Source: Pseudomonadota bacterium (lineage in GTDB: Bacteria > Pseudomonadota > Gammaproteobacteria > Burkholderiales > Burkholderiaceae_C). Taken from it: a DNA stretch of 64,000 nt. The DNA lies in NCBI GenBank assembly GCA_021799355.1, contig JAJZAQ010000012.1:1-64000 (forward strand), in the 5' to 3' direction. Numbering within the stretch: the stretch's first letter is position 1; each line of letters begins with the position of its first letter. A program made the position numbers and the translations under genes. Shown piece after piece: positions 1 through 64,000 of the stretch. Under the pieces are notes generated by a model. It was not told the origin of the DNA and did no database searches. It worked only from the letters and a program-made list of their open reading frames with translations.

Positions 1-27
1 TCCGATCTAGGCTTTCACGTTACGGTT

Positions 28-555
28 TCACCCGCGCGACACAGTGTGCAACGTTCGCCGGCGCACCGGGCCGGCGGCTGTGGTGATGGCCTCATACAGC
101 GGGCGCAGCAGGCCGGCGGCGAACAGGGCTTCGGCGACGACGAACATCGGGCCGACGAGCAGACCGCGCAGGTCGTCGAAAAACGCGGGCTTGCGACCCT
201 CCCATACGTGGCCGATGGTCTGCAGCACCCAGCCGACGACAAAGCTGCCCAGCCCCCAGGCCAGCCACGGGCCGGTGTTGAGCGCCGCCAGCGGCTGGGC
301 GATGGCAATGATCGCCGCAAGCGCCCCCAGGGTCGGCAGGGTCACGGCAGGGCAGCGCACCCGCAGGTACCACACCGCCACCAGCGCCCAGAGCAGCCAC
401 GCGGCGGTCAGCGGGGTCGCACCCAGGGGCAGACGCCCGAGCAGCACCGCAACGCCGAACACGATCAGCGGAATGCCGACGAAGTGGGTGGCGATGTTGC
501 GCGGGTCGCGGTGGTAGCGGGCGTAGTTGATGAGTTGGAAGGTCGCGGGGTTCAT
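28..555 (-). CDS. DUF962/Mpo1-like membrane protein
   Basis: MNPATFQLINYARYHRDPRNIATHFVGIPLIVFG...; internal ATG of the longer ORF; several TM segments. Confidence 0.8.
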   Translation of the reverse strand: MNPATFQLINYARYHRDPRNIATHFVGIPLIVFGVAVLLGRLPLGATPLTAAWLLWALVAVWYLRVRCPAVTLPTLGALAAIIAIAQPLAALNTGPWLAWGLGSFVVGWVLQTIGHVWEGRKPAFFDDLRGLLVGPMFVVAEALFAAGLLRPLYEAITTAAGPVRRRTLHTVSRG

Positions 556-691
556 GGCAGGAAGGCGGTGGGTTAAGCGGGAGACGCATCCGGCCGCTGG
601 GGACGGAGGAGAGCGAATCTGACGGTCTGATGGTCGCGCCAACGGCCCGGGTGCGGGCAGCGGGATAACACGAAGGCGCCGCGCGCCCTGA

Positions 692-1615
692 TCACGCCCG
701 CAGGCACTTGCCTTGCGCGGCGAGTTCGGCAAAGTCGCGGGCAAGCGTGTCGAGCACGAGGCGCGCCGCGGGGCGCAGCGCTTGGCGGCTGGGCAGCGCG
801 GCCTGGATGCGCCCGGCCGGTGGCGCCCAGTCGGGCAGCACGCGCTGCAGCGCGCCCGTCTGCAGCAGTTCGTGCGCGGCCAGCAGCGGCACGGCGGCGA
901 CGCCCACGCCGGCGAGCGCGGCGCGGAGCAGCGCGTCCATGTCGTCAACGATGAGGCGCGGGCGATGCGGCACGCGCTCGACCGCATCGCTCGGGCCGTG
1001 CAGCGTCCACGCCGATTCCTCGCGCGAGTTGCCCAGCCCCAGGCTGGGCAGGCGCTGCAGATCGGCCGGGCGGGCCGGCGGCGCGGCGTTGGCGAGCAAG
1101 GCGGGGGCGGCGACCAGCACATGTGGGCTGATCGCCAGGGTACGCACGACCTCCTCGGCGGGCAGCGGCGCGTCTGCCGCGCGGACGCGCAGCGCGAGGT
1201 CGACGCCGTCCTGCCACACATCGACGTTGCGGTTGGTCGCCTCGATGTGCAGCGTCAGCTCCGGCCAGGCGTTGAGCAGCCGGGCGATCATCGCATCGAC
1301 CGCGTGGTGCAGCAGCGCCGGCGGGCAGCTCAGCCGCACGGTGCCGCGCGGCTGTTGCTGCGGTGCGGCGACGGCGTGCGCGGCCTGCGCTTCGGCGAGC
1401 ATGGCCTGGGCGTGGCGCAGCACGGCCTGCCCAGTCTCGGTGAGGGCGAAGCGGCGGCTGGTGCGGTGGATCAGCCGCACGCCGAGCTGGCGCTCCAGCG
1501 CGGCCACGCGCCGGCTCAGCCGCGAGCGCGGGGCGCCCAGCGCGCGCTCGGCCGCGGCGTAGCCGCCGTGTTCGGCCACCGCGGCGAATGCGGCGAGGTC
1601 GTTGAGATCGTTCAT
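692..1615 (-). CDS. LysR-family transcriptional regulator
   Basis: MNDLNDLAAFAAVAEHGGYAAAERALGAPRSRLSRRVAALERQLGVRLIHR typical LysR wHTH. Confidence 0.9.
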   Translation of the reverse strand: MNDLNDLAAFAAVAEHGGYAAAERALGAPRSRLSRRVAALERQLGVRLIHRTSRRFALTETGQAVLRHAQAMLAEAQAAHAVAAPQQQPRGTVRLSCPPALLHHAVDAMIARLLNAWPELTLHIEATNRNVDVWQDGVDLALRVRAADAPLPAEEVVRTLAISPHVLVAAPALLANAAPPARPADLQRLPSLGLGNSREESAWTLHGPSDAVERVPHRPRLIVDDMDALLRAALAGVGVAAVPLLAAHELLQTGALQRVLPDWAPPAGRIQAALPSRQALRPAARLVLDTLARDFAELAAQGKCLRA

Positions 1616-1634
1616 GGTCCATCGTTCTGGAAAT

Positions 1635-1679
1635 GCAACGATGCAACGCATTTTCGCCGTCTTTTGTTTGCATCGTTGC
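1635..1679. promoter_or_regulatory. 12-bp perfect inverted repeat GCAACGATGCAA / TTGCATCGTTGC between divergent lysR and pirin genes
   Basis: arms 1635-1646 and 1668-1679 read directly. Confidence 0.6.
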
Positions 1680-1739
1680 AGACACATTATTGCGGGCATC
1701 GCTGCCGCACCGGCGGCGCTTTCGCAACGGAGGAACGCC

Positions 1740-2615
1740 ATGTCTGCCAAAACCCTGCTCAGCCTGCGCCACGCGCCCGACCGGCATTGGGTCGGCGACG
1801 GCTTTCCGGTGCACAGTTTGTTCGGCTACAGCGGCGCCGAGGTGGCGCAGCGCAGCCCGTTTTTGTTGCTGGACTACGCCCCGCCGTATGACTTCGCGCC
1901 GATCGAGCAAGGGCGGCGCGGCGTCGGTGCGCACCCGCACCGGGGTTTCGAGACCGTGACCATCGTCTATTCCGGCGAGGTCGAGCACCGCGATTCCGCC
2001 GGTGGCGGTGGGGTGATCGGCCCCGGCGAGGTGCAGTGGATGACTGCGGGCGCCGGGCTGCTGCACGAGGAATTTCACACCCCGGCGTTTTCGCGCCGCG
2101 GCGGGCCGTTCGAGGTGGCGCAGCTCTGGGTGAACCTGCCGGCCGCCGACAAAATGACCCCGCCGCGCTATCAGGCGATCAGCCGCGGGCAGATTCCCGA
2201 AGTCGCGCTGCCGAGTGGCGGCGGGCAGGTGCGGGTGATCGCCGGGGAGTTCGCTGGCACGCGCGGGCCGGCCTCGACACACACGCCGATGAATGTGTGG
2301 GACGTGCGGCTGACCGCAGGCGCATCGGTCGACCTGTCGCAGCCCGATGGCTGGAACACCTTGGTGGTGGTGCTCAGCGGTGCGGTGCGGCTGGGCGGCG
2401 GGGAGGAAGTCGGCGCGGCGCAGGTCGCCACACTGTCGGCAGAAGGCAGCGAGGTGAGGCTGCAGGCATTGGCCGACACCAAGCTGCTGCTGCTGGCGGG
2501 GGAGCCGATCGACGAGCCGGTGGTCGGCTACGGGCCGTTTGTGATGAACACCGAGCAGCAGATCCGCCAGGCGATGCTGGACTTCAACGCCGGGCGGTTC
2601 GGGCAGATGCCCTGA
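1740..2615 (+). CDS. Pirin family protein
   Basis: MSAKTLLSLRHAPDRHWVGDGFPVHSLF...GVGAHPHRGFETVTIVYSGEVEHRDSAGG pirin motif. Confidence 0.9.
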   Translation: MSAKTLLSLRHAPDRHWVGDGFPVHSLFGYSGAEVAQRSPFLLLDYAPPYDFAPIEQGRRGVGAHPHRGFETVTIVYSGEVEHRDSAGGGGVIGPGEVQWMTAGAGLLHEEFHTPAFSRRGGPFEVAQLWVNLPAADKMTPPRYQAISRGQIPEVALPSGGGQVRVIAGEFAGTRGPASTHTPMNVWDVRLTAGASVDLSQPDGWNTLVVVLSGAVRLGGGEEVGAAQVATLSAEGSEVRLQALADTKLLLLAGEPIDEPVVGYGPFVMNTEQQIRQAMLDFNAGRFGQMP

Positions 2616-2659
2616 GCCGCAAAGCGTGCTTCGCACCGGCTCCCGGGGGAGCGTGACGC

Positions 2660-4102
2660 CTACCGTGCCGCCGACGCCCCCGGCAGCGGCCCGATCGCCG
2701 GGCGGTCGTCCTCCCCCCATCCACCTCCCAGCGCCTGGATCAGCGCCACACTCGCTGCATACCGGCGGTTGAGCAGGGTGAGCTGCGCGTTGCGCGCGCT
2801 GGTCAGGGTGGTCTGCGCGGTGATGACGTTCAGATAGGGCGCGGTGCCGGCCTTGTACTGGTTCTGCGCCAGCCGCAGCGACACCTCGGCAGCCTCCACC
2901 ACCGCCGCCTGCTGCTGCGCCTCCTGCGCCAGGATGCGCTGCGCAGCGAGGTTGTTTTCCACCTGCTGCAGCGCCGTCAGCACGCTTTGGCGGTAGGTGG
3001 CCACGGTCTGGCGGTAGGCCGCCTTACTGCTTTCCACCTGGGCGCGGCGCAGCCCGCCGTCGAACAGCGTGGCCGCGAGTTGCGGGCCGAGCGACCAGAA
3101 CAGCGACGGCGCGGAAAACAGCCCGGCCAGCTGGCCCGCCTGGCTGCCGCCCTGCGCCGAGAGCGTGAGGTTGGGGAACCACGCGGTCTGCGCCACGCCG
3201 ATCTGCGCGTTGGCTGCCGCCACCTGCGCCTGCGCCGCAGCCAGATCGGGGCGGCGTTGCAGCAGCTGCGCCGGGATGCCGGCGGGAATGTCCGGCACGG
3301 CGGGCAGCACCCCGGTGTCGGGCAGGGTGAACGCTGCCGGCGCCTGGCCGACGAGCACGGCGATGGCGTTCTGCAGCTGCGCGCGGGTCACGCCCAGATC
3401 GGTCAGGCTGGTCTGCGCCTGCAGCAGCTGGGTGCGCGCCTGCGCCACGTCGGCAGCGGTGTCCACCCCGGCCTTGTAGCGGTTTTCGGTGAGCTGCAGC
3501 GCGCGTTCGTAGGCCGCCACGGTGTCGCGCGCGAGCCGGATCTGCGCGTCGACGGTGCGCAGTTGCAGATAGCTGCTGGCCAGCGTGGCCTGCAGGCTGA
3601 GCTGGGTGTTGGCCAGGGTGGCGGCGCTGGCGGCGGCGGTGGCCTGCCCGGCCTGCACCTGCAGCCGCACCCTGCCCCACAGATCGGGCTCCCAGCTTGC
3701 GCCCAGCGAGACGCTGAGGTTGTTGCCTACGGCGCCGCTGCCCGCCGTGCGTGCGCGGCTGGCCGCGGCCCCGGCGGTGACTGCGGGATAGTAGGCCGCC
3801 TGCGCCTGGGCGACTGCGGCCTGCGCCTGCTCATAGGCGGCGAGCTGCGCGGCCAGGCTCTGGTTGTGCTGCGCCACCTGGTTTTCCAGGCCGGCCAGCA
3901 CCGGGTCGTCGAACACGCTCCACCACGCGCCGCGCGGTGTGGCCGCCAGCGCCTGCGCCGGGGCCCAGTCGCCCTGCGCCTGGGCGTAGCTTGCGGGCAG
4001 GGCGATGGTCACGGCCGGCTCGGGCGGGTTGGCGGCGCAGGCGGCCAGCAGCAGCGCCAGCGGCGCGGCGAACAACAGGCGGGACGGGACGGTCGGGTTC
4101 AT
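2660..4102 (-). CDS. RND efflux outer membrane factor, NodT-type lipoprotein
   Basis: lipobox LLLAACA; OEP repeats; next to RND genes. Confidence 0.9.
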   Translation of the reverse strand: MNPTVPSRLLFAAPLALLLAACAANPPEPAVTIALPASYAQAQGDWAPAQALAATPRGAWWSVFDDPVLAGLENQVAQHNQSLAAQLAAYEQAQAAVAQAQAAYYPAVTAGAAASRARTAGSGAVGNNLSVSLGASWEPDLWGRVRLQVQAGQATAAASAATLANTQLSLQATLASSYLQLRTVDAQIRLARDTVAAYERALQLTENRYKAGVDTAADVAQARTQLLQAQTSLTDLGVTRAQLQNAIAVLVGQAPAAFTLPDTGVLPAVPDIPAGIPAQLLQRRPDLAAAQAQVAAANAQIGVAQTAWFPNLTLSAQGGSQAGQLAGLFSAPSLFWSLGPQLAATLFDGGLRRAQVESSKAAYRQTVATYRQSVLTALQQVENNLAAQRILAQEAQQQAAVVEAAEVSLRLAQNQYKAGTAPYLNVITAQTTLTSARNAQLTLLNRRYAASVALIQALGGGWGEDDRPAIGPLPGASAAR

Positions 4103-4107
4103 GGCGG

Positions 4108-7100
4108 TCAGGCCGGGGTATCGACGGCAGCAGCCCGCCGGCCGTGGCCGAAACGGCGCAGCGTCCAGCGGCGCAGGCGGTCGAGTTCGAGGTAGATCAC
4201 CGGTGTGGTGTAGAGGGTGAGCGCCTGGCTGACGATCAGGCCGCCGGCGATGGAAATGCCCAGCGGCTGGCGCAGCTCGGCGCCGTTGCCAGTGATGAAC
4301 GCCAGCGGCAGCGCCGTGCCCAGCGCGGCCAGCGTGGTCATCAGAATGGGCCGCAGCCGCAGCGTGGCCGCCTGGTAGATCGCCTCGCGCGGGTCGGCGC
4401 CCTGCTCGCGCTCGGCGGCCAGGGCGAAATCGACCATCAGGATGGCGTTCTTTTTCACGATGCCGATGAGCAGGAACACGCCGATGAGGGCGATGATGGA
4501 AAACTCGGTGTGCGTGAGCTGCAGCGCCAGCAGCGCGCCCAGCCCGGCGGGCGGCAGGGTGGAGAGGATGGTCAGCGGGTGCAGCGTGCTCTCGTACAGC
4601 ATGCCCAGCACGATGTAGATGGCGAAAATCGCCGCCATGATGAACAGCGGCTCGTTTTTCAGCGTATCGGCGAACAGTTGCGCCGTGCCCTGAAAGCCGC
4701 CGCGGATGTCCGACGGCAGGCCGATGGCGGCCATCGCCTCGTCGATCCGCCCCTGGATGGTGCCCAGCGACACGCCTTTGTCCAGGTTGAACGAAATGGT
4801 CGAGGCGACGAACAGCCCCTGGTGGTTGACCGCCAGCGGCGTGTTGGTGAGCTCGACGTGCGCCAGCGCCGACAGCGGCACGCGCTGGCCGTTGGCGGCG
4901 AGCAGATAAATGTCGCCCAGCGCCTGCGCGTCGTTCTGGTAGGGCTGCGCCGCCTCCATGACCACGCGGTACTGGTTCAGCGGGGCGTAGATGGTCGACA
5001 CCAGCCGCTGGCCGAAGGCGTCGTTGAGCGTCTGATCGATGGCCGACACGGCAATGCCGTAGCGCGCCGCCGCGGCGCGGTCGATTTTGAGCGAGAGTTG
5101 CAGCCCGCTGGCCTGCTGGTCGGAGTTGACGTCGTTCATCCCCGGGATCTGCTTGAACGCCGCCAGCACCTTGGGCTCCCATTCGCGCAGCAGGTTGAGG
5201 TCGCTGGCCTGCAAGGTGTATTCGTACAACGCTGCGCTCGGCCTGCCGCCGGCGCGGATGTCCTGCACCGGGAACATGAAGGTTTGCGCCCCGGGCACGC
5301 GCGACAGCGCGCGGCGCAGCTGCACGATCAGCGTCTGCACCCCCGGTCGCTGGCTGATGGGTTTGAGCTGCATGAACATGAACGCGCTGTTGGTCGTGCC
5401 GCCGCCGGTGAACGCCACCACGTTCTGCACCCCCTCGTTGCGCCGCACGATGGCCACGATCTGCTGCAGTTTCTTGCTCATTTCCTGAAACGAAATCGAC
5501 TGGTCGGCCTGCACCGAAGCCACCAGCAGACCGGTGTCCTGCGTGGGGAAAAACCCCTTGGGCACGATTCTGAACAGCGCCACCGTCAGCCCGATGGTGG
5601 CAAAAAACACCGCCAGCATCAGCAGCGGGTGCTGCAGCGCCCAGCGCAGGCTGCGGCCGTAACCGCGGTGCACGGCGTTCCAGCCGCGCGCAAGCCGCGA
5701 ACCGCCACCTGCGGCGGCCTGCTGCGGTGCGCGCTTCAGCCAGCGCGACGCCAGCATCGGCGTCACCGACAGCGACACCAGCAGCGAAATGCCGATGGCC
5801 ACCGACAGCGTCATGGCGAATTCGTGGAACAGCCGGCCGACGATGCCGCCCATGAACAGCACCGGCAGGAACACCGCCACCAGCGAAATGCTCATCGACA
5901 GCACGGTGAACCCGACCTCGCGCGCGCCTTTGAGCGCCGCTTCCAGCGGGCTGAGCCCCGCCTCCACGTGGCGCATGATGTTTTCCAGCACGACGATGGC
6001 GTCGTCGACGACGAAACCGGTGGCGACGATCAGCGCCATCAGCGACAGATTGTCCAGCGAGTAGTCGAGCAGCCACATCGCGGCGAACGTGCCCACCAGC
6101 GACAGCGGCACGGCCAGCGCCGGGATGAGGGTGGCGCGCCAGTCGCGCAAGAACAGCCAGACCACGCCGGTGACCAGCAGCACGGCCAGAATCAGGGTGT
6201 TTTCCACCTCCTTGAGCGAAGCGCGGATGGTGGTGGTGCGGTCGGACATGAGCGTGACCTTGATCGCCGCCGGGATCGACGCTTCGAGCTGCGGCAGCGC
6301 CGCCTTCACCCCCTCGACGGCGTCGATGATGTTGGCGCCGGGCTGGCGGTAGATGATGAGCTGCACCGACGGCTGGCCGTTGGCCAGTCCCATGTTGCGG
6401 TCGTTCTGCAGCCCTTCGCTGACCGTGGCGATCTGGTCCAGGCGGATCGGCGCGCCGTTTTTGTAGCCGACGACGATGCGCTGATACTGCTGCGGCGTGG
6501 ACATCTGGTCGTTCGCCCCGACCTGCCAGCGATGCGCGCCGCTGTCGATCGCCCCCTTGGGCGTGTCGACGTTGGCCGTGGCAATGGCCTGACGCACCTG
6601 TTCCAGGCTCAGCCCCATGCCGTTGACCCGCGGCAGGTCCAGTTCCACGCGCACCGCCGGCAGTGCCGCGCCCCCCACCGTGACCGAGCCGATGCCGGGA
6701 ATCTGCGAGATTTTCTGCGCCAGGATGGTCGATCCGGCGTCGAACATCTGCCCGCGCGACAGGGTGCTGGAGGTCAGCGACAGAATCATGATCGGCGCAT
6801 CGGCCGGGTTGACCTTTTTGTACGTCGGATTGCCCGTCAGCCCGCTGGGCAGCAGCGGCATGGCGGCGTTGATCGCCGCCTGCACCTGCCGCGCGGCGTC
6901 GTTGATGTCCTTGGACAGATCGAACTGCAGGATGACGCGGGTGGAGCCCAGCGTGCTGCTCGACGTCATCTGCGTGATGCCGGCAATCGTGCCCAGGCTG
7001 CGCTCCAGCGGCGTGGCCACGGTGGCGGCCATCACCTCCGGGCTGGCGCCGGCCATATTCGCCGTGACGGTGATGGTGGGAAAGTCCACCTGCGGCAGCG

Positions 7101-7206
7101 GCGCCACGGGCAGCAGGCGGAACGCGATCAGCCCGGCGAGCATCACCGCCAGCGCCAGCAGGCTGGTGGCGACCGGGCGGCGGATGAACAGCGCCGACGG
7201 GTTCAC
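4108..7206 (-). CDS. RND efflux permease (MdtC/MuxC-like)
   Basis: [25 protein letters not shown]..., about 1032 aa, AcrB-family motifs. Confidence 0.93.
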
Positions 7207-10200
7207 CGTCCGCCCTCCTCCGTCCCGCCGGCCGCAGCCGCGGCGTCGCGCGGCGAAACCCGCTGGCCGCGGCCACGCCGCGCCGCCACCGCCGCGGCCA
7301 GGCGGTCGAACGCCAGATAGATCACCGGCGTGGTGAACAGCGTGAGCAGCTGCGACAACAGCAGGCCGCCGATGATGGCAATCCCCAGCGGCTGGCGCAG
7401 CTCCGCGCCCATCCCCGTGCCCAGCGCCAGCGGCACGGCGCCGAACAGCGCGGCAAACGTGGTCATCAAGATCGGCCGCAGCCGCAGGTGCGCTGCCTGC
7501 AGCATCGCCTCCTGCGCCGGCAGCCCCTGCCGGCGCTGCGCCTCCAGGGCGAAATCGACGAGCAGAATCGCGTTTTTCTGCACGATGCCGATGAGCAGGA
7601 TGATGCCGATGATGGCGATGACGGTGAGCTCGTGCCCGGTGGCCATCAGCGCCAGCAGCGCGCCGATGCCCGCCGACGGCAGCGTGGACAGAATGGTCAC
7701 CGGGTGGATATAGCTCTCATACAGCACGCCGAGCACGATGTACATCGTCGCCACTGCGGCCAACAGCAGCCAGAGCTGGTTGCTCAGCGCCGCGCGGAAC
7801 GCGCTGGCCGCGCCCTGGAAGGCAATGGTCACCGCCGCGGGCAGCTGCGCCTGCCGTGCCGCCTGGTCGATGGCGTTGACCGCGTTTTCCAGCGACACCC
7901 CCGGGGCGAGCTGGAACGAAATCAGCGCCGCGGGGAACTGCCCGAGGTGGTCGATGGCCAGCGGCGTGGGCCGCGGCACGATGCGTGCGATGCTCGACAG
8001 CGGCACCATCTGCCCGCTGCTGCCGGTGAGGTAGATGGCGTCGAACGCCGCCAGGCTGCCGCCCGAACCCGGGGCGGATGCCGCACCGGCCGGTGCGGCG
8101 CCCGGATGCTCCACGCCGAGCACCACGCGGTACTGCGCCGACTGGGTGAAAATGGTCGATACCAGCCGCTGGCCGAAGGCGTTGTACAGCGCGCTGTCGA
8201 TCGCGCTCATCGTCACTCCCAGTCGTGAGGCGGCGTTGCGGTCGACGTCCACATACGCCTGCAGGCCCTGATCCTGCAAATCGCTGGTCACCCCGGCGAG
8301 TTGCGGCAGCGCGCGCAGCCGCTGCATCAGCGCGGCGTTGGCGCTGGCGAGCTGCGCCGCGCTGGTGGCGGCCAGGCTGAACTGGTAGGGGTAGCGGCTG
8401 GCGATGTCGTTGATGGTCAGATCCTGCACCGGCTGCAGGTAGGCGCTGATGCCCTCGACCCGCGCGGCGCGGGCGTCCAGCCGCGCGATCACCGCCTGCA
8501 CCCGCGCGCGCTCGGCCAGCGGCTTGAGGTTGATGAGCAGCCGCCCGGTGTTCATCGTGGTGTTGACGCCGTCGATGCCGACGACGGACGACACCGAGGC
8601 CACCGCCGGGTCCTGCAGCAGGGCCTGCACCAGCGCCTGCTGCCGCTGCAGCATCGCCGGATACGACACGTCCTGCGGCGCCACCGTCGTGCCCTGGATC
8701 AGCCCGGTGTCCTGTACCGGGAAAAAGCCTTTGGGGATGACGATGTACAGCCCCACGGTCAGCACCAGCGTGGCCACGGCCACCAGCAGCGCCAGCGTCT
8801 CGTGGCGCAGCACCCCGCGCAGCGTGCGGGTGTAGGCCGCCGACAGCCGATCGAACGCCGCGCCGGTCAGACGGAACAGCCGTCCCTGCCGCTGCTGCGG
8901 CGTGTGCCGCAGCAGCCGCGCCGAGAGCATGGGCGTGAACGTCAGCGACACCGCCGCGGAAATGATGATGGCCACTGCCAGGGTGATGGCGAACTCGCGG
9001 AACAGCCGCCCGACCACGTCGCCCATGAACAGCAGCGGAATGAGCACGGCGATGAGCGAAAACGTCAGCGTGATGATGGTGAAACCGATCTGCCCGGCGC
9101 CCTTGAGCGCCGCCTGCAGCGGCGGATCGCCGGCCTCGATGTAGCGCGAAATGTTTTCGATCATGACGATGGCGTCATCGACGACGAAGCCGGTGGCCAC
9201 GGTCAGCGCCATCAGCGTCAGGGTGTTGATCGAAAACCCGAGCAGATACATCGCGCCGAACGTGCCCACCAGCGCCAGCGGCACTGCGGTGGCGGGGATG
9301 AAGGTGGCCCGGGCGCTGCGCAGAAAGACGAAAATCACCGCCACCACCAGCAGCACCGCCAGCAGCAGCTCGTCCTGCACGTCGGCGATCGCCGCGCGGA
9401 TGGTCACGGTGCGGTCCGACAGCACCGTCAGCTGCGCCGCTGCGGGCAGTTGCGCCTGCAGGCTCGGCAGCAGTTTGTGGATGGCATCGACCACGGCAAT
9501 GACGTTGGCGCCGGGTTGGCGCTGCACGTTGATGACGATGCCCGGCCTGCCGTTGACCGTGGCCGCCTGCCAGGCGTTTTCCGCCCCGGTGTCGATGCGC
9601 GCGACGTCGCCCAGCCGCACCGGCGCGCCGCCGGAGTAGGCGACGATCATGTCGCGGTACTGCTGCGGCGTCTGCAACTGGTCGTTGGCGTCGATGGTGA
9701 ACGCCTGCTTGCTGCCGCTGATGCTGCCCTTGGGGCTGTTGACGTTCGCCCCGGCGATGGCCGTGCGCAGATTGTCCAGGCTCAGGCCGAGGGCGGCGAG
9801 CTTGGCGCCGTTGACGGTGACGCGGATCGCCGGCTTGTGCCCGCCCGACAGCGTCACCAGGCCGACCCCGGACACCTGCGACAGTTTTTGCGACAGCCGG
9901 GTGTCGGCCAGGTCGTACAGCGTGGTCAGCGGCAGCGTGGCCGAGGTCAGCCCCAGGGTGATGACCGGAGCGTCGGCCGGGTTGACCTTGGCGTAGATCG
10001 GCGGCTGCGGCAGGTCCGACGGCAGCAGATTGCCCGCGGCGTTGATCGCCGCCTGCACTTCCTGCTCGGCCACCGACAGCGACAGCGACAGGTCGAACCG
10101 CAGGGTGATCACCGAAGCGCCGCCGGAGCTCACCGACCACATCTGCGCCAGCCCCGGCATCTGCCCGAACTGCTGCTCCAGCGGCCCGGTGACCGAGGAC

Positions 10201-10466
10201 GCCATCACGTCCGGGCTGGCGCCGGGGTAGAGCGTGGTCACCTGGATGGTCGGGTAGTCCACCTCCGGCAGCGCCGCCTGTGGCAGCAGCCGGTAGCCGA
10301 TGAACCCGGCCACGAGCACGGCGAGCATGAGCAGCGAGGTGGCAATCGGCCGCAGGATGAACAGCCGTGACGGGCTGGGGCGGTCGGCGGCGTCCTGCCC
10401 GCTGTCGCCCGCCGGTGCGGCGGCTGCGGGGGGACGGGCGCCTGGCGTGTCTTGCGGCGCGCTCAT
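7203..10466 (-). CDS. RND efflux permease (MdtB/MuxB-like)
   Basis: [45 protein letters not shown]; 4-bp overlap with the second permease. Confidence 0.93.
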
Positions 10467-10468
10467 GG

Positions 10469-11761
10469 TCAGCGCGCTCCGCCGGCAGCCGCCCTGGTGT
10501 GCGCCCCCGGCGTGCCCTGGCCCGCACCGCCGGCAGCCGGCACCACTTTGACTTCACGCCCGTCGCGCAGGCGGTCCAGGCCGTCGGTGACCACGCGTTC
10601 TCCCGGCTGCAGGCCGGAGACGATCTGCGTCAGATTGCCATACGCCACGCCGGTTTTGACCACCCGCATACTCACCCTGTCGCCCGCGCCGATGACGTAC
10701 ACATACGTGCCCGGCGCGCCCACGGCCACCGCCGTGGTGGGCACGACCACGGCGTCGGCGATGGTGCGCACCAGCAGGCGCACGTTGACGAACTGGTTGG
10801 GAAACAGCGTCAGCCGCGGGTTGGCGAACTCGGCACGGAAATTGAGCGTGCCGGTGGCGGCGTTGATCTGGTTGTCCGCCGCCAGCAGCCTGCCCGTGGC
10901 GAGCAGCTCGGTGTTGCGCGCGTCCCAGGCCTCTGTCTTGAGCTGCCTGCCGGCCATGAGCTGGGAGACGACCTCGGCGATCTGCTGCTGCGGCAGGGCG
11001 AAGATCACGTCCACCGGCTGCACCTGCGCGATGGTGGCCACCGGCGACGCCGAGCTGCTGCCGCTGCTGGTGCTGGTGCCGACGGCACCGGAGGTGGTGA
11101 CCATATTGCCGGCGTCCACCGGGCGCAGCCCGACCAGGCCGGACACCGGCGCGGTGATGCGCGTCCAGCTCAGTTGCAGCCGCGCGTTGTCCAGCGCCGC
11201 CTTGTTGGCGTCGAGCGTGGCTTTGAGCTGCGCCACGGTGGCGCGCTGGTCCGACACCTGCTGCGCCGAAATCGAATCCTGCGCCAGCAGGGTTTCGTAG
11301 CGCTGCAGGTCGCTTTGCGCCCCGGCGAGCTGCGCCTGCGTCTGTTCCACCTGCGCCTGCGCCTGCTCGACGGCGATGCGAAACGGCCGCGGGTCGATCT
11401 GCGCCAGCAGCTGCCCGGCCCTGACCATCTGCCCCTGTTTGTAATCCACGCTTTGCAGCAGCCCGGACACCCGCGGCATGACATTGACGTAGCTGCGCGG
11501 CGTGACCGTGCCCAGCGCCGTCAGCCACACCGGCAGCGGCTGCGCCCGCGCCACCGCCGCCGTCACCGGCTGCGGCGGCATCTGGCCTTTTGCCATGCCT
11601 GGGGCACCGCCGCGCATCTGCGCCTGCGCGCGGTGCGTCGTCAGCGTCATCCCCAGTGCGGCGCAGACCAGCAGCGCCGCGCCCAGCGCCCCCCATGTCC
11701 AGTGGCGCAAAGTGGAAGCGGAACGCGGGCGGGCTGCAGCGGCGGGGCGAAGGCGGTTCAT
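10469..11761 (-). CDS. RND efflux periplasmic adaptor (MdtA/MuxA-like)
   Basis: membrane fusion protein motifs, operonic with the permeases. Confidence 0.9.
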
Positions 11762-11869
11762 GGGCAGGACGTCAAAGCGGACAAACGCAACGGGCGGCAG
11801 ACATCGATGCTGCCTGCACGAGGTGAAAGCCGTGTGCAGGCCGTGTGAAGAAACATGAAGCAGCCGGAC

Positions 11870-12457
11870 TCACCCCGGCTGGCGCGCGTGGTTCCAGTAC
11901 ACCTCGGTGCTGCCTTGGCCGCCGGCGCGGTTGAGGGTGCGGGCGAGGACGAACAGCAGGTCCGACAGCCGGTTGAGGTATTGCAGCAGTTCGGCGCGCA
12001 GCCGTGGCGCGGCCGCATCTGCAGCCTGCGCCGCCTCCTGCGCCACCGCCACCACGGCGCGCTCGGCCCGCCGGGCCACGGTGCGGCACACGTGCGCCTG
12101 CGCCGCGGTCGGCGCGCCGCCGGGCAGGATGAATTCGGCCAAGGGCGGCAGCCGGGCGTTGTAGTCGGCCAGCGCGGCGTCGAGCGCGGCGACCTGCTCG
12201 GGCTTGAGCAGGATCATCCCGGGCACCGACAGCTCGCCGCCCAGGTCGAACAAATCGTGCTGCACCTGCAGCAGCAGGGTGTCGATGTCGGCCGGCAGCG
12301 TCATGCTGCGCAGCACGCCCAGGTGCGAGTTGAGCTCGTCGACCTCGCCGAGCGCGTGGATGCGCAGCGCCGACTTGGAGCAGCGCGACCCGTCGCCCAG
12401 CCCGGTGGTTCCGGCGTCGCCGGTGCGGGTGACGATGGCGGTCAGTCGCTGTCCCAT
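11870..12457 (-). CDS. Cob(I)alamin adenosyltransferase, PduO type
   Basis: MGQRLTAIVTRTGDAGTTGLGDGSRCSKSALRIHALGEVDELNSHLG. Confidence 0.92.
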   Translation of the reverse strand: MGQRLTAIVTRTGDAGTTGLGDGSRCSKSALRIHALGEVDELNSHLGVLRSMTLPADIDTLLLQVQHDLFDLGGELSVPGMILLKPEQVAALDAALADYNARLPPLAEFILPGGAPTAAQAHVCRTVARRAERAVVAVAQEAAQAADAAAPRLRAELLQYLNRLSDLLFVLARTLNRAGGQGSTEVYWNHARQPG

Positions 12458-12459
12458 GT

Positions 12460-12906
12460 TCACCCCGCCGTCGCGCTGGCCGCGCCGATCTGGCGCGCGT
12501 GTTCGGCGAGCTCTCCGAGCATGCTTTCCGCCGCCGCGGCGCTCAGCTCCAACGGCGAAAACCGCGCCTCCAGCGAATACGCCAGAAACAGCGCGCGGTT
12601 TTTGTCGGTGCTCAGCACATAGCCCATCGACCACTCGCCGAACAGACGCCTGTCGATGTCGTGGTAGTGCAGGATCACCGAATCGGTATGCCGCGGGTCG
12701 CGCAGAATGCGCGTATATAGCGCGTTGATGCGCGAGCGCGCGCCTTCGAGCGCCTGCAGGAAATAGCCGTCGGCGAACACCAGCAAGCCGGTCAGCCCCA
12801 GCGCCGGATTGTTGCGGCGGGAGGTGTTGAGGATGTCGTGCACATCGGCCGGGCCGAAATTGGGCGCGATGCGGCTGGCGTAAATCATGCGGATCAGTGG
12901 GTCCAT
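12460..12906 (-). CDS. BLUF-domain putative blue-light sensor
   Basis: MIYASRIAPNFGPADVHDILNTSRRNNPALGLTGLLVFADGYFLQALEGARSRINALYTRILRDPRHTDSVIL...RRLFGEWSMGY matches BLUF pattern. Confidence 0.88.
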   Translation of the reverse strand: MDPLIRMIYASRIAPNFGPADVHDILNTSRRNNPALGLTGLLVFADGYFLQALEGARSRINALYTRILRDPRHTDSVILHYHDIDRRLFGEWSMGYVLSTDKNRALFLAYSLEARFSPLELSAAAAESMLGELAEHARQIGAASATAG

Positions 12907-13032
12907 CGTCGTCCTTGGCGAAAAAGCTGCCGCGGGCGTCCCGGCAGCGGATTTGCGGGACAATTGTGCCCGATCGTCGGCGCCAGCGCCGTCGCCTGCG
13001 CCCTCACCGGGTTTTTCCCCTCCCGCCGAGCC

Positions 13033-14439
13033 ATGAACACCGCCGCCACCCCGTCCATCGTTCCCCGCCCAGCGCCACAACCGCTGCTCGATGCGCTGGC
13101 TGCGCGCTTTGGCGCGCAATGCTCGACCGCGCTGGCGGTGCGCGAGCAGCATGGCCGTGACGAATCCCCGTTCGACGCCCCGCCGCCAGCCGCAGTGGTG
13201 TTCTGCGACAGCACGCTGGACGTGGCCGACGCGGTCAAACTCTGCGCCGCGCACGACTATCCGGTCATCGCCTGGGGCGCGGGTTCGTCGCTCGAAGGCC
13301 AGTTGCTCGCCGTGCGCGGCGGCGTGGTGCTCGACCTCACGCGCATGAACCGGGTGCTCGACATCGCCACCGGCGACCTGCTCGCCACCGTGCAGGCCGG
13401 GGTGACGCGCAAGCAGCTCAACGACGAGCTGCGCCACACCGGGCTGTTTTTCCCGATCGACCCGGGTGCCGATGCGACCCTCGGCGGCATGACCGCCACC
13501 CGCGCCTCCGGCACCAACGCCGTGCGCTACGGCACCATGCGCGAAAACGTGCTCGCGCTGACCGTGGTGCTGGCCGACGGCCGGGTGCTGCGCACCGGCA
13601 CCCGCGCGCGCAAAAGCAGCGCCGGTTATGACCTCACGCGGCTGTTCGTCGGCAGCGAGGGAACGCTCGCCATCATCACCGAAGTGACGCTGCGGCTGTA
13701 CCCGCAGCCCGAGGCGGTGGCGGCAGCGATCTGCTCGTTTCCGGACGTGGCCAGCGCGGTGGACTGCACCATCGCCATCATGCAATCGGGCGTGCCGATT
13801 GCCCGCTGTGAGCTGATGGACGCCAACGCGGTGCGCGCGGTCAACGCGCACGATCATCTTGGCCTGCCCGAAAGCCCGCTGCTGTTGATGGAATTCCACG
13901 GCTCGCCGTCCGGCGTGCGCGAACAGGCGCAAACCGTGCAGGCGCTGGCGCAGGACTTTCGCGGCTCGGACTTCGCCTGGGCCGACACCCCGGAAGAACG
14001 CAGCCGGCTGTGGGCGGCGCGCCACCATGCGTATCTGTCGGCGTTGCAGACCAAGCCCGGCTGCCGCTGCGTGACCACCGACACCTGCGTGCCGATTTCC
14101 AAACTGGCGCAAAGCATCAACGCCACGGTCGAGGAGGCGCAGGCGGCGGGGCTGCCGTATTTCATCGTCGGCCATGTCGGCGACGGCAACTACCACATCG
14201 GCTACCTCATCGACCCGGCCAAGCCCGAGGAGCGCGAATTGGCCGAACGCCTGAACGCCCAGCTCGTGCGCCGCGCGCTGGCGCTGGGCGGCACCTGCAG
14301 CGGCGAACACGGCATCGGCCTGCACAAACAGGACTTTCTGCGCGAGGAAGCCGGCGACGACGCCATCGACCTGATGCGCGCGATCAAACACGCGCTCGAT
14401 CCCAGGGGGCTGTTTAACCCCGGGAAAATTTTTGTCTGA
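13033..14439 (+). CDS. FAD-linked oxidase (D-lactate dehydrogenase/GlcD-like)
   Basis: WGAGSSLEGQLLAVRGGVVLDLTRM; GGMTATRASGTNAVRYGTMRENV; CSGEHGIG motif. Confidence 0.9.
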   Translation: MNTAATPSIVPRPAPQPLLDALAARFGAQCSTALAVREQHGRDESPFDAPPPAAVVFCDSTLDVADAVKLCAAHDYPVIAWGAGSSLEGQLLAVRGGVVLDLTRMNRVLDIATGDLLATVQAGVTRKQLNDELRHTGLFFPIDPGADATLGGMTATRASGTNAVRYGTMRENVLALTVVLADGRVLRTGTRARKSSAGYDLTRLFVGSEGTLAIITEVTLRLYPQPEAVAAAICSFPDVASAVDCTIAIMQSGVPIARCELMDANAVRAVNAHDHLGLPESPLLLMEFHGSPSGVREQAQTVQALAQDFRGSDFAWADTPEERSRLWAARHHAYLSALQTKPGCRCVTTDTCVPISKLAQSINATVEEAQAAGLPYFIVGHVGDGNYHIGYLIDPAKPEERELAERLNAQLVRRALALGGTCSGEHGIGLHKQDFLREEAGDDAIDLMRAIKHALDPRGLFNPGKIFV

Positions 14440-14740
14440 CGGCGGTTGCCGGCCCCGGGCGCGTACCTGACATCAGGCTGCGCAATCAGGTGGTGAACGG
14501 CGGCTCTACCCCGGCGAACAGGTCGGCCAGCGGGATGCTCAGTTGCAGGCTGTCGCGTTCCTGCCGACAGAGACACAGTGTATTCCCGCCGCGCTGCCGA
14601 TACGGCACGACACCACTTTTTCGGCAACACAGCTTTGCTGCCGGCAGTGGCAAAAGCCGGGTTAGTCCTGCCCCGCTGCAGCGCAGCAAAGGCGATAATT
14701 CGTCAACAAATACAACAGATTTCCCGTGGACGGACTCGCC

Positions 14741-16234
14741 ATGAACGCCCCCTTGAACCCCGACCTGGCGGCGCGCGCCGCGCGCCAGGCCGAAGTCGTC
14801 GCCGCGCTGTCGGCCGAACTGCCCGCCGAAGTGCTGCTGTACCAGCCCGAGGAGGTCACACCCTACGAATGTGACGGGCTGAGCGCCTACCGCCGCAAAC
14901 CGCTGGTGGTGGTGCTGCCGGAGACCGAGGCGCAGGTGGCGGCCACGCTGCGGGTGTGCCACCGGCTGCACGTGCCGGTGGTGGCGCGCGGCGCCGGCAC
15001 CGGGCTGTCGGGCGGTGCGCTGCCGCATGAAGACGGCGTGTTGCTGGCGCTGGCACGCTTCAACCGCATCAAGCGCATCGACCCGGTGGCGCGCACCGCC
15101 ACCGTCGAGTGCGGGGTGCGCAACCTGGCGATTTCCGAGGCGGCTGCCGCCTACGGCCTGTTCTACGCCCCCGACCCGAGCAGCCAGATCGCCTGCACCA
15201 TCGGCGGCAACATCGCCGAGAACTCCGGCGGCGTGCACTGCCTGAAATACGGCCTGACGGTGCACAACGTGCTGCAGGTGCGCGGCTACACCGTCGAGGG
15301 CGAGGCGCTGACCATCGGTAGCCTGGCGCCGGACTGCCCCGGGCCTGATCTGCTGGCCGCGGTGATCGGCAGCGAAGGCATGTTGATGGTGGTCACCGAA
15401 GTGACGGTCAAGCTGCTGCCCAAGCCGGTGCTGGCGCGCTGCATCATGGCCAGCTTCGACGACGTACGCAAGGCCGGCGACGCGGTGGCGGCGATCATCG
15501 CCGCCGGCATCATCCCCGCCGGGCTGGAGATGATGGACCAGCCGATGACCGCGGCGGCAGAAGCCTTCGTCCACGCCGGCTACGACCTCACCGCCCGCGC
15601 CATCCTGCTGTGCGAGAGCGACGGCACCCCCGAGGAAGTCGAAGAAGAGATCGGCCGCATGACCGCGGTGCTCACGCAGTGCGGCGCCACCGCGCTCAAA
15701 TGCAGCGACAGCGAAGCCGAGCGGCTGCGTTTTTGGAGCGGGCGCAAAAACGCCTTTCCCGCCACCGGCCGCATCTCGCCCGATTACTACTGCATGGACG
15801 GCACCATCCCGCGCAAACGCGTGGCCGACATGCTGCAGGCCATCGAGGCGATGCAGGGCAAATACGGGCTGCGCTGCGTCAACGTGTTCCACGCCGGCGA
15901 CGGCAACCTGCACCCGCTGATCCTGTTCGACGCCAACCAGCCCGGCGAGCTGCAGCGCGCCGAGGAGTTCGGCGCCGAAATCCTCGAAACCAGCGTCGCC
16001 ATGGGCGGCACGGTCACCGGCGAGCACGGCGTGGGGTTCGAAAAAATCAACTCCATGTGCGTGCAGTTCAGCGCCGAGGAACGCGAGCAGTTTTTCGCCC
16101 TGCGCCGCGCGTTCGATCCCGGCGAGACCCTCAACCCCGGCAAGCAGATCCCCACCCACGCCCGCTGCGCCGAATACGGCAAGATGCACGTGCGCGGCGG
16201 GTTGCTGCCCTTTCCCAACATCCCGCGGTTTTGA
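14741..16234 (+). CDS. glcD: Glycolate oxidase subunit GlcD
   Basis: GAGTGLSGGALPHEDGVLLALARFNRI...TGEHGVGFEKI; followed by glcE, glcF. Confidence 0.92.
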   Translation: MNAPLNPDLAARAARQAEVVAALSAELPAEVLLYQPEEVTPYECDGLSAYRRKPLVVVLPETEAQVAATLRVCHRLHVPVVARGAGTGLSGGALPHEDGVLLALARFNRIKRIDPVARTATVECGVRNLAISEAAAAYGLFYAPDPSSQIACTIGGNIAENSGGVHCLKYGLTVHNVLQVRGYTVEGEALTIGSLAPDCPGPDLLAAVIGSEGMLMVVTEVTVKLLPKPVLARCIMASFDDVRKAGDAVAAIIAAGIIPAGLEMMDQPMTAAAEAFVHAGYDLTARAILLCESDGTPEEVEEEIGRMTAVLTQCGATALKCSDSEAERLRFWSGRKNAFPATGRISPDYYCMDGTIPRKRVADMLQAIEAMQGKYGLRCVNVFHAGDGNLHPLILFDANQPGELQRAEEFGAEILETSVAMGGTVTGEHGVGFEKINSMCVQFSAEEREQFFALRRAFDPGETLNPGKQIPTHARCAEYGKMHVRGGLLPFPNIPRF

Positions 16235-16318
16235 TCCGGCTGACCGCACCGCGCGGCGCAGACCCGGCCCCACCCGCGCGGCGCCGTGCGGCAGCGCCCG
16301 GCGGGCAGTGAAACGACG

Positions 16319-17443
16319 ATGCAAGCAGACGACCTCCTCCCCCTTTGGCAAGACCTGGTGCGCGACGCCGCTGCGCGCGGTGAACACATCCGCATCCACG
16401 GCGGCAACAGCAAGGCGCCGTGGATGCCCGCGGTGCAGCGCAGCGGCGCCGAAACCGCCGAGCACACCCTGGACACCACGCAGTTCAGCGGCATCACGCA
16501 TTACGAACCCACCGAGCTGGTGCTCACCGCGCGCGCGGGCACGCCGCTGGCCGAAATCGAAGCCGCGCTGGCCGCGCACCAGCAATTCCTGCCGTTCGAG
16601 CCGCCGCATTTCGCCCGTTCCGGCACGAGCACGGCCACCGTCGGCGGCATGGTCGCCTGCGGCTTGAGCGGCCCGGCGCGCATGAGCGCCGGGGCGGTGC
16701 GCGACTACGTGCTCGGCGCCAGCCTGCTCAACGGCCGCGGCGAAGTGCTGCACTTCGGCGGCGAAGTGATGAAAAACGTCGCCGGGTTCGACGTGTCCCG
16801 GCTGCTGTGCGGCTCGCTGGGGTCGCTCGGCGTGATTTTGTCGGTGTCGCTCAAAGTCCAGCCGCTGCCGGCGGCGCAGGCCACGCTGCGCTTTGCCATG
16901 ACGCAGGACGAAGCCATCACCCGCTGCAATACCTGGGCGGCCCAGCCGCTGCCGGTCAACGCCAGCGCCTGGCTGCCCGACCGCAACACCGGCAAAGGCG
17001 TGCTCACCCTGCGGCTGCGCGGTGCGCAGGCCGCGGTGCAGGCGGCGTGCGCGCGGCTGGGCGGCGAGCGCCTGGCCGATGCCGAAGCCGCAGCGTTCTG
17101 GCAGGCGCTGCGCGAGCAGACCCTGCCGTGGTTCGCCTCCACCTGGCCGGGCGACTCGCAGGCGGCATTGTGGCGGCTGTCGCTGCCAGGCACGGCGCCG
17201 ATGCTCGACCTGTCGGGCACGCAACTGGTCGAGTGGTACGGCGCGCAGCGCTGGCTGATCAGCGCCGCGCCGGCGCCGATCATCCAGGAGGCGGCGCGGC
17301 AGGCCGGCGGCCACGCCACGCGGTTTCGCGGCGGCGACAGCGCTGCCGAGGTGTTCTGCACCCTGCCCGCGCCGCTGGACCGCATCGCCCGCAACGTCAA
17401 AGCCGCGTTCGACCCGCACGGCGTGTTCCCCACTCTGTTCTGA
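16319..17443 (+). CDS. glcE: Glycolate oxidase subunit GlcE
   Basis: FAD-binding fragment, order glcD-E-F. Confidence 0.9.
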   Translation: MQADDLLPLWQDLVRDAAARGEHIRIHGGNSKAPWMPAVQRSGAETAEHTLDTTQFSGITHYEPTELVLTARAGTPLAEIEAALAAHQQFLPFEPPHFARSGTSTATVGGMVACGLSGPARMSAGAVRDYVLGASLLNGRGEVLHFGGEVMKNVAGFDVSRLLCGSLGSLGVILSVSLKVQPLPAAQATLRFAMTQDEAITRCNTWAAQPLPVNASAWLPDRNTGKGVLTLRLRGAQAAVQAACARLGGERLADAEAAAFWQALREQTLPWFASTWPGDSQAALWRLSLPGTAPMLDLSGTQLVEWYGAQRWLISAAPAPIIQEAARQAGGHATRFRGGDSAAEVFCTLPAPLDRIARNVKAAFDPHGVFPTLF

Positions 17444-17452
17444 CCGCCCGCG

Positions 17453-18685
17453 ATGGAAACCCATCTCAGTCCCGAATTCGCCGCCACGGCCGACGGCCAG
17501 ACCGCCGAGGCCATTTTGCGCAACTGCGTGCACTGCGGCTTTTGCACCGCCACCTGTCCGACCTACCAACTGCTCGGCGACGAGCTCGACGGCCCGCGCG
17601 GGCGCATCTACCAGATCAAGCAGGTGCTCGAAGGCGCGCCGGCCACGCGCTCGATCCAGCTGCACCTGGACCGCTGCCTGACCTGCCGCAACTGCGAAAC
17701 CACCTGCCCTTCGGGGGTCGAATACGGCAAGCTGGTGGACATCGGCCGCGCCGTGGTCGACGCCAAGGTGTCGCGGCCGACTGGCGAAAAGCTCGCCCGC
17801 TGGGCGTTACGGGAAGGCCTGACGTCGCGGTTGTTCGCCCCGGCGATCCGTCTGGGCCAGGCGCTGCGCCCGCTGGTGCCCGCCGCGCTGCGTGACAAGG
17901 TGCCGCCGCGGCAACGCGCCGGGCAGTGGCCGCAGCGCACGCACGCGCGCAAGGTGCTGATGCTCGCCGGCTGCGTGCAGCCCGCGCTGATGCCCAATAT
18001 CGGCGCGGCCACCGCCCGCGTGCTCGACGCCGTGGGCGTGCAGCCGCTGCTGGCCGAAGGAGCGGGCTGCTGCGGCGCGATCCGCCAGCATTTGTCCGAC
18101 CACGCCGGCGCGCTGGCCGACATGAAGCGCAACATCGACGCCTGGTGGCCGCTGGTCGACGCTGGCACGGTCGAGGCCATCGTCATGGACGCCTCCGGCT
18201 GCGGCGCGATGGTCAAGGACTACGCGCATCATCTCCGTCACGACCCGGATTACGCCGCACGCGCACAGCGCATCAGCGCGCTGTGCAAAGACGTCAGCGA
18301 ATACCTGCCGCAGTTCAGCGCCGAGCTCAAGGCGCGGCTGAAGACCAGGCCGGCAGACCATCTGGCCTACCACCCGCCGTGCACGTTGCAGCACGCGCAG
18401 CAGGTGCGCGGCGCCGCCGAAACCCTGCTGCGCGATCTCGGTTTCGAGGTCAAACTGCCGCTGGAAAGCCATTTGTGCTGCGGCTCGGCCGGCACTTACT
18501 CGGTGCTGCAGCCCGAGCTGTCGAGTGAACTGCGCAACCGCAAGCTGCAGCACCTGGCCGAAACCGCACCGCAGCGCATCGTCAGCAGCAACATCGGCTG
18601 CATCCAGCACCTGCAGGTCGGCACGACCATCCCGGTGCAGCACTGGATCGAATTCCTCGACGAAGCGCTGCATGGCAAACCCTGA
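17453..18685 (+). CDS. glcF: Glycolate oxidase iron-sulfur subunit GlcF
   Basis: NCVHCGFCTATCPTYQLLGDELDGPRGRIY; CRNCETTCPSGVEYG; CCG motifs. Confidence 0.93.
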   Translation: METHLSPEFAATADGQTAEAILRNCVHCGFCTATCPTYQLLGDELDGPRGRIYQIKQVLEGAPATRSIQLHLDRCLTCRNCETTCPSGVEYGKLVDIGRAVVDAKVSRPTGEKLARWALREGLTSRLFAPAIRLGQALRPLVPAALRDKVPPRQRAGQWPQRTHARKVLMLAGCVQPALMPNIGAATARVLDAVGVQPLLAEGAGCCGAIRQHLSDHAGALADMKRNIDAWWPLVDAGTVEAIVMDASGCGAMVKDYAHHLRHDPDYAARAQRISALCKDVSEYLPQFSAELKARLKTRPADHLAYHPPCTLQHAQQVRGAAETLLRDLGFEVKLPLESHLCCGSAGTYSVLQPELSSELRNRKLQHLAETAPQRIVSSNIGCIQHLQVGTTIPVQHWIEFLDEALHGKP

Positions 18686-18737
18686 ACGCACGTCTGCGCC
18701 CTTCTCCCATCGCCCCGTCCTCCTGCACGAAACCGCC

Positions 18738-19871
18738 ATGAAATCGTTTTTCGCCTGCGTCGCCCTGCTGCTCGGTTTGACCGCTCCGTCGTTCGCCGCG
18801 GTAGCGGGGGTGAGCGACACCCAGATCGTCATCGGCCAGTCCGCGCCGCTGAGCGGCCCGGCGGCGCAACTGGGCGTGCGCCTGCGCATGGGCATCGAGG
18901 CGTATTTCCAGCGCGTCAACGCCGAAGGCGGTGTGGCCGGGCGCACGCTCAAGCTCGTCAGCCTCGACGACGGTTACGACCCGCCGCGCACCGTGGCCAA
19001 CACCAAATCCTTCATCGACGGCGGCAAGGCATTTGCGCTGCTGGGTTACGTCGGCACCCCCACCACCCTGGCGGCCAAACCGCTGATCGACCAGGCCGGC
19101 ATACCGCTGATCGGCCCGTTCACCGGAGCGATGGCGCTGCGCCAACCGGTCGATCCGTTCATTTTCAACATCCGCGCCAGCTACGACGACGAAACCCGCA
19201 AGATCGTCGATCAGTTCCTGTTTCTCGGGCTGAAAAAAATCGCCGTGTTCTACCAGGACGACGCCTACGGCATGGCCGGGTTGTCCGGGGTGCAGAAAGC
19301 GCTCGCCGCGCACGGCCTCAAACCCGTGGCCACCGGCACGGTGCAGCGCAACACGGTCGATGTGGCCGCGGCGCTGCGCTCCATCCTGCCGGCCCAACCT
19401 GATCTGATCGTCGAAATCGGCACCTACACCGAAGTCGCCGCGTTCAACCGGCAGGCCATCGCCCAGGGCTACGGCGGCCAGTTCGCCAACGTCAGCTTCG
19501 TCGGCTCCGAGGCGCTGGCCCGCGCGCTCGGGCCGCAGGGCAACGGCGTGATCATCACCCAGGTCGTGCCGTTTCCGTTTTCCACCGTCACCCCGCTGGT
19601 GCGCGAGTATCAGGAGGCGATGAACGCCGCCGGCCACAAGGGTGACTACGACTTCACCAGTCTGGAAGGCTTCATCGACGCCAAGGTGCTGGTGCAGGCG
19701 CTGCGCAAGGCCGGTAAAAATCTCACCCAGGCCGGGTTGATCGACGCGCTCAACGGCATGAGCGACGACAACCTCGGCGGCTTCATCGTGCGCTTCTCCC
19801 CCACGAACCATGCCGGCTCGGACTTCGTCGACGTCACCAGCATCACGGCCAGCGGCGGCTTCCGACACTGA
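18738..19871 (+). CDS. ABC transporter substrate-binding protein (LivJ-like, Peripla_BP_6)
   Basis: signal peptide then VAGVSDTQIVIGQSAPLSGPAAQLGVRLRMGIEAYF. Confidence 0.9.
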   Translation: MKSFFACVALLLGLTAPSFAAVAGVSDTQIVIGQSAPLSGPAAQLGVRLRMGIEAYFQRVNAEGGVAGRTLKLVSLDDGYDPPRTVANTKSFIDGGKAFALLGYVGTPTTLAAKPLIDQAGIPLIGPFTGAMALRQPVDPFIFNIRASYDDETRKIVDQFLFLGLKKIAVFYQDDAYGMAGLSGVQKALAAHGLKPVATGTVQRNTVDVAAALRSILPAQPDLIVEIGTYTEVAAFNRQAIAQGYGGQFANVSFVGSEALARALGPQGNGVIITQVVPFPFSTVTPLVREYQEAMNAAGHKGDYDFTSLEGFIDAKVLVQALRKAGKNLTQAGLIDALNGMSDDNLGGFIVRFSPTNHAGSDFVDVTSITASGGFRH

Positions 19872-19940
19872 CGGCAGCGACTGTCAAGGCAGGCCAGATC
19901 TCACTTCTCCCACCGGCCACGGCTGACGACGGCGGGAGGT

Positions 19941-20852
19941 TCAGGGATGTGGGTGCCGCGCCGGGGTGGATGCAGCCGGGCGCTGCCAGGCGGCGAGCAA
20001 AATCGCCAGCAGAATCAGACTTCCGCCGAGCACCGCCTGCGCGCTCAGCCGCTGCGCGCCGAGCAGCACCGCGCTGCCGCTGGCGAACACGATTTCCACC
20101 GTCATCACGACCGCGGTGAGCGCCGAAGGCAGGCGCGCCGCGCCGAACTGCAGGCCGAAATTCGCCGCCAGGAAGGCCAGCGCCATCGCCACCACGCCAG
20201 CCACCCACCCCGGCGCCGCAGCCGGCAGCGGCGCGATGCTGCCGCGCGCGGTGAGCACGGCGGCCACTGCGCCGGCGACGACCACGCCGCCGGCGAACAT
20301 CGCCAGCCCGCGGGCCTGCGCCGGGGTGTGGGCGTATTTGCGCAGCAGCACGTTGTTCAGCGCGAAAAACATGCCGCCGGCCACGCCCAGCCAGTCGGCC
20401 AGATGGCGCGGCAGCGGCAGCCCGCCGTCTGCCGGCCACAGCACCACCATGGCTCCGGTCAGCGCCAGCACCAACCGCAGCGCGAGCAGCCGGGTGAGCC
20501 GCTCGCGCAGCAGCCAGCGCGCCAGCAGCGCGGCCCACACCGGCATCAGATAGAACAGCAGCACCACGCGCACGACGTCGCCCTCGGTCACTCCCCAGTT
20601 GAACGCCGCGTTGGTCGCCCCCGAAGCGAGCACGATGCCCCACAGTGGCCGGTTGCGCCACAGTGCCGCCAGCGCCGACGGCGCCGCGGCGACGATGAGC
20701 GCGCTGCTCACGGCGTACATCGCCGCCGTCGCCCACAGCGGATCGAGACCGAGCGCGCGCAGCTGCCGGAACGGCCACCACGACACGCCCCAGACGAAGG
20801 CGTTGAGCATCAGGGCGAGAACCGCCGCCAGGGTTTGCGCGCGCGTGGCCAT
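19941..20852 (-). CDS. EamA/DMT-family transporter
   Basis: 10-TM DMT-like protein MATRAQTLAAVLALMLNAFVWGVSWWPFRQL. Confidence 0.85.
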   Translation of the reverse strand: MATRAQTLAAVLALMLNAFVWGVSWWPFRQLRALGLDPLWATAAMYAVSSALIVAAAPSALAALWRNRPLWGIVLASGATNAAFNWGVTEGDVVRVVLLFYLMPVWAALLARWLLRERLTRLLALRLVLALTGAMVVLWPADGGLPLPRHLADWLGVAGGMFFALNNVLLRKYAHTPAQARGLAMFAGGVVVAGAVAAVLTARGSIAPLPAAAPGWVAGVVAMALAFLAANFGLQFGAARLPSALTAVVMTVEIVFASGSAVLLGAQRLSAQAVLGGSLILLAILLAAWQRPAASTPARHPHP

Positions 20853-20865
20853 CGGCTGCTGCCGC

Positions 20866-21666
20866 TCAGCGCAACGCGGCGATGCCCTGCTGCAGCGTGG
20901 CCGCCGACAGCTCGCCGACGTGCACGCGCCGCACCGTGCCATCCGCGGCGATGAACAGGGTGGTGGGCAGCCCCGGTGAGCGGTAGGCGGCGAGCAGCCG
21001 GCTGTCCGGGTCGAGCACGATCTGCGGCGCATGCAGCCGCTGGCGCTGCAGATACGCGGCGACGCGCTGCGCGTCCTCGCCCTCGTTGACCAGCACGATA
21101 CGCGCCCCGTCAGGCTGCTGCGCCGCAGCGATGAGCAGCGGCAGTTCGCGGCGGCACGGCGGACACCACGTCGCCCACAGATTGACCACCAGCGGCTGCC
21201 CACGCAGGCTGGCCAGCGCCAACGGCGGGCCGGCCAGCGTCGGCAGGGTCAGCGCCGGCAGCGGTGGGCGCGGCGGCTGCATCGCCTGCAGCAGCGCGGT
21301 TGCCGCCAGCACGACGACGGCACCGGAGGCCGCGCTCAGCGGCAGGCTTTGCCGCAACGCCGGCCGGCGCCACGCCCAGAACGCCACGCCGGCGGCAGCG
21401 GCGATCCACCCCGCCAGCGCATCGAAGCCGCGGTCGCGGATGTCGAGCATCGCCAGCGCGCCGGGATAGGCCGCGGCATGGCGCAGCACGAACACCGCGC
21501 GCGCGACCAGCAGCGCCAGCACCAGCAGCGGCAGCAGCGCCGGCTCGGCATTGCCGCGGCCGGATTTTTGCGCCCAGGCCGCCACCCACACCGCCACGGC
21601 GTAGCCCAGCACCAGCAGCAGCGGCGCCCAAGGCAACACCAGCGGCCCCAATCGCAGCGCATCCAT
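20866..21666 (-). CDS. TlpA-family thiol-disulfide protein with N-terminal multi-TM domain
   Basis: LVVNLWATWCPPCRRELP thioredoxin motif after about 120 aa of TM segments. Confidence 0.85.
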   Translation of the reverse strand: MDALRLGPLVLPWAPLLLVLGYAVAVWVAAWAQKSGRGNAEPALLPLLVLALLVARAVFVLRHAAAYPGALAMLDIRDRGFDALAGWIAAAAGVAFWAWRRPALRQSLPLSAASGAVVVLAATALLQAMQPPRPPLPALTLPTLAGPPLALASLRGQPLVVNLWATWCPPCRRELPLLIAAAQQPDGARIVLVNEGEDAQRVAAYLQRQRLHAPQIVLDPDSRLLAAYRSPGLPTTLFIAADGTVRRVHVGELSAATLQQGIAALR

Positions 21667-21687
21667 GTCAGCAGGCGGCAGCCGGGT

Positions 21688-23016
21688 TCAATGCGCCACG
21701 CCGTCGTGGCGTGGTTCGCCGATGAGCTGCGTCCAGTCGCGCTGGCGCTGGTTGCGCCGGTGCCAGAGGATCACCAGCCCCATGGCGGCGGTGACGAAGG
21801 CGCCGAACAGCGCGATCACCCACGGCACCGGCAGATTCAGGCGGATGAGCAGGGCGTAGAACGACAGCATGACGAGCACGCTGACGTTTTCGTTGAAGTT
21901 CTGCACCGCGATCGAGTGCCCGGCCGACAGCAGCACATAGCCGCGGTGCTGCAGCAGCGCGTTCATCGGCACGACGAAATACCCGGCGAGCGCGCCGATG
22001 AACACCATGAAGCCGTAGGCGATGAGCATGTACAGCGGCAGTTGCAGCAAGCCGAGATGCAACTGCACCACGGGCAGCAGATCGCGGTTGAAAAACGCCA
22101 GCAGCATGGTCGTCAGCCCCATGCCCATGCCCAGCGGCAGCACGCTCAGGCTTTTTTTCAGCGGCACGCGCAGCGCGGCGCTGACTGCGCCCACGGCCAC
22201 GCCCACGGCCACCGCCGCCTGCATCACCGACGCCATGGTCAGGTCCAGCCCCAGCGCGTGCTCGGCCCATTTGAGGACGATGAACTGCAGCGTCGCCCCG
22301 GCGCCCCAGAACAGGGTAGTGACCGCCAGCGAAATCTGTCCGAGCTTGTCGGTCCACAACACCCGAGTGCAGTGGGCGAAATCCATCAGCAGCGCCAGCG
22401 GCCGCGACGTCTGCCGCTCGTAGCGTGCGCCGGTGTCGGGAATGCGCAGATTGCACAGCGCGGCCAGCAGATACACCAGGGTGATGACCAGGATCGCCGC
22501 CTGCGGCGTGGTGCGGATGCCCACGGCGGCCAGGCCGGGCAGACCGAGCAGCAGGTCCGACGCCGCCTGGCTGACGAGAAATCCGCCGAGCACCGTGCCG
22601 AGAATGATCGAGCTGACCGTCGTCCCCTCGATCCAGCCGTTGGCCGCCACCAGTTGCTGCGGCGGCAGCAGTTCGGTGAGGATGCCGTACTTGGCCGGGG
22701 AATACGCCGCCGCCCCCAGCCCGACCACGCCATACGCCAGCAGCGGGTGGACGGAAAACAGCATCAGCACCAACCCGCCGACCTTGACCAGATTGGTGAT
22801 GAACATCACCTTCCACTTCAGGATGGCGTCGGCGAACGCGCCAACGAACGGCGCCAGGACGACGTAGGAAATGGTGAAAAAGAACTTGAGCAGCGGCGTC
22901 ATCCACGCCGGCGACTGCATTTGCACCAGCAGGGCGATGGCGGCGATGAGCAGCGCGTTGTCGGCCAGCGACGAAAAAAACTGCGCCGCCATGATCCAGT
23001 AAAAACCTTTTTTCAT
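21688..23016 (-). CDS. lplT: Lysophospholipid transporter LplT
   Basis: MKKGFYWIMAAQFFSSLADNALLIAAIALL...AAAYSPAKYGILTELLPPQQLVAANGWIEG. Confidence 0.88.
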   Translation of the reverse strand: MKKGFYWIMAAQFFSSLADNALLIAAIALLVQMQSPAWMTPLLKFFFTISYVVLAPFVGAFADAILKWKVMFITNLVKVGGLVLMLFSVHPLLAYGVVGLGAAAYSPAKYGILTELLPPQQLVAANGWIEGTTVSSIILGTVLGGFLVSQAASDLLLGLPGLAAVGIRTTPQAAILVITLVYLLAALCNLRIPDTGARYERQTSRPLALLMDFAHCTRVLWTDKLGQISLAVTTLFWGAGATLQFIVLKWAEHALGLDLTMASVMQAAVAVGVAVGAVSAALRVPLKKSLSVLPLGMGMGLTTMLLAFFNRDLLPVVQLHLGLLQLPLYMLIAYGFMVFIGALAGYFVVPMNALLQHRGYVLLSAGHSIAVQNFNENVSVLVMLSFYALLIRLNLPVPWVIALFGAFVTAAMGLVILWHRRNQRQRDWTQLIGEPRHDGVAH

Positions 23017-23228
23017 CAGCTGGCGGCCCGCGCTGCGGGGCCGTGTGGCGGGGCGTGGGGCGAAAGACGGTGCATCGATCGGTGGACGAAGGGCTGGCGG
23101 CAGAGCAACGCTGGGCGGACGCCGGCTGCAGGCGCGCGGCACGCTGGCGGGGTTTATAGCACAGGGCTTTTGCGACAATGGCCGCACTGCAGCCGCATCG
23201 CCGGCAGTTCCACGGTTCACTTGCGCCC

Positions 23229-24332
23229 ATGCCCCGCCCGATTTCCGCCGTCATCCACACCGCCGCGCTGGCGCACAACCTCGCCCGCGTGCGCCAGGCC
23301 GCCCCTGCCAGCAAGGTCTGGGCGGTGGTCAAGGCCAACGCCTACGGCCACGGCATCGCCCGCGCCTACGGCGCGCTGCGCGGCGCCGACGGCTTTGCCC
23401 TGCTCGATCTGGCCGAAGCCGAAAAGCTGCGCGCCCTGGGCTGGGTCGGGCCGATCCTGCTGCTCGAAGGCTGTTTCGCCGCCGAGGACCTGGCGCTGTG
23501 CGAGCGGCTGAACCTGTGGCACGTGGTGCACTGCCGCGAGCAGATCGACTGGCTGGCGGTGCACCGCGGCAGCCGCGCGCACCGCGTGTTTCTCAAAATG
23601 AACACCGGCATGAACCGCGTGGGTTTCCCGCCTGCGGCGTATGGCGCGGCGTGGCAGCGGCTGAACGCCTTGCCGCAGGTCGGCGAAATCACCCACATGA
23701 CGCACTTCGCCCGCGCCGACGAGGACGGCGGCATCGACGAGGCGATGCAGCGCTTCGCCCAGGGCGTGGGCACGCTGCCGGGCGAGCGTAGCCTGGCCAA
23801 TTCGGCCGCGGTGCTGCGCCACGGCGGCGACCGCCGCGTCGCCGCCGACTGGGTGCGTCCGGGCATTGCGCTGTACGGCAGCTCGGCCACCGCGCTGTCC
23901 CCCGACGCCGCGCACTGGGGACTGCAGCCGGCGATGAGCCTGCGCAGCGAACTCATCGACGTGCAGCACATCGCCGCCGGCGAGCGCGTGGGCTACGGCG
24001 GGCTGTTCACCGCGCCGCACGCCATGCGCATCGGCGTGGTCGCCTGCGGCTATGCCGACGGCTATCCGCGCGTGGCGCCCACCGGCACCCCGGTGGTGGT
24101 CGACGGCGTGCGCACCCGCCTGGTCGGCCGGGTGTCGATGGACATGCTCTGCGTCGATCTGGAGCCGGTGTTCGCCGCCGGCGGCCAGCCGGGAGTCGGC
24201 AGCACGGTGCTGCTGTGGGGGCAGGACGCGCAGGCCGAACTGCCGATCGACCAGGTCGCCGCCGCCGCGGGCACGCTGGGCTACGAGCTGATGTGCGCGC
24301 TGGCGCCGCGGGTGCCGGTGCGCGTGGAGTGA
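23229..24332 (+). CDS. alr: Alanine racemase
   Basis: [23 protein letters not shown] motif; [13 protein letters not shown]. Confidence 0.95.
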
Positions 24333-24337
24333 GCGCC

Positions 24338-25750
24338 GTGGCCAGACCGCAGACCGTTTACATCTGCTCCGCCTGCGGCGGCCACTCGGCCAAGTGGCAG
24401 GGCCAGTGCCCGCACTGCCAGGCTTGGAACACCCTGGTGGAAAGCGTCGAACGCGCCCCCGACTCCGCCCGTGCGGGCGCGCGCCACGGCGCCGCCGCCG
24501 CGCATTTCGGCGCCCGCGCCGGCCTGGCCACTCCCAGCGGGCCGCTGCTGCTGGGCGAGGTGCAGGCCGAGCGTCACCGTCACCAGCCCTGCGGCATCGG
24601 CGAGCTCGACCGTGTGCTCGGCGGTGGCCTGGTGCCCGGCGGCGTGCTGCTGCTCGGCGGCGATCCGGGCATCGGCAAGTCCACCCTGCTGCTGCAGGTG
24701 CTCGCCGGCCTCGCCGCGGAATTGCCCACGCTGTACATCAGCGGCGAAGAATCCGCCGCGCAGGTGGCGCTGCGCGCGCAGCGCCTGGGGCTGCAGCACG
24801 CCCCGGTGCGGCTGATGGCCGAAACTCAGCTCGAAGTCATGCTCGATACGCTGGCCAGCCAGCGGCCTGAGATTGCCATCATCGACTCCATCCAGACCGT
24901 CTACACCGAGGCGCTGTCGGCCGCGCCCGGCTCGGTGTCGCAGGTGCGCGAGTGCGCAGCGCAGCTCACCCGCGCGGCCAAGGCCGGCGGCATCACCCTG
25001 GTGCTGGTCGGCCACGTCACCAAGGAGGGTGCGCTGGCCGGGCCGCGCGTGCTCGAACACATGGTCGACACCGTGCTGTATTTCGAGGGCGACACGCAGT
25101 CGCGCTTTCGCCTGATCCGGGCGATCAAAAACCGCTTCGGCGCGGTCAACGAACTCGGCGTGTTCGCCATGACCGAGCACGGGCTCAAAGGCGTCTCCAA
25201 CCCGTCGGCGATTTTTCTCTCCACCCACGCCGGGCCGGTTCCCGGCACCTGCGTGCTCGCCACGCTGGAGGGCACGCGGCCGCTGCTGGTGGAAGTGCAG
25301 GCGCTGGTGGACAGCGCCGCCGCGCCCAGCCCGCGCCGGCTGTCGGTCGGGCTGGACGCGGCGCGGCTGGCCATGCTGCTGGCCGTGCTGCACCGCCACG
25401 CCGGGGTGGCCAGCGGCGACCAGGACGTGTTCGTCAACGCCGTCGGCGGGGTGCGTATCACCGAGCCCGCAGCCGACCTGGCCGTGCTGCTGGCCATCCA
25501 GAGCTCGCTGCGCAACCGCGCGCTGCCGCGCGGCCTGCTGGCCTTCGGCGAGGTGGGGCTGGCCGGAGAAATCCGCCCGGCGCCGCGCGGTCAGGAGCGG
25601 CTGCACGAAGCCGCCAAGCTCGGCTTCACCCAGGCCATCATCCCTGCGGCCAACGCCCCCAAAGGCACGGCGCGACGGTTCGAGACACTGGAACTGCACC
25701 CGGTGTCGCGCATCGACGAAGCGCTCGACGTGGTGCGCGCGCTGGCCTGA
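24338..25750 (+). CDS. radA: DNA repair protein RadA (GTG start)
   Basis: YICSACGGHSAKWQGQCPHCQAWNTL zinc finger; GGDPGIGKSTLLLQ Walker A; KNRFG. Confidence 0.95.
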   Translation: MARPQTVYICSACGGHSAKWQGQCPHCQAWNTLVESVERAPDSARAGARHGAAAAHFGARAGLATPSGPLLLGEVQAERHRHQPCGIGELDRVLGGGLVPGGVLLLGGDPGIGKSTLLLQVLAGLAAELPTLYISGEESAAQVALRAQRLGLQHAPVRLMAETQLEVMLDTLASQRPEIAIIDSIQTVYTEALSAAPGSVSQVRECAAQLTRAAKAGGITLVLVGHVTKEGALAGPRVLEHMVDTVLYFEGDTQSRFRLIRAIKNRFGAVNELGVFAMTEHGLKGVSNPSAIFLSTHAGPVPGTCVLATLEGTRPLLVEVQALVDSAAAPSPRRLSVGLDAARLAMLLAVLHRHAGVASGDQDVFVNAVGGVRITEPAADLAVLLAIQSSLRNRALPRGLLAFGEVGLAGEIRPAPRGQERLHEAAKLGFTQAIIPAANAPKGTARRFETLELHPVSRIDEALDVVRALA

Positions 25751-25774
25751 CGCCCGTGCCCGACGCGACCCGCG

Positions 25775-26164
25775 TCAACGCCGTTCCCAGCGCCCGCCCT
25801 CGGCGCGCCAGCCGTCGCCATGCGGCACCCAGCGGTACGGCACCCAGTGGTAGCCGGGACGCGGGGCCTCCCAGCGCCCGCGGTGCCACACCCAGCGGCC
25901 GCCGATCCAGCCCCAGTAGCCGCTGATCCAGATCGCCCCGGGGAACGGCGCCACGCCGACGACCTCGACCTGCGGTGGCGGTGGCGCCACGGGGGCGATG
26001 TCATAGGCCGGCGCCGCCGGGGCGTAGACGGCGCCGTAGGGCGGTGGCGGCGCAGGCGCCACCACACACCCGGCGAGCGCGCCCAACCCCGCGGCGGACG
26101 ATGCCAGAATCACCAGCCGCCGCGGCCACGCGGCGCGGCGTGCAGACTGAGCAGATGCGGTCAT
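25775..26164 (-). CDS. YXWGXW-repeat lipoprotein
   Basis: lipobox LGALAGC; GYWGWIGGRWVWHRGRWEAPRPGYHWVPYRW. Confidence 0.75.
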   Translation of the reverse strand: MTASAQSARRAAWPRRLVILASSAAGLGALAGCVVAPAPPPPYGAVYAPAAPAYDIAPVAPPPPQVEVVGVAPFPGAIWISGYWGWIGGRWVWHRGRWEAPRPGYHWVPYRWVPHGDGWRAEGGRWERR

Positions 26165-26260
26165 GACGGGTTCTTTCGCAAAGATCGTGGAACATGCCGC
26201 TTCAACGCTGCAAGCCGTCCGATCCGCGACAGCCGCCGCTGCTTTTTGTTCGCCGGCGGT

Positions 26261-28114
26261 TCACGCAAACGCCGGCGCGCCACCGGCCTGATCGACGCCG
26301 GCAGCATCCTGGCGGAACTGTTCGGCGTCGCGCCGCTCCAGGTGCGCCGGCCCTTCGCCGCGGGCGTCGGCGACGACGGCGAAAATCTGCTGGTGAAACG
26401 CCGCCACCCCGATGCGGTGCGCCACGCTGACCAGCGTGGTGTCGGGCAACCGCTGCCGCAGCACGGCATACATCGCGCGCTCGGTCGGCGCATCCAGCGC
26501 GCTGGTGGCCTCGTCCATGAACAGCCACTGCGGGGCGATGAGCAGCGCGCGGGCCACGGCCAGGCGCTGCTGCTCACCCGGGGACAGCCGCTGCATCCAG
26601 GTGTCCACCTGGTCCAGCGCTGCCTCCAGGTAGGGCACACGCGCCAGTTGCAGCGCCTCGGCGATCTGCGCCGAGCCGAACTGGTCGGGCGACTGCGGGT
26701 AAGTCAGCGCCTGCCTGAGCGTGCCCAGCGGCAGGTAGGGCTTTTGCGGCAGGAACAATGTGCTGCCGGCCGGGCCGTGGGCGTGTTCGGCGTGCAGCGC
26801 GTACGGCCAGATGCCCGCCAGCCAGCGCACCAGCGTGCTCTTGCCGCTGCCTGACGGTCCGGTGAACAGGGTGTGCTGACCGCGGCCGATGTGTTCGCCG
26901 GCGCATTGCAGCAGCGGCCTGCCGTCGGGAGCGAGCAACAGCAAATCGCCCAGCGCCACCGATTCGCGCGCGCTGCGCAGCGGCACCACGGCAGCCGCGC
27001 CGCCGCCGGGCGGCAGTCCCAGCGGCGATGCCGGCGGCGGGGCGTGTTGGGCGTTGCGCATGGCCTCGACGAAGGTCTGCAGCCGTTCGACCGTGGCGCG
27101 CCAGTCGGCGATGCTGGTGTACGCGCCGATGAACCACGACAGCGCGCCCTGCACCTGGCCGAACGCCTGCGCCGTCTGCGTCAGCCCGCCGAGCTGGATC
27201 TGCCCGGCGAAATACCGCGGCGCGGCCACCAAGATGGGGAAGATGATCGCCAGCTGGCCGTAGAACGCGGTGTACCAGGTAAACAGCTTCTGCCGCCGCA
27301 TGATCCCCCACCAATTGCTCCAGACGTTGGCGAAGCGGTCGCGGTGGCCGTCGAGTTCGCGCTGTTCGCCGTTGTACAGCGCGATGCCTTCGTCGTGCTC
27401 GCGGGTGCGCGCCAGGCCGAAGCGGAAATCGGCCTCGTAGCGCTGCTGGTTGAAATTCAGCCGGATCAGCGGTTTGCCCACCCAATGGGCGATGACGCTG
27501 CCCACGCCGGCGTACAGAATCGCCACCCACACCATATAGCCCGGGATGGTGATGCCCAGCAGCGTCACCGACCCCGACAGCATCCACAGCATGAGCAGGA
27601 AGGAAAACAGCGTCACCAGCGACGAGACGAAGCCGAAAAACAGGTTCAGGCTGCTGTTGATGAAGCCGCCGATGTCATCGGCAATCCGCTGGTCGGGGTT
27701 GTCGGTGTTGCCCTGGCGCAACGACATGCGGTAATGCGTGCCGCCGGACAACCAGTCTTTGAGAAACACCTCGGTCATCCACCGCCGCCAGCTGATCTGC
27801 AGCATTTGCAAAAAATACTGCGAATACACCGCCAGCGCGATGTAGAGAAAAGCGTAGCCGGTGAACACCAGCAGCAGATGCTTGAACGCGGCAAAGTTTT
27901 TCGCCTGCAGCGCGTTGAAAAACTCGCCGTTCCACTGCGTGAGCTTGACGTTGACCCACACCAGCGCGAGATTCATCGCCAGCACCAGCAGCAGCAGGCC
28001 CCAGCCCTTTTTTTTCTCTTCCGACACCAGGTACGGTTTGGCCAGGGCGTAGAAATGACGGAACGCAAAACGGTACGACGGCGCAGAGGCTTGCGGCTGC
28101 ATGGCGCGGAACAC
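26261..28114 (-). CDS. ABC transporter permease/ATPase fusion (SbmA/YddA-like)
   Basis: SbmA-BacA-like TMD YRMSLRQGNTDNPDQRIADDI; Walker A GPSGSGKSTLVRWLAG. Confidence 0.88.
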   Translation of the reverse strand: MFRAMQPQASAPSYRFAFRHFYALAKPYLVSEEKKKGWGLLLLVLAMNLALVWVNVKLTQWNGEFFNALQAKNFAAFKHLLLVFTGYAFLYIALAVYSQYFLQMLQISWRRWMTEVFLKDWLSGGTHYRMSLRQGNTDNPDQRIADDIGGFINSSLNLFFGFVSSLVTLFSFLLMLWMLSGSVTLLGITIPGYMVWVAILYAGVGSVIAHWVGKPLIRLNFNQQRYEADFRFGLARTREHDEGIALYNGEQRELDGHRDRFANVWSNWWGIMRRQKLFTWYTAFYGQLAIIFPILVAAPRYFAGQIQLGGLTQTAQAFGQVQGALSWFIGAYTSIADWRATVERLQTFVEAMRNAQHAPPPASPLGLPPGGGAAAVVPLRSARESVALGDLLLLAPDGRPLLQCAGEHIGRGQHTLFTGPSGSGKSTLVRWLAGIWPYALHAEHAHGPAGSTLFLPQKPYLPLGTLRQALTYPQSPDQFGSAQIAEALQLARVPYLEAALDQVDTWMQRLSPGEQQRLAVARALLIAPQWLFMDEATSALDAPTERAMYAVLRQRLPDTTLVSVAHRIGVAAFHQQIFAVVADARGEGPAHLERRDAEQFRQDAAGVDQAGGAPAFA

Positions 28115-28308
28115 TCCTGAAAATCGGGCGGCTGCGGCATTGTGCCTGCACGCGCACGGTCGTCATGCCGGTGCGGGCTTGCCGTTGAGCGCAGCCTACG
28201 CCGCCCGGCTGAGCCGCGGCTTAAACGCCGGCCGTGTGCGCCCCCCGCGGGCTGCTGCGCCGCGCACCCCGTATGATGGCACTTTTCCGCACGACCGTGC
28301 TTTTTGCC

Positions 28309-28584
28309 ATGACCGACCCGACCCTTCCCGCTGCGCTGCAAACCGCCTTCGACGCCGCCGTGGCGCGTTCGCACACCCTGGCCACGCGCCCGGACAACGC
28401 CACCCTGCTGCAGCTGTATGCCCTGTACAAACAGGCCACCGTCGGCGACGTGCAGGGCGAGCGGCCGGGCATGACCGACTTCGTCGCCCGCGCCAAATGG
28501 GACGCCTGGGCTGCGCTGCGCGGTCAGACCCGCGCGCAGGCGATGCAGCACTACATCGACCGCATGACCGCCCTGGCCGGATAA
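28309..28584 (+). CDS. Acyl-CoA-binding protein
   Basis: LQLYALYKQATVGDVQGERPGMTDFVARAKWDAWAALRGQTRAQAMQHYI = ACBP signature. Confidence 0.9.
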   Translation: MTDPTLPAALQTAFDAAVARSHTLATRPDNATLLQLYALYKQATVGDVQGERPGMTDFVARAKWDAWAALRGQTRAQAMQHYIDRMTALAG

Positions 28585-28641
28585 GCCCCGCAGCCGCAAC
28601 GCCGCGGTGACATTTTGTTGCCTTCGTGGTGTTTGATGTTC

Positions 28642-28655
28642 TTGACGCATATCAA
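28642..28655. promoter_or_regulatory. FNR/Anr-type box TTGACGCATATCAA
   Basis: matches TTGA-N6-TCAA, 105 bp upstream of the haem-porin ORF. Confidence 0.5.
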
Positions 28656-28760
28656 GTTTTCCAGTTCTGTGGCGGCAAGAATGGGAACACGCCAAACCCC
28701 TTTTGTTGATGTGCGCCAATTTGTCGCACGCGGCAAAACGGGAACAACACGGAGGCTGTC

Positions 28761-30152
28761 ATGCACCCATCGACACGTTCACAACTCCCTGAAAGTCACG
28801 CATTCTGGCGCGTCGCGCTGCGCGTTTTGCGGCAGGCGCTGGCCGCTGCAGCCGGCCTGCTCGCCTGCCTGTGGTGGGCTTCTCCGGCGCAGGCCGTTCC
28901 CGCTTTCGCCCGGCAGACGGGGCAGGACTGCATCGCCTGCCACGTCGGCGGTTTCGGCCCGCAGCTCACCCCCTTCGGCCGCGCCTTCAAGCTCGACGGC
29001 TACACCCTGAGCGACGGCAAAAAACACATCCCGCTGTCGGCCATGCTGGTGGCGTCGTACACCCATACGGCACAGGGCTACGGCGCGAACAACTACATGG
29101 GCCCGCCGCCCGCGGGCTTCAGCGCCAACGACAATTTCACCGCGCTGCAGCAGGCGTCGGTGTTTCTCGCCGGGCGCATCACCGACCACCTCGGTGTGCT
29201 CGCCCAGGCCACCTATTCCGACCCCGGGTCGCAAAACCTCGCCTGGGACAACACCGAGCTGCGCTACGCCCACCCCTACTCCGTCGGCGCCACGCAGGGT
29301 CTGTTCGGCATGAGCCTGAACAACAACCCCACGCTGTCGGACGTGTGGAACACCACCCCGGCGTGGCAGTACAGCTATATGGCGCCACCGTTCGGCAACA
29401 GCGGCCCGCCGGTCACGCCGCTGATCTACAACCTCGGCCAGAGCGTGATCGGCGCCACGGCCTACACCCTGATCGACAACAGCTGGTACGCCGAAGTCGG
29501 CGCCTACCACAACCTGTCCACCTACTGGGCCAACGCGCTGCATGCCGGCAACGCCTCGCTGCAGGGCGAGGCGCCGTACTGGCGGCTGTGGTACTCCAAA
29601 ACCATCGGCCCGCATGTGTTCGAGGCGGGGTTGCTCGGCTTTGACGCGCGGCTGAACAATGGTCTGCCGGGTCTGCCCACCGACCACTATCACGACATCG
29701 GCGTCGACGCCACCTACCAGTTTCTGAACGGCGGGCCCAACGTCATCACCGCCAACGCCATTTACATGCACGAGCGGCAGGATCTGAACCAGTCTTTCCT
29801 CGTAGGCAGCGCGAGCAACGCCAGCAACACCCTCAATACCGCCAACATCAATGTGTCGTACTGGCTGGACAACACCTACGGCGCGACCATCGGGCTGTTC
29901 AGCACCACCGGTTCGGCCGACCCCACGCTCTACAGCTCGCGCACGGGCAGCCCGAATACCAACGGCGCCACTTTCGAAATCGACTGGAACCCGTTTGGCA
30001 AGAGCTGGGTGAATCCCGAGAAAAACCTGCGGATCGGCTTGCAATACACCCTGTTCAACAAGTACCTTGGCGCCAAGCATAATTTCGACGGTGCCGGCAC
30101 CAACGCCCGCGATCTCAACACGCTCTACCTCTATCTGTGGACCGCGATTTGA
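28761..30152 (+). CDS. Outer-membrane haem-c/porin fusion (Cyc2-like architecture)
   Basis: signal peptide, VPAFARQTGQDCIACHVGGFGPQLTPFGRAFKLDGYTL (CxxCH), then about 390 aa of beta-barrel-like sequence. Confidence 0.75.
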   Translation: MHPSTRSQLPESHAFWRVALRVLRQALAAAAGLLACLWWASPAQAVPAFARQTGQDCIACHVGGFGPQLTPFGRAFKLDGYTLSDGKKHIPLSAMLVASYTHTAQGYGANNYMGPPPAGFSANDNFTALQQASVFLAGRITDHLGVLAQATYSDPGSQNLAWDNTELRYAHPYSVGATQGLFGMSLNNNPTLSDVWNTTPAWQYSYMAPPFGNSGPPVTPLIYNLGQSVIGATAYTLIDNSWYAEVGAYHNLSTYWANALHAGNASLQGEAPYWRLWYSKTIGPHVFEAGLLGFDARLNNGLPGLPTDHYHDIGVDATYQFLNGGPNVITANAIYMHERQDLNQSFLVGSASNASNTLNTANINVSYWLDNTYGATIGLFSTTGSADPTLYSSRTGSPNTNGATFEIDWNPFGKSWVNPEKNLRIGLQYTLFNKYLGAKHNFDGAGTNARDLNTLYLYLWTAI

Positions 30153-30184
30153 CCCGGCACGCTGCGTTTTCGAGGAGATGAGTC

Positions 30185-30460
30185 ATGTCCGAACCGGCCA
30201 ACAGCATTTACTTCGCCCAGGCTTTTCACCACGGCGAGGCCGAGCAGCACAGCTACGTCATCGCCGTCGGCCGGCGTGAGGCGGTCGAGGCGCTGGCACG
30301 CGCCGAGCACGCCCGGCTGCGCGGCGCGTATGGCGTGGCGATCTACCGCACCCGCCTGGATCTGCCGACGCAGGACAATTTCCGCCTCGTCGGCTATCTG
30401 TCCTCGGACATGGGCGAAAAGTGGACCTGCAGCCAGCCGGACGAGGAACCGGTGGCGTGA
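30185..30460 (+). CDS. Small conserved hypothetical protein
   Basis: 91-aa ORF starting 33 nt after the haem-porin stop. Confidence 0.55.
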   Translation: MSEPANSIYFAQAFHHGEAEQHSYVIAVGRREAVEALARAEHARLRGAYGVAIYRTRLDLPTQDNFRLVGYLSSDMGEKWTCSQPDEEPVA

Positions 30461-30499
30461 TGCACTGCCCCGGCCCTGCCGGTGCCGGAGGGCGTTGCC

Positions 30500-31786
30500 T
30501 CAGCGCATCATGCCCAGCCAGCGCGGCAGCGCCAGGCTGATGACGGGCACGTAGGTGATGATGGCGAGGAACACCAGCATGGTCAGCAGCCACGGGCTGA
30601 CCGCCTTGGTCAGCTCGGTGATGCCCATTCTGGCGATGCCGCTGGCCACATAAAGGTTCAGCCCGACCGGAGGGGTGATCATGCCGATTTCCATGTTCAC
30701 CACCATAATGATGCCAAAGTGGATCGGGTCGATCCCAAGGTGCATCGCCACCGGAAACAGAATCGGCGCCAGGATGAGCACGATGCTCGACGGCTCCATC
30801 ACATTGCCCGCGAGCAGCAACAGCAGGTTGACCAGCAGCAGGAACATCACCGGCCCGAGCCCGGCGTCGAGCAGCCATTGCGCCATGTGCTGCGGTACCT
30901 GCTCGGAGGTCATCAAAAAGCTGAACAGCACCGCGTTGGTGATGATGTACAGCAGCATCGCGCTCATGTTCGCCGAGGCCAGCAGCACCCGCGGCACGTC
31001 GCGCAGCCGCAGGTCTTTATAGACGAACACGGCGATGATGAAGGCGTACACCGCGCTCATCGCCGCCGCTTCGGTCGGGGTGAAAATGCCCGCATAAATG
31101 CCGCCGAGCACAATGACGATGAGCAGCAACCCCCACAGGCTTTCGCGCAACGCCTTGAGGCGCTGGCCCCAGGTGGCGCGCGGCAGCCGCGGGTAGCGGC
31201 CGCGCCAAGCTTTCCACCAAGTGGTCGCGCCCAGCATCGCCGCCAGCAGCAGACCCGGAATCACGCCGGCCATGAACAGCGCGCCGATCGACGAATTGGT
31301 GGACACCGCGTACATCACCATCACAATCGACGGCGGAATCAGGATGCCCAGCGCCCCCGACGAGGTGATGGCCCCGGCGCCGAAGCGCTGCGGAAACCCG
31401 GCCTTGACCATCGCCGGAATCAGGATGGAACCAATGGCCACGACCGTGGCCGGGCTCGACCCCGACACCGCAGCGAACAGCGCGCACGCCATCACCCCGG
31501 CCAGCGCCAGCCCGCCGGGCCAGTGGCCGATCATGCTGGTGGCGAACTGGATCATGCGCCGCGCCACCCCGCCGTGGGTGAGAAAGTTGCCGGCGAGGAT
31601 GAAAAACGGGATCGCCATGATCTCGAACTTTTCGATGCCGGTGAACAGCTTGAGCGCCACCGCCTGGATCGGCACGTCGCTGAACGCGAACAGAAAACCC
31701 AGCACCGTCAGCCCCAGCGCGATGGACACCGGCATGCCGGTCAGCAGCAGCGCCACCAGCAGCGCGAAAATGATCAGCGCGTTCAT
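30500..31786 (-). CDS. dctM: TRAP transporter large permease (DctM)
   Basis: MNALIIFALLVALLLTGMPVSIALGLTVLGF, DctM family. Confidence 0.93.
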   Translation of the reverse strand: MNALIIFALLVALLLTGMPVSIALGLTVLGFLFAFSDVPIQAVALKLFTGIEKFEIMAIPFFILAGNFLTHGGVARRMIQFATSMIGHWPGGLALAGVMACALFAAVSGSSPATVVAIGSILIPAMVKAGFPQRFGAGAITSSGALGILIPPSIVMVMYAVSTNSSIGALFMAGVIPGLLLAAMLGATTWWKAWRGRYPRLPRATWGQRLKALRESLWGLLLIVIVLGGIYAGIFTPTEAAAMSAVYAFIIAVFVYKDLRLRDVPRVLLASANMSAMLLYIITNAVLFSFLMTSEQVPQHMAQWLLDAGLGPVMFLLLVNLLLLLAGNVMEPSSIVLILAPILFPVAMHLGIDPIHFGIIMVVNMEIGMITPPVGLNLYVASGIARMGITELTKAVSPWLLTMLVFLAIITYVPVISLALPRWLGMMR

Positions 31787-32427
31787 CGCGCGCCCTCCGC
31801 GCCGGTGGGCGCCTGCACGGCAACGGGCCGCGGGTGGATGTTGTCGGTGCGCGGGTCGATCGGCAGCGGCTCATCCAGCCCTTCGACCTCGCCCGGGTCG
31901 TGGTGCGGCAGTTCGCCGTCGCGGTTGAAGCGCCACGCCACCTGCAAAAAGCGGTAGCACATCAGCGCCGAGCCCAGCGGAATCGCCAGATACACCACCC
32001 ACGCCGGCCATTCGAGGTCGGGCGTGGTCTGGTCGGTGTGGCTCAAGTGCCAGACGAAGTTGGCGCCAAATGCGGCGATCACCCCGGTGAACAGCGCGCC
32101 GGCCAGCAGCCCGAACAGAATCACCGGCTTGCGCCGCCGCGGCGACAGGCGGTTGACCAGCACATCGACGCCGACGTGGATGCCGGTACGCACCCCATAC
32201 GCCGCGCCGAACTTGGCCATCCACACGAACATGAAAATGGTCAGCTCCTGCGCCCAGCTCAGGTTGAGCGACAGCAGCCAGTCCTGCAGACCGGGGATGG
32301 CAAACCCTGCGGCATAGCGGTGCACCACCGCGACAAAAATCAGCAGCGTTGCCGCGGCCATCAGCGTGCCGATCAGGATTTCTTCCAGCCGGTCGAGGAC
32401 GCGGTTGAACAGGGAAATAGCGCTCAT
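31783..32427 (-). CDS. dctQ: TRAP transporter small permease (DctQ)
   Basis: 4-TM DctQ-like, overlaps dctM by 4 bp. Confidence 0.9.
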   Translation of the reverse strand: MSAISLFNRVLDRLEEILIGTLMAAATLLIFVAVVHRYAAGFAIPGLQDWLLSLNLSWAQELTIFMFVWMAKFGAAYGVRTGIHVGVDVLVNRLSPRRRKPVILFGLLAGALFTGVIAAFGANFVWHLSHTDQTTPDLEWPAWVVYLAIPLGSALMCYRFLQVAWRFNRDGELPHHDPGEVEGLDEPLPIDPRTDNIHPRPVAVQAPTGAEGAR

Positions 32428-32548
32428 GGTCATCGACCCGATGCGATGAAAACAGGCGGCGCCGGACCAACGCCCGCGCCGCCGCCTCGTTTGCGATGTC
32501 GCGCCGCGCGGGCGCGGGCTCGGCCCACCCCCGACGCGAGCGACGGAC

Positions 32549-33565
32549 TCACAGTTTCTCGGGGTCGAATCCGGTGGCCTTGAACACCTGATCCATCAGC
32601 GCCTTGGGCACGCGCGACTGCGCTTCTTTGTAGACCGGCACCATGGCCTTTTTCCACGCCAGCCGCTCCGCCGGGGTGAGGGCGACGATCTCGCACTTGC
32701 CCGATTTGCGCACGCCTTCGAGCGCCTCGTCGTTGTCCTTCTTGGCGATGCTGTTGGCAAAGTCGGTGGACTCGACCATCGCCTGGTCGAGGATTTTGCG
32801 GATGTCCGGCGGCAGCCCTTCCCAGAACTTTTTGTTGACGATCACCGCGTAGCCCAGATAGCCGTGCTGGGTCTGCGTCAGGTACTTCTGCACCTCGTAG
32901 AACTTCTGGGTGTAGAAGTTCGACGGCGGGTTTTCGGTGCCGTCGACCACGCCGGTCTGCAGCGCCTGATAGACCTCGGAAAAAGCCATGACCTGCGGAA
33001 TCGCGCCGATCGCGCGCATCTGCATTTCCAGGATCTTGCTCGACTGGATGCGCATTTTCAGGCCCTTGGCGTCGGCCGGGTTTTTCAGCGGCTTGTTGGC
33101 GCTCATGTCCTTGAAGCCGTTGTCCCAGTACGCCAGGCCGAGGATGCCCTTGGATTCGAGCTTGCCCAGCAGCTCCTTGCCGATCGGGCCCTTGGTGATT
33201 TTGTGCAGTTCCTCGTAGTTGTCGAAGATGTACGGCAGGTCGAACAGCTCGAACTCTTTCACGCCCAGCGGGCCGAACTTGGCCAGCGAGGGTGCCAGCA
33301 TCTGCACCGAGCCGAGCTGCAGCGCCTCGACTTCTTCCTTGTCCTTATAGAGCTGGCTGTTGGGGTAGACCTCGACCTTCACCCGCCCCTGGGTGCGCTC
33401 CTCGGCGAGTTTTTTGAAATGCTCGGCCGCCTGCCCTTTGGGGGTGTTGGGCGCGACCACGTGGCTGAACTTGATGACAATGGGCTGCTGCGCGCGCGCC
33501 AGCGAACCCAGCCCCACCCCGGCTGCGGCCAGCCCCAGACCGATGACGGCTTGACGACGATGCAT
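32549..33565 (-). CDS. dctP: TRAP transporter substrate-binding protein (DctP)
   Basis: QQPIVIKFSHVVAPNTPKGQAAEHFKKLAEERTQGRVKVEVYPNSQLY. Confidence 0.93.
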   Translation of the reverse strand: MHRRQAVIGLGLAAAGVGLGSLARAQQPIVIKFSHVVAPNTPKGQAAEHFKKLAEERTQGRVKVEVYPNSQLYKDKEEVEALQLGSVQMLAPSLAKFGPLGVKEFELFDLPYIFDNYEELHKITKGPIGKELLGKLESKGILGLAYWDNGFKDMSANKPLKNPADAKGLKMRIQSSKILEMQMRAIGAIPQVMAFSEVYQALQTGVVDGTENPPSNFYTQKFYEVQKYLTQTQHGYLGYAVIVNKKFWEGLPPDIRKILDQAMVESTDFANSIAKKDNDEALEGVRKSGKCEIVALTPAERLAWKKAMVPVYKEAQSRVPKALMDQVFKATGFDPEKL

Positions 33566-33783
33566 GACGATCTCCGTGAACGTTGAATGTTGATTTGCAA
33601 TGGGACGTATGGAGTTGTAAGCATACGTCACCGCTGTACAGGGTGGCAGCGCCGTGCGGGCAAGCGCATGGCCACCGCGCGGCAACACGCCGCAGCGCGC
33701 CGCGCGGCTGAAGACAAGACTCAAGACAGGGTCCGAGTCCGGTGCAAACCCTGTCGATGCCGACCGATGTCAGCCGATGGGGC

Positions 33784-33984
33784 TCAGGCGTGACCGTTGT
33801 TCACCGGCGGCTTGCCCGCGCCCAGGCGCAGCTCGCGCGCATGCTCGTCGGTGCTCTGCTGGATTTTGCGAATGAAAAACCAGATGAAAAACACCCCCAT
33901 GCCGATCAGAAACACGATCACGCCCAGGCTGAGCAGACCATAATCGGTGCCGAACAAGCCGGCCCAAACCGAACCCGAATTCAT
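33784..33984 (-). CDS. DUF3149-like small membrane protein
   Basis: MNSGSVWAGLFGTDYGLLSLGVIVFLIGMGVFFIWFFIRKI. Confidence 0.7.
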   Translation of the reverse strand: MNSGSVWAGLFGTDYGLLSLGVIVFLIGMGVFFIWFFIRKIQQSTDEHARELRLGAGKPPVNNGHA

Positions 33985-34870
33985 GATGCAGACCTCCTCG
34001 TCGTTGTCGAACCCACAGAATATTCGCGCACAATCATTACCGTTTGATACAGAACAAACCCCGGCAGCCGCTGGGGAGCAGCCACGGCGCCAGGCGGCGC
34101 GGCGGCTGGGCGTCGTCAGCGCCATCGCGCAGGAACAGGCCGGTCTGCTCGACGCACTGCAGCAGCCGCGGCGCGTGCGTCACGGCAACCGCGACTATGC
34201 GCTCGGCCGTCTCTATGCGCACGACGTGGTGCTGGTGCTGTGCGGCATCGGCAAGGTGGCCGCGGCGGCGACCACGACCAGCCTGATCGTCGAATTCGGC
34301 TGCGACGCGCTGGTGTTCACCGGCGTGGCCGGCGGCCTGGGGCCCGGCGTGGCCGTGGGTGACGTGGTCATCGCCGACACCCTGCTGCAGCACGACCTCG
34401 ACGCCCGCCCGCTCTACCCCCGGTTCGAAGTGCCCGACAGCGGCAAAACCCGCTTCGCTGCCGACCCCGCGTGGACGCAGGCGCTGCACGCCGCCGCGCA
34501 GCGCGTGTTCGGCGCTGACGGCCTGCGGCGCATCGACGCCGCCACGCGCGACGCCTTCGGCCTGCACCAGCCGCGGCTGCACCGCGGGCTGGTGGTCAGC
34601 GGCGACCGTTTCATCGCCACCCGCGCCGACAGCGACGCGCTGCGCGCCGCCCTGCCGGACGCGCTGGCGGTGGAAATGGAAGGCGCAGCCGTGGCGCAGG
34701 TCTGCCACGATTACGCCACGCCGTTCGCCCTGGTGCGCACCATTTCCGACCGCGCCGACGACAGCGCGCACGTCGATTTCGGCCGCTTCATCCGCGACGT
34801 CGCCAGCCACTACAGCCAGGCGATCATGCAGGCGCTGCTGCAGCCCGCGGCAGATCCAGCCTGTCGGTGA
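33947..34870 (+). CDS. 5'-methylthioadenosine/SAH nucleosidase-like (true start probably downstream)
   Basis: LGVVSAIAQEQAGL...VFTGVAGGLGPGVAVGDVVIAD...VEMEGAAVAQVC. Confidence 0.85.
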   Translation: MPNKPAQTEPEFMMQTSSSLSNPQNIRAQSLPFDTEQTPAAAGEQPRRQAARRLGVVSAIAQEQAGLLDALQQPRRVRHGNRDYALGRLYAHDVVLVLCGIGKVAAAATTTSLIVEFGCDALVFTGVAGGLGPGVAVGDVVIADTLLQHDLDARPLYPRFEVPDSGKTRFAADPAWTQALHAAAQRVFGADGLRRIDAATRDAFGLHQPRLHRGLVVSGDRFIATRADSDALRAALPDALAVEMEGAAVAQVCHDYATPFALVRTISDRADDSAHVDFGRFIRDVASHYSQAIMQALLQPAADPACR

Positions 34871-35597
34871 ACACGCCATCGACTCCCAGCGCGAGCAGCT
34901 GCCGCGCCCGTGCGGCGTCGTTGACGGTGTAGCAGCGCAGCTCCAGCCCCGCGGCGTGCACCGCCTGCACCACTGCCGCGCTGGCCTGCTGCCATGCGAT
35001 GTGCACCGCCGCCGCGTGCACGCTGTGCGCGGCGTGCAGGGCGTGCGCGCCGTCGTCCTCGGTGAGTACCGCCAGCGGCAGGGCGCTGCCCGCGGCGGTC
35101 AGCGTGCGCCGTGCCGCGCGCAGCGCCGGCAGAGAAAACGACGACAGCAGCGGCTTGGGCGCCTGCGGGTGCTGCGCCGCCCACTGCGCCGCGCGCCGCG
35201 CCAGCGCCTGCCCGGTGGCTTCGTCCTGCCCCGGGTTGGGTTTGATTTCCAGGTTCAGCCACACCCCGTGCCGCGCGGCAAAGTCGAGCACGGCGTCGAG
35301 CGAGGCCGGCGGCTCGCCCTTGAACCGTGCGCTGTGCCAGCTCCCGGCATCGACCAGTTGCAGGTTTTCCCAGCGCCATGCCGCCGCAGCGCCGCGGGCG
35401 TCGGTGGTGCGGTCCAGGGTGTCGTCGTGCAGCAGCCAGAGCACGCCGTCGGCGCTGAGTCTGACATCGCCTTCAAACGCGCGAAATCCCGCCTTGAAAC
35501 CCACTTCGAACGCCGCCAGCGTGTTCTCCGGCGCGGCATCGCCGCCGCCGCGGTGCGCGATCCAGCGCCGGTCGAACGGCCCGCCAGAGGAACTCAT
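34824..35597 (-). CDS. ugpQ: Glycerophosphodiester phosphodiesterase
   Basis: WIAHRGGGDAAPENTLAAFEVGFKAGFRAFEGDVRLSADG...HDDTLDRTT. Confidence 0.93.
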   Translation of the reverse strand: MSSSGGPFDRRWIAHRGGGDAAPENTLAAFEVGFKAGFRAFEGDVRLSADGVLWLLHDDTLDRTTDARGAAAAWRWENLQLVDAGSWHSARFKGEPPASLDAVLDFAARHGVWLNLEIKPNPGQDEATGQALARRAAQWAAQHPQAPKPLLSSFSLPALRAARRTLTAAGSALPLAVLTEDDGAHALHAAHSVHAAAVHIAWQQASAAVVQAVHAAGLELRCYTVNDAARARQLLALGVDGVFTDRLDLPRAAAAPA

Positions 35598-36205
35598 GGC
35601 CTGGCGGCTCCACACTGCGCGCGCAGCCAGCGGCCCGACGCCTGCACGTCCAGCCGCACCGTGCCGCGCAGATCGACGCCGGGTAGGCTGGCGGGGTCGG
35701 CAACCCGGTAAACCCCCTGCCCGGTGTGCGTCGCCCGCCAGGCGCGCGGCGACGTCAAGGTCATTTCGCCCTGCACCGTGCCGTCGAAACCCTCGCCGTC
35801 CACCGGTTTGCACCGCCCGGTGTAACGCAGCGTCGTGGCGGTGTTTTCCGTCAGGGTGAACTTGCACCCCGGGGAATCGCGCTGCAGGTCGTCGAGCCAC
35901 GCCCGCGGGTTGCTGGCATAGCACGCAATCTCCTGGGCGCCGAGGCATTCCTGCCGCACTTCGGCCAAGGCAGCCAGCGCCTGATCCATGAAAGGCTTGG
36001 CCTGCGCCCGCTCCTGCGGCGACATCTGTTGCAGCTGCTCCTGGATGTTCCTGCGCGCTGCGGCCATCACGTCCTGGCCGTTGACCAGCGTTTTGCTGCG
36101 CACCTCCCACAGCCCCGGCTCGGGCGATTGCAGCGCCAGCGCCGGTTGCCCCAGCGCCAGCGCGACGGCCGCGGCGGCGGCCCGGCGAAAACGACTCATC
36201 GGCAT
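35594..36205 (-). CDS. DUF3617 family exported protein
   Basis: LQSPEPGLWEVRSKTLVNGQ...CYASNPRAWLDDLQRDSPGCKFTLTENTATTLRYTGRC. Confidence 0.75.
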   Translation of the reverse strand: MPMSRFRRAAAAAVALALGQPALALQSPEPGLWEVRSKTLVNGQDVMAAARRNIQEQLQQMSPQERAQAKPFMDQALAALAEVRQECLGAQEIACYASNPRAWLDDLQRDSPGCKFTLTENTATTLRYTGRCKPVDGEGFDGTVQGEMTLTSPRAWRATHTGQGVYRVADPASLPGVDLRGTVRLDVQASGRWLRAQCGAARP

Positions 36206-36277
36206 GTCCTCCCAAACGGCGCTGCCACTGTAACGCAGCAACATGACACCACCCGGGTCAGACGCTGCCAGCGCGGT

Positions 36278-38827
36278 TCAGGCCGTCTTGCGTGCGGCCT
36301 TCTTTGCCGCAGATTTCGCCGCAGACTTCGCCGCCGCCCCGGCTGCGCGCGGCTCGAACTCGAAGCCGATCTTGCCGCCGGGCTGCTTGACGAGGAAGGC
36401 CTTGAACTTGCGCTTGGTGCGCGCGGAGACGAAGCCGTCGAGCAGGTCGGTGCGGCCTTCGGCGAGCAGCTTGCGCATCTGCTCGGGCTCGATGGGCTGC
36501 TGCAGGATGATCTTGCCGCTGCGGAAATCGCAGGTCGGCGCGGCGCCCACGCTGTGCTCGCACACATAGGCGTTGCCGGCGTCATACACCGCGCCGCCGC
36601 ACTTCGGGCAGGCCCCCAGCGGCTGCTGGCCGGAAAAGTCCGGCGCCTCGCCGCCTTCGCCGCCCGCCTTGGCCTCGCCGAAGTCGAATTCGAGCTTCCA
36701 CGGGCCGCTGCCGCCCTCACGCACCAGCTTGAGCTCGGCAGCGAACGGCCGCCCCATTTTGCTGCGAAAGCCGGTCAGCGGCCCGATGTGCTTGTCGCGC
36801 AGCAACTGCTCGACCTCGGCCAGCTCGAAGCTGCGCCCGCCCGGATGCTTGCCGATGGAAAAATCGCACTGGGTGCAGGCGTAGCGGTGGTAATTTTCCT
36901 TGACCACCCCGCCGCAGTTGGGGCAAGGGGTCTGCAGCGTCGCGTAGTCGCCGGGCACGGTGTCGCGGTCGAACTCCTTGGCGCGGCGAACGATGGTTTC
37001 GGTCATGCCGGCGATTTCGCGCATGAACTGCTCGCGGGTGATCTGCCCGCGCTCCATCTGCGCCAGCTTGTATTCCCAGCCGCCGGTGAGCTCGGGCTTG
37101 GTCAGTTCCTCCACCTGCAGCCCGCGCAGCAGGGTCATCAGCTGGAAGGCTTTGGCGGTGGGCACGAGCTCGCGGCCTTCGCGCACCATGTAGTTTTCCG
37201 CCAGCAACCCCTCGATGATCGCCGCGCGGGTGGCCGGCGTGCCCAGCCCCTTGCCCGACATCGCTTCGGCCAGATCTTCGTCCTCGACCAGCTTTCCGGC
37301 GTTTTCCATCGCCGACAGCAAGGTCGCTTCGGTGTAGCGCGCCGGCGGCCGGGTCTTGAACGGCTTGACCTCGACTTGTTCAGCGCGCACCGCGTCGCCC
37401 TCGTTCACCGGCGGCAGGTTGGCGTCGGCCCCCTGCTCTTCCTTGCCGTAGATTTCCAGCCAGCCCGGTTTGACCAGGATCTTGCCCTCGGTCTTGAACT
37501 GCTCCCTGCCGACGGTGCTGATGCGGGTGGTCAGCAGGTATTCGGCCGCGGGGTAGAACACGGCGAGAAAGCGCCGCACCACCAGGTCGTACAGCTTGGC
37601 CTCGGCTTCGGACAGCGAACCGGGCGCCTGGGTGGTGGGGATGATCGCGAAGTGGTCGGACACTTTGCTGTTGTCGAACACCCGTTTGTTCGGCCGGATG
37701 TAGCCCTCGTCCAGCGCGCGGCGGGCAAAGGGCGCCGTCGCGCCGCCGGCATCGGCCAGCGCTTGCGCGGTGGCGCGCGCCACGTTGACGTAGTCCTCGG
37801 GCAGCGCGCGCGAGTCGGTTCGCGGGTAGGTCAGCACCTTGTGCTTTTCGTACAGCGCCTGCGCCAGCGCCAGCGTGGTCTTGGCGGAAAAGCCAAAGCG
37901 CCCGTTGGCCTCGCGCTGCAACGACGTGAGGTCGAACAGCGCGGGCGACAGCTGCGTCGACGGCTTGGACTCGTCGCGCACCTGCGCGCCCTGCCCGCTG
38001 CACGCCGCGGCAATCGCCTCGGCCCGCGCCTTGTCCCACAGCCGCTCGGCGCGCGCCTCGGCGTCGTCGCCCTTCTTGAACGCGGGGTCGAACCAGCGGC
38101 CGGTGTAGGTGCCTGCCGGCGCGGCGAAGGTCGCGTGCACCTCGAAGTAGTCGCGCGGCACATGCTTGCGGATCTGCTCTTCGCGCGCGACGACGATGGA
38201 CAGCGTCGGCGTCTGCACCCGGCCGACCGGGGTGAGGAAAAACCCACCGTCCTTGGAGTTGAACGCCGTCATCGCCCGTGTGCCGTTGATGCCCACCAGC
38301 CAGTCGGCCTCGCTGCGGCTGCGCGCGGCGTCGGCCAGCGGGCGCATCTGCTCGTCGCTGCGCAACTGGGCGAAGCCGTCGCGGATGGCCTGCGGAGTCA
38401 TCGACTGCAGCCACAGCCGCTGCACCGGTTTGTTCAGCGGCTTGCCGCCCTCGGCGTATTGCAGGATCAGGCGGAAGATCAGCTCGCCTTCGCGTCCGGC
38501 GTCGCAGGCGTTGACCAGGGTGGTCACGTCCTTGCGCTTGATCAGCTTGACCACCGCGGCCAGCCGCCCCTTGGTCTTGTCGATCGGATCGAGGTCGAAG
38601 CGCGGCGGAATCACCGGCAGGTGGGCGAAGCTCCACTTGCCGCGCTTGACCTCGAATTCGTCCGGCGCCTTGATTTCCACCAGATGGCCGACCGCCGAAG
38701 TCACCACATACTGCGCGTTCTCGAAATACTCGTCGTGCTTGTCGAATTTGCCCGACTGCGGGGTGAGCGCGCGCACGATGTCCTGTGCGACGCTGGGCTT
38801 TTCGGCGATGACCAGGGTTTTGCTCAT
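36278..38827 (-). CDS. topB: DNA topoisomerase III
   Basis: MSKTLVIAEKPSVAQDIVRAL...LTYPRTDSRALPEDY; C-terminal zinc fingers, Lys/Ala-rich tail. Confidence 0.94.
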   Translation of the reverse strand: MSKTLVIAEKPSVAQDIVRALTPQSGKFDKHDEYFENAQYVVTSAVGHLVEIKAPDEFEVKRGKWSFAHLPVIPPRFDLDPIDKTKGRLAAVVKLIKRKDVTTLVNACDAGREGELIFRLILQYAEGGKPLNKPVQRLWLQSMTPQAIRDGFAQLRSDEQMRPLADAARSRSEADWLVGINGTRAMTAFNSKDGGFFLTPVGRVQTPTLSIVVAREEQIRKHVPRDYFEVHATFAAPAGTYTGRWFDPAFKKGDDAEARAERLWDKARAEAIAAACSGQGAQVRDESKPSTQLSPALFDLTSLQREANGRFGFSAKTTLALAQALYEKHKVLTYPRTDSRALPEDYVNVARATAQALADAGGATAPFARRALDEGYIRPNKRVFDNSKVSDHFAIIPTTQAPGSLSEAEAKLYDLVVRRFLAVFYPAAEYLLTTRISTVGREQFKTEGKILVKPGWLEIYGKEEQGADANLPPVNEGDAVRAEQVEVKPFKTRPPARYTEATLLSAMENAGKLVEDEDLAEAMSGKGLGTPATRAAIIEGLLAENYMVREGRELVPTAKAFQLMTLLRGLQVEELTKPELTGGWEYKLAQMERGQITREQFMREIAGMTETIVRRAKEFDRDTVPGDYATLQTPCPNCGGVVKENYHRYACTQCDFSIGKHPGGRSFELAEVEQLLRDKHIGPLTGFRSKMGRPFAAELKLVREGGSGPWKLEFDFGEAKAGGEGGEAPDFSGQQPLGACPKCGGAVYDAGNAYVCEHSVGAAPTCDFRSGKIILQQPIEPEQMRKLLAEGRTDLLDGFVSARTKRKFKAFLVKQPGGKIGFEFEPRAAGAAAKSAAKSAAKKAARKTA

Positions 38828-38840
38828 GAGTGGGATGCAA

Positions 38841-39392
38841 TCAAAGGAATTTGGCGATGCCCGCGATCTCTTCGGCGAACATCTCGCCCGACTCGGCCAG
38901 CACCACCTTGCCGTCGCGGCCGAGAACGATGGTCACCGGTAGCCCGGCGGGTTTGGGCAACGCCCTGGCCAGCGCGGGCGACAGCCACGCCACCGGGAAG
39001 GTGTAATTCTTGCTCTGGACGAACGGCGGCACGTCGGCGGCTTTTTTGTCGATCGACAGCGCCAGCATCTCCAGCCCGCGGCCATGCTCTTTCTGGTACA
39101 GCGCCTGCATGTGCGGCATCTGCCGGGCGCAGAACGGGCACCACGTCGCCCAGTATTCGAGCACCACCACCTTGCCCGCCCAGTCTTTGGTCTGCAGCGT
39201 TCTGCCGTCGATCAGCTCCACCGTCGGCGGCAGCGGCAGCGGGCTGCCGATTTTTGGCAGAGGCACGGCCTTTTTGTCTTTTTTGTCCAGCGCGCTGGCC
39301 TGCTCGGCCACGCTTTGCGCCCAGGCAGGCGCAGCCGCCAGCGCCAGCGCACTGGCAAACGCTCGGAGATGGGTGCGACGCAGTTGATCCAT
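38841..39392 (-). CDS. TlpA-like thioredoxin-fold protein
   Basis: VVVLEYWATWCPFCARQMPHMQALYQKEHG. Confidence 0.88.
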   Translation of the reverse strand: MDQLRRTHLRAFASALALAAAPAWAQSVAEQASALDKKDKKAVPLPKIGSPLPLPPTVELIDGRTLQTKDWAGKVVVLEYWATWCPFCARQMPHMQALYQKEHGRGLEMLALSIDKKAADVPPFVQSKNYTFPVAWLSPALARALPKPAGLPVTIVLGRDGKVVLAESGEMFAEEIAGIAKFL

Positions 39393-39511
39393 GATGAGGG
39401 CTCCCTAGAATGTTTTGATCGATGGAACGATTCCGGGCAGCTCGTCTCCTCCGCCTCCGCCGTTCCTTTTTCTACTTTACCCAGTTTCCGCCCCAGCGCC
39501 ACCGCGTCCCC

Positions 39512-40009
39512 ATGCCCACCCGCCGTCCCGCATCACCCGGCGCGCCGTCCTCCGGCCCGTTCATCCGGGTGCAGAACTCCCCCGTCCACGGCCGCGGCGT
39601 GTTCGCCCGCCGCCCGCTGCGCGCCGGCCAGCGCATCATCGAATACAAGGGCGAGCACATCGACTGGGACGAAGCCCTGCGCCGCCACCCGCGCGACCCG
39701 GCGCAGCCGCACCATACCTTCTACTTTTCCCTCGGCGACGGCAGCGTGATCGACGGCGGCTCCGGCGGCAACAGCGCGCGCTGGATCAACCACTCCTGCG
39801 CGCCCAACTGCGAGGCGCAACAGGTGGGCGACCGCGTGTTCATCTACGCGCTGCGCGACATCGCCCCGGGCGAAGAGCTGTTTTTCGACTACGCGCTCGA
39901 ACTCGACGCCCGCCACACCGCCAGGGTCAAACGCGATTACGCCTGCCGCTGCGGCGCGCCCGACTGCCGCGGCACCCTGCTCGCGCCCAGGCGCCGCACG
40001 CGCAAATGA
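39512..40009 (+). CDS. SET-domain protein lysine methyltransferase-like protein
   Basis: VHGRGVFARRPLRAGQRIIEYKGEHI...RWINHSCAPNCEA...ELFFDYAL; post-SET CRCGAPDCRGTLL. Confidence 0.9.
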   Translation: MPTRRPASPGAPSSGPFIRVQNSPVHGRGVFARRPLRAGQRIIEYKGEHIDWDEALRRHPRDPAQPHHTFYFSLGDGSVIDGGSGGNSARWINHSCAPNCEAQQVGDRVFIYALRDIAPGEELFFDYALELDARHTARVKRDYACRCGAPDCRGTLLAPRRRTRK

Positions 40010-40037
40010 CGCGCCAGTCCGCCCGCCACCGCCCCGG

Positions 40038-40913
40038 ATGAACCCTGCCGCGCCGCCCGACACCGTCACCACGGCCGTGCCGCCGCCGGCGGATGCCGAT
40101 CCGCTGGCGCCGCTGCGCGCGCAGCTCGCCGCCCGCCATGCCGCCTGCGCCGTGCGCTGGGTGGCGCAGACCGGATCGACCAACGCCGACCTGCTGGCCG
40201 CAGCGCGCGCCGGGCAGCTCGACGCGCCCACGCTGCTGGCGACCGCGCGGCAGACCGCCGGCCGTGGCCGTCAGGGCCGCGCCTGGCTCGACGACGCGCA
40301 CGGCAGCGTGCTGTGCTCGCTCGCCTGGCCGTTCGCGCCGCAGCGCGACGTCGGCGCGATGAGTCTGGCCGTGGGCGTGTGGCTGGCACAGGCGCTGCAC
40401 GCGCTGGGCGCCACCGGCGTGCGGCTGAAATGGCCCAACGACCTGCTGCTGCCGCTCCCCCAAGCGCCCGCCGCGCCCGGCGGCCTGCACGGCTGGGGCA
40501 AACTCGGCGGCGTGCTGGTCGAAGTCGCCGACACCGCGCAGGCGCGCTGGGCGGTGATCGGCTTCGGCCTGAATCTGCGCGCCCCTGCCGGCCTGTCCGG
40601 CGCCGTCGGCCTGGACGCTGCCGGGCTGCACCTCAGCCGCGGCCAGGCGCTGGCCACGCTGGTGCCGGCGCTGCTCGACGGCCTGCAGTCCGGCCCGCGC
40701 GCGCTGGCCGCCGCGCTGGCGCAGTGGGACGCGCTGCATGCCTGGACCGGTCTGCCGGTGTGCGTGAGCGACCACGGCCAGACGCTGTTCTGCGGCACCG
40801 CGCTCGGGCTGGCCGGCGACGGCGCGCTGCGCGTGCGCACCGCGCAAGGCGAGCGCCGGGTGCGCAGCGCCGACGTGTCGCTGCGGCTGCAGGCCGCAGA
40901 CGCCGCACAATAA
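40038..40913 (+). CDS. birA: Biotin--[acetyl-CoA-carboxylase] ligase
   Basis: QTGSTNADLL...TAGRGRQGRAW...LKWPNDLLL...KLGGVLVE. Confidence 0.93.
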   Translation: MNPAAPPDTVTTAVPPPADADPLAPLRAQLAARHAACAVRWVAQTGSTNADLLAAARAGQLDAPTLLATARQTAGRGRQGRAWLDDAHGSVLCSLAWPFAPQRDVGAMSLAVGVWLAQALHALGATGVRLKWPNDLLLPLPQAPAAPGGLHGWGKLGGVLVEVADTAQARWAVIGFGLNLRAPAGLSGAVGLDAAGLHLSRGQALATLVPALLDGLQSGPRALAAALAQWDALHAWTGLPVCVSDHGQTLFCGTALGLAGDGALRVRTAQGERRVRSADVSLRLQAADAAQ

Positions 40914-40944
40914 CGCCCGCACGTTCACCCTGCCCCGCCCGACC

Positions 40945-41787
40945 ATGCGCGCCCTGTTCCTCGCCCTGCTGCTCGCCAACCTCGCCTTTTTCGCCTGGTC
41001 GCAGGGCTGGCTGGCCGCAGCCGGGCTCGGCCCGGCGACGCAGCGCGAGCCGCAGCGCCTGGCGCTGCAAATCCACCCCGGCCAGGTGCACGTCACCCCC
41101 CTGCCCGCCGGCAGTGCCGCCGCACCAGCCCCGGCTGCCGGCCCCTCCGCTGCGTCGTCTGCTGCAGCGTCTGCCGCCTCCTCTGCCTCACCCTCTGCTC
41201 CCCCTGCCGCTTCCGCCCCGGCAGCATCCGCCGCCAGCGCCGCAGCCACCAGCGCCCCGGCCAGCGCGGCGCCTCCCGCCGTGCCGCCCACGGCGGCGGC
41301 GCGCACCGTCTGCCGCCAGATCGGCCCGTTTGGCGCCATGCAGACCGATGAGCTGGCGCAGGCGCAGGCCGCGCTGGCCAAAGCCGGGCTGCACGCGCAG
41401 GCGCACACCTACCCCGTGCCGCCGCAGTGGATGGTGCTGCTCGGCCCCTTCCCCAGCCGCGACGCGATGCAAACCGTGCTCGACGCACTGCAACGCAACG
41501 GCCAGGTCAAGGTGTTCGCCCCGGTCAGCGGGCGGCCACGCTATGAGCCCGGCATTTCTCTGGGAGTGTTCAGCACCGAGGCCGCAGCGCAGGAACAGCT
41601 GCTGATCGTCGGCAGACAAGGCGTGCAGGGTGCCAAGGTCGTGCAGCGCAACGCCGGCATGGAACGCACCGTGCTGCGCCTGCCTGCGCTCACCCCGGCG
41701 CAGCTCGACGCGCTGGCGCGCATCTCCGGCCAGCTCGGCGGGCAGATGGTCAAAACCTGCGAGCAGGCTCCGGCGCACGCGCCCTGA
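40945..41787 (+). CDS. SPOR-domain protein with Ala/Pro/Ser linker
   Basis: N-terminal TM, AASAASSAS low-complexity linker, C-terminal SPOR-like region. Confidence 0.75.
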   Translation: MRALFLALLLANLAFFAWSQGWLAAAGLGPATQREPQRLALQIHPGQVHVTPLPAGSAAAPAPAAGPSAASSAAASAASSASPSAPPAASAPAASAASAAATSAPASAAPPAVPPTAAARTVCRQIGPFGAMQTDELAQAQAALAKAGLHAQAHTYPVPPQWMVLLGPFPSRDAMQTVLDALQRNGQVKVFAPVSGRPRYEPGISLGVFSTEAAAQEQLLIVGRQGVQGAKVVQRNAGMERTVLRLPALTPAQLDALARISGQLGGQMVKTCEQAPAHAP

Positions 41788-41862
41788 ACCGCCGCGGCCC
41801 GCATGGGCGTCCCGCCGGGCTTACACTGCGTGATCTGTCTGCGCGATGCGCTGGAGGCCGCG

Positions 41863-42486
41863 ATGGCTGCCGTCTTGTCCCAACCCCTGTTCAGCTACGC
41901 CGATTACCTGGCGTGGGAAGCGTCCGCGCCCGTTCGCCACGAATACCTCGACGGCGAGGTGTTCGCCATGACCGGCACGACCACGACGCACAACGTTATT
42001 TCCGGCAACGTCTACCTCGCCCTACGCCAGCAGATCCGCGGCACACCCTGCCGCGTCTACATGGCCGACGTGCGGCTGCGCGTCGAGGCGGCCAACGCCG
42101 GTTTCTACCCCGATGTGTTCGTCACCTGCTCGGCCGCCGACGCCGCACGCCACAACGAGCAGGAAGACGCACTGATGGTGGTCGAGGTGCTCTTGCCCTC
42201 GACCGAAGGCCGCGACCGCGGCGCCAAATTCGCCGCCTACCGCCAGTTGCCGACGCTGCACGCCGTGGTGTTCATCGCGCAGGACGAGCCGCTCGTCGAG
42301 GCCTACACCCGCGGCGCGGCAGGCGTTTGGACGCTGCACGAAGCACGCGGGCTGACCGCCACGCTGCCGGTGCAAGCCGGCGAACGGACGTTTGCCCTGC
42401 CGCTGGCCGAGGTTTACGCCGACGTCGACTTTTCCGCGGCGAAGGCCGACGCCGCCGCTGCAGCCAGCTCGGGCACGTCGGCGTAA
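41863..42486 (+). CDS. Uma2 family (DUF820) endonuclease-like protein
   Basis: FSYADYLAWEASAPVRHEYLDGEVFAMTGTTTTHNVISGNVYLALR...GFYPDVFV...LMVVEVLLPSTEGRDRG. Confidence 0.88.
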   Translation: MAAVLSQPLFSYADYLAWEASAPVRHEYLDGEVFAMTGTTTTHNVISGNVYLALRQQIRGTPCRVYMADVRLRVEAANAGFYPDVFVTCSAADAARHNEQEDALMVVEVLLPSTEGRDRGAKFAAYRQLPTLHAVVFIAQDEPLVEAYTRGAAGVWTLHEARGLTATLPVQAGERTFALPLAEVYADVDFSAAKADAAAAASSGTSA

Positions 42487-43052
42487 AACCCGGTGCAATC
42501 GACCGTCTTATCCAGACAGTCCAGTCGCAGCAAGCCATCGGCGCCGGGGCGCTCGCACGCCTCCCACGCCAGCCCCGCTTCGCCACCGGAGCGCCGCCAC
42601 AGCTCGACCTCGGGCGATTCGCTGCCGACGATCAGGTATTCGCGCAGCCCTGGCACCTGCGCGTAGGCGTAGAACTTTTCGCGCCGGTCGATGCGCTCGG
42701 TCGATGGCGACGTCACCTCGACGATCAGGCAGGGGCTGCGGCGGTAATACGGCGATTCGCGGTCCTGCGGGTCGCAGCTCAGCAGCAGGTCGGGGTAATA
42801 GAACGTCGTGCCCTGCTGGGTGTCCAGGCGCAGCTTGAAGTCAGCGATGAACAACTGGCAGCCCATCGCCCGCACCCGATCGCGCAGTTCCATGACCACG
42901 CCAAAGCGCACCAGCGCGTGCCAATCCGTCGCGTCCGGCATCGGCACGACCCAGCCATCCAGATATTCCCGCCGCACCTCGCTGAACGGCTCGCTCGCCA
43001 GATAGTCCGCCACGCTCATGCGCAGCGGCAGGTTCTTCTCCGCCGGGTGCAT
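42414..43052 (-). CDS. Uma2 family (DUF820) protein
   Basis: MSVADYLASEPFSEVRREYLDGW...YYPDLLLSC...LIVEVTSPSTERIDRREKFYAYAQVPGLREYLIV. Confidence 0.88.
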   Translation of the reverse strand: MHPAEKNLPLRMSVADYLASEPFSEVRREYLDGWVVPMPDATDWHALVRFGVVMELRDRVRAMGCQLFIADFKLRLDTQQGTTFYYPDLLLSCDPQDRESPYYRRSPCLIVEVTSPSTERIDRREKFYAYAQVPGLREYLIVGSESPEVELWRRSGGEAGLAWEACERPGADGLLRLDCLDKTVDCTGFYADVPELAAAAASAFAAEKSTSA

Positions 43053-43078
43053 CGGCCCACCTCGAATCCTTCCCGCCC

Positions 43079-44278
43079 TCACCCCCGCGCCAGCCACGCC
43101 TGCGCCAGCCGCACCCAGAAGCTGCCGCCCAGCGGAATCAGCGCGTCGTTGAAGTCGTAATTCGGGTTGTGCAGCGTGCAGGGGCCGGCGCCGTGGCCGC
43201 TGTCGCGGTGGTCACCGTCGCCGTTGCCGATGATGAGATACGCGCCCGGCTTGGCCTGCAGCATGAACGCGAAGTCCTCCGCCCCCATCGACGGGGTGAA
43301 CTCGTGCACCTTGTCGGCACCGACCATCTCGACCATCACGCCCCGCGCAAACTCGGCTTCGGCGGCGTGGTTGATGGTCGGCGGGTAGTTGCGGCGGAAT
43401 TCGAAATCGCACGCCAAACCGAACGCCGCCGCGGTGTGGCTGGCGACCTCGCGCATGCGAGTTTCGATCAAATCCAGCGTCTCGGTGGTAAAGGTGCGCA
43501 CCGTGCCCTGAATCTCCGCCACCTCGGGCACGACATTGGTCGCCTCACCGGTGTGGATCATCGTGACCGAAATCACCGCCGGGTCCAGCGGGTCGCGGTT
43601 GCGGGTGACGATGGTCTGCCACGCCTGCACCAGCTGGCACGCCGCCGGCACCGGGTCCAGCCCCAGGTGCGGCATCGCCGCGTGCGATCCCTTGCCGGTC
43701 AGCCGCACGCGGAACTCGTTGCTCGACGCCATCACCGGCCCGGCCTTGACGGCGAAATGCCCTGCCGGCAGCCCCGGCCAGTTGTGCATGCCAAATACCG
43801 CCTGCACCGGAAAGCGCGCGAACAGCCCGCCTGCGATCATCTCCCGCGCCCCGCCGCCGCCTTCTTCCGCCGGCTGGAAAATGCATACCACCGTACCGTC
43901 GAAGTCACGCGAGCGCGCCAGCGCCTGCGCTGCGGCCAGCAGCATGGTCGTGTGCCCGTCGTGGCCGCAGGCGTGCATCTTCCCGGGGTGCCGGCTGGCG
44001 TGCGCGAAGGTGTTGAACTCGGTCACCGGCAGCGCGTCCATGTCTGCGCGCAGCCCGACCATCCGGCCGCTTTTGCCGCCGTCGCGCCCGGCGATCACCC
44101 CCACCACCCCAGTTTTGCCCAGCCCGCGGTGCACCTCGATGCCCCAGCCCTGCAGCCGGGCCGCCACGAGATCGGCGGTGCGGTGCTCCTCGAAGCACAG
44201 CTCGGGATGCGCGTGCAAATCGCGCCGCAGCGCCGCCAGCGCGGCAGATTCGGTGACGATGGAATCGACGAGTTTCAT
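43079..44278 (-). CDS. M20 family amidohydrolase
   Basis: RRDLHAHPELCFEEHRTADLVAARL...HACGHDGHTTMLLAAAQAL...GAEDFAFML. Confidence 0.93.
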   Translation of the reverse strand: MKLVDSIVTESAALAALRRDLHAHPELCFEEHRTADLVAARLQGWGIEVHRGLGKTGVVGVIAGRDGGKSGRMVGLRADMDALPVTEFNTFAHASRHPGKMHACGHDGHTTMLLAAAQALARSRDFDGTVVCIFQPAEEGGGGAREMIAGGLFARFPVQAVFGMHNWPGLPAGHFAVKAGPVMASSNEFRVRLTGKGSHAAMPHLGLDPVPAACQLVQAWQTIVTRNRDPLDPAVISVTMIHTGEATNVVPEVAEIQGTVRTFTTETLDLIETRMREVASHTAAAFGLACDFEFRRNYPPTINHAAEAEFARGVMVEMVGADKVHEFTPSMGAEDFAFMLQAKPGAYLIIGNGDGDHRDSGHGAGPCTLHNPNYDFNDALIPLGGSFWVRLAQAWLARG

Positions 44279-44465
44279 GCCAGAGTCCAGAATGAGGTCG
44301 GGTGCTGCGCGAACGCGCCCCGGATCGGGAAGGCAGCCATCAGGCCGCGGCTCCGCGCCGCTGCACCGCAGCGCAACCCGTGGCTGCCAGCCAGGTCGTG
44401 CCAGCTTAGCGCGCTCCACCGAGCAAGACAAACCTGACAATCCTTCGTCATGGCGGCAACGTGAC

Positions 44466-44502
44466 TGACAAAATTTGTCGATCCGGCGCAAACATTGTCA
44501 GC
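44466..44502. promoter_or_regulatory. Upstream element of pilin 1 (TGACAAAATTTGTC-N..-TTGTCA)
   Basis: palindrome GACAAA-A-TTTGTC at 44467-44479, closely matched by an element upstream of pilin 2. Confidence 0.5.
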
Positions 44503-44573
44503 ACGCCACGGCGCAGATGCGACAAAGTGTGAAGCAGTTCACACAAACCGCCAAAAGCCGCAGACACCCCGGC

Positions 44574-44589
44574 TGGCCTGCCGCTTGCA
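44574..44589 (+). promoter_or_regulatory. Sigma54 -24/-12 promoter TGGCCTGCCGCTTGCA
   Basis: fits TGGCAC-N5-TTGCW spacing, 67 nt upstream of pilin ATG. Confidence 0.65.
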
Positions 44590-44656
44590 GAGCCACAATC
44601 CAACATCGAGACGGCACGTCCGCGCCGCAGTCCCGGGTTTTTTCGAGCGACAGACC

Positions 44657-45109
<453 letters not shown>

Positions 45110-45146
45110 GAAATGCCGGCGGGCGCTGCCAAATTCCGCCAGCCAC

Positions 45147-45183
45147 TGACGAAATTTGTCAGCCGCCGGCAAAAAGCGTCACC
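45147..45183. promoter_or_regulatory. Upstream element of pilin 2 (TGACGAAATTTGTC-N..-GTCA)
   Basis: aligns with the pilin 1 element at 44466. Confidence 0.5.
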
Positions 45184-45246
45184 CGACAATCCGCAAGGCC
45201 ACGGAGATTTCGTGAAAAAGTTGGCAGATCTGCACGGTGAATTGCC

Positions 45247-45262
45247 TGGCACGACATATGCT
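45247..45262 (+). promoter_or_regulatory. Sigma54 -24/-12 promoter TGGCACGACATATGCT
   Basis: near-consensus, 143 nt upstream of pilin 2 ATG. Confidence 0.65.
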
Positions 45263-45405
45263 TCAGTTTTTCTGCCCATCGGGGGGTCATCCAGACTCCG
45301 CGGCCCGGGCCAGCGGCTCCTACAAAGGTCGCCCACATCGGGCCGCGGCGTTGTCCACCCAGCCGGTTTGGCTGATCGGATTTTCACTCTCTCAGGAGTT
45401 TTCCA

Positions 45406-45912
45406 ATGAAAAGCAACGCGTTGAGCAAAAAACAACTGCAACAGGGCTTCACCCTGATCGAGCTGATGATCGTCGTGGCGATCATCGGCATTCTGGCGGC
45501 GATCGCGATTCCGGCGTATCAGGATTACACGATTCGGGCGCAGGTATCGGAAGGTATGTCGCTGGCAGATGGGGCGAAGACCGCAATTGCTGAGTATTAC
45601 ACTAACCATGGAACTTGGCCCACAAACAACAGCGCGGCTGGTTTGGCATCGCCACAATCTATTACGGGCAAATATGTGGCAACGGTGACCGTTGGACAAG
45701 GAACCAATGGCGGAGGAGCGATCACCGTTTGCTACGGATCAAGCTGTTCTAATGCGGTGTCCCCTGCCGGCGCTGGTGCCAACGCCAACATCAATGGGGA
45801 CACCATTCAGCTTCTCGCTACTTCTCAAGGCGGATCCATTGTTTGGACCTGCGGACCCGGCACTTCAAACCCTGTGCCCAAGAAATATCTTCCCACTTCT
45901 TGCCAAGGCTAA
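45406..45912 (+). CDS. Type IV major pilin-like protein 2
   Basis: [54 protein letters not shown]. Confidence 0.95.
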
Positions 45913-45970
45913 AGCAAATAATGGGGTCAGGTCTAGAGCAAACGGGGTCAGGTCTAGCCTCATAGCATCC
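45913..45970 (+). repeat. REP-like element R1, two copies of GGGGTCAGGTCTAG head
   Basis: AGCAAATAATGGGGTCAGGTCTAG then AGCAAACGGGGTCAGGTCTAGCCTCATAGCATCC. Confidence 0.85.
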
Positions 45971-45989
45971 CGCCCTATTACCCTACCGA

Positions 45990-46012
45990 AACCCGCCGCA
46001 AGGCGGGTTTTT
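45990..46012 (+). terminator. Hairpin AACCCGCC-GCAA-GGCGGGTT+T5
   Basis: 8-bp GC-rich stem plus T tract. Confidence 0.8.
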
Positions 46013-46136
46013 CATTTTCGGGCTTCACTCAAGCCCCCCTCGGTCGAGACACGCGCTTCGCTCGTCTCGCCAAGCCGTGCGCCCCGGCCTAAAATTGGCC
46101 TTCGCGGTTTCACTTCATTTTGGGCGGGCGGTCAAC

Positions 46137-46334
46137 ATGACTGACAACATCGACAACCTCATCTTGGAACACCTCAAGCGGTTCCAGGCCGGGCAGGAAC
46201 GCATCGAACGCGAACTCCGCGAGATCAAGGCCCGGCTTTCCACGCTGGAGGCCGGGCAGGGCTCGGTGTTGCAGCACATCGGGCATCTGACGAGTTCGAT
46301 CGCGGGACAAATGAGATCAGGTCTAGCTCCATAG
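46137..46334 (+). CDS. Short coiled-coil protein, C-terminus and stop supplied by a REP-like repeat
   Basis: MTDNIDNLILEHLKRFQAGQERIERELREIKARLSTLEAGQ...AGQMRSGLAP*; last codons lie in the repeat. Confidence 0.6.
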   Translation: MTDNIDNLILEHLKRFQAGQERIERELREIKARLSTLEAGQGSVLQHIGHLTSSIAGQMRSGLAP

Positions 46335-46339
46335 CATCC
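46315..46339 (+). repeat. REP-like element R2 (diverged head)
   Basis: GATCAGGTCTAGCTCCATAGCATCC. Confidence 0.8.
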
Positions 46340-46359
46340 TGACCTCTTGTCCCCACCGA

Positions 46360-46382
46360 AACCCGCCGCGAGGCGGGTTTTT
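46360..46382 (+). terminator. Hairpin AACCCGCC-GCGA-GGCGGGTT+T5
   Basis: same hairpin as after R1. Confidence 0.8.
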
Positions 46383-46591
46383 CATTTGTCGGATTTCGCC
46401 CAATCTCCCGTCGCCACGACACTGAAGGGACGCGAGGTCCGTGTGTTTTTGCGGTGTGCACGCCGATCAGGACGCGATGGCGAATTTTTCGTCATCGGCG
46501 AGCAGCCGATGGGTCTCTCACCCGGCTTATCGACCGATCCACGATCAGAGTATGATGCGTGATGATTGATGCTTGATGTTCAAGAGCCGCT

Positions 46592-46819
46592 ATGCGAACC
46601 ACTTTGTCCATCGATGATGACGTGCTCGGCGCGGCCCGCGAGCTGGCGGTGCGGCAGCACAAGAGTGTGGGTGAAGTGCTGTCGGCACTGGCGCGACAGG
46701 CGCTGCAGCGGCAGCCGCCGTTGGCTGAGCGCAACGGGGTGCCGCTGCTGGCGCCACACGCCGAGGCCAGGCCCGTGACGCTGGAGATCGTCAATCAGCT
46801 CCGCGATGAGCTGCCATGA
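46592..46819 (+). CDS. RHH-type antitoxin (VapB-like)
   Basis: MRTTLSIDDDVLGAARELAVRQHKSVGEVLSALARQALQ; overlaps PIN gene. Confidence 0.85.
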   Translation: MRTTLSIDDDVLGAARELAVRQHKSVGEVLSALARQALQRQPPLAERNGVPLLAPHAEARPVTLEIVNQLRDELP

Positions 46820-47247
46820 CGGCCTACCTGCTCGACGTGAACGTGCTGATTGCGCTGGTCGATCCGGCGCATGTGCAGCACGACGCTGCGCACGACTGGT
46901 TCGCCCGCACCGGCCGCGCCGCCTGGGCGACCTGTCCGCTGACTGAAAACGGTCTGCTGCGCATCCTCAGTCATCCGCGCTACCCCAACCCTGCCGCCAC
47001 GCCGGCCGCGGTGGCCAGCGTGCTGCAAGGGCTGCGGGCGCTGCCAGGACACCGCTTCTGGCCGGATGACATCACGCTGCTCGACCCGGCATGGATTCAG
47101 GCCGACCGCCTGCTCAGCCACGCTCAGGTGACTGACAGCTACCTGCTGGCGTTGGCCGTGCGCCACGGCGGCAAACTGGCCAGCCTCGACCGCAAGCTCG
47201 TGACCGACGCGGTGGTGAACGGGCGGCAGGCGCTGGAATTGATCTAA
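46816..47247 (+). CDS. PIN-domain toxin (VapC family)
   Basis: MTAYLLDVNVLIALVDPAHVQHDAAHDWF...TDSYLLALAVRHGGKLASLDRKL. Confidence 0.9.
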   Translation: MTAYLLDVNVLIALVDPAHVQHDAAHDWFARTGRAAWATCPLTENGLLRILSHPRYPNPAATPAAVASVLQGLRALPGHRFWPDDITLLDPAWIQADRLLSHAQVTDSYLLALAVRHGGKLASLDRKLVTDAVVNGRQALELI

Positions 47248-47303
47248 AGGGGGTCATCTAAAGGGGGTCTCTAAAGGGGGTCAGGTCTAGCCTCATAGCA
47301 TCC
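47244..47303 (+). repeat. REP-like element R3 preceded by three CTAAAGGGGGTC copies
   Basis: CTAAAGGGGGTC at 47244, 47258 and 47271, then GGGGTCAGGTCTAGCCTCATAGCATCC from 47277. Confidence 0.88.
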
Positions 47304-47317
47304 AGTTTTCCCACCAC

Positions 47318-47340
47318 AACCCGCCGCAAGGCGGGTTTTT
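47318..47340 (+). terminator. Hairpin AACCCGCC-GCAA-GGCGGGTT+T5
   Basis: same hairpin as after R1 and R2. Confidence 0.8.
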
Positions 47341-47456
47341 GTTGTCCGGGTGGAACGACAGAGGGGATCGGCCTACTCCGCGCCACGCCAGGCTGGTGCC
47401 CAATCCCGTTGCAAGGCGGGGTGCAGCAAGAAGCGGTTTGACGCAGTTCCCTACCG

Positions 47457-47472
47457 TTGGCAGAATTGCCAA
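47457..47472. promoter_or_regulatory. Palindrome TTGGCA-GAAT-TGCCAA next to TumE start
   Basis: 6-bp perfect arms, 1 nt before ATG. Confidence 0.5.
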
Positions 47473-47473
47473 C

Positions 47474-47761
47474 ATGAAGGCCGAACTCGTGATGCGGTTT
47501 CGTCATCTGCTGAGTCAAGGCGGTCTGGTCGAGATGGTCGTCTGGCGCCTGCCACATCCGGTACCGCCCAGCACCCACGCGTTCAAATACCGCCTGGTCT
47601 ATGTGGTCAATGGCGAGCGGGTGATCGGTTTCGACAATGAACGGGGAAAAGGCGACCACATGCACATTGGCACAAAGGAATTTCCGCACCAGTTCGTGGA
47701 TGTCGATCGCCTGATCGATGATTTTCAACGCGAGGTGGAAACATGGAACAACGCACGCTAA
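47474..47761 (+). CDS. TumE-like (DUF6516) toxin
   Basis: LVEMVVWRLPHPVPPSTHAFKYRLVYVVNGERVIGFDNERGKGDHMHIG. Confidence 0.82.
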   Translation: MKAELVMRFRHLLSQGGLVEMVVWRLPHPVPPSTHAFKYRLVYVVNGERVIGFDNERGKGDHMHIGTKEFPHQFVDVDRLIDDFQREVETWNNAR

Positions 47762-48102
47762 CCGTCACGGTTGGCCCTCAAGGCTGGTCGGATCTGCGCC
47801 AGGCCGCGCGCGCCGGCTTCGCCGCAGATCATTACCTGGGGGAATTTCTCAATTTCGAGACGCCCGCGCTGTTTTTCAGCCGCATGACCGCCAAGCGGTG
47901 GGACATTGTGCGCACGTTGCAAGGCGCGGGTGAAATGTCTGTCCGGGAACTTGCGCGCCGCGTTGGGCGCGATGTCAGGCGTGTGCATGAGGATGTCAGC
48001 GCGCTCACGGAATTGGGGCTACTGGAACGCACCCCGCGTGGAGGAGTCGTCAGCCCTTACGCAGACATTCATGTCGATCTGCATATCCGGCAGGCAGCGT
48101 AG
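47743..48102 (+). CDS. TumA-like HTH antitoxin
   Basis: FFSRMTAKRWDIVRTLQGAGEMSVRELARRVGRDVRRVHEDVSALTELGLLER. Confidence 0.82.
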   Translation: MEQRTLTVTVGPQGWSDLRQAARAGFAADHYLGEFLNFETPALFFSRMTAKRWDIVRTLQGAGEMSVRELARRVGRDVRRVHEDVSALTELGLLERTPRGGVVSPYADIHVDLHIRQAA

Positions 48103-48149
48103 TGATCGGGGTCACAGTGATCGGGGTCAGGTCTAGCCCCATATCACTA
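48102..48149 (+). repeat. REP-like element R4 with duplicated GTGATCGGGGTCA junction
   Basis: GTGATCGGGGTCA at 48102 and 48117, then GGTCTAGCCCCATATCAC; degenerate hairpin follows. Confidence 0.8.
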
Positions 48150-48269
48150 GTCCAGACCCGCTGTGAGGCTGGTTTTGTTCCACTGCTGTATTCAGTGGGT
48201 CGGGCCTGAGCACCTCTGGCCCGACCGGAGTAGGGTTTCATGCCGTGCCTTTGACAAGGCGCCGACACC

Positions 48270-48290
48270 AGCATAGGCTCGGCCTATGCT
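48270..48290. promoter_or_regulatory. Palindrome AGCATAGGC-TCG-GCCTATGCT, putative VapBC operator
   Basis: 9-bp perfect arms, 24 nt upstream of antitoxin ATG. Confidence 0.6.
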
Positions 48291-48314
48291 TGCAATTGAG
48301 TTGATGTGCCTTTT

Positions 48315-48557
48315 ATGAATCCGCCTGAACGACACATCCGCCTATTCCGCAACGGCCGCAATCAGGCTTTACGCATTCCACGCGAGTTCGAGTTGCCGGG
48401 CAACACAGCCATCATGCGCCGCGAGGGGAATCGCCTCATCATCGAGCCAGTTCCAGCGAAGGGGCTGCTGAGGGTGTTGCGCGACCTACCCGAAGTGGAC
48501 GAGGCCTTTCCCGATGTGGATGCCGGTCTGGCACCGCTAGACGACGTCAGGCTGTGA
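48315..48557 (+). CDS. vapB: AbrB-type antitoxin (VapB)
   Basis: HIRLFRNGRNQALRIPREFELPGNTAIMRREGNRLIIEPVP. Confidence 0.9.
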   Translation: MNPPERHIRLFRNGRNQALRIPREFELPGNTAIMRREGNRLIIEPVPAKGLLRVLRDLPEVDEAFPDVDAGLAPLDDVRL

Positions 48558-48964
48558 TAGACGAACCCCGCTATCTGCTGGACACCAACGTGCTGTCCGA
48601 TCTGGTGCGCCGGCCGCGAGGACTCGTCGCTCAAGCCATCGCGCGGGTGGGTGAGGCGCGGGTCTGTACGTCGGTGGTGGTCAGCGCCGAGCTGCGGTTT
48701 GGCGCGGCAAAGAGCCAGTCTCGTCGCTTGTCCGAGCAGGTGGAGGCGATTCTGTCCGCTTTGGACATCCTGCCCCTGCAACCCCCAGTCGACGCGCACT
48801 ACGTGCGGATTCGCGCTGCGCTGGAGCGAGACGGCAAACCCATCGGCCCCAACGATCTGTTGATCGCCGCGCATGCGCTCAGCGAGAACCTGACCTTGGT
48901 GACAGCCAATGTGGCGGAGTTCTCCCGCGTGGAAGGTCTGCGCGTGGAAAACTGGCTACGCTAA
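48554..48964 (+). CDS. vapC: VapC PIN-domain toxin (GTG start)
   Basis: RYLLDTNVLSDLVRRPRGLVAQ...GPNDLLIAAHALSENLTLVTANVAEFSRVEGL. Confidence 0.93.
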   Translation: MIDEPRYLLDTNVLSDLVRRPRGLVAQAIARVGEARVCTSVVVSAELRFGAAKSQSRRLSEQVEAILSALDILPLQPPVDAHYVRIRAALERDGKPIGPNDLLIAAHALSENLTLVTANVAEFSRVEGLRVENWLR

Positions 48965-48978
48965 GGGGGGCACTAAAG

Positions 48979-49890
48979 GGGGTCAGGTCTAGCCTCGAAG
49001 CATCCTCCTGGCTACACTGCGGCGCATGTCCCGTCCTTTGCGCCTCGAATTCCCGCACGCTCTGTATCACGTCACCGCCCGCGGTGACCGGCGGGAAGCG
49101 ATTTACGAAGACGACGCCGACCGGCGGCTGTTCCTGGACATCCTCGGCGAGGCCGTGGCGGACTTCAACTGGCTGCTGCACGCCTACTGCCTGATGACCA
49201 ACCACTACCACCTGCTGCTGGAAACGCCCGACGGCAATCTGTCGGCGGGCATGCGCCAGCTCAACGGGGTGTACACCCAGCGCAGCAACCGCCGCCACGG
49301 CCGCGTCGGCCACGTGTTTCAGGGGCGGTACAAGGCGATTCTGGTCGATCGCGAGAGTTACCTGCTCGAAGTGGCGCGCTATGTCGTGCTCAACCCGGTG
49401 CGCGCCGGCATGGTCAGGCAGGCGCAGGACTGGCCGTGGAGCAGCTACCGCGCGACGGTCGGCTTGGACACGCCGCCGCGCTGGCTGGCCACCGATGCGC
49501 TGCTGGCTGCTTTCGGCCCCGACCGCAGCCAGGCCGTGCCGCGCTACGCGCAGTTCGTCGCCGAGGGCGTGAAGGCGCCAGCGCTGTGGGACAAGCTGCA
49601 GGGCCAGGTGTATCTGGGTGACGCCGCGTTCGTGCAGCGCATGCTGGCAAAAGTCGAGAAGGCTCCTGACCTGCAGGTGCCACAGGCGCAGCGCCGCGCC
49701 CCGCCGGAACCGCTGGCGGCCATCGCCGCGCGCTTCACCGACCGCGAAGCCGCCATCGTCGCCGCCCACGCCAGTGGGCACTACAGCTACACCGAGATTG
49801 CCGAGCATTTCGGCCTGCACTTCACCACGGTCGGCCGCATCGTGCGCCGCGCCAAATCGCGGCGCATGCTATGAAGCTAGACCTGACCCC
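48979..49890 (+). mobile_element. REPtron-like unit: RAYT gene bracketed by inverted REP-like elements R5 (48979-49005) and R6 (49867-49890)
   Basis: left GGGGTCAGGTCTAGCCTCGAAGCATCC; right TGCTATGAAGCTAGACCTGACCCC; TnpA_REP ORF between. Confidence 0.8.
49026..49874 (+). CDS. REP-associated tyrosine transposase (RAYT, IS200-like Y1)
   Basis: MSRPLRLEFPHALYHVTARGDRREAIYEDDADRRLFLDIL...AYCLMTNHYHLLLETPDGNLSAGMRQLNGVYTQRSNRRHGRVGHVFQGRYKAILVD. Confidence 0.94.
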   Translation: MSRPLRLEFPHALYHVTARGDRREAIYEDDADRRLFLDILGEAVADFNWLLHAYCLMTNHYHLLLETPDGNLSAGMRQLNGVYTQRSNRRHGRVGHVFQGRYKAILVDRESYLLEVARYVVLNPVRAGMVRQAQDWPWSSYRATVGLDTPPRWLATDALLAAFGPDRSQAVPRYAQFVAEGVKAPALWDKLQGQVYLGDAAFVQRMLAKVEKAPDLQVPQAQRRAPPEPLAAIAARFTDREAAIVAAHASGHYSYTEIAEHFGLHFTTVGRIVRRAKSRRML

Positions 49891-51970
49891 AAGGTTTTTG
49901 ACCCCAAGGTTTTTTCTTCTTCTTTTCATCGCCATCCTCATTCTGGCGCTGTTGGCCTACTGGCCCGGGCTGGCCGGCGGGTATGTGTTCGACGATTTCG
50001 GTAACCTGGTCGACAACCCGGCGTTCGCGCCGGCAGCGCTGCACGCGCAGGGGTTCTGGCATGCGGTGTGGAGCACGCACGCCGGGCCGCTGGACCGGCC
50101 GCTGGCGATGGCGAGTTTTGCCGCGCAGGCGTGGTTCACCGGGCTGAACCCGTGGCCGCTGAAGCTGGTCAACGTGCTGATCCACCTGCTCAACGGCGTG
50201 CTGATCTGGCTGCTATCGCTGCGGGTGCTGCGCTGGCTGGCCGCGCGCGGGCAGGGGCCGCGGTTGGTCGGCGCCGAGACGCTGGCGCTGCTGGTGGCCG
50301 CCGCCTGGGTGCTGGCGCCGATTCAACTCACCGCGGTGCTGTACGTGATCCAGCGCGAGGAGTCGCTCACGGCCACGCTCGTTCTGCTTGGACTGCTGGC
50401 GTACTGGCACGGCCGCATGCGGCTGATCGCCGGACGGCGTGGTGCGCTCGCCTGGCTGTGGGGTAGCCTGGCGCTGGGCACGCTGCTCGCGGCACTGGCG
50501 AAGGAAACCGGGGTGATGCTGCCAGCCTACGCCTTTGTGCTGGAGTGGGTGGTGCTGCGCGGGCAGCTGCGGACAAGCGCGGACACGGCGGCGCTGCTCG
50601 GCGCCGCGCCAGCCACCGACGCTTCCCCGCGGCGCGGCAACCCGCTGCTGCCGCTGTTTGCCGTGCTGCTGGTGCTGCCGGGAGCGCTGGGGCTGGCGTG
50701 GATGCTGCCGGGGGTGCTGAACGGCTCGGCCTACGCCGCGCGGCCGTTCACACTGGGCGAGCGACTGCTCACCGAAGGGCGGGTGATGGTGGATTACCTG
50801 CGCTGGATTCTGCTGCCCACGCCCGATGCCCTCTCGCTCTACCACGACGATGTGCGAGTGTCTACCGGCTGGCTGCAGCCGTGGACGACGACGGCGAGCT
50901 GGGCGCTGCTGGCGGCGCTGCTGACCTCCGCGGTCTTGGGCTGGCGGCGCTGGCCGGTGTGGTCGCTCGGGGTGCTGTGGTTTTTTGCCGGGCAGTCGCT
51001 GGTGTCGACCTTCGTGCCGCTGGAGCTGGTGTACGAGCACCGCAACTACCTACCGAGCTGGGGGGTGTTCGTCTCGGCGTTTTGGCTGCTCACCGCGTGG
51101 TCGCCGCCGGATGCGCAACGCCGCGGCACACTGCGGCTGCTGGTGGTCGGCGGGCTGGCCGGGCTGATCGCGCTGCAGGGTTTTTTCACCTTCCTGCGCG
51201 CGCAGGTGTGGGGGAATCCGTACCGGCTGGCGTACTTCGAGGCGACGACACACCCCGAGTCGCCGCGCGCCAGCTATGACCTGGGCCGGATGCTGCTGGT
51301 GATGTCCAAAGGCACCGAAAGCGTGCAGTTCCAGATGGGCATGCGGCAGATGGAGCAGGCCGCGCGCCTGCCTGGCTCCGACCTGCAGCCGCTGCAGGCG
51401 TTGGTGTTCATGGCGGCGAAAAACGGCCTGCCGATTTCCCAGCGCTGGTGGGAGGAGATGCGACACGTCATCGCCACCACGCCAATGAGCGCCGAGAGCG
51501 TCGGCTCGCTTTACAGCCTGATTCAGTGCGGCATCAACGGCGTGTGCCGCTACACCCCGGCGCAGCGCCAGGCGCTGGGCGAGGTCATCGCCTATGCGGT
51601 GCAACGCAACCCAGGTCGCGCCAACCTCGTCACCCTGCAGGCGAACTGGGCGGCGAACATCGCGCACGACAACCCGCTGGCCTACCAGCTGATGCTGCGC
51701 GCCGTCGCGCTCGACCCCGGCAAATACGCCTACTGGAAAAACCTGTTCGACATCCAACTCGCCGCCGGGCTGTATGGCGACGCGGCGAACGTGTTGGAGC
51801 GCATGCGCGAGCTGGACCGCTTTGGCATCCACCGAGAGGAAATCGCGCGGCTCGCTGCCGAGCTGAAGAAGCGCGAGCGCACCGCTGCTGCACAGCCGGC
51901 AGCCACCGCGCCGGGCTCGCCGCCCGCGGAGCCGCGCAACGCAACCCGCGCACCGGAGGCCGCGCGATGA
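49871..51970 (+). CDS. GT-C-like polytopic membrane protein with C-terminal repeat region (paralog 1); N-terminus REP-encoded
   Basis: MKLDLTPRFLTPRFFLLL...YWPGLAGGYVFDDFGNLVDNPAF; multi-TM; FDD in first loop. Confidence 0.75.
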   Translation: MKLDLTPRFLTPRFFLLLFIAILILALLAYWPGLAGGYVFDDFGNLVDNPAFAPAALHAQGFWHAVWSTHAGPLDRPLAMASFAAQAWFTGLNPWPLKLVNVLIHLLNGVLIWLLSLRVLRWLAARGQGPRLVGAETLALLVAAAWVLAPIQLTAVLYVIQREESLTATLVLLGLLAYWHGRMRLIAGRRGALAWLWGSLALGTLLAALAKETGVMLPAYAFVLEWVVLRGQLRTSADTAALLGAAPATDASPRRGNPLLPLFAVLLVLPGALGLAWMLPGVLNGSAYAARPFTLGERLLTEGRVMVDYLRWILLPTPDALSLYHDDVRVSTGWLQPWTTTASWALLAALLTSAVLGWRRWPVWSLGVLWFFAGQSLVSTFVPLELVYEHRNYLPSWGVFVSAFWLLTAWSPPDAQRRGTLRLLVVGGLAGLIALQGFFTFLRAQVWGNPYRLAYFEATTHPESPRASYDLGRMLLVMSKGTESVQFQMGMRQMEQAARLPGSDLQPLQALVFMAAKNGLPISQRWWEEMRHVIATTPMSAESVGSLYSLIQCGINGVCRYTPAQRQALGEVIAYAVQRNPGRANLVTLQANWAANIAHDNPLAYQLMLRAVALDPGKYAYWKNLFDIQLAAGLYGDAANVLERMRELDRFGIHREEIARLAAELKKRERTAAAQPAATAPGSPPAEPRNATRAPEAAR

Positions 51971-54015
51971 GCCGGGGCCAAACCACCACCCGCCGCTGGC
52001 TGCCGTTCGTGGCGTTTGCCGCGCTGCTGGCCGTGGCCTGGCTGGCGTACTGGCCGGGGCGCAACGGCGCGTTCCTGTTCGACGATTTTTCCAACCTCGC
52101 GCCGCTGGGCGACTACGGCCGTATCGACACGTGGTGGAAGGTCGTGGCGTTTCTCACCTCGGGCTTTGCCGGGCCGACCGGGCGGCCACTGGCGCTGGCG
52201 ACCTTTTTGCTCGACGCGCGCGACTGGCCGGCATCGCCCGAGGCGTTCAAGCTGACGAATGTCGCGATCCACCTGCTCAACGGCGCGCTGCTCGCCGGGC
52301 TGTGCGCGGCGCTGGCAAGGGCGCTCGGGCTAGCGCGCCAGTCGGCGCGCTGGGCCGCGGTGATCGCCGCCGGGCTGTGGCTGCTCGACCCGTTCTGGGT
52401 CAGCACCACGCTGTACGTGGTGCAGCGCATGGCGATGCTCGCCGCGACCTTCGTTTTCGCCGGGCTGTGGGGCTACGCGCACGGGCGCGCGCTGCTCGCC
52501 GCAGGCCGCCGCCGCGCGGGGTATGCGTGGATGAGCGCGTCGCTGCTGCTGGGCACATTGCTGGCCACTCTTTGCAAGGAAAACGGCGCGCTGCTGCCGC
52601 TGCTCGCGTGGGTGCTCGAAGCGCTGGTATTCGACCGCTGCCACATTGCGCGTGAAGTCGGCGGCCGCGCTTTCATCGTCTGGCGCTGGGTGTTCATCCG
52701 CCTGCCGGCTCTGGCGGTGCTGGGGTATCTGGCGACCTTCCTGCCCGGGCTGTGGACGGGCGCGACCGCCGGGCGCGACTTCACGCCGCTAGAGCGGCTG
52801 CTGACCGAAACGCGCATCGTCTGGGGGTATCTGGGTGACATCTGGCTGGCACGTAGCCACGACGGCGGTCTGTTCCACGACGACATCCGCATCTCCACCA
52901 GCCTGCTGCATCCGCCGTCGACGCTGCTGGCGGCGCTGGGCATCGTCGCGCTGGGGGTGTTCGCCATCGTCTCGCGGTGGGCGCGGCATCCGGTGGTGGC
53001 CGCGGCAGGCGTGGCGGTGGGGTTCTACCTCGCTGGGCAGGTGATGGAGTCGACCTGGCTGCAGCTCGAACTCGCGTTCGAGCACCGCAATTACCTGCCC
53101 GCTGGGCTGATGTTTTTGCCGGTGGGCATCGCCTTGGCGGGGGTCAGGTCTAGCCTTGTAGCAAACCCCGAGGATCATGCATCAAAGCTAGACCTGACCC
53201 CATGGAAAATCTGGGCAGCCGTCGTGCTGCTCGCACTGTTTGCGCTGCAAACCGCCCGCCGCGCCGACGTCTGGGGCAAGCCGTTCCAGCAGGCGCTGGT
53301 GTGGGCGCGCGAGCATCCGGACTCGCCGCGGGCGCAGAGCTATCTGGCGAATTTTTGGAGCGGCGTGGGCAACCAGCCCGAGGCCGCGCGGCTGCTCGAC
53401 GCGGCGCTGCAAAAGCATCCGCACAGTCTGATTCTGCTGATCAACCGCGCCGGCGTGGCCTGCAGCGAAGGCGACGCCCCGCCGGGTCTGCGCGCGGCGC
53501 TGCTGCATGCCGCGGCCACCGCACGGCTGGCCGACAACGTCACCCAGTACCAGTTCGGCAAGCTGCTCGACGGCACCGGGCAGTGCACCGCGCTGGGGCC
53601 TGATTTCACTGCCGACCTGCTCGCCGCCGCGCTGCGCAACCCGCAAAGCGCCCTCCCCGAAGTGCGGCGCGACCTGCTGCACCGCCAGGCGCTGGCGGCG
53701 CTGGCTGCGGGTGATGTGCAGCGTGCGTATGCGCTGGACCTGCAGGCGCTGCGCCTGCCGGGGCAGCCGGTAGGGGCGCGGCTGCGCTTTGCCGCGGAAA
53801 TCGCAGCCAGCGGCCATCCGCAGATCGCGCTGAATCTGCTCAACGCCATACCTTCGCCGCTGGCGCACATCCACGGTTGGGGCATGGCCGCGATGCACCA
53901 GCGGTGGCTGGCACACGTGGGCTTCTACCAGGAGAGCGAAGCGCATCTACGCCGGGTGCTGACCGCTGAAATCGCCGCGCAGCATCAACCCGGCAGCGGC
54001 GCTGCGGCACAATAG
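51967..54015 (+). CDS. GT-C-like polytopic membrane protein with C-terminal TPR-like region (paralog 2); contains in-frame REP insertion
   Basis: YWPGRNGAFLFDDFSNLAPL...FEHRNYLPAGLMFLPVGIALAGVRSSLVANPEDHASKLDLTPWKIW. Confidence 0.75.
   Translation: MSRGQTTTRRWLPFVAFAALLAVAWLAYWPGRNGAFLFDDFSNLAPLGDYGRIDTWWKVVAFLTSGFAGPTGRPLALATFLLDARDWPASPEAFKLTNVAIHLLNGALLAGLCAALARALGLARQSARWAAVIAAGLWLLDPFWVSTTLYVVQRMAMLAATFVFAGLWGYAHGRALLAAGRRRAGYAWMSASLLLGTLLATLCKENGALLPLLAWVLEALVFDRCHIAREVGGRAFIVWRWVFIRLPALAVLGYLATFLPGLWTGATAGRDFTPLERLLTETRIVWGYLGDIWLARSHDGGLFHDDIRISTSLLHPPSTLLAALGIVALGVFAIVSRWARHPVVAAAGVAVGFYLAGQVMESTWLQLELAFEHRNYLPAGLMFLPVGIALAGVRSSLVANPEDHASKLDLTPWKIWAAVVLLALFALQTARRADVWGKPFQQALVWAREHPDSPRAQSYLANFWSGVGNQPEAARLLDAALQKHPHSLILLINRAGVACSEGDAPPGLRAALLHAAATARLADNVTQYQFGKLLDGTGQCTALGPDFTADLLAAALRNPQSALPEVRRDLLHRQALAALAAGDVQRAYALDLQALRLPGQPVGARLRFAAEIAASGHPQIALNLLNAIPSPLAHIHGWGMAAMHQRWLAHVGFYQESEAHLRRVLTAEIAAQHQPGSGAAAQ
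53140..53201. repeat. 62-bp palindromic REP doublet R7 inside CDS
   Basis: GGGGTCAGGTCTAGCCTTGTAGCA - 14 nt - TGCATCAAAGCTAGACCTGACCCC. Confidence 0.9.
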
Positions 54016-54052
54016 CCATGCTCCACTGTGCTCTCGCTCCCACCCCTGTGCC

Positions 54053-54613
54053 ATGACCGCCGCGATCAAATTCGCCACCTACGACGACCTGCTCGCGCTG
54101 CCGGAGAACGTGGTCGGCGAAATCATCCACGGTAGCCTGCATACCCATCCGCGGCCACGGCCACGGCATGCTCTGGCCGAAACCGTGCTCGGCGGCGCGC
54201 TGAACTTGCCTTTCGGCCAGGGGCGCGACCGTGGCCCTGGCGGCTGGTGGATACTGGTCGAGCCCGAGCTGCATCTGGGCGCGGACGTGCTGGTACCCGA
54301 TCTGGCCGGCTGGCGGCGCGAGCGCCTGCCGCGCCTGCCCGATGCCGCCTGGTTCGAGCTTGCGCCGGACTGGGTGTGTGAAATCCTCTCCCCCGCCACC
54401 GCCCGCACCGACCGCGCGCTCAAACTGCCGTGCTACGCCACCGCAGGCGTGGCGCACTGCTGGCTGGTGGACCCCGACGCCCGCACGCTCGAAGCCTACG
54501 AAAACCAGTCCGGTCGCTGGCTGCTGCTGGGCGCTTGGGGCGGGGACGATATGGCGCGCATTGCGCCGTTCGACGCGGTCGAGCTGGGGTTGTCTGCGCT
54601 ATGGGCGGATTGA
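54053..54613 (+). CDS. Uma2 family (DUF820) protein
   Basis: ATYDDLLALPENVVGEIIHGSLHTHPRPRPRHALAETVL...VPDLAGWRRERLP...VCEILSPATARTDR. Confidence 0.88.
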   Translation: MTAAIKFATYDDLLALPENVVGEIIHGSLHTHPRPRPRHALAETVLGGALNLPFGQGRDRGPGGWWILVEPELHLGADVLVPDLAGWRRERLPRLPDAAWFELAPDWVCEILSPATARTDRALKLPCYATAGVAHCWLVDPDARTLEAYENQSGRWLLLGAWGGDDMARIAPFDAVELGLSALWAD

Positions 54614-55524
54614 TGGGCGGGGTCAGGTCTAGCCTTGTAGCAGACACGGCGGCCCATGCTACGAAGCTAGACCTGACCCCCAGTTTCATTCTGCCCGCGC
54701 GTAACGAGGCCGGTGCGGTCGGCCAGACGGTGCAGCGCATCCGCGCGCTGTACCCGCAGGCGCAGGTGATCGTGGTCGACGATGGCTCGACCGACGCCAC
54801 GGCGCAGATCGCCGAGCGCGCCGGCGCGACGGTCATCCGCCGCCCCTACGGCATGGGCAACGGCGCGGCGATCAAGGCGGGCGCGCGTGCGGCCAGCGGG
54901 GATGTGCTGGTGTTCATGGACGCCGACGGCCAGCATGACCCGGCCGACATCCCGCGTCTGCTGGCCAAGATCGCCGAGGGTTACGACATGGCGGTGGGCG
55001 CGCGGGTCAAGGGTTCGCAAGCCAGCGTGGGCCGCGGCATCGCCAACGGCCTGTACAACCGGCTGGCGAGTTGGATGACCCACCATCCGGTGCTCGACCT
55101 CACCAGCGGCTTCCGCGCCGCGCGCGCCGACCGATTCCGCGAGTTCCTCCACCTGCTGCCCAACGGCTTTTCCTACCCCACGACGTGCACGATGGCGTTT
55201 TTCCGCAGCGCCTACGCCGTGGCGTATGTGCCGATCACCGCGCACAAGCGCATCGGCAAAAGCCACATCCGCCCGCTGCGCGACGGCCTGCGCTTTCTGC
55301 TCATCATTTTCAAAATCGCCACCCTTTACTCGCCGCTGAAGCTGTTTGCGCCGGTGGCAGCCGGCTTCTTTCTGCTCGGGCTGGGCTGGTATGGCTACAC
55401 CTTCCACACCGAAGGGCGGTTCACCAATATGAGCGCGCTGCTGTTCAGCGCATCGGTGATCGTGTTTCTCATCGGACTGATCTCCGAGCAGATCACCAAC
55501 CTCACGTACAAGCGTGAAGAGTAA
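54613..55524 (+). CDS. GT2 family glycosyltransferase (DPM1/DPG-like) with REP-encoded N-terminal extension
   Basis: MGGVRSSLVADTAAHATKLDLTPSFILPARNEAGAVGQTVQRIRALYPQAQVIVVDDGSTDAT; two C-terminal TM; ATG overlaps Uma2 stop. Confidence 0.85.
   Translation: MGGVRSSLVADTAAHATKLDLTPSFILPARNEAGAVGQTVQRIRALYPQAQVIVVDDGSTDATAQIAERAGATVIRRPYGMGNGAAIKAGARAASGDVLVFMDADGQHDPADIPRLLAKIAEGYDMAVGARVKGSQASVGRGIANGLYNRLASWMTHHPVLDLTSGFRAARADRFREFLHLLPNGFSYPTTCTMAFFRSAYAVAYVPITAHKRIGKSHIRPLRDGLRFLLIIFKIATLYSPLKLFAPVAAGFFLLGLGWYGYTFHTEGRFTNMSALLFSASVIVFLIGLISEQITNLTYKREE
54619..54680. repeat. 62-bp palindromic REP doublet R8
   Basis: GGGGTCAGGTCTAGCCTTGTAGCA - 14 nt - TGCTACGAAGCTAGACCTGACCCC. Confidence 0.92.
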
Positions 55525-55578
55525 CAATTTCGGCATGCCGCACTACAATGGACTAAGCACATTAGCCAAGCCCATGCC

Positions 55579-55806
55579 ATGCCGCAGATCGTCAACGTCC
55601 ACGAGGCCAAAACCCAACTGTCGCGTCTGATCGCCCAGGCACATGCGGGTGAAGAGATCATCCTTGCCAAAGCCGGCAAACCCTATGCGCGACTCATGCC
55701 GCTGGCACCTCCACCCAAGCGTCGGCTGGGTGTGGTGCCGGGCCATGTTGACGACAGCTTTTTCGAGCCGCTGCCAGACGAGGAACTCAAAATCTGGGAA
55801 GCATGA
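55579..55806 (+). CDS. Phd/YefM-type antitoxin
   Basis: MPQIVNVHEAKTQLSRLIAQAHAGEEIILAKAGKPYARLMPL. Confidence 0.92.
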   Translation: MPQIVNVHEAKTQLSRLIAQAHAGEEIILAKAGKPYARLMPLAPPPKRRLGVVPGHVDDSFFEPLPDEELKIWEA

Positions 55807-56189
55807 GGCTGCTGCTCGACACCCACATCCTGCTCTGGGCGGCGATGGAACCCGAGCGACTGCCCTCCCACCTGCGCGCGCTGCTCGAGGACGCGGACAA
55901 CATCTTGCTGGTCAGCGCCGCATCGGCATTCGAAATTGCCACCAAGCATCGCCTGGGCAAGCTGCCCGGTGCCACGCAACTTCTCGCGCAGTACAGCTAC
56001 GTTTTACGTGAACTTGTAGCCACCGAGTTGCCGATCACCACGGCGCATGCGCTCAAGGCTGGGAGCTGGAACACGCCACACCGCGACCCGTTCGACCGCA
56101 TGCTGGCCGCCCAGGCGAGCATGGAACAAGTGCCGCTGGTCAGCACCGACGCCGTCATGCCGGCCTTCGGCATCGACGTCCTGGCGTGA
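55803..56189 (+). CDS. PIN-domain toxin (VapC family)
   Basis: MRLLLDTHILLWAAMEPERLPSHLRALLEDADNILLVSAASAFEIATKHRLGKL. Confidence 0.93.
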   Translation: MRLLLDTHILLWAAMEPERLPSHLRALLEDADNILLVSAASAFEIATKHRLGKLPGATQLLAQYSYVLRELVATELPITTAHALKAGSWNTPHRDPFDRMLAAQASMEQVPLVSTDAVMPAFGIDVLA

Positions 56190-56191
56190 CA

Positions 56192-57336
56192 TGACGTCAA
56201 GCCAACCGCCTCGTGTTCTTCTCATCACCCGCAACTTTCCGCCGCTGTGGGGCGGAATGGAGCGGCTGAACTGGCATCTGGCCGCCGAGCTGGCCAAGAC
56301 CTACGAGGTGCGGGTCGTCGGCCCGGCTGGCGCCGCTGGGTATGCTCCGGCGGGCGTGGCCGTGCGCGAAGCGCCGCTGCAACCGCTGCGCGCGTTTCTG
56401 TGGCACGCCGCGCGGCGGGCGCGGGCCGAAGCGCGCACCTGGCGGCCCGACGTGGTGCTGGCCGGCAGCGGGCTGACCGCGCCGCCGGCGCTGTGGGCGG
56501 CGCGGGCGTGCGGCGCGCGCACGGCCGCGTATGTGCATGGGCTCGACCTGGTCGTGCCGCACCCGGTGTACCGCGCGCTGTGGCGCCCGGCGCTGCGGCG
56601 CATCGGCACCGTCGTCGCCAACAGCCGCGCCACCGCGGCGCTGGCCGAGGGCATCGGTATCGTGCCTACGCGCATCGCCATCGTTCACCCCGGTGTCGAG
56701 CTGCCGGCGCCCGATCCCGCCGCCCGCGCGCGGTTTCGCGCCGCGCACGGCATCGCTGCCAACGCGCCGCTGTTGCTGTCAGTCGGACGTCTGACCGCGC
56801 GCAAAGGGCTGCTGGAGTTCGTGCGCGACGTGCTGCCGCGCATCGCCGCGCAGCGCCCCGACGTGCTGCTCGCCATCGTCGGCGACGCCCCCGCGCACGC
56901 GCTGTACGCGCAGCCGCAGACGCCCGCGGCCATCCAGGCCGCTGCCGACGCGGCCGGTGTCGGCACGCGGGTGCGCTTTCTGGGCAAACTGTTCGGGCAA
57001 GACCTCGCCGACGCCTACGCCGCCGCCGACGTGCACGTCTTCCCCATCCGCGCCCTGCCCAACGACCCTGAAGGCTTCGGCATGGTCGCGGTCGAGGCCG
57101 CCGCGCATGGCCTGTCCACCGTGGCCTACGCCACCGGCGGCGTGGTCGATGCCGTGCGCGACGGCGCAAGCGGCCGCCTCGTGCCGCCGGGCGACGCCGC
57201 CGCTTTCGCCCAGGCCGTCATCGACACGCTGCAAGCGCCGCCCAGCGCCGAAGCCCTGCGCGCCTTCGCCACCGAGTTTGCGTGGGAGCGGTTCGGCGCG
57301 CGCGTCGCGGACGCTTTGCTGCGCAACAAGCGATGA
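56192..57336 (+). CDS. GT4 family glycosyltransferase
   Basis: RVLLITRNFPPLWGGMERLNWHLAAELAKTYEVRVV...SVGRLTARKGLLEFV...EGFGMVAVEAAAHG. Confidence 0.92.
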
Positions 57337-57408
57337 ATGACCGTGCTGGGGGCCGCCTCGCGCCTGCAGGTCTTACACTCGAAAAGACGTCATACCGAGG
57401 CCGCCGCC

Positions 57409-57651
57409 ATGACCTGCACCCCCACCAGCAAAGGCCAGATCACCATTCCCAAGCCCGTGCGCGACGCGCTGCGGCTGGCACCCGGAGCACAAGTGGAGTT
57501 CGCCATCAGTCCGCAGGGCGAAGTCGTGTTGCGCCCCGCCGCGCGCAGCCGCCGCAGCCGTGCGCGCGACCGCTTTGACGCCGCCCGCGGCCAAGCCACC
57601 GTCAAGTGGCGCACCGACGAGCTGATGCGCCTGCTGCGCAGTGACGACTGA
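57409..57651 (+). CDS. AbrB-type antitoxin
   Basis: MTCTPTSKGQITIPKPVRDALRLAPGAQVEFAISPQGEVVLRPA. Confidence 0.88.
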   Translation: MTCTPTSKGQITIPKPVRDALRLAPGAQVEFAISPQGEVVLRPAARSRRSRARDRFDAARGQATVKWRTDELMRLLRSDD

Positions 57652-57770
57652 TGCTGCTCGTCGACACCAACATCCCCATCGACGCGCTGGAAGACTCACG
57701 CGCGATGCCCGCCGCTACCGCGAGTACCTCCCTCCCGCCGGTCGAGCTCATCGCCTCGTCTGACGTTTGA
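57651..57770 (+). pseudogene. Internally deleted PIN (VapC-like) toxin remnant
   Basis: MLLVDTNIPIDALEDSR (PIN N-terminus) joined directly to ...VELIASSDV* (C-terminus-like); only 39 aa. Confidence 0.65.
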
Positions 57771-57787
57771 GCGAGGCTCACCCTGCG

Positions 57788-58834
57788 ATGAGCGACACAC
57801 GAGATCAACCCGCCGTCTGGTTCCCCGCGGTGCGCGCGCACAGCGGCGCCGATGTGTTCACCGAGCGGCTGTGCGCCGCGCTCAACGCGCAGGGCATCCG
57901 CGCCGACATCACCTGGCTGCCGCTGCGCGCCGAATATGCGCCGTGGAGCGTGCCGGTACCGCGCCCGCCCGAGTGGGCCACCGTCGTGCACGCCAACTCC
58001 TGGCTGCACCCGCGCTTTCTGCCGCCGCGCCTACCGGTCGTCACCACCCTGCACTCCTGCGTACACGATCCGGCGCTGCGTCCGTACAAAAGCCCGGCGA
58101 AGGCGTTGTATCACGCGGCGTGGATTGGCCGCGTCGAAGCCGCTCATCTGCGCCGCGCCGACCGCGTGGTGGCGGTGAGCCGCTACACCGCCGACATGGC
58201 CCGGCGCGTTTTTGGCCGCAGCGACATCGAGGTGATCTACAACGGCGTGGACACCGCCGAGTTCCATCCCATCGACCGCACCGCGCCTAACCGCCCGTTC
58301 CGCCTGCTCTACGTCGGCAACTGGGACGCGCGCAAAGGTGTCGATCTGCTCGGCCCGATCCTGCGCGCGCTTGGCCCGGACTTCGAGCTGCACTACACCG
58401 CTGACCGCAATGGCCGCCACACTCGCTACGCGCTGCCGCCGAACGCCCGCTGCATCGGCCGCCTCAGTGGCGAAGGCCTCGTGCGCGCCTATCAGACCGC
58501 CGATGCGCTGCTGTTTCCGAGCCGGTTGGAGGGGTTACCGCTGAGCGTGCTCGAAGCGATGGCCTGTGGCCTTCCGGTCATCGCTGCCAACACCTCATCG
58601 CTGCCCGAACTGGTCGAGCCAGGTAAAAGCGGCTGGCTGTGCCCAAAAGATGCAGTGGCGTGTTTTGCCGATGCCGCGCGGAGGTTGCAAAGCAGGCCGA
58701 GCGATTGGCTGGATATGCGCTCACGTTCGCGACAAAATGCGGTGGCGAAATTCTCGCGGTCGGCCATGCTCGACGGGTACGTCGACACGTACGCTGCGAC
58801 CTTTCTATCGCGCACTCGCGACTGGCCCGCATGA
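57788..58834 (+). CDS. GT4 family glycosyltransferase
   Basis: NGVDTAEFHPIDRTAPNRPFRLLYVGNWDARKGVDLL...PSRLEGLPLSVLEAMACGLPVIAA. Confidence 0.92.
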   Translation: MSDTRDQPAVWFPAVRAHSGADVFTERLCAALNAQGIRADITWLPLRAEYAPWSVPVPRPPEWATVVHANSWLHPRFLPPRLPVVTTLHSCVHDPALRPYKSPAKALYHAAWIGRVEAAHLRRADRVVAVSRYTADMARRVFGRSDIEVIYNGVDTAEFHPIDRTAPNRPFRLLYVGNWDARKGVDLLGPILRALGPDFELHYTADRNGRHTRYALPPNARCIGRLSGEGLVRAYQTADALLFPSRLEGLPLSVLEAMACGLPVIAANTSSLPELVEPGKSGWLCPKDAVACFADAARRLQSRPSDWLDMRSRSRQNAVAKFSRSAMLDGYVDTYAATFLSRTRDWPA

Positions 58835-59712
58835 CGACCAACGCGCCACCTCCGCCCATCGTTGCGCTTACCCTCAACTATCGTGACGCGGTTCGCACGC
58901 AGCGGTGTGTTGACTCGTTGTTGGCTGCCGGTGCGAAAGGAGTTCTCGTTTGGGACAACTCTGCCGACGCCGGACTGTCGGCGCAGGCTCTACGCCAATC
59001 CCTCGCCGCACAGCCCGCGGTGCAGATCGTGGTCAGCGAGCGAAACCTCGGTTTTGCCGCTGGCGTCAACAGGGGCATGGAAGTCATCGCTCAACGCTGG
59101 CCCGGTGCCTGGGTGTTTTTGATCAACAACGACGCGGTGATCGACCCGTCCGCCTTGGACAAACTTGCTCAAGCACTATGTACCAACCCCCAAGCCGTCA
59201 TTGCCTATCCTCGCATCAAGCACGGCGAACGTGTCCTAGGCACGATGCACTACCAACGCCTGTTCGCACTGCTGAGTTTCGATGAACCCATGCCGGGCAG
59301 TTTTCCCTATCCAAGCGGCGCCGCCCTGCTGGTCGCAACAGACCGCACTCAAGCACCCTTGCTCGACGAAGACTTTTTCATGTACGGCGAAGACGTGATG
59401 CTCGGCTGGCGCCTGGGCACACAGCGCATGGCCCATGTCGCGGAGATTCTGGTCGAACACGAAGCCAGTGCATCCGCGCGAAACGGGTCGCTGTTCTACG
59501 AAATGCATGTCGCGGCGGGACACTGGCTATTGGGCCACAAGCTGGCGCGAAACCCGCTTGATCAGTTGCTTTTGTTCGGCGGGCGTTGCCTGAGCCTTCC
59601 TGCCCGTGCACTATTGCGCACGATGCGGCAGCGCAGTCTCAACCCGCTGATCGGGCTCGTGCGCGGCTGGCTCCTCGCATGGCAACGACGCAGGCGTGAA
59701 CGGCATAGCTAA
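58831..59712 (+). CDS. GT2 family glycosyltransferase (rhamnosyltransferase-like)
   Basis: IVALTLNYRDAVRTQRCVDSLLAAG...NLGFAAGVNRGMEV...FLINNDAVIDP...FFMYGEDVMLGWRLG. Confidence 0.9.
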   Translation: MTTNAPPPPIVALTLNYRDAVRTQRCVDSLLAAGAKGVLVWDNSADAGLSAQALRQSLAAQPAVQIVVSERNLGFAAGVNRGMEVIAQRWPGAWVFLINNDAVIDPSALDKLAQALCTNPQAVIAYPRIKHGERVLGTMHYQRLFALLSFDEPMPGSFPYPSGAALLVATDRTQAPLLDEDFFMYGEDVMLGWRLGTQRMAHVAEILVEHEASASARNGSLFYEMHVAAGHWLLGHKLARNPLDQLLLFGGRCLSLPARALLRTMRQRSLNPLIGLVRGWLLAWQRRRRERHS

Positions 59713-60879
59713 AACCCGATCAACAGCCCGCATCACTGCGTCGGCTGTCACAGCTGTGATGCAGGGAAAGGGTGCGTCCTGACGGCTGGTGTAAGCGCAC
59801 AACCAATCGCAGCCAAAACAGGGCATCGGGTGCCCGACCACTGTCGGCGGGCGGCGGATCGCTGTTGAATCCTCGGGATAGGGATAACAACGGTCCCAAT
59901 GTCCTCCGCCATTGACGATGACCGTCTGGATGCCCACCGCCGCCGCAATATGCCCCGCGCCGGAATCATTCCCGAGGAACAACTGCCCGCCAGCGATGAC
60001 TTCAAAAAGCTCAAGCACCGAGGTCTGCCCTGTCAGATTGACTACGCCATCGCCCAAAGCCGTTGTGATTCGCTCAGCCAGGGCGCACTCGCCCGCAGTG
60101 CCAACGATCACGCAGTACCAGTCTGGGCGCTGCGTCAAGAGGTGGCGAGCCACTGCGACGAATCGTTCAGGCGGCCACGCGCGGTAACGCTTACTCGCAC
60201 CAGGAGCGAGCACCCAGTACTTTCCGGAAACTAGCGGATTGCTGCTTCGCGGCCAGTCCAAAGGGACAACCTCGGCATTGACACCCAGGACGCGTAAATA
60301 ATCGGCAAACCGGCGCTGTACATGGACATCGATTTTTCCGTTGGACTGTATGAGCTGGGTGTACCAGCGGTTAGTCCAGCGGATTTCCCAGCGTGGGCGG
60401 TCGCGTATGCATGCAGAAAACCCTATCGCACGCGCCCCCAGCGCTTGCACAATACTTTCTCCCCACACTATCCAGCCCCTCGGGTGAGACGTATAAAAGG
60501 TCTCCTCCACTCCGAGAGCGCGCAACCGCCTGAGCCCTTTGAATCGGCTCTCGGGGCGGGAGAAACGCCAGTCGCTGCGGCGCTCAGCCACGAACTCGCA
60601 GCCGGGCAGCGCCGCCTGCATCAACTCGCTGTTAGCCGCGTCGTAGATGACAATCACCTGCTTGCCCTGTCGCTGCAAGTGCTTGACCAGCGCCTGCCCA
60701 TAGGGCAGCCACATCACCGCATCGCCAAGCGGATCGGGAAAAACGACGGCCACGCGGCCCGGCTGCGGCTTCGGCCGCATGCCTGCGAGTGCGAGCGCGT
60801 TCAACGCGAGATAGAGCAATGCACCAATTGAGTATGCCAACCGCAGGCGTCCGCGTTGCCATCTTTGCCGCCAGTTCAT
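59611..60879 (-). CDS. GT9 family heptosyltransferase-like protein
   Basis: VAVVFPDPLGDAVMWLPYGQAL...LAPGASKRYRAWPPERFVAVA...LGNDSGAGHIAAAVG. Confidence 0.9.
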   Translation of the reverse strand: MNWRQRWQRGRLRLAYSIGALLYLALNALALAGMRPKPQPGRVAVVFPDPLGDAVMWLPYGQALVKHLQRQGKQVIVIYDAANSELMQAALPGCEFVAERRSDWRFSRPESRFKGLRRLRALGVEETFYTSHPRGWIVWGESIVQALGARAIGFSACIRDRPRWEIRWTNRWYTQLIQSNGKIDVHVQRRFADYLRVLGVNAEVVPLDWPRSSNPLVSGKYWVLAPGASKRYRAWPPERFVAVARHLLTQRPDWYCVIVGTAGECALAERITTALGDGVVNLTGQTSVLELFEVIAGGQLFLGNDSGAGHIAAAVGIQTVIVNGGGHWDRCYPYPEDSTAIRRPPTVVGHPMPCFGCDWLCAYTSRQDAPFPCITAVTADAVMRAVDRVLAMPFTPASLPCEEPAAHEPDQRVETALPHRAQ

Positions 60880-61304
60880 ACCGTGCCTCCGCGGGTATAG
60901 CTTTCGGAGGTGGTGCCGCAGGGGTCACGCCGAGCGATTTTTTTCATTGTCCTGTCCGGCTCTCGTTCGCCACGTTGTGAGGAGCCCTGCCATAACGCGG
61001 ATACTGTGCCCCGTCTCAATTGGACTCCCATTCCATCAACGCCACGGCAACGCCAAAAAGTGCTGGAAGCCCCCTGCCGTCCATCGTCAGGAGTTTTGCG
61101 CCGAGTTGCTGGGCCTATGCCTGCTCCCACGTAAGTCGGCTGCGGCAGATCATCCCCGACCGAACGTTGCGAAATTCGCTGCGCTAGAAAATGGACACGG
61201 TTTAACCCGCATCGTGCTGCAGCAAGCAACAGCGCCTCGGCCGCTGCCGCGTACTCGCCCGGCAGGTAGAGGAGGGTCGGAACACGGGTATCAACGGCGG
61301 TCAT
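60876..61304 (-). CDS. Hypothetical ORF, ATGA-coupled to GT9; possibly decayed
   Basis: TCAT overlap at 60876-60879; N-terminus plausible, rest Arg-rich. Confidence 0.35.
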   Translation of the reverse strand: MTAVDTRVPTLLYLPGEYAAAAEALLLAAARCGLNRVHFLAQRISQRSVGDDLPQPTYVGAGIGPATRRKTPDDGRQGASSTFWRCRGVDGMGVQLRRGTVSALWQGSSQRGEREPDRTMKKIARRDPCGTTSESYTRGGTV

Positions 61305-61621
61305 GGCCGGCCTTGCCGCTTCAGCATGTCGATGCCTCCAGCGCCGAAGGTCGCGCCAAGACCGGCGCGCACGCTCCGGACGCGCCCCAGCCGATCGGCC
61401 GGCAGCCCTTTGTTCGTTGACAGCGCTACTTCTAGGTCAACGATGGCTTCGCTGTCGACGCTGCGGCGGTGCAATCGCGCCGCGTCGCGCCGGCGCTCGC
61501 GAAGGTCGTCCGGGATGTTTTTTGAGGTCATCGTGGTTGGCATCAAAGCAGTCATCTGATTTGGGACTATTTTGGTTGCATTTTTACTCCCCGTAGACAG
61601 CACCTCGCGGCGCCTGTTCTC

Positions 61622-62875
61622 TCACCGCTTGCGCCGACCCGCCAGCCATCCGAGCGTCGCCTGCGACAACACACCCGCTGCCTCGCTGGCGTACACCGCC
61701 CAGACGGCGCCGATCAGGCCATATCGGGGCACCCATAGCAGGGTCAACAACACGCCGACGGCGGCGACAACGAGGTAAACCGCCAGCAGCGCATGGCTCT
61801 TGCCCTGCGACATCATCCAGGCGTTCCCAAGGTTGCGCGCAAGTTGCAGCGCGGGCAGCAGCGCCAGCGCGGCCAAGGCATGCGCGGCCGGGGCGTAATC
61901 GGCACCGAGAACCCGGGGGAGCAGGGGTGCCACCAGCAGCAGCACGACGGCCCCGAGCAGTGCCGCGCCCAGCAGCGCGGCGCCGCTGCGCCGTATGCGG
62001 CTACGCGGATCGTCTGCCGCGAATACCCGGGGCCAGAGGGCTTCCTGCAACGCAGCCAGGGGCAGCGTGACCAGATCGACCAGCCGCTGCGCGACGTTGA
62101 ACCCGCCGGCGTCGGCGTAGCTGAGGTGGGCGAGCACGGGCTTGTTGAATTCGGTCTGCAGCCGGGCGGCAAGCGCCCCGGTGGCAAACGGCGCCCCTTC
62201 CCGCACCAGATGCACCAACGGCGGCGTCGGTTGCCGCGTGGCTGCGCGCAGGGATGCGCTCTGCACCGTGGCCAGCGCCGCGGCGTAGAGCACGCTGCTG
62301 ACGCCGTAGGCGGTCATCCATGCCGCGGGTAATGGCGTGGCGAGCAACAGCAGGACGGCTAGCGCCAGCAGCCGCGCCAGCGGCAGGCCAGCCGTCAGCA
62401 GGCCAAAGCGCATCGCCCGGTGCTGCGCCTGTTCGATTCGGGCGAGCAGTTCGACCAGTGACCCGGCTGCTACCTCGCCCACCGCCAGCAGGAACAGCGC
62501 GCCAAGGGGCGCGGCGGACGGAAGACTCCAGTGCATCGCCACGACTGCAAGGCCGACGCCGACGACACCGGCAATGGCCCAAAGCCGCAAGGCTCGCCGC
62601 CGAAGAGCGAACAGACTAGCGCGACCCGCCGAGCCGTCGCGCACGATGACCGCCGCCATGCCCATGCCCGCCAGCGGGGTGAAAAAGCTGGCGACGGCCA
62701 GCGCGGCAACGAACGCCCCGTATCCAGCCGCCCCCAGCCAGCGCGCCAGCAGCAGCACCAGCGCAGCCTGCGCCGCCGTGCGCAGGCCTAGCCCGAGCAG
62801 GATGCGCGCGCCGTCGCGGGCCAGGCCGCCAGGGCGCCAGCGCAGCAGGCGGCGAATGAAGGACTCAACCGGCAT
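61622..62875 (-). CDS. Polysaccharide flippase (Wzx/MATE-like)
   Basis: about 12 TM; LGLRTAAQAALVLLLARWLGAAGYGAFVAALAVASFFTPLAGMG. Confidence 0.85.
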   Translation of the reverse strand: MPVESFIRRLLRWRPGGLARDGARILLGLGLRTAAQAALVLLLARWLGAAGYGAFVAALAVASFFTPLAGMGMAAVIVRDGSAGRASLFALRRRALRLWAIAGVVGVGLAVVAMHWSLPSAAPLGALFLLAVGEVAAGSLVELLARIEQAQHRAMRFGLLTAGLPLARLLALAVLLLLATPLPAAWMTAYGVSSVLYAAALATVQSASLRAATRQPTPPLVHLVREGAPFATGALAARLQTEFNKPVLAHLSYADAGGFNVAQRLVDLVTLPLAALQEALWPRVFAADDPRSRIRRSGAALLGAALLGAVVLLLVAPLLPRVLGADYAPAAHALAALALLPALQLARNLGNAWMMSQGKSHALLAVYLVVAAVGVLLTLLWVPRYGLIGAVWAVYASEAAGVLSQATLGWLAGRRKR

Positions 62876-62964
62876 GTGCGGTCGGCCTTGCCACGTCGGC
62901 CCAACCCATGCCGCGCGACGACCGCGGGGCGGTCACACTCCGTCGGTCACCCTGCCCACAGCGC

Positions 62965-63552
62965 TCAGCCACCGTTACCTGCCGTCGGTTCGCCCACCCC
63001 CTCGAACACCTCGGCCAGCGGCAGCCGCAGACCGATGCTGGCAAAGTCGGCCACGTCGTCGCCGGAATAAGGGTGCAGGGTCCAGAGGCCGTCCCCGCCT
63101 TTGCGGTAAAGGTCGAGCGTGCGGGTGGCGGGGTCGGCCAAAGCGTATTCGCGCAGGCTGAGCAAGCGTCGGTAGTGGGCGAATTTGCCGCCGCGGTCGA
63201 ACGCTTCGGTCGCTGGTGAGAGCACTTCGACGATCAGCGTGGCGTCGGTTTTGAATTGCGGCTGTACGGGCACGGGCTCGCCGCAGAGCACGAACACGTC
63301 GGGGTAGAAAAACGCGTCGGTGGCCTGCACGCGCAGTTTCATGTCGGCGATGAACGCACGGCAAGCGCTGCCGCGCAGGTGGGATTTGAAGGCAGCAAAG
63401 AGGTTGCCGGCGGTGGTGACGTGCGCGTCGCTGGCGCCGGCCATGGCAAACACCTCGCCGCGGATGTATTCGTGCTTTTCCGCAGCGAGATCCTCTTGCG
63501 CGAGGTATTCCTCTGCGCTGAGGGTGGGTATGGCGGCAGGGTGCGGGCTCAT
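62965..63552 (-). CDS. Uma2 family (DUF820) protein
   Basis: LSAEEYLAQEDLAAEKHEYIRGEVFAMAGASDAHVTTAGNLFAAFKSHL...FYPDVFVLCG...LIVEVLSPATEAFDRGGKF. Confidence 0.92.
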   Translation of the reverse strand: MSPHPAAIPTLSAEEYLAQEDLAAEKHEYIRGEVFAMAGASDAHVTTAGNLFAAFKSHLRGSACRAFIADMKLRVQATDAFFYPDVFVLCGEPVPVQPQFKTDATLIVEVLSPATEAFDRGGKFAHYRRLLSLREYALADPATRTLDLYRKGGDGLWTLHPYSGDDVADFASIGLRLPLAEVFEGVGEPTAGNGG

Positions 63553-63992
63553 CGCGCGGCTCCTTCCTGGGCAGGCGGCAGATGCGCGACGTCGGCGTAG
63601 ACGTCGGCCACCGCGAGGTCGGCATCCAGGCAGTCCAGCCGCAGCGCGCCGTCGGTGTGCACCTCGGCTTGCCAGGCGTTGCGGCGGCGGTGGATTTCGA
63701 CCGCCGGCGCGTCCTGCGCGACCAGCAGCACTTCCTGCACGCTGGGCAGCGAGATGTAAGAGAGCAGTTTTTCGCGCCGGTCGATGCGCTCGGTGCTGGG
63801 GCTCAAGACTTCGGCGACGAGGCAGGGGCGGGTGAGGTAATAGGGGTCGGGCTGGTCGGTGGGGTCGCACGCGACCATCAGGTCGGGGTAGTAGAAAATC
63901 GTCGCCCCAGCGAGTTGCAGGCGCAGTTTGAGGTCGCCCGTGAACAGCTGGCAGCCGCGGCGGCGGGCGTGCGGGCCGAGCGCGAGCACCAA
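63549..63992 (-). CDS. Uma2 family (DUF820) protein, probably 5'-truncated by the window edge
   Basis: FYYPDLMVACDPTDQPDPYYLTRPCLVAEVLSPSTERIDRREKLLSYISLPSVQEVLLV; ORF runs close to edge. Confidence 0.85.
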   Translation of the reverse strand: MVLALGPHARRRGCQLFTGDLKLRLQLAGATIFYYPDLMVACDPTDQPDPYYLTRPCLVAEVLSPSTERIDRREKLLSYISLPSVQEVLLVAQDAPAVEIHRRRNAWQAEVHTDGALRLDCLDADLAVADVYADVAHLPPAQEGAAR

Positions 63993-64000
63993 TGCGGTGA

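Follow-up and report, generated by a model that had tools for sequence, protein, structure and literature searches.

Palindromes sharing their arms with the inverted repeats of an adjacent TIRYT-type RAYT lie in frame at four orthologous coding sites in a Thiomonas-like genus

Palindromic repeats inserted in frame into protein-coding genes are known from the Rickettsia palindromic elements (RPEs; Ogata 2000), which are reviewed together with other MITEs in PMC2229807. In the available text of PMC3733652 (Di Nocera et al., 2013), intragenic GTAG and CGTC REPs are reported from many species, giving many "REP-decorated proteins", and in Xanthomonas recB two species have the repeats in roughly the same place. 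The same text splits off, as TIRYTs, those genes that are flanked by inverted repeats often bearing the motif GGGGWSAS, and reports that these inverted repeats occur as dimers elsewhere in genomes too. According to the available sections of PMC6006769, most TIRYTs fall in TnpAREP subclass 2.1 (RAYT group 1), with HTH tails, and one survey found no REP-like sequences near TIRYT-type RAYT genes. Additionally, REPINs (Bertels and Rainey 2011, PMC3116915) consist of two inverted units that form a hairpin and are associated with RAYTs.

The DNA analyzed here (the window, a stretch of 64,000 nucleotides) carries a 62-bp palindrome at 53140-53201 (+ strand), which encodes residues 392-412 of a protein that we call paralogue 2, GVRSSLVANPEDHASKLDLTP. 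Its arms (53140-53163 and 53178-53201) have 24 nt each, are 88% complementary and enclose a 14-nt loop, and the ORF at 51967-54015 stays open across them, reading GIALA-GVRSSLVANPEDHASKLDLTP-WKIW. Both the coordinates and arms and the ORF translation are identical to those of a preliminary description of this locus, which had placed a palindrome of this length, with these arms and loop, inside the paralogue 2 ORF and had found the frame open as GIALA-[sequence]-WKIW. As single-stranded DNA, the palindrome is predicted to fold at -20.3 kcal/mol (z = -8.05), with none of 200 shuffles being equally stable. The 24-nt halves alone reach -1.4 to -1.6 kcal/mol (z of -0.97 and -2.17), the strong fold being thus a property of the dimer only. 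With up to three mismatches allowed, the 15-mer of the arm occurs 13 times in the window versus 1.43 expected, and 0 of 100 shuffles reach 13.

The arms of the palindrome equal the inverted repeats that bound an adjacent REP-associated tyrosine transposase gene (RAYT; 49026-49874, + strand); the preliminary description had likewise linked the repeat to a RAYT. Its product, of the TIRYT type, combines a Y1_Tnp domain (PF01797, residues 13-120) with a C-terminal HTH (HTH_28, residues 243-276), and scores 84.5 bits against the NCBIfam model of REP-associated tyrosine transposases, NF047646, the cut-off of which is 80. The sequence GGGGTCAG, which fits GGGGWSAS, stands on either side of this ORF at 48979 (+) and 49890 (-). 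The left inverted repeat, with the arm GGGGTCAGGTCTAGC, spans 48979-48993 (+), and the right one, at 49876-49890 (-), doubles as the code for KLDLTP in the N-terminus of paralogue 1. The paralogue 1 gene (49871-51970, +) overlaps the RAYT stop codon with its start codon, and its first residues lie inside the right inverted repeat, reading M-KLDLTP in G000, G003, G007 and G010 and M-KPDLTP in G005. The arrangement of inverted repeats around the RAYT is the same in G003 and G010. The HTH tail and the TIR motif of the window RAYT agree with what the available text of PMC6006769 gives for TnpAREP subclass 2.1, or RAYT group 1.

Regarding the class of the element, the RAYT shows both the Y1 (HUH) tyrosine transposase with a C-terminal HTH and the GGGGWSAS-bearing terminal inverted repeats around the gene that define a TIRYT, and the palindrome is short and multi-copy and has its ends in common with this autonomous element, as expected of a MITE or a REPIN-like sequence. 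G000 contains eight full palindromes (62-64 bp) whose 12-base arm ends are exact and whose arms equal the RAYT TIRs. Moreover, in paralogue 2, a glycosyltransferase family 2 (GT2) gene, RlmL and CysN the palindrome is an in-frame insert in a conserved gene that is missing from orthologues, as in RPEs, which bears out the likeness to Rickettsia palindromic elements drawn in the preliminary description. The sequence at 53140-53201 is therefore best named a TIR dimer (MITE) of a TIRYT-type RAYT. The classic REP or GTAG-REP, in which each unit forms its own stem-loop tagged GTAG, was considered and rejected for this unit, since a single 24-nt arm has no fold of its own, the halves barely folding and the dimer alone folding strongly. 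Of the "local REP family" first proposed for the repeat, the multiple copies and the link to a RAYT stand, and the REP class gives way to that of a TIR dimer.

The locus thus shares with TIRtrons/TIRYTs, as described in the available text of PMC3733652 and PMC6006769, the Y1 transposase with its C-terminal HTH, the GGGGWSAS inverted repeats and the dimers elsewhere. It differs in that the TIR dimers are here in-frame coding sequence, whereas the intragenic survey in the available text of PMC3733652 covered GTAG and CGTC REPs. Like those intragenic REPs, the repeats are palindromic and lie in frame in genes; unlike them, the unit is a TIR dimer with non-folding halves, and four genes hold it, each at an orthologous site that up to five species share. 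RPEs are likewise palindromic, in-frame and tolerated in conserved genes, but those in PMC2229807 measure 105-146 bp and belong to obligate intracellular Rickettsia, whereas here the inserts have 50-73 bp and a linked RAYT. In contrast to REPINs, with which the hairpin of two inverted units and the RAYT association are common, neither half forms a hairpin alone here, and full copies number about a dozen per genome at most. The view that REPs are normally intergenic and that a RAYT-linked coding case would be unusual was too strong, given the many REP-decorated proteins in the available text of PMC3733652. In the open-access literature, including the available parts of these sources, we found no account of in-frame TIRYT-type TIR dimers or of their share among full copies per genus, nor of such inserts in the Thiomonas lineage, of their recurrence at the same sites or of species-specific versions there. 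Judged against this literature, in-frame mobile palindromes are already known, and what goes beyond the papers searched is the transposase type, the lineage and the recurrent use of the same coding sites.

Paralogue 2, the host gene (51967-54015, +), encodes a polytopic membrane protein of 682 aa whose C-terminal helices are TPR-like. Five same-genus orthologues share about 81% identity with it over full length and are stop-free, and the identities of the window gene to its orthologues at codon positions one, two and three (0.85-0.87, 0.88-0.90 and 0.59-0.64) follow the pattern of purifying selection. These intact orthologues and this codon-position pattern exclude a pseudogene, and the dead, otherwise disrupted gene raised as an alternative in the preliminary description is not what we see. 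In an AlphaFold model built from 25 sequences (mean pLDDT 84), residues 392-411 form a coil between helices 384-391 and 412-436, in accordance with the earlier placement of the palindrome in a loop between membrane helices. The only segments of the model with pLDDT below 50 lie in this coil and at the C-terminus. Similarly, in the model of RlmL from G008 the N-terminal tail 1-31, insert included, stays below pLDDT 50 and the first strand begins at 35. As modelled, the inserts in paralogue 2 and RlmL would fit tolerated, disordered segments. A sequence search of solved structures with paralogue 2 returned mainly TPR matches, and Foldseek gave nothing at E<=0.001, its weak matches including TPR proteins and the archaeal oligosaccharyltransferase 3wak.

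We scanned regions of 13 same-genus genomes (Thiomonas-like, the genus being assigned by inference), several of which are incomplete MAGs, for full palindromes. Thirty were found, to which one eroded copy (RlmL of G005) is added by alignment, and 17 of these 31 lie in frame at four orthologous sites, a number that is not to be read as 17 independent insertions. The inter-helix loop of paralogue 2 carries the palindrome in G000, G003, G005, G010 and G011; it is absent from this loop in G007 and in more distant relatives, whose genes are intact and have short, unrelated loops. The N-terminus of GT2 carries it in G000, G003, G007, G010 and G011, and is without it in G005 and in relatives. In the window, this second full palindrome (54619-54680, +; 62 bp) is in frame at the beginning of the GT2 gene (54613-55524, +), the likely start of which, ATG 54613, overlaps the stop of a Uma2-family gene (54053-54613, +) located between paralogue 2 and GT2; no ATG, GTG or TTG codon occurs from the repeat to the first strand, SFILPARNE. 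A third site is the linker of an RlmL-like methyltransferase, between the conserved MQSPYSSVYK and FDFFLPCPRG, with homologous coding sequence on both sides (present in G002, G003, G005, G007 and G008; absent in G000 and G006). Finally, G000 and G003 carry a 73-bp copy, in a different frame, right behind the start codon of CysN. The length added per protein is 17-21 residues, or about 25 in CysN. From the frame, the flanking homology and the lack of a downstream start, we infer that the palindrome inserts are translated.

The reading frames of the element are not equivalent. Among the three frames per strand of the 50-bp consensus, frame 1 alone is stop-free, and because of the symmetry of the palindrome both strands give nearly the same frame-1 peptide, GVRSS.VA..A.KLDLTP (GVRSSFVANASKLDLT and GVRSSFDAFATKLDLT). 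All 15 frame-1 coding copies measure 50 or 62 bp (2 mod 3), and copies at other sites 49, 50, 53, 60, 62, 63 or 64 bp. Frame 3 reads GQV-stop (GQV-TAG) and supplies the stop codon at several gene ends, namely those of RlmL in G000 and G002, of a membrane-protein ORF in G008 and of an acyltransferase-like ORF in G000. In these predicted genes, the arm, when read in its third frame, works as a translation stop. Stop codons supplied by the element were recorded at L182:5398-5853, L213:1944-3218, L232:2049-3356 and L217:1074-3032.

Between the paralogue 2 genes of G000, G003, G010 and G011, 0 of 30 arm bases are changed, the genes being 78-84% identical overall and 60-68% at third positions; at identities of 0.80-0.84 the chance of 30 unchanged bases would be 0.001-0.005 per pair, a rough figure since sites are unequal. 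The synonymous positions within the arms are kept as well, which selection at the protein level would not hold, and this argues for turnover at the DNA level. The RAYT is intact in G000, G003, G007, G010 and G011, and in G005 it is reduced to a 38-aa remnant. The G005 copies in paralogue 2 and RlmL have 11 and 18 of 50 bases changed, without frameshift, and 13 of 21 changed codons are non-synonymous. Together, arm conservation and the frame-preserving decay in G005 point, at the level of sequence comparison, toward turnover of the DNA and not selection on the peptide. The correlation between RAYT and arm quality is imperfect: the RlmL copy of G008, which gave no RAYT hit, has perfect arms, and that of G007, where a RAYT is present, has three arm changes. 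In the preliminary description, a peptide kept with divergent codons where no RAYT is nearby had been named as the observation that would speak against insertion. G005 comes close to this, with its RAYT remnant and retained insert; there, however, the peptide has drifted along with the DNA, as in a decayed insert and not a conserved peptide.

In this regard, we favor, and consider probable, a model in which the palindrome is a non-autonomous TIR-dimer MITE of the RAYT that passes in one frame in disordered sites, with recurrent occupancy. Two copies of the RAYT TIR would be joined head to head with a short loop between them, and the RAYT, as a single-strand HUH/Y1 transposase, would copy or move the palindrome, its catalysis being presumed. 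As each strand offers a single stop-free frame, insertion into a gene would in most cases disrupt it. Where a copy arrives in that frame, or is trimmed to it, within a disordered loop or N-terminal tail, it would persist and add 17-21 residues (about 25 in CysN, in another frame) with no evident use and presumably neutral. The sites would be occupied recurrently; while the RAYT is active the genome's own variant would be kept pristine or replaced, by a putative refresh or re-insertion step, and once the RAYT dies the insert would decay in frame. A bolder version, for which we claim only a tentative standing, is that the same few coding sites receive the TIR dimer of a TIRYT-type RAYT again and again, by re-insertion or refreshing, orthologues carrying each genome's current version. 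This would be a homing-like turnover inside proteins, the build of the palindrome letting one frame through and closing the others with stops.

A single old insertion per site, inherited vertically and with arms held identical because the hairpin is selected for a role in DNA or RNA (RAYT binding, mRNA structure), is in our judgment unlikely, although it deserves serious weight. The same four sites are used in several species with partly alignable flanks, and the GT2 copies of G007 and G010 are identical and orthologous. However, both the paralogue 2 and GT2 copies of G000 have 62 bp, whereas every other species has 50 bp at both sites, so that the G000 versions look exchanged or independently gained; the two copies of G011 are identical to each other. 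In the paralogue-2 tree, the repeat-free clade L063-L065 is nested between G000 and the other carriers, a topology that fits two gains as well as one gain with losses. From the 62-bp versions and the nested clade, an independent gain in G000 or a replacement in place seems likely, though not proven. As to a function of the hairpin, its decay in G005 within an intact gene indicates that it is dispensable there. A clean empty site at the nucleotide level, expected earlier as an indel of about 63 bp in related strains, was not found. The closest pair, G007 (without) and G010 (with), is 91.6% identical in nucleotides outside the loop and differs by loop replacement, not simple insertion; hence a target-site duplication is unreadable.

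Exaptation of the peptide as a useful protein segment seems highly improbable to us. It is kept in several species and in four unrelated genes, but the occurrence of the same peptide in unrelated genes speaks against such a use, as do its drift in G005 (with the mostly non-synonymous changes given above), its predicted disorder in AlphaFold and the intact orthologues that lack it. Nor do we give much credit to the possibility that the N-terminal cases are non-coding, with true starts downstream and intergenic repeats, a situation of which the available text of PMC3733652 warns for many N-terminal REPs. The paralogue 2 copy is internal, with conserved helices on either side, the RlmL copies sit between two conserved coding motifs, and the window GT2 has no alternative start between the repeat and its first strand. 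The TIR-dimer MITE of the RAYT remains our preferred reading, and it would extend in-frame palindromic inserts to the TIRYT-type RAYTs. The species compared here form a natural series, with the RAYT alive or dead and the insert pristine, decayed or absent at the same site, that bears on whether such inserts are neutral passengers, how the killing of genes is avoided and whether the transposase renews its copies in place. For annotation, tags resembling GVRSS..A.KLDLTP are to be expected as mobile-element peptides.

We limit the coding claim to the Thiomonas-like genus. Related palindromes, GGGGTCAGGTCTTG...CAAGACCTGACCCC, were seen at L162-L178 in other Burkholderiales families, with up to 23 per genome, and open frames of putative genes span some of the GGGGTCAGGTCTTG palindromes. 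In L064:8889-10850 and L065:3885-5852, the paralogue-2 loop is enlarged by different sequence, which in L064 holds the perfect palindrome CCTCCCCCACCGGTGGGGGAGG; on account of this palindrome, use of the site may not be confined to a single palindromic family. In addition, the paralogue 1 of G005 (L191:2786-5011) has a loop with a tandem coding repeat (TPSSPPLRSGGGREGHTQNRD), which apparently stems from another G+C-rich repeat family.

Single arms occur in the window as well. Half elements lie after the pilin gene (45944-45958, +) and in intergenic positions at 47277-47291 (+) and 48123-48137 (+), where the flank plus GGGGTC is tandemly duplicated (47246-47290 and 48102-48137, respectively). 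Downstream of the pilin gene, small gene modules line up across 45406-48980, one of them a MazE/PIN pair (48306-48964). Behind every module stands a single arm, GGGGTCAGGTCTAGC or a near-identical form of it; three of these modules are also trailed by a similar terminator-like hairpin (AACCCGCCGCAAGGCGGGTTTTT). The region looks like a cassette array with half elements as borders. Upstream of GGGG, A hardly ever occupies position -1, and AAT/AAC is favored by half elements, a target preference that amounts to a weak signal. Of 123 scanned arm ends, 23 show a tandem duplication of host flank plus GGGGTC, in units of about 11-40 bp and sometimes in frame within genes, with cases also at L226:1945-2006, in L225 near 3525-3574 and in L227 near 1943-2015. 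These duplications may have been left behind by insertion, or by slippage where the hairpin has its base.
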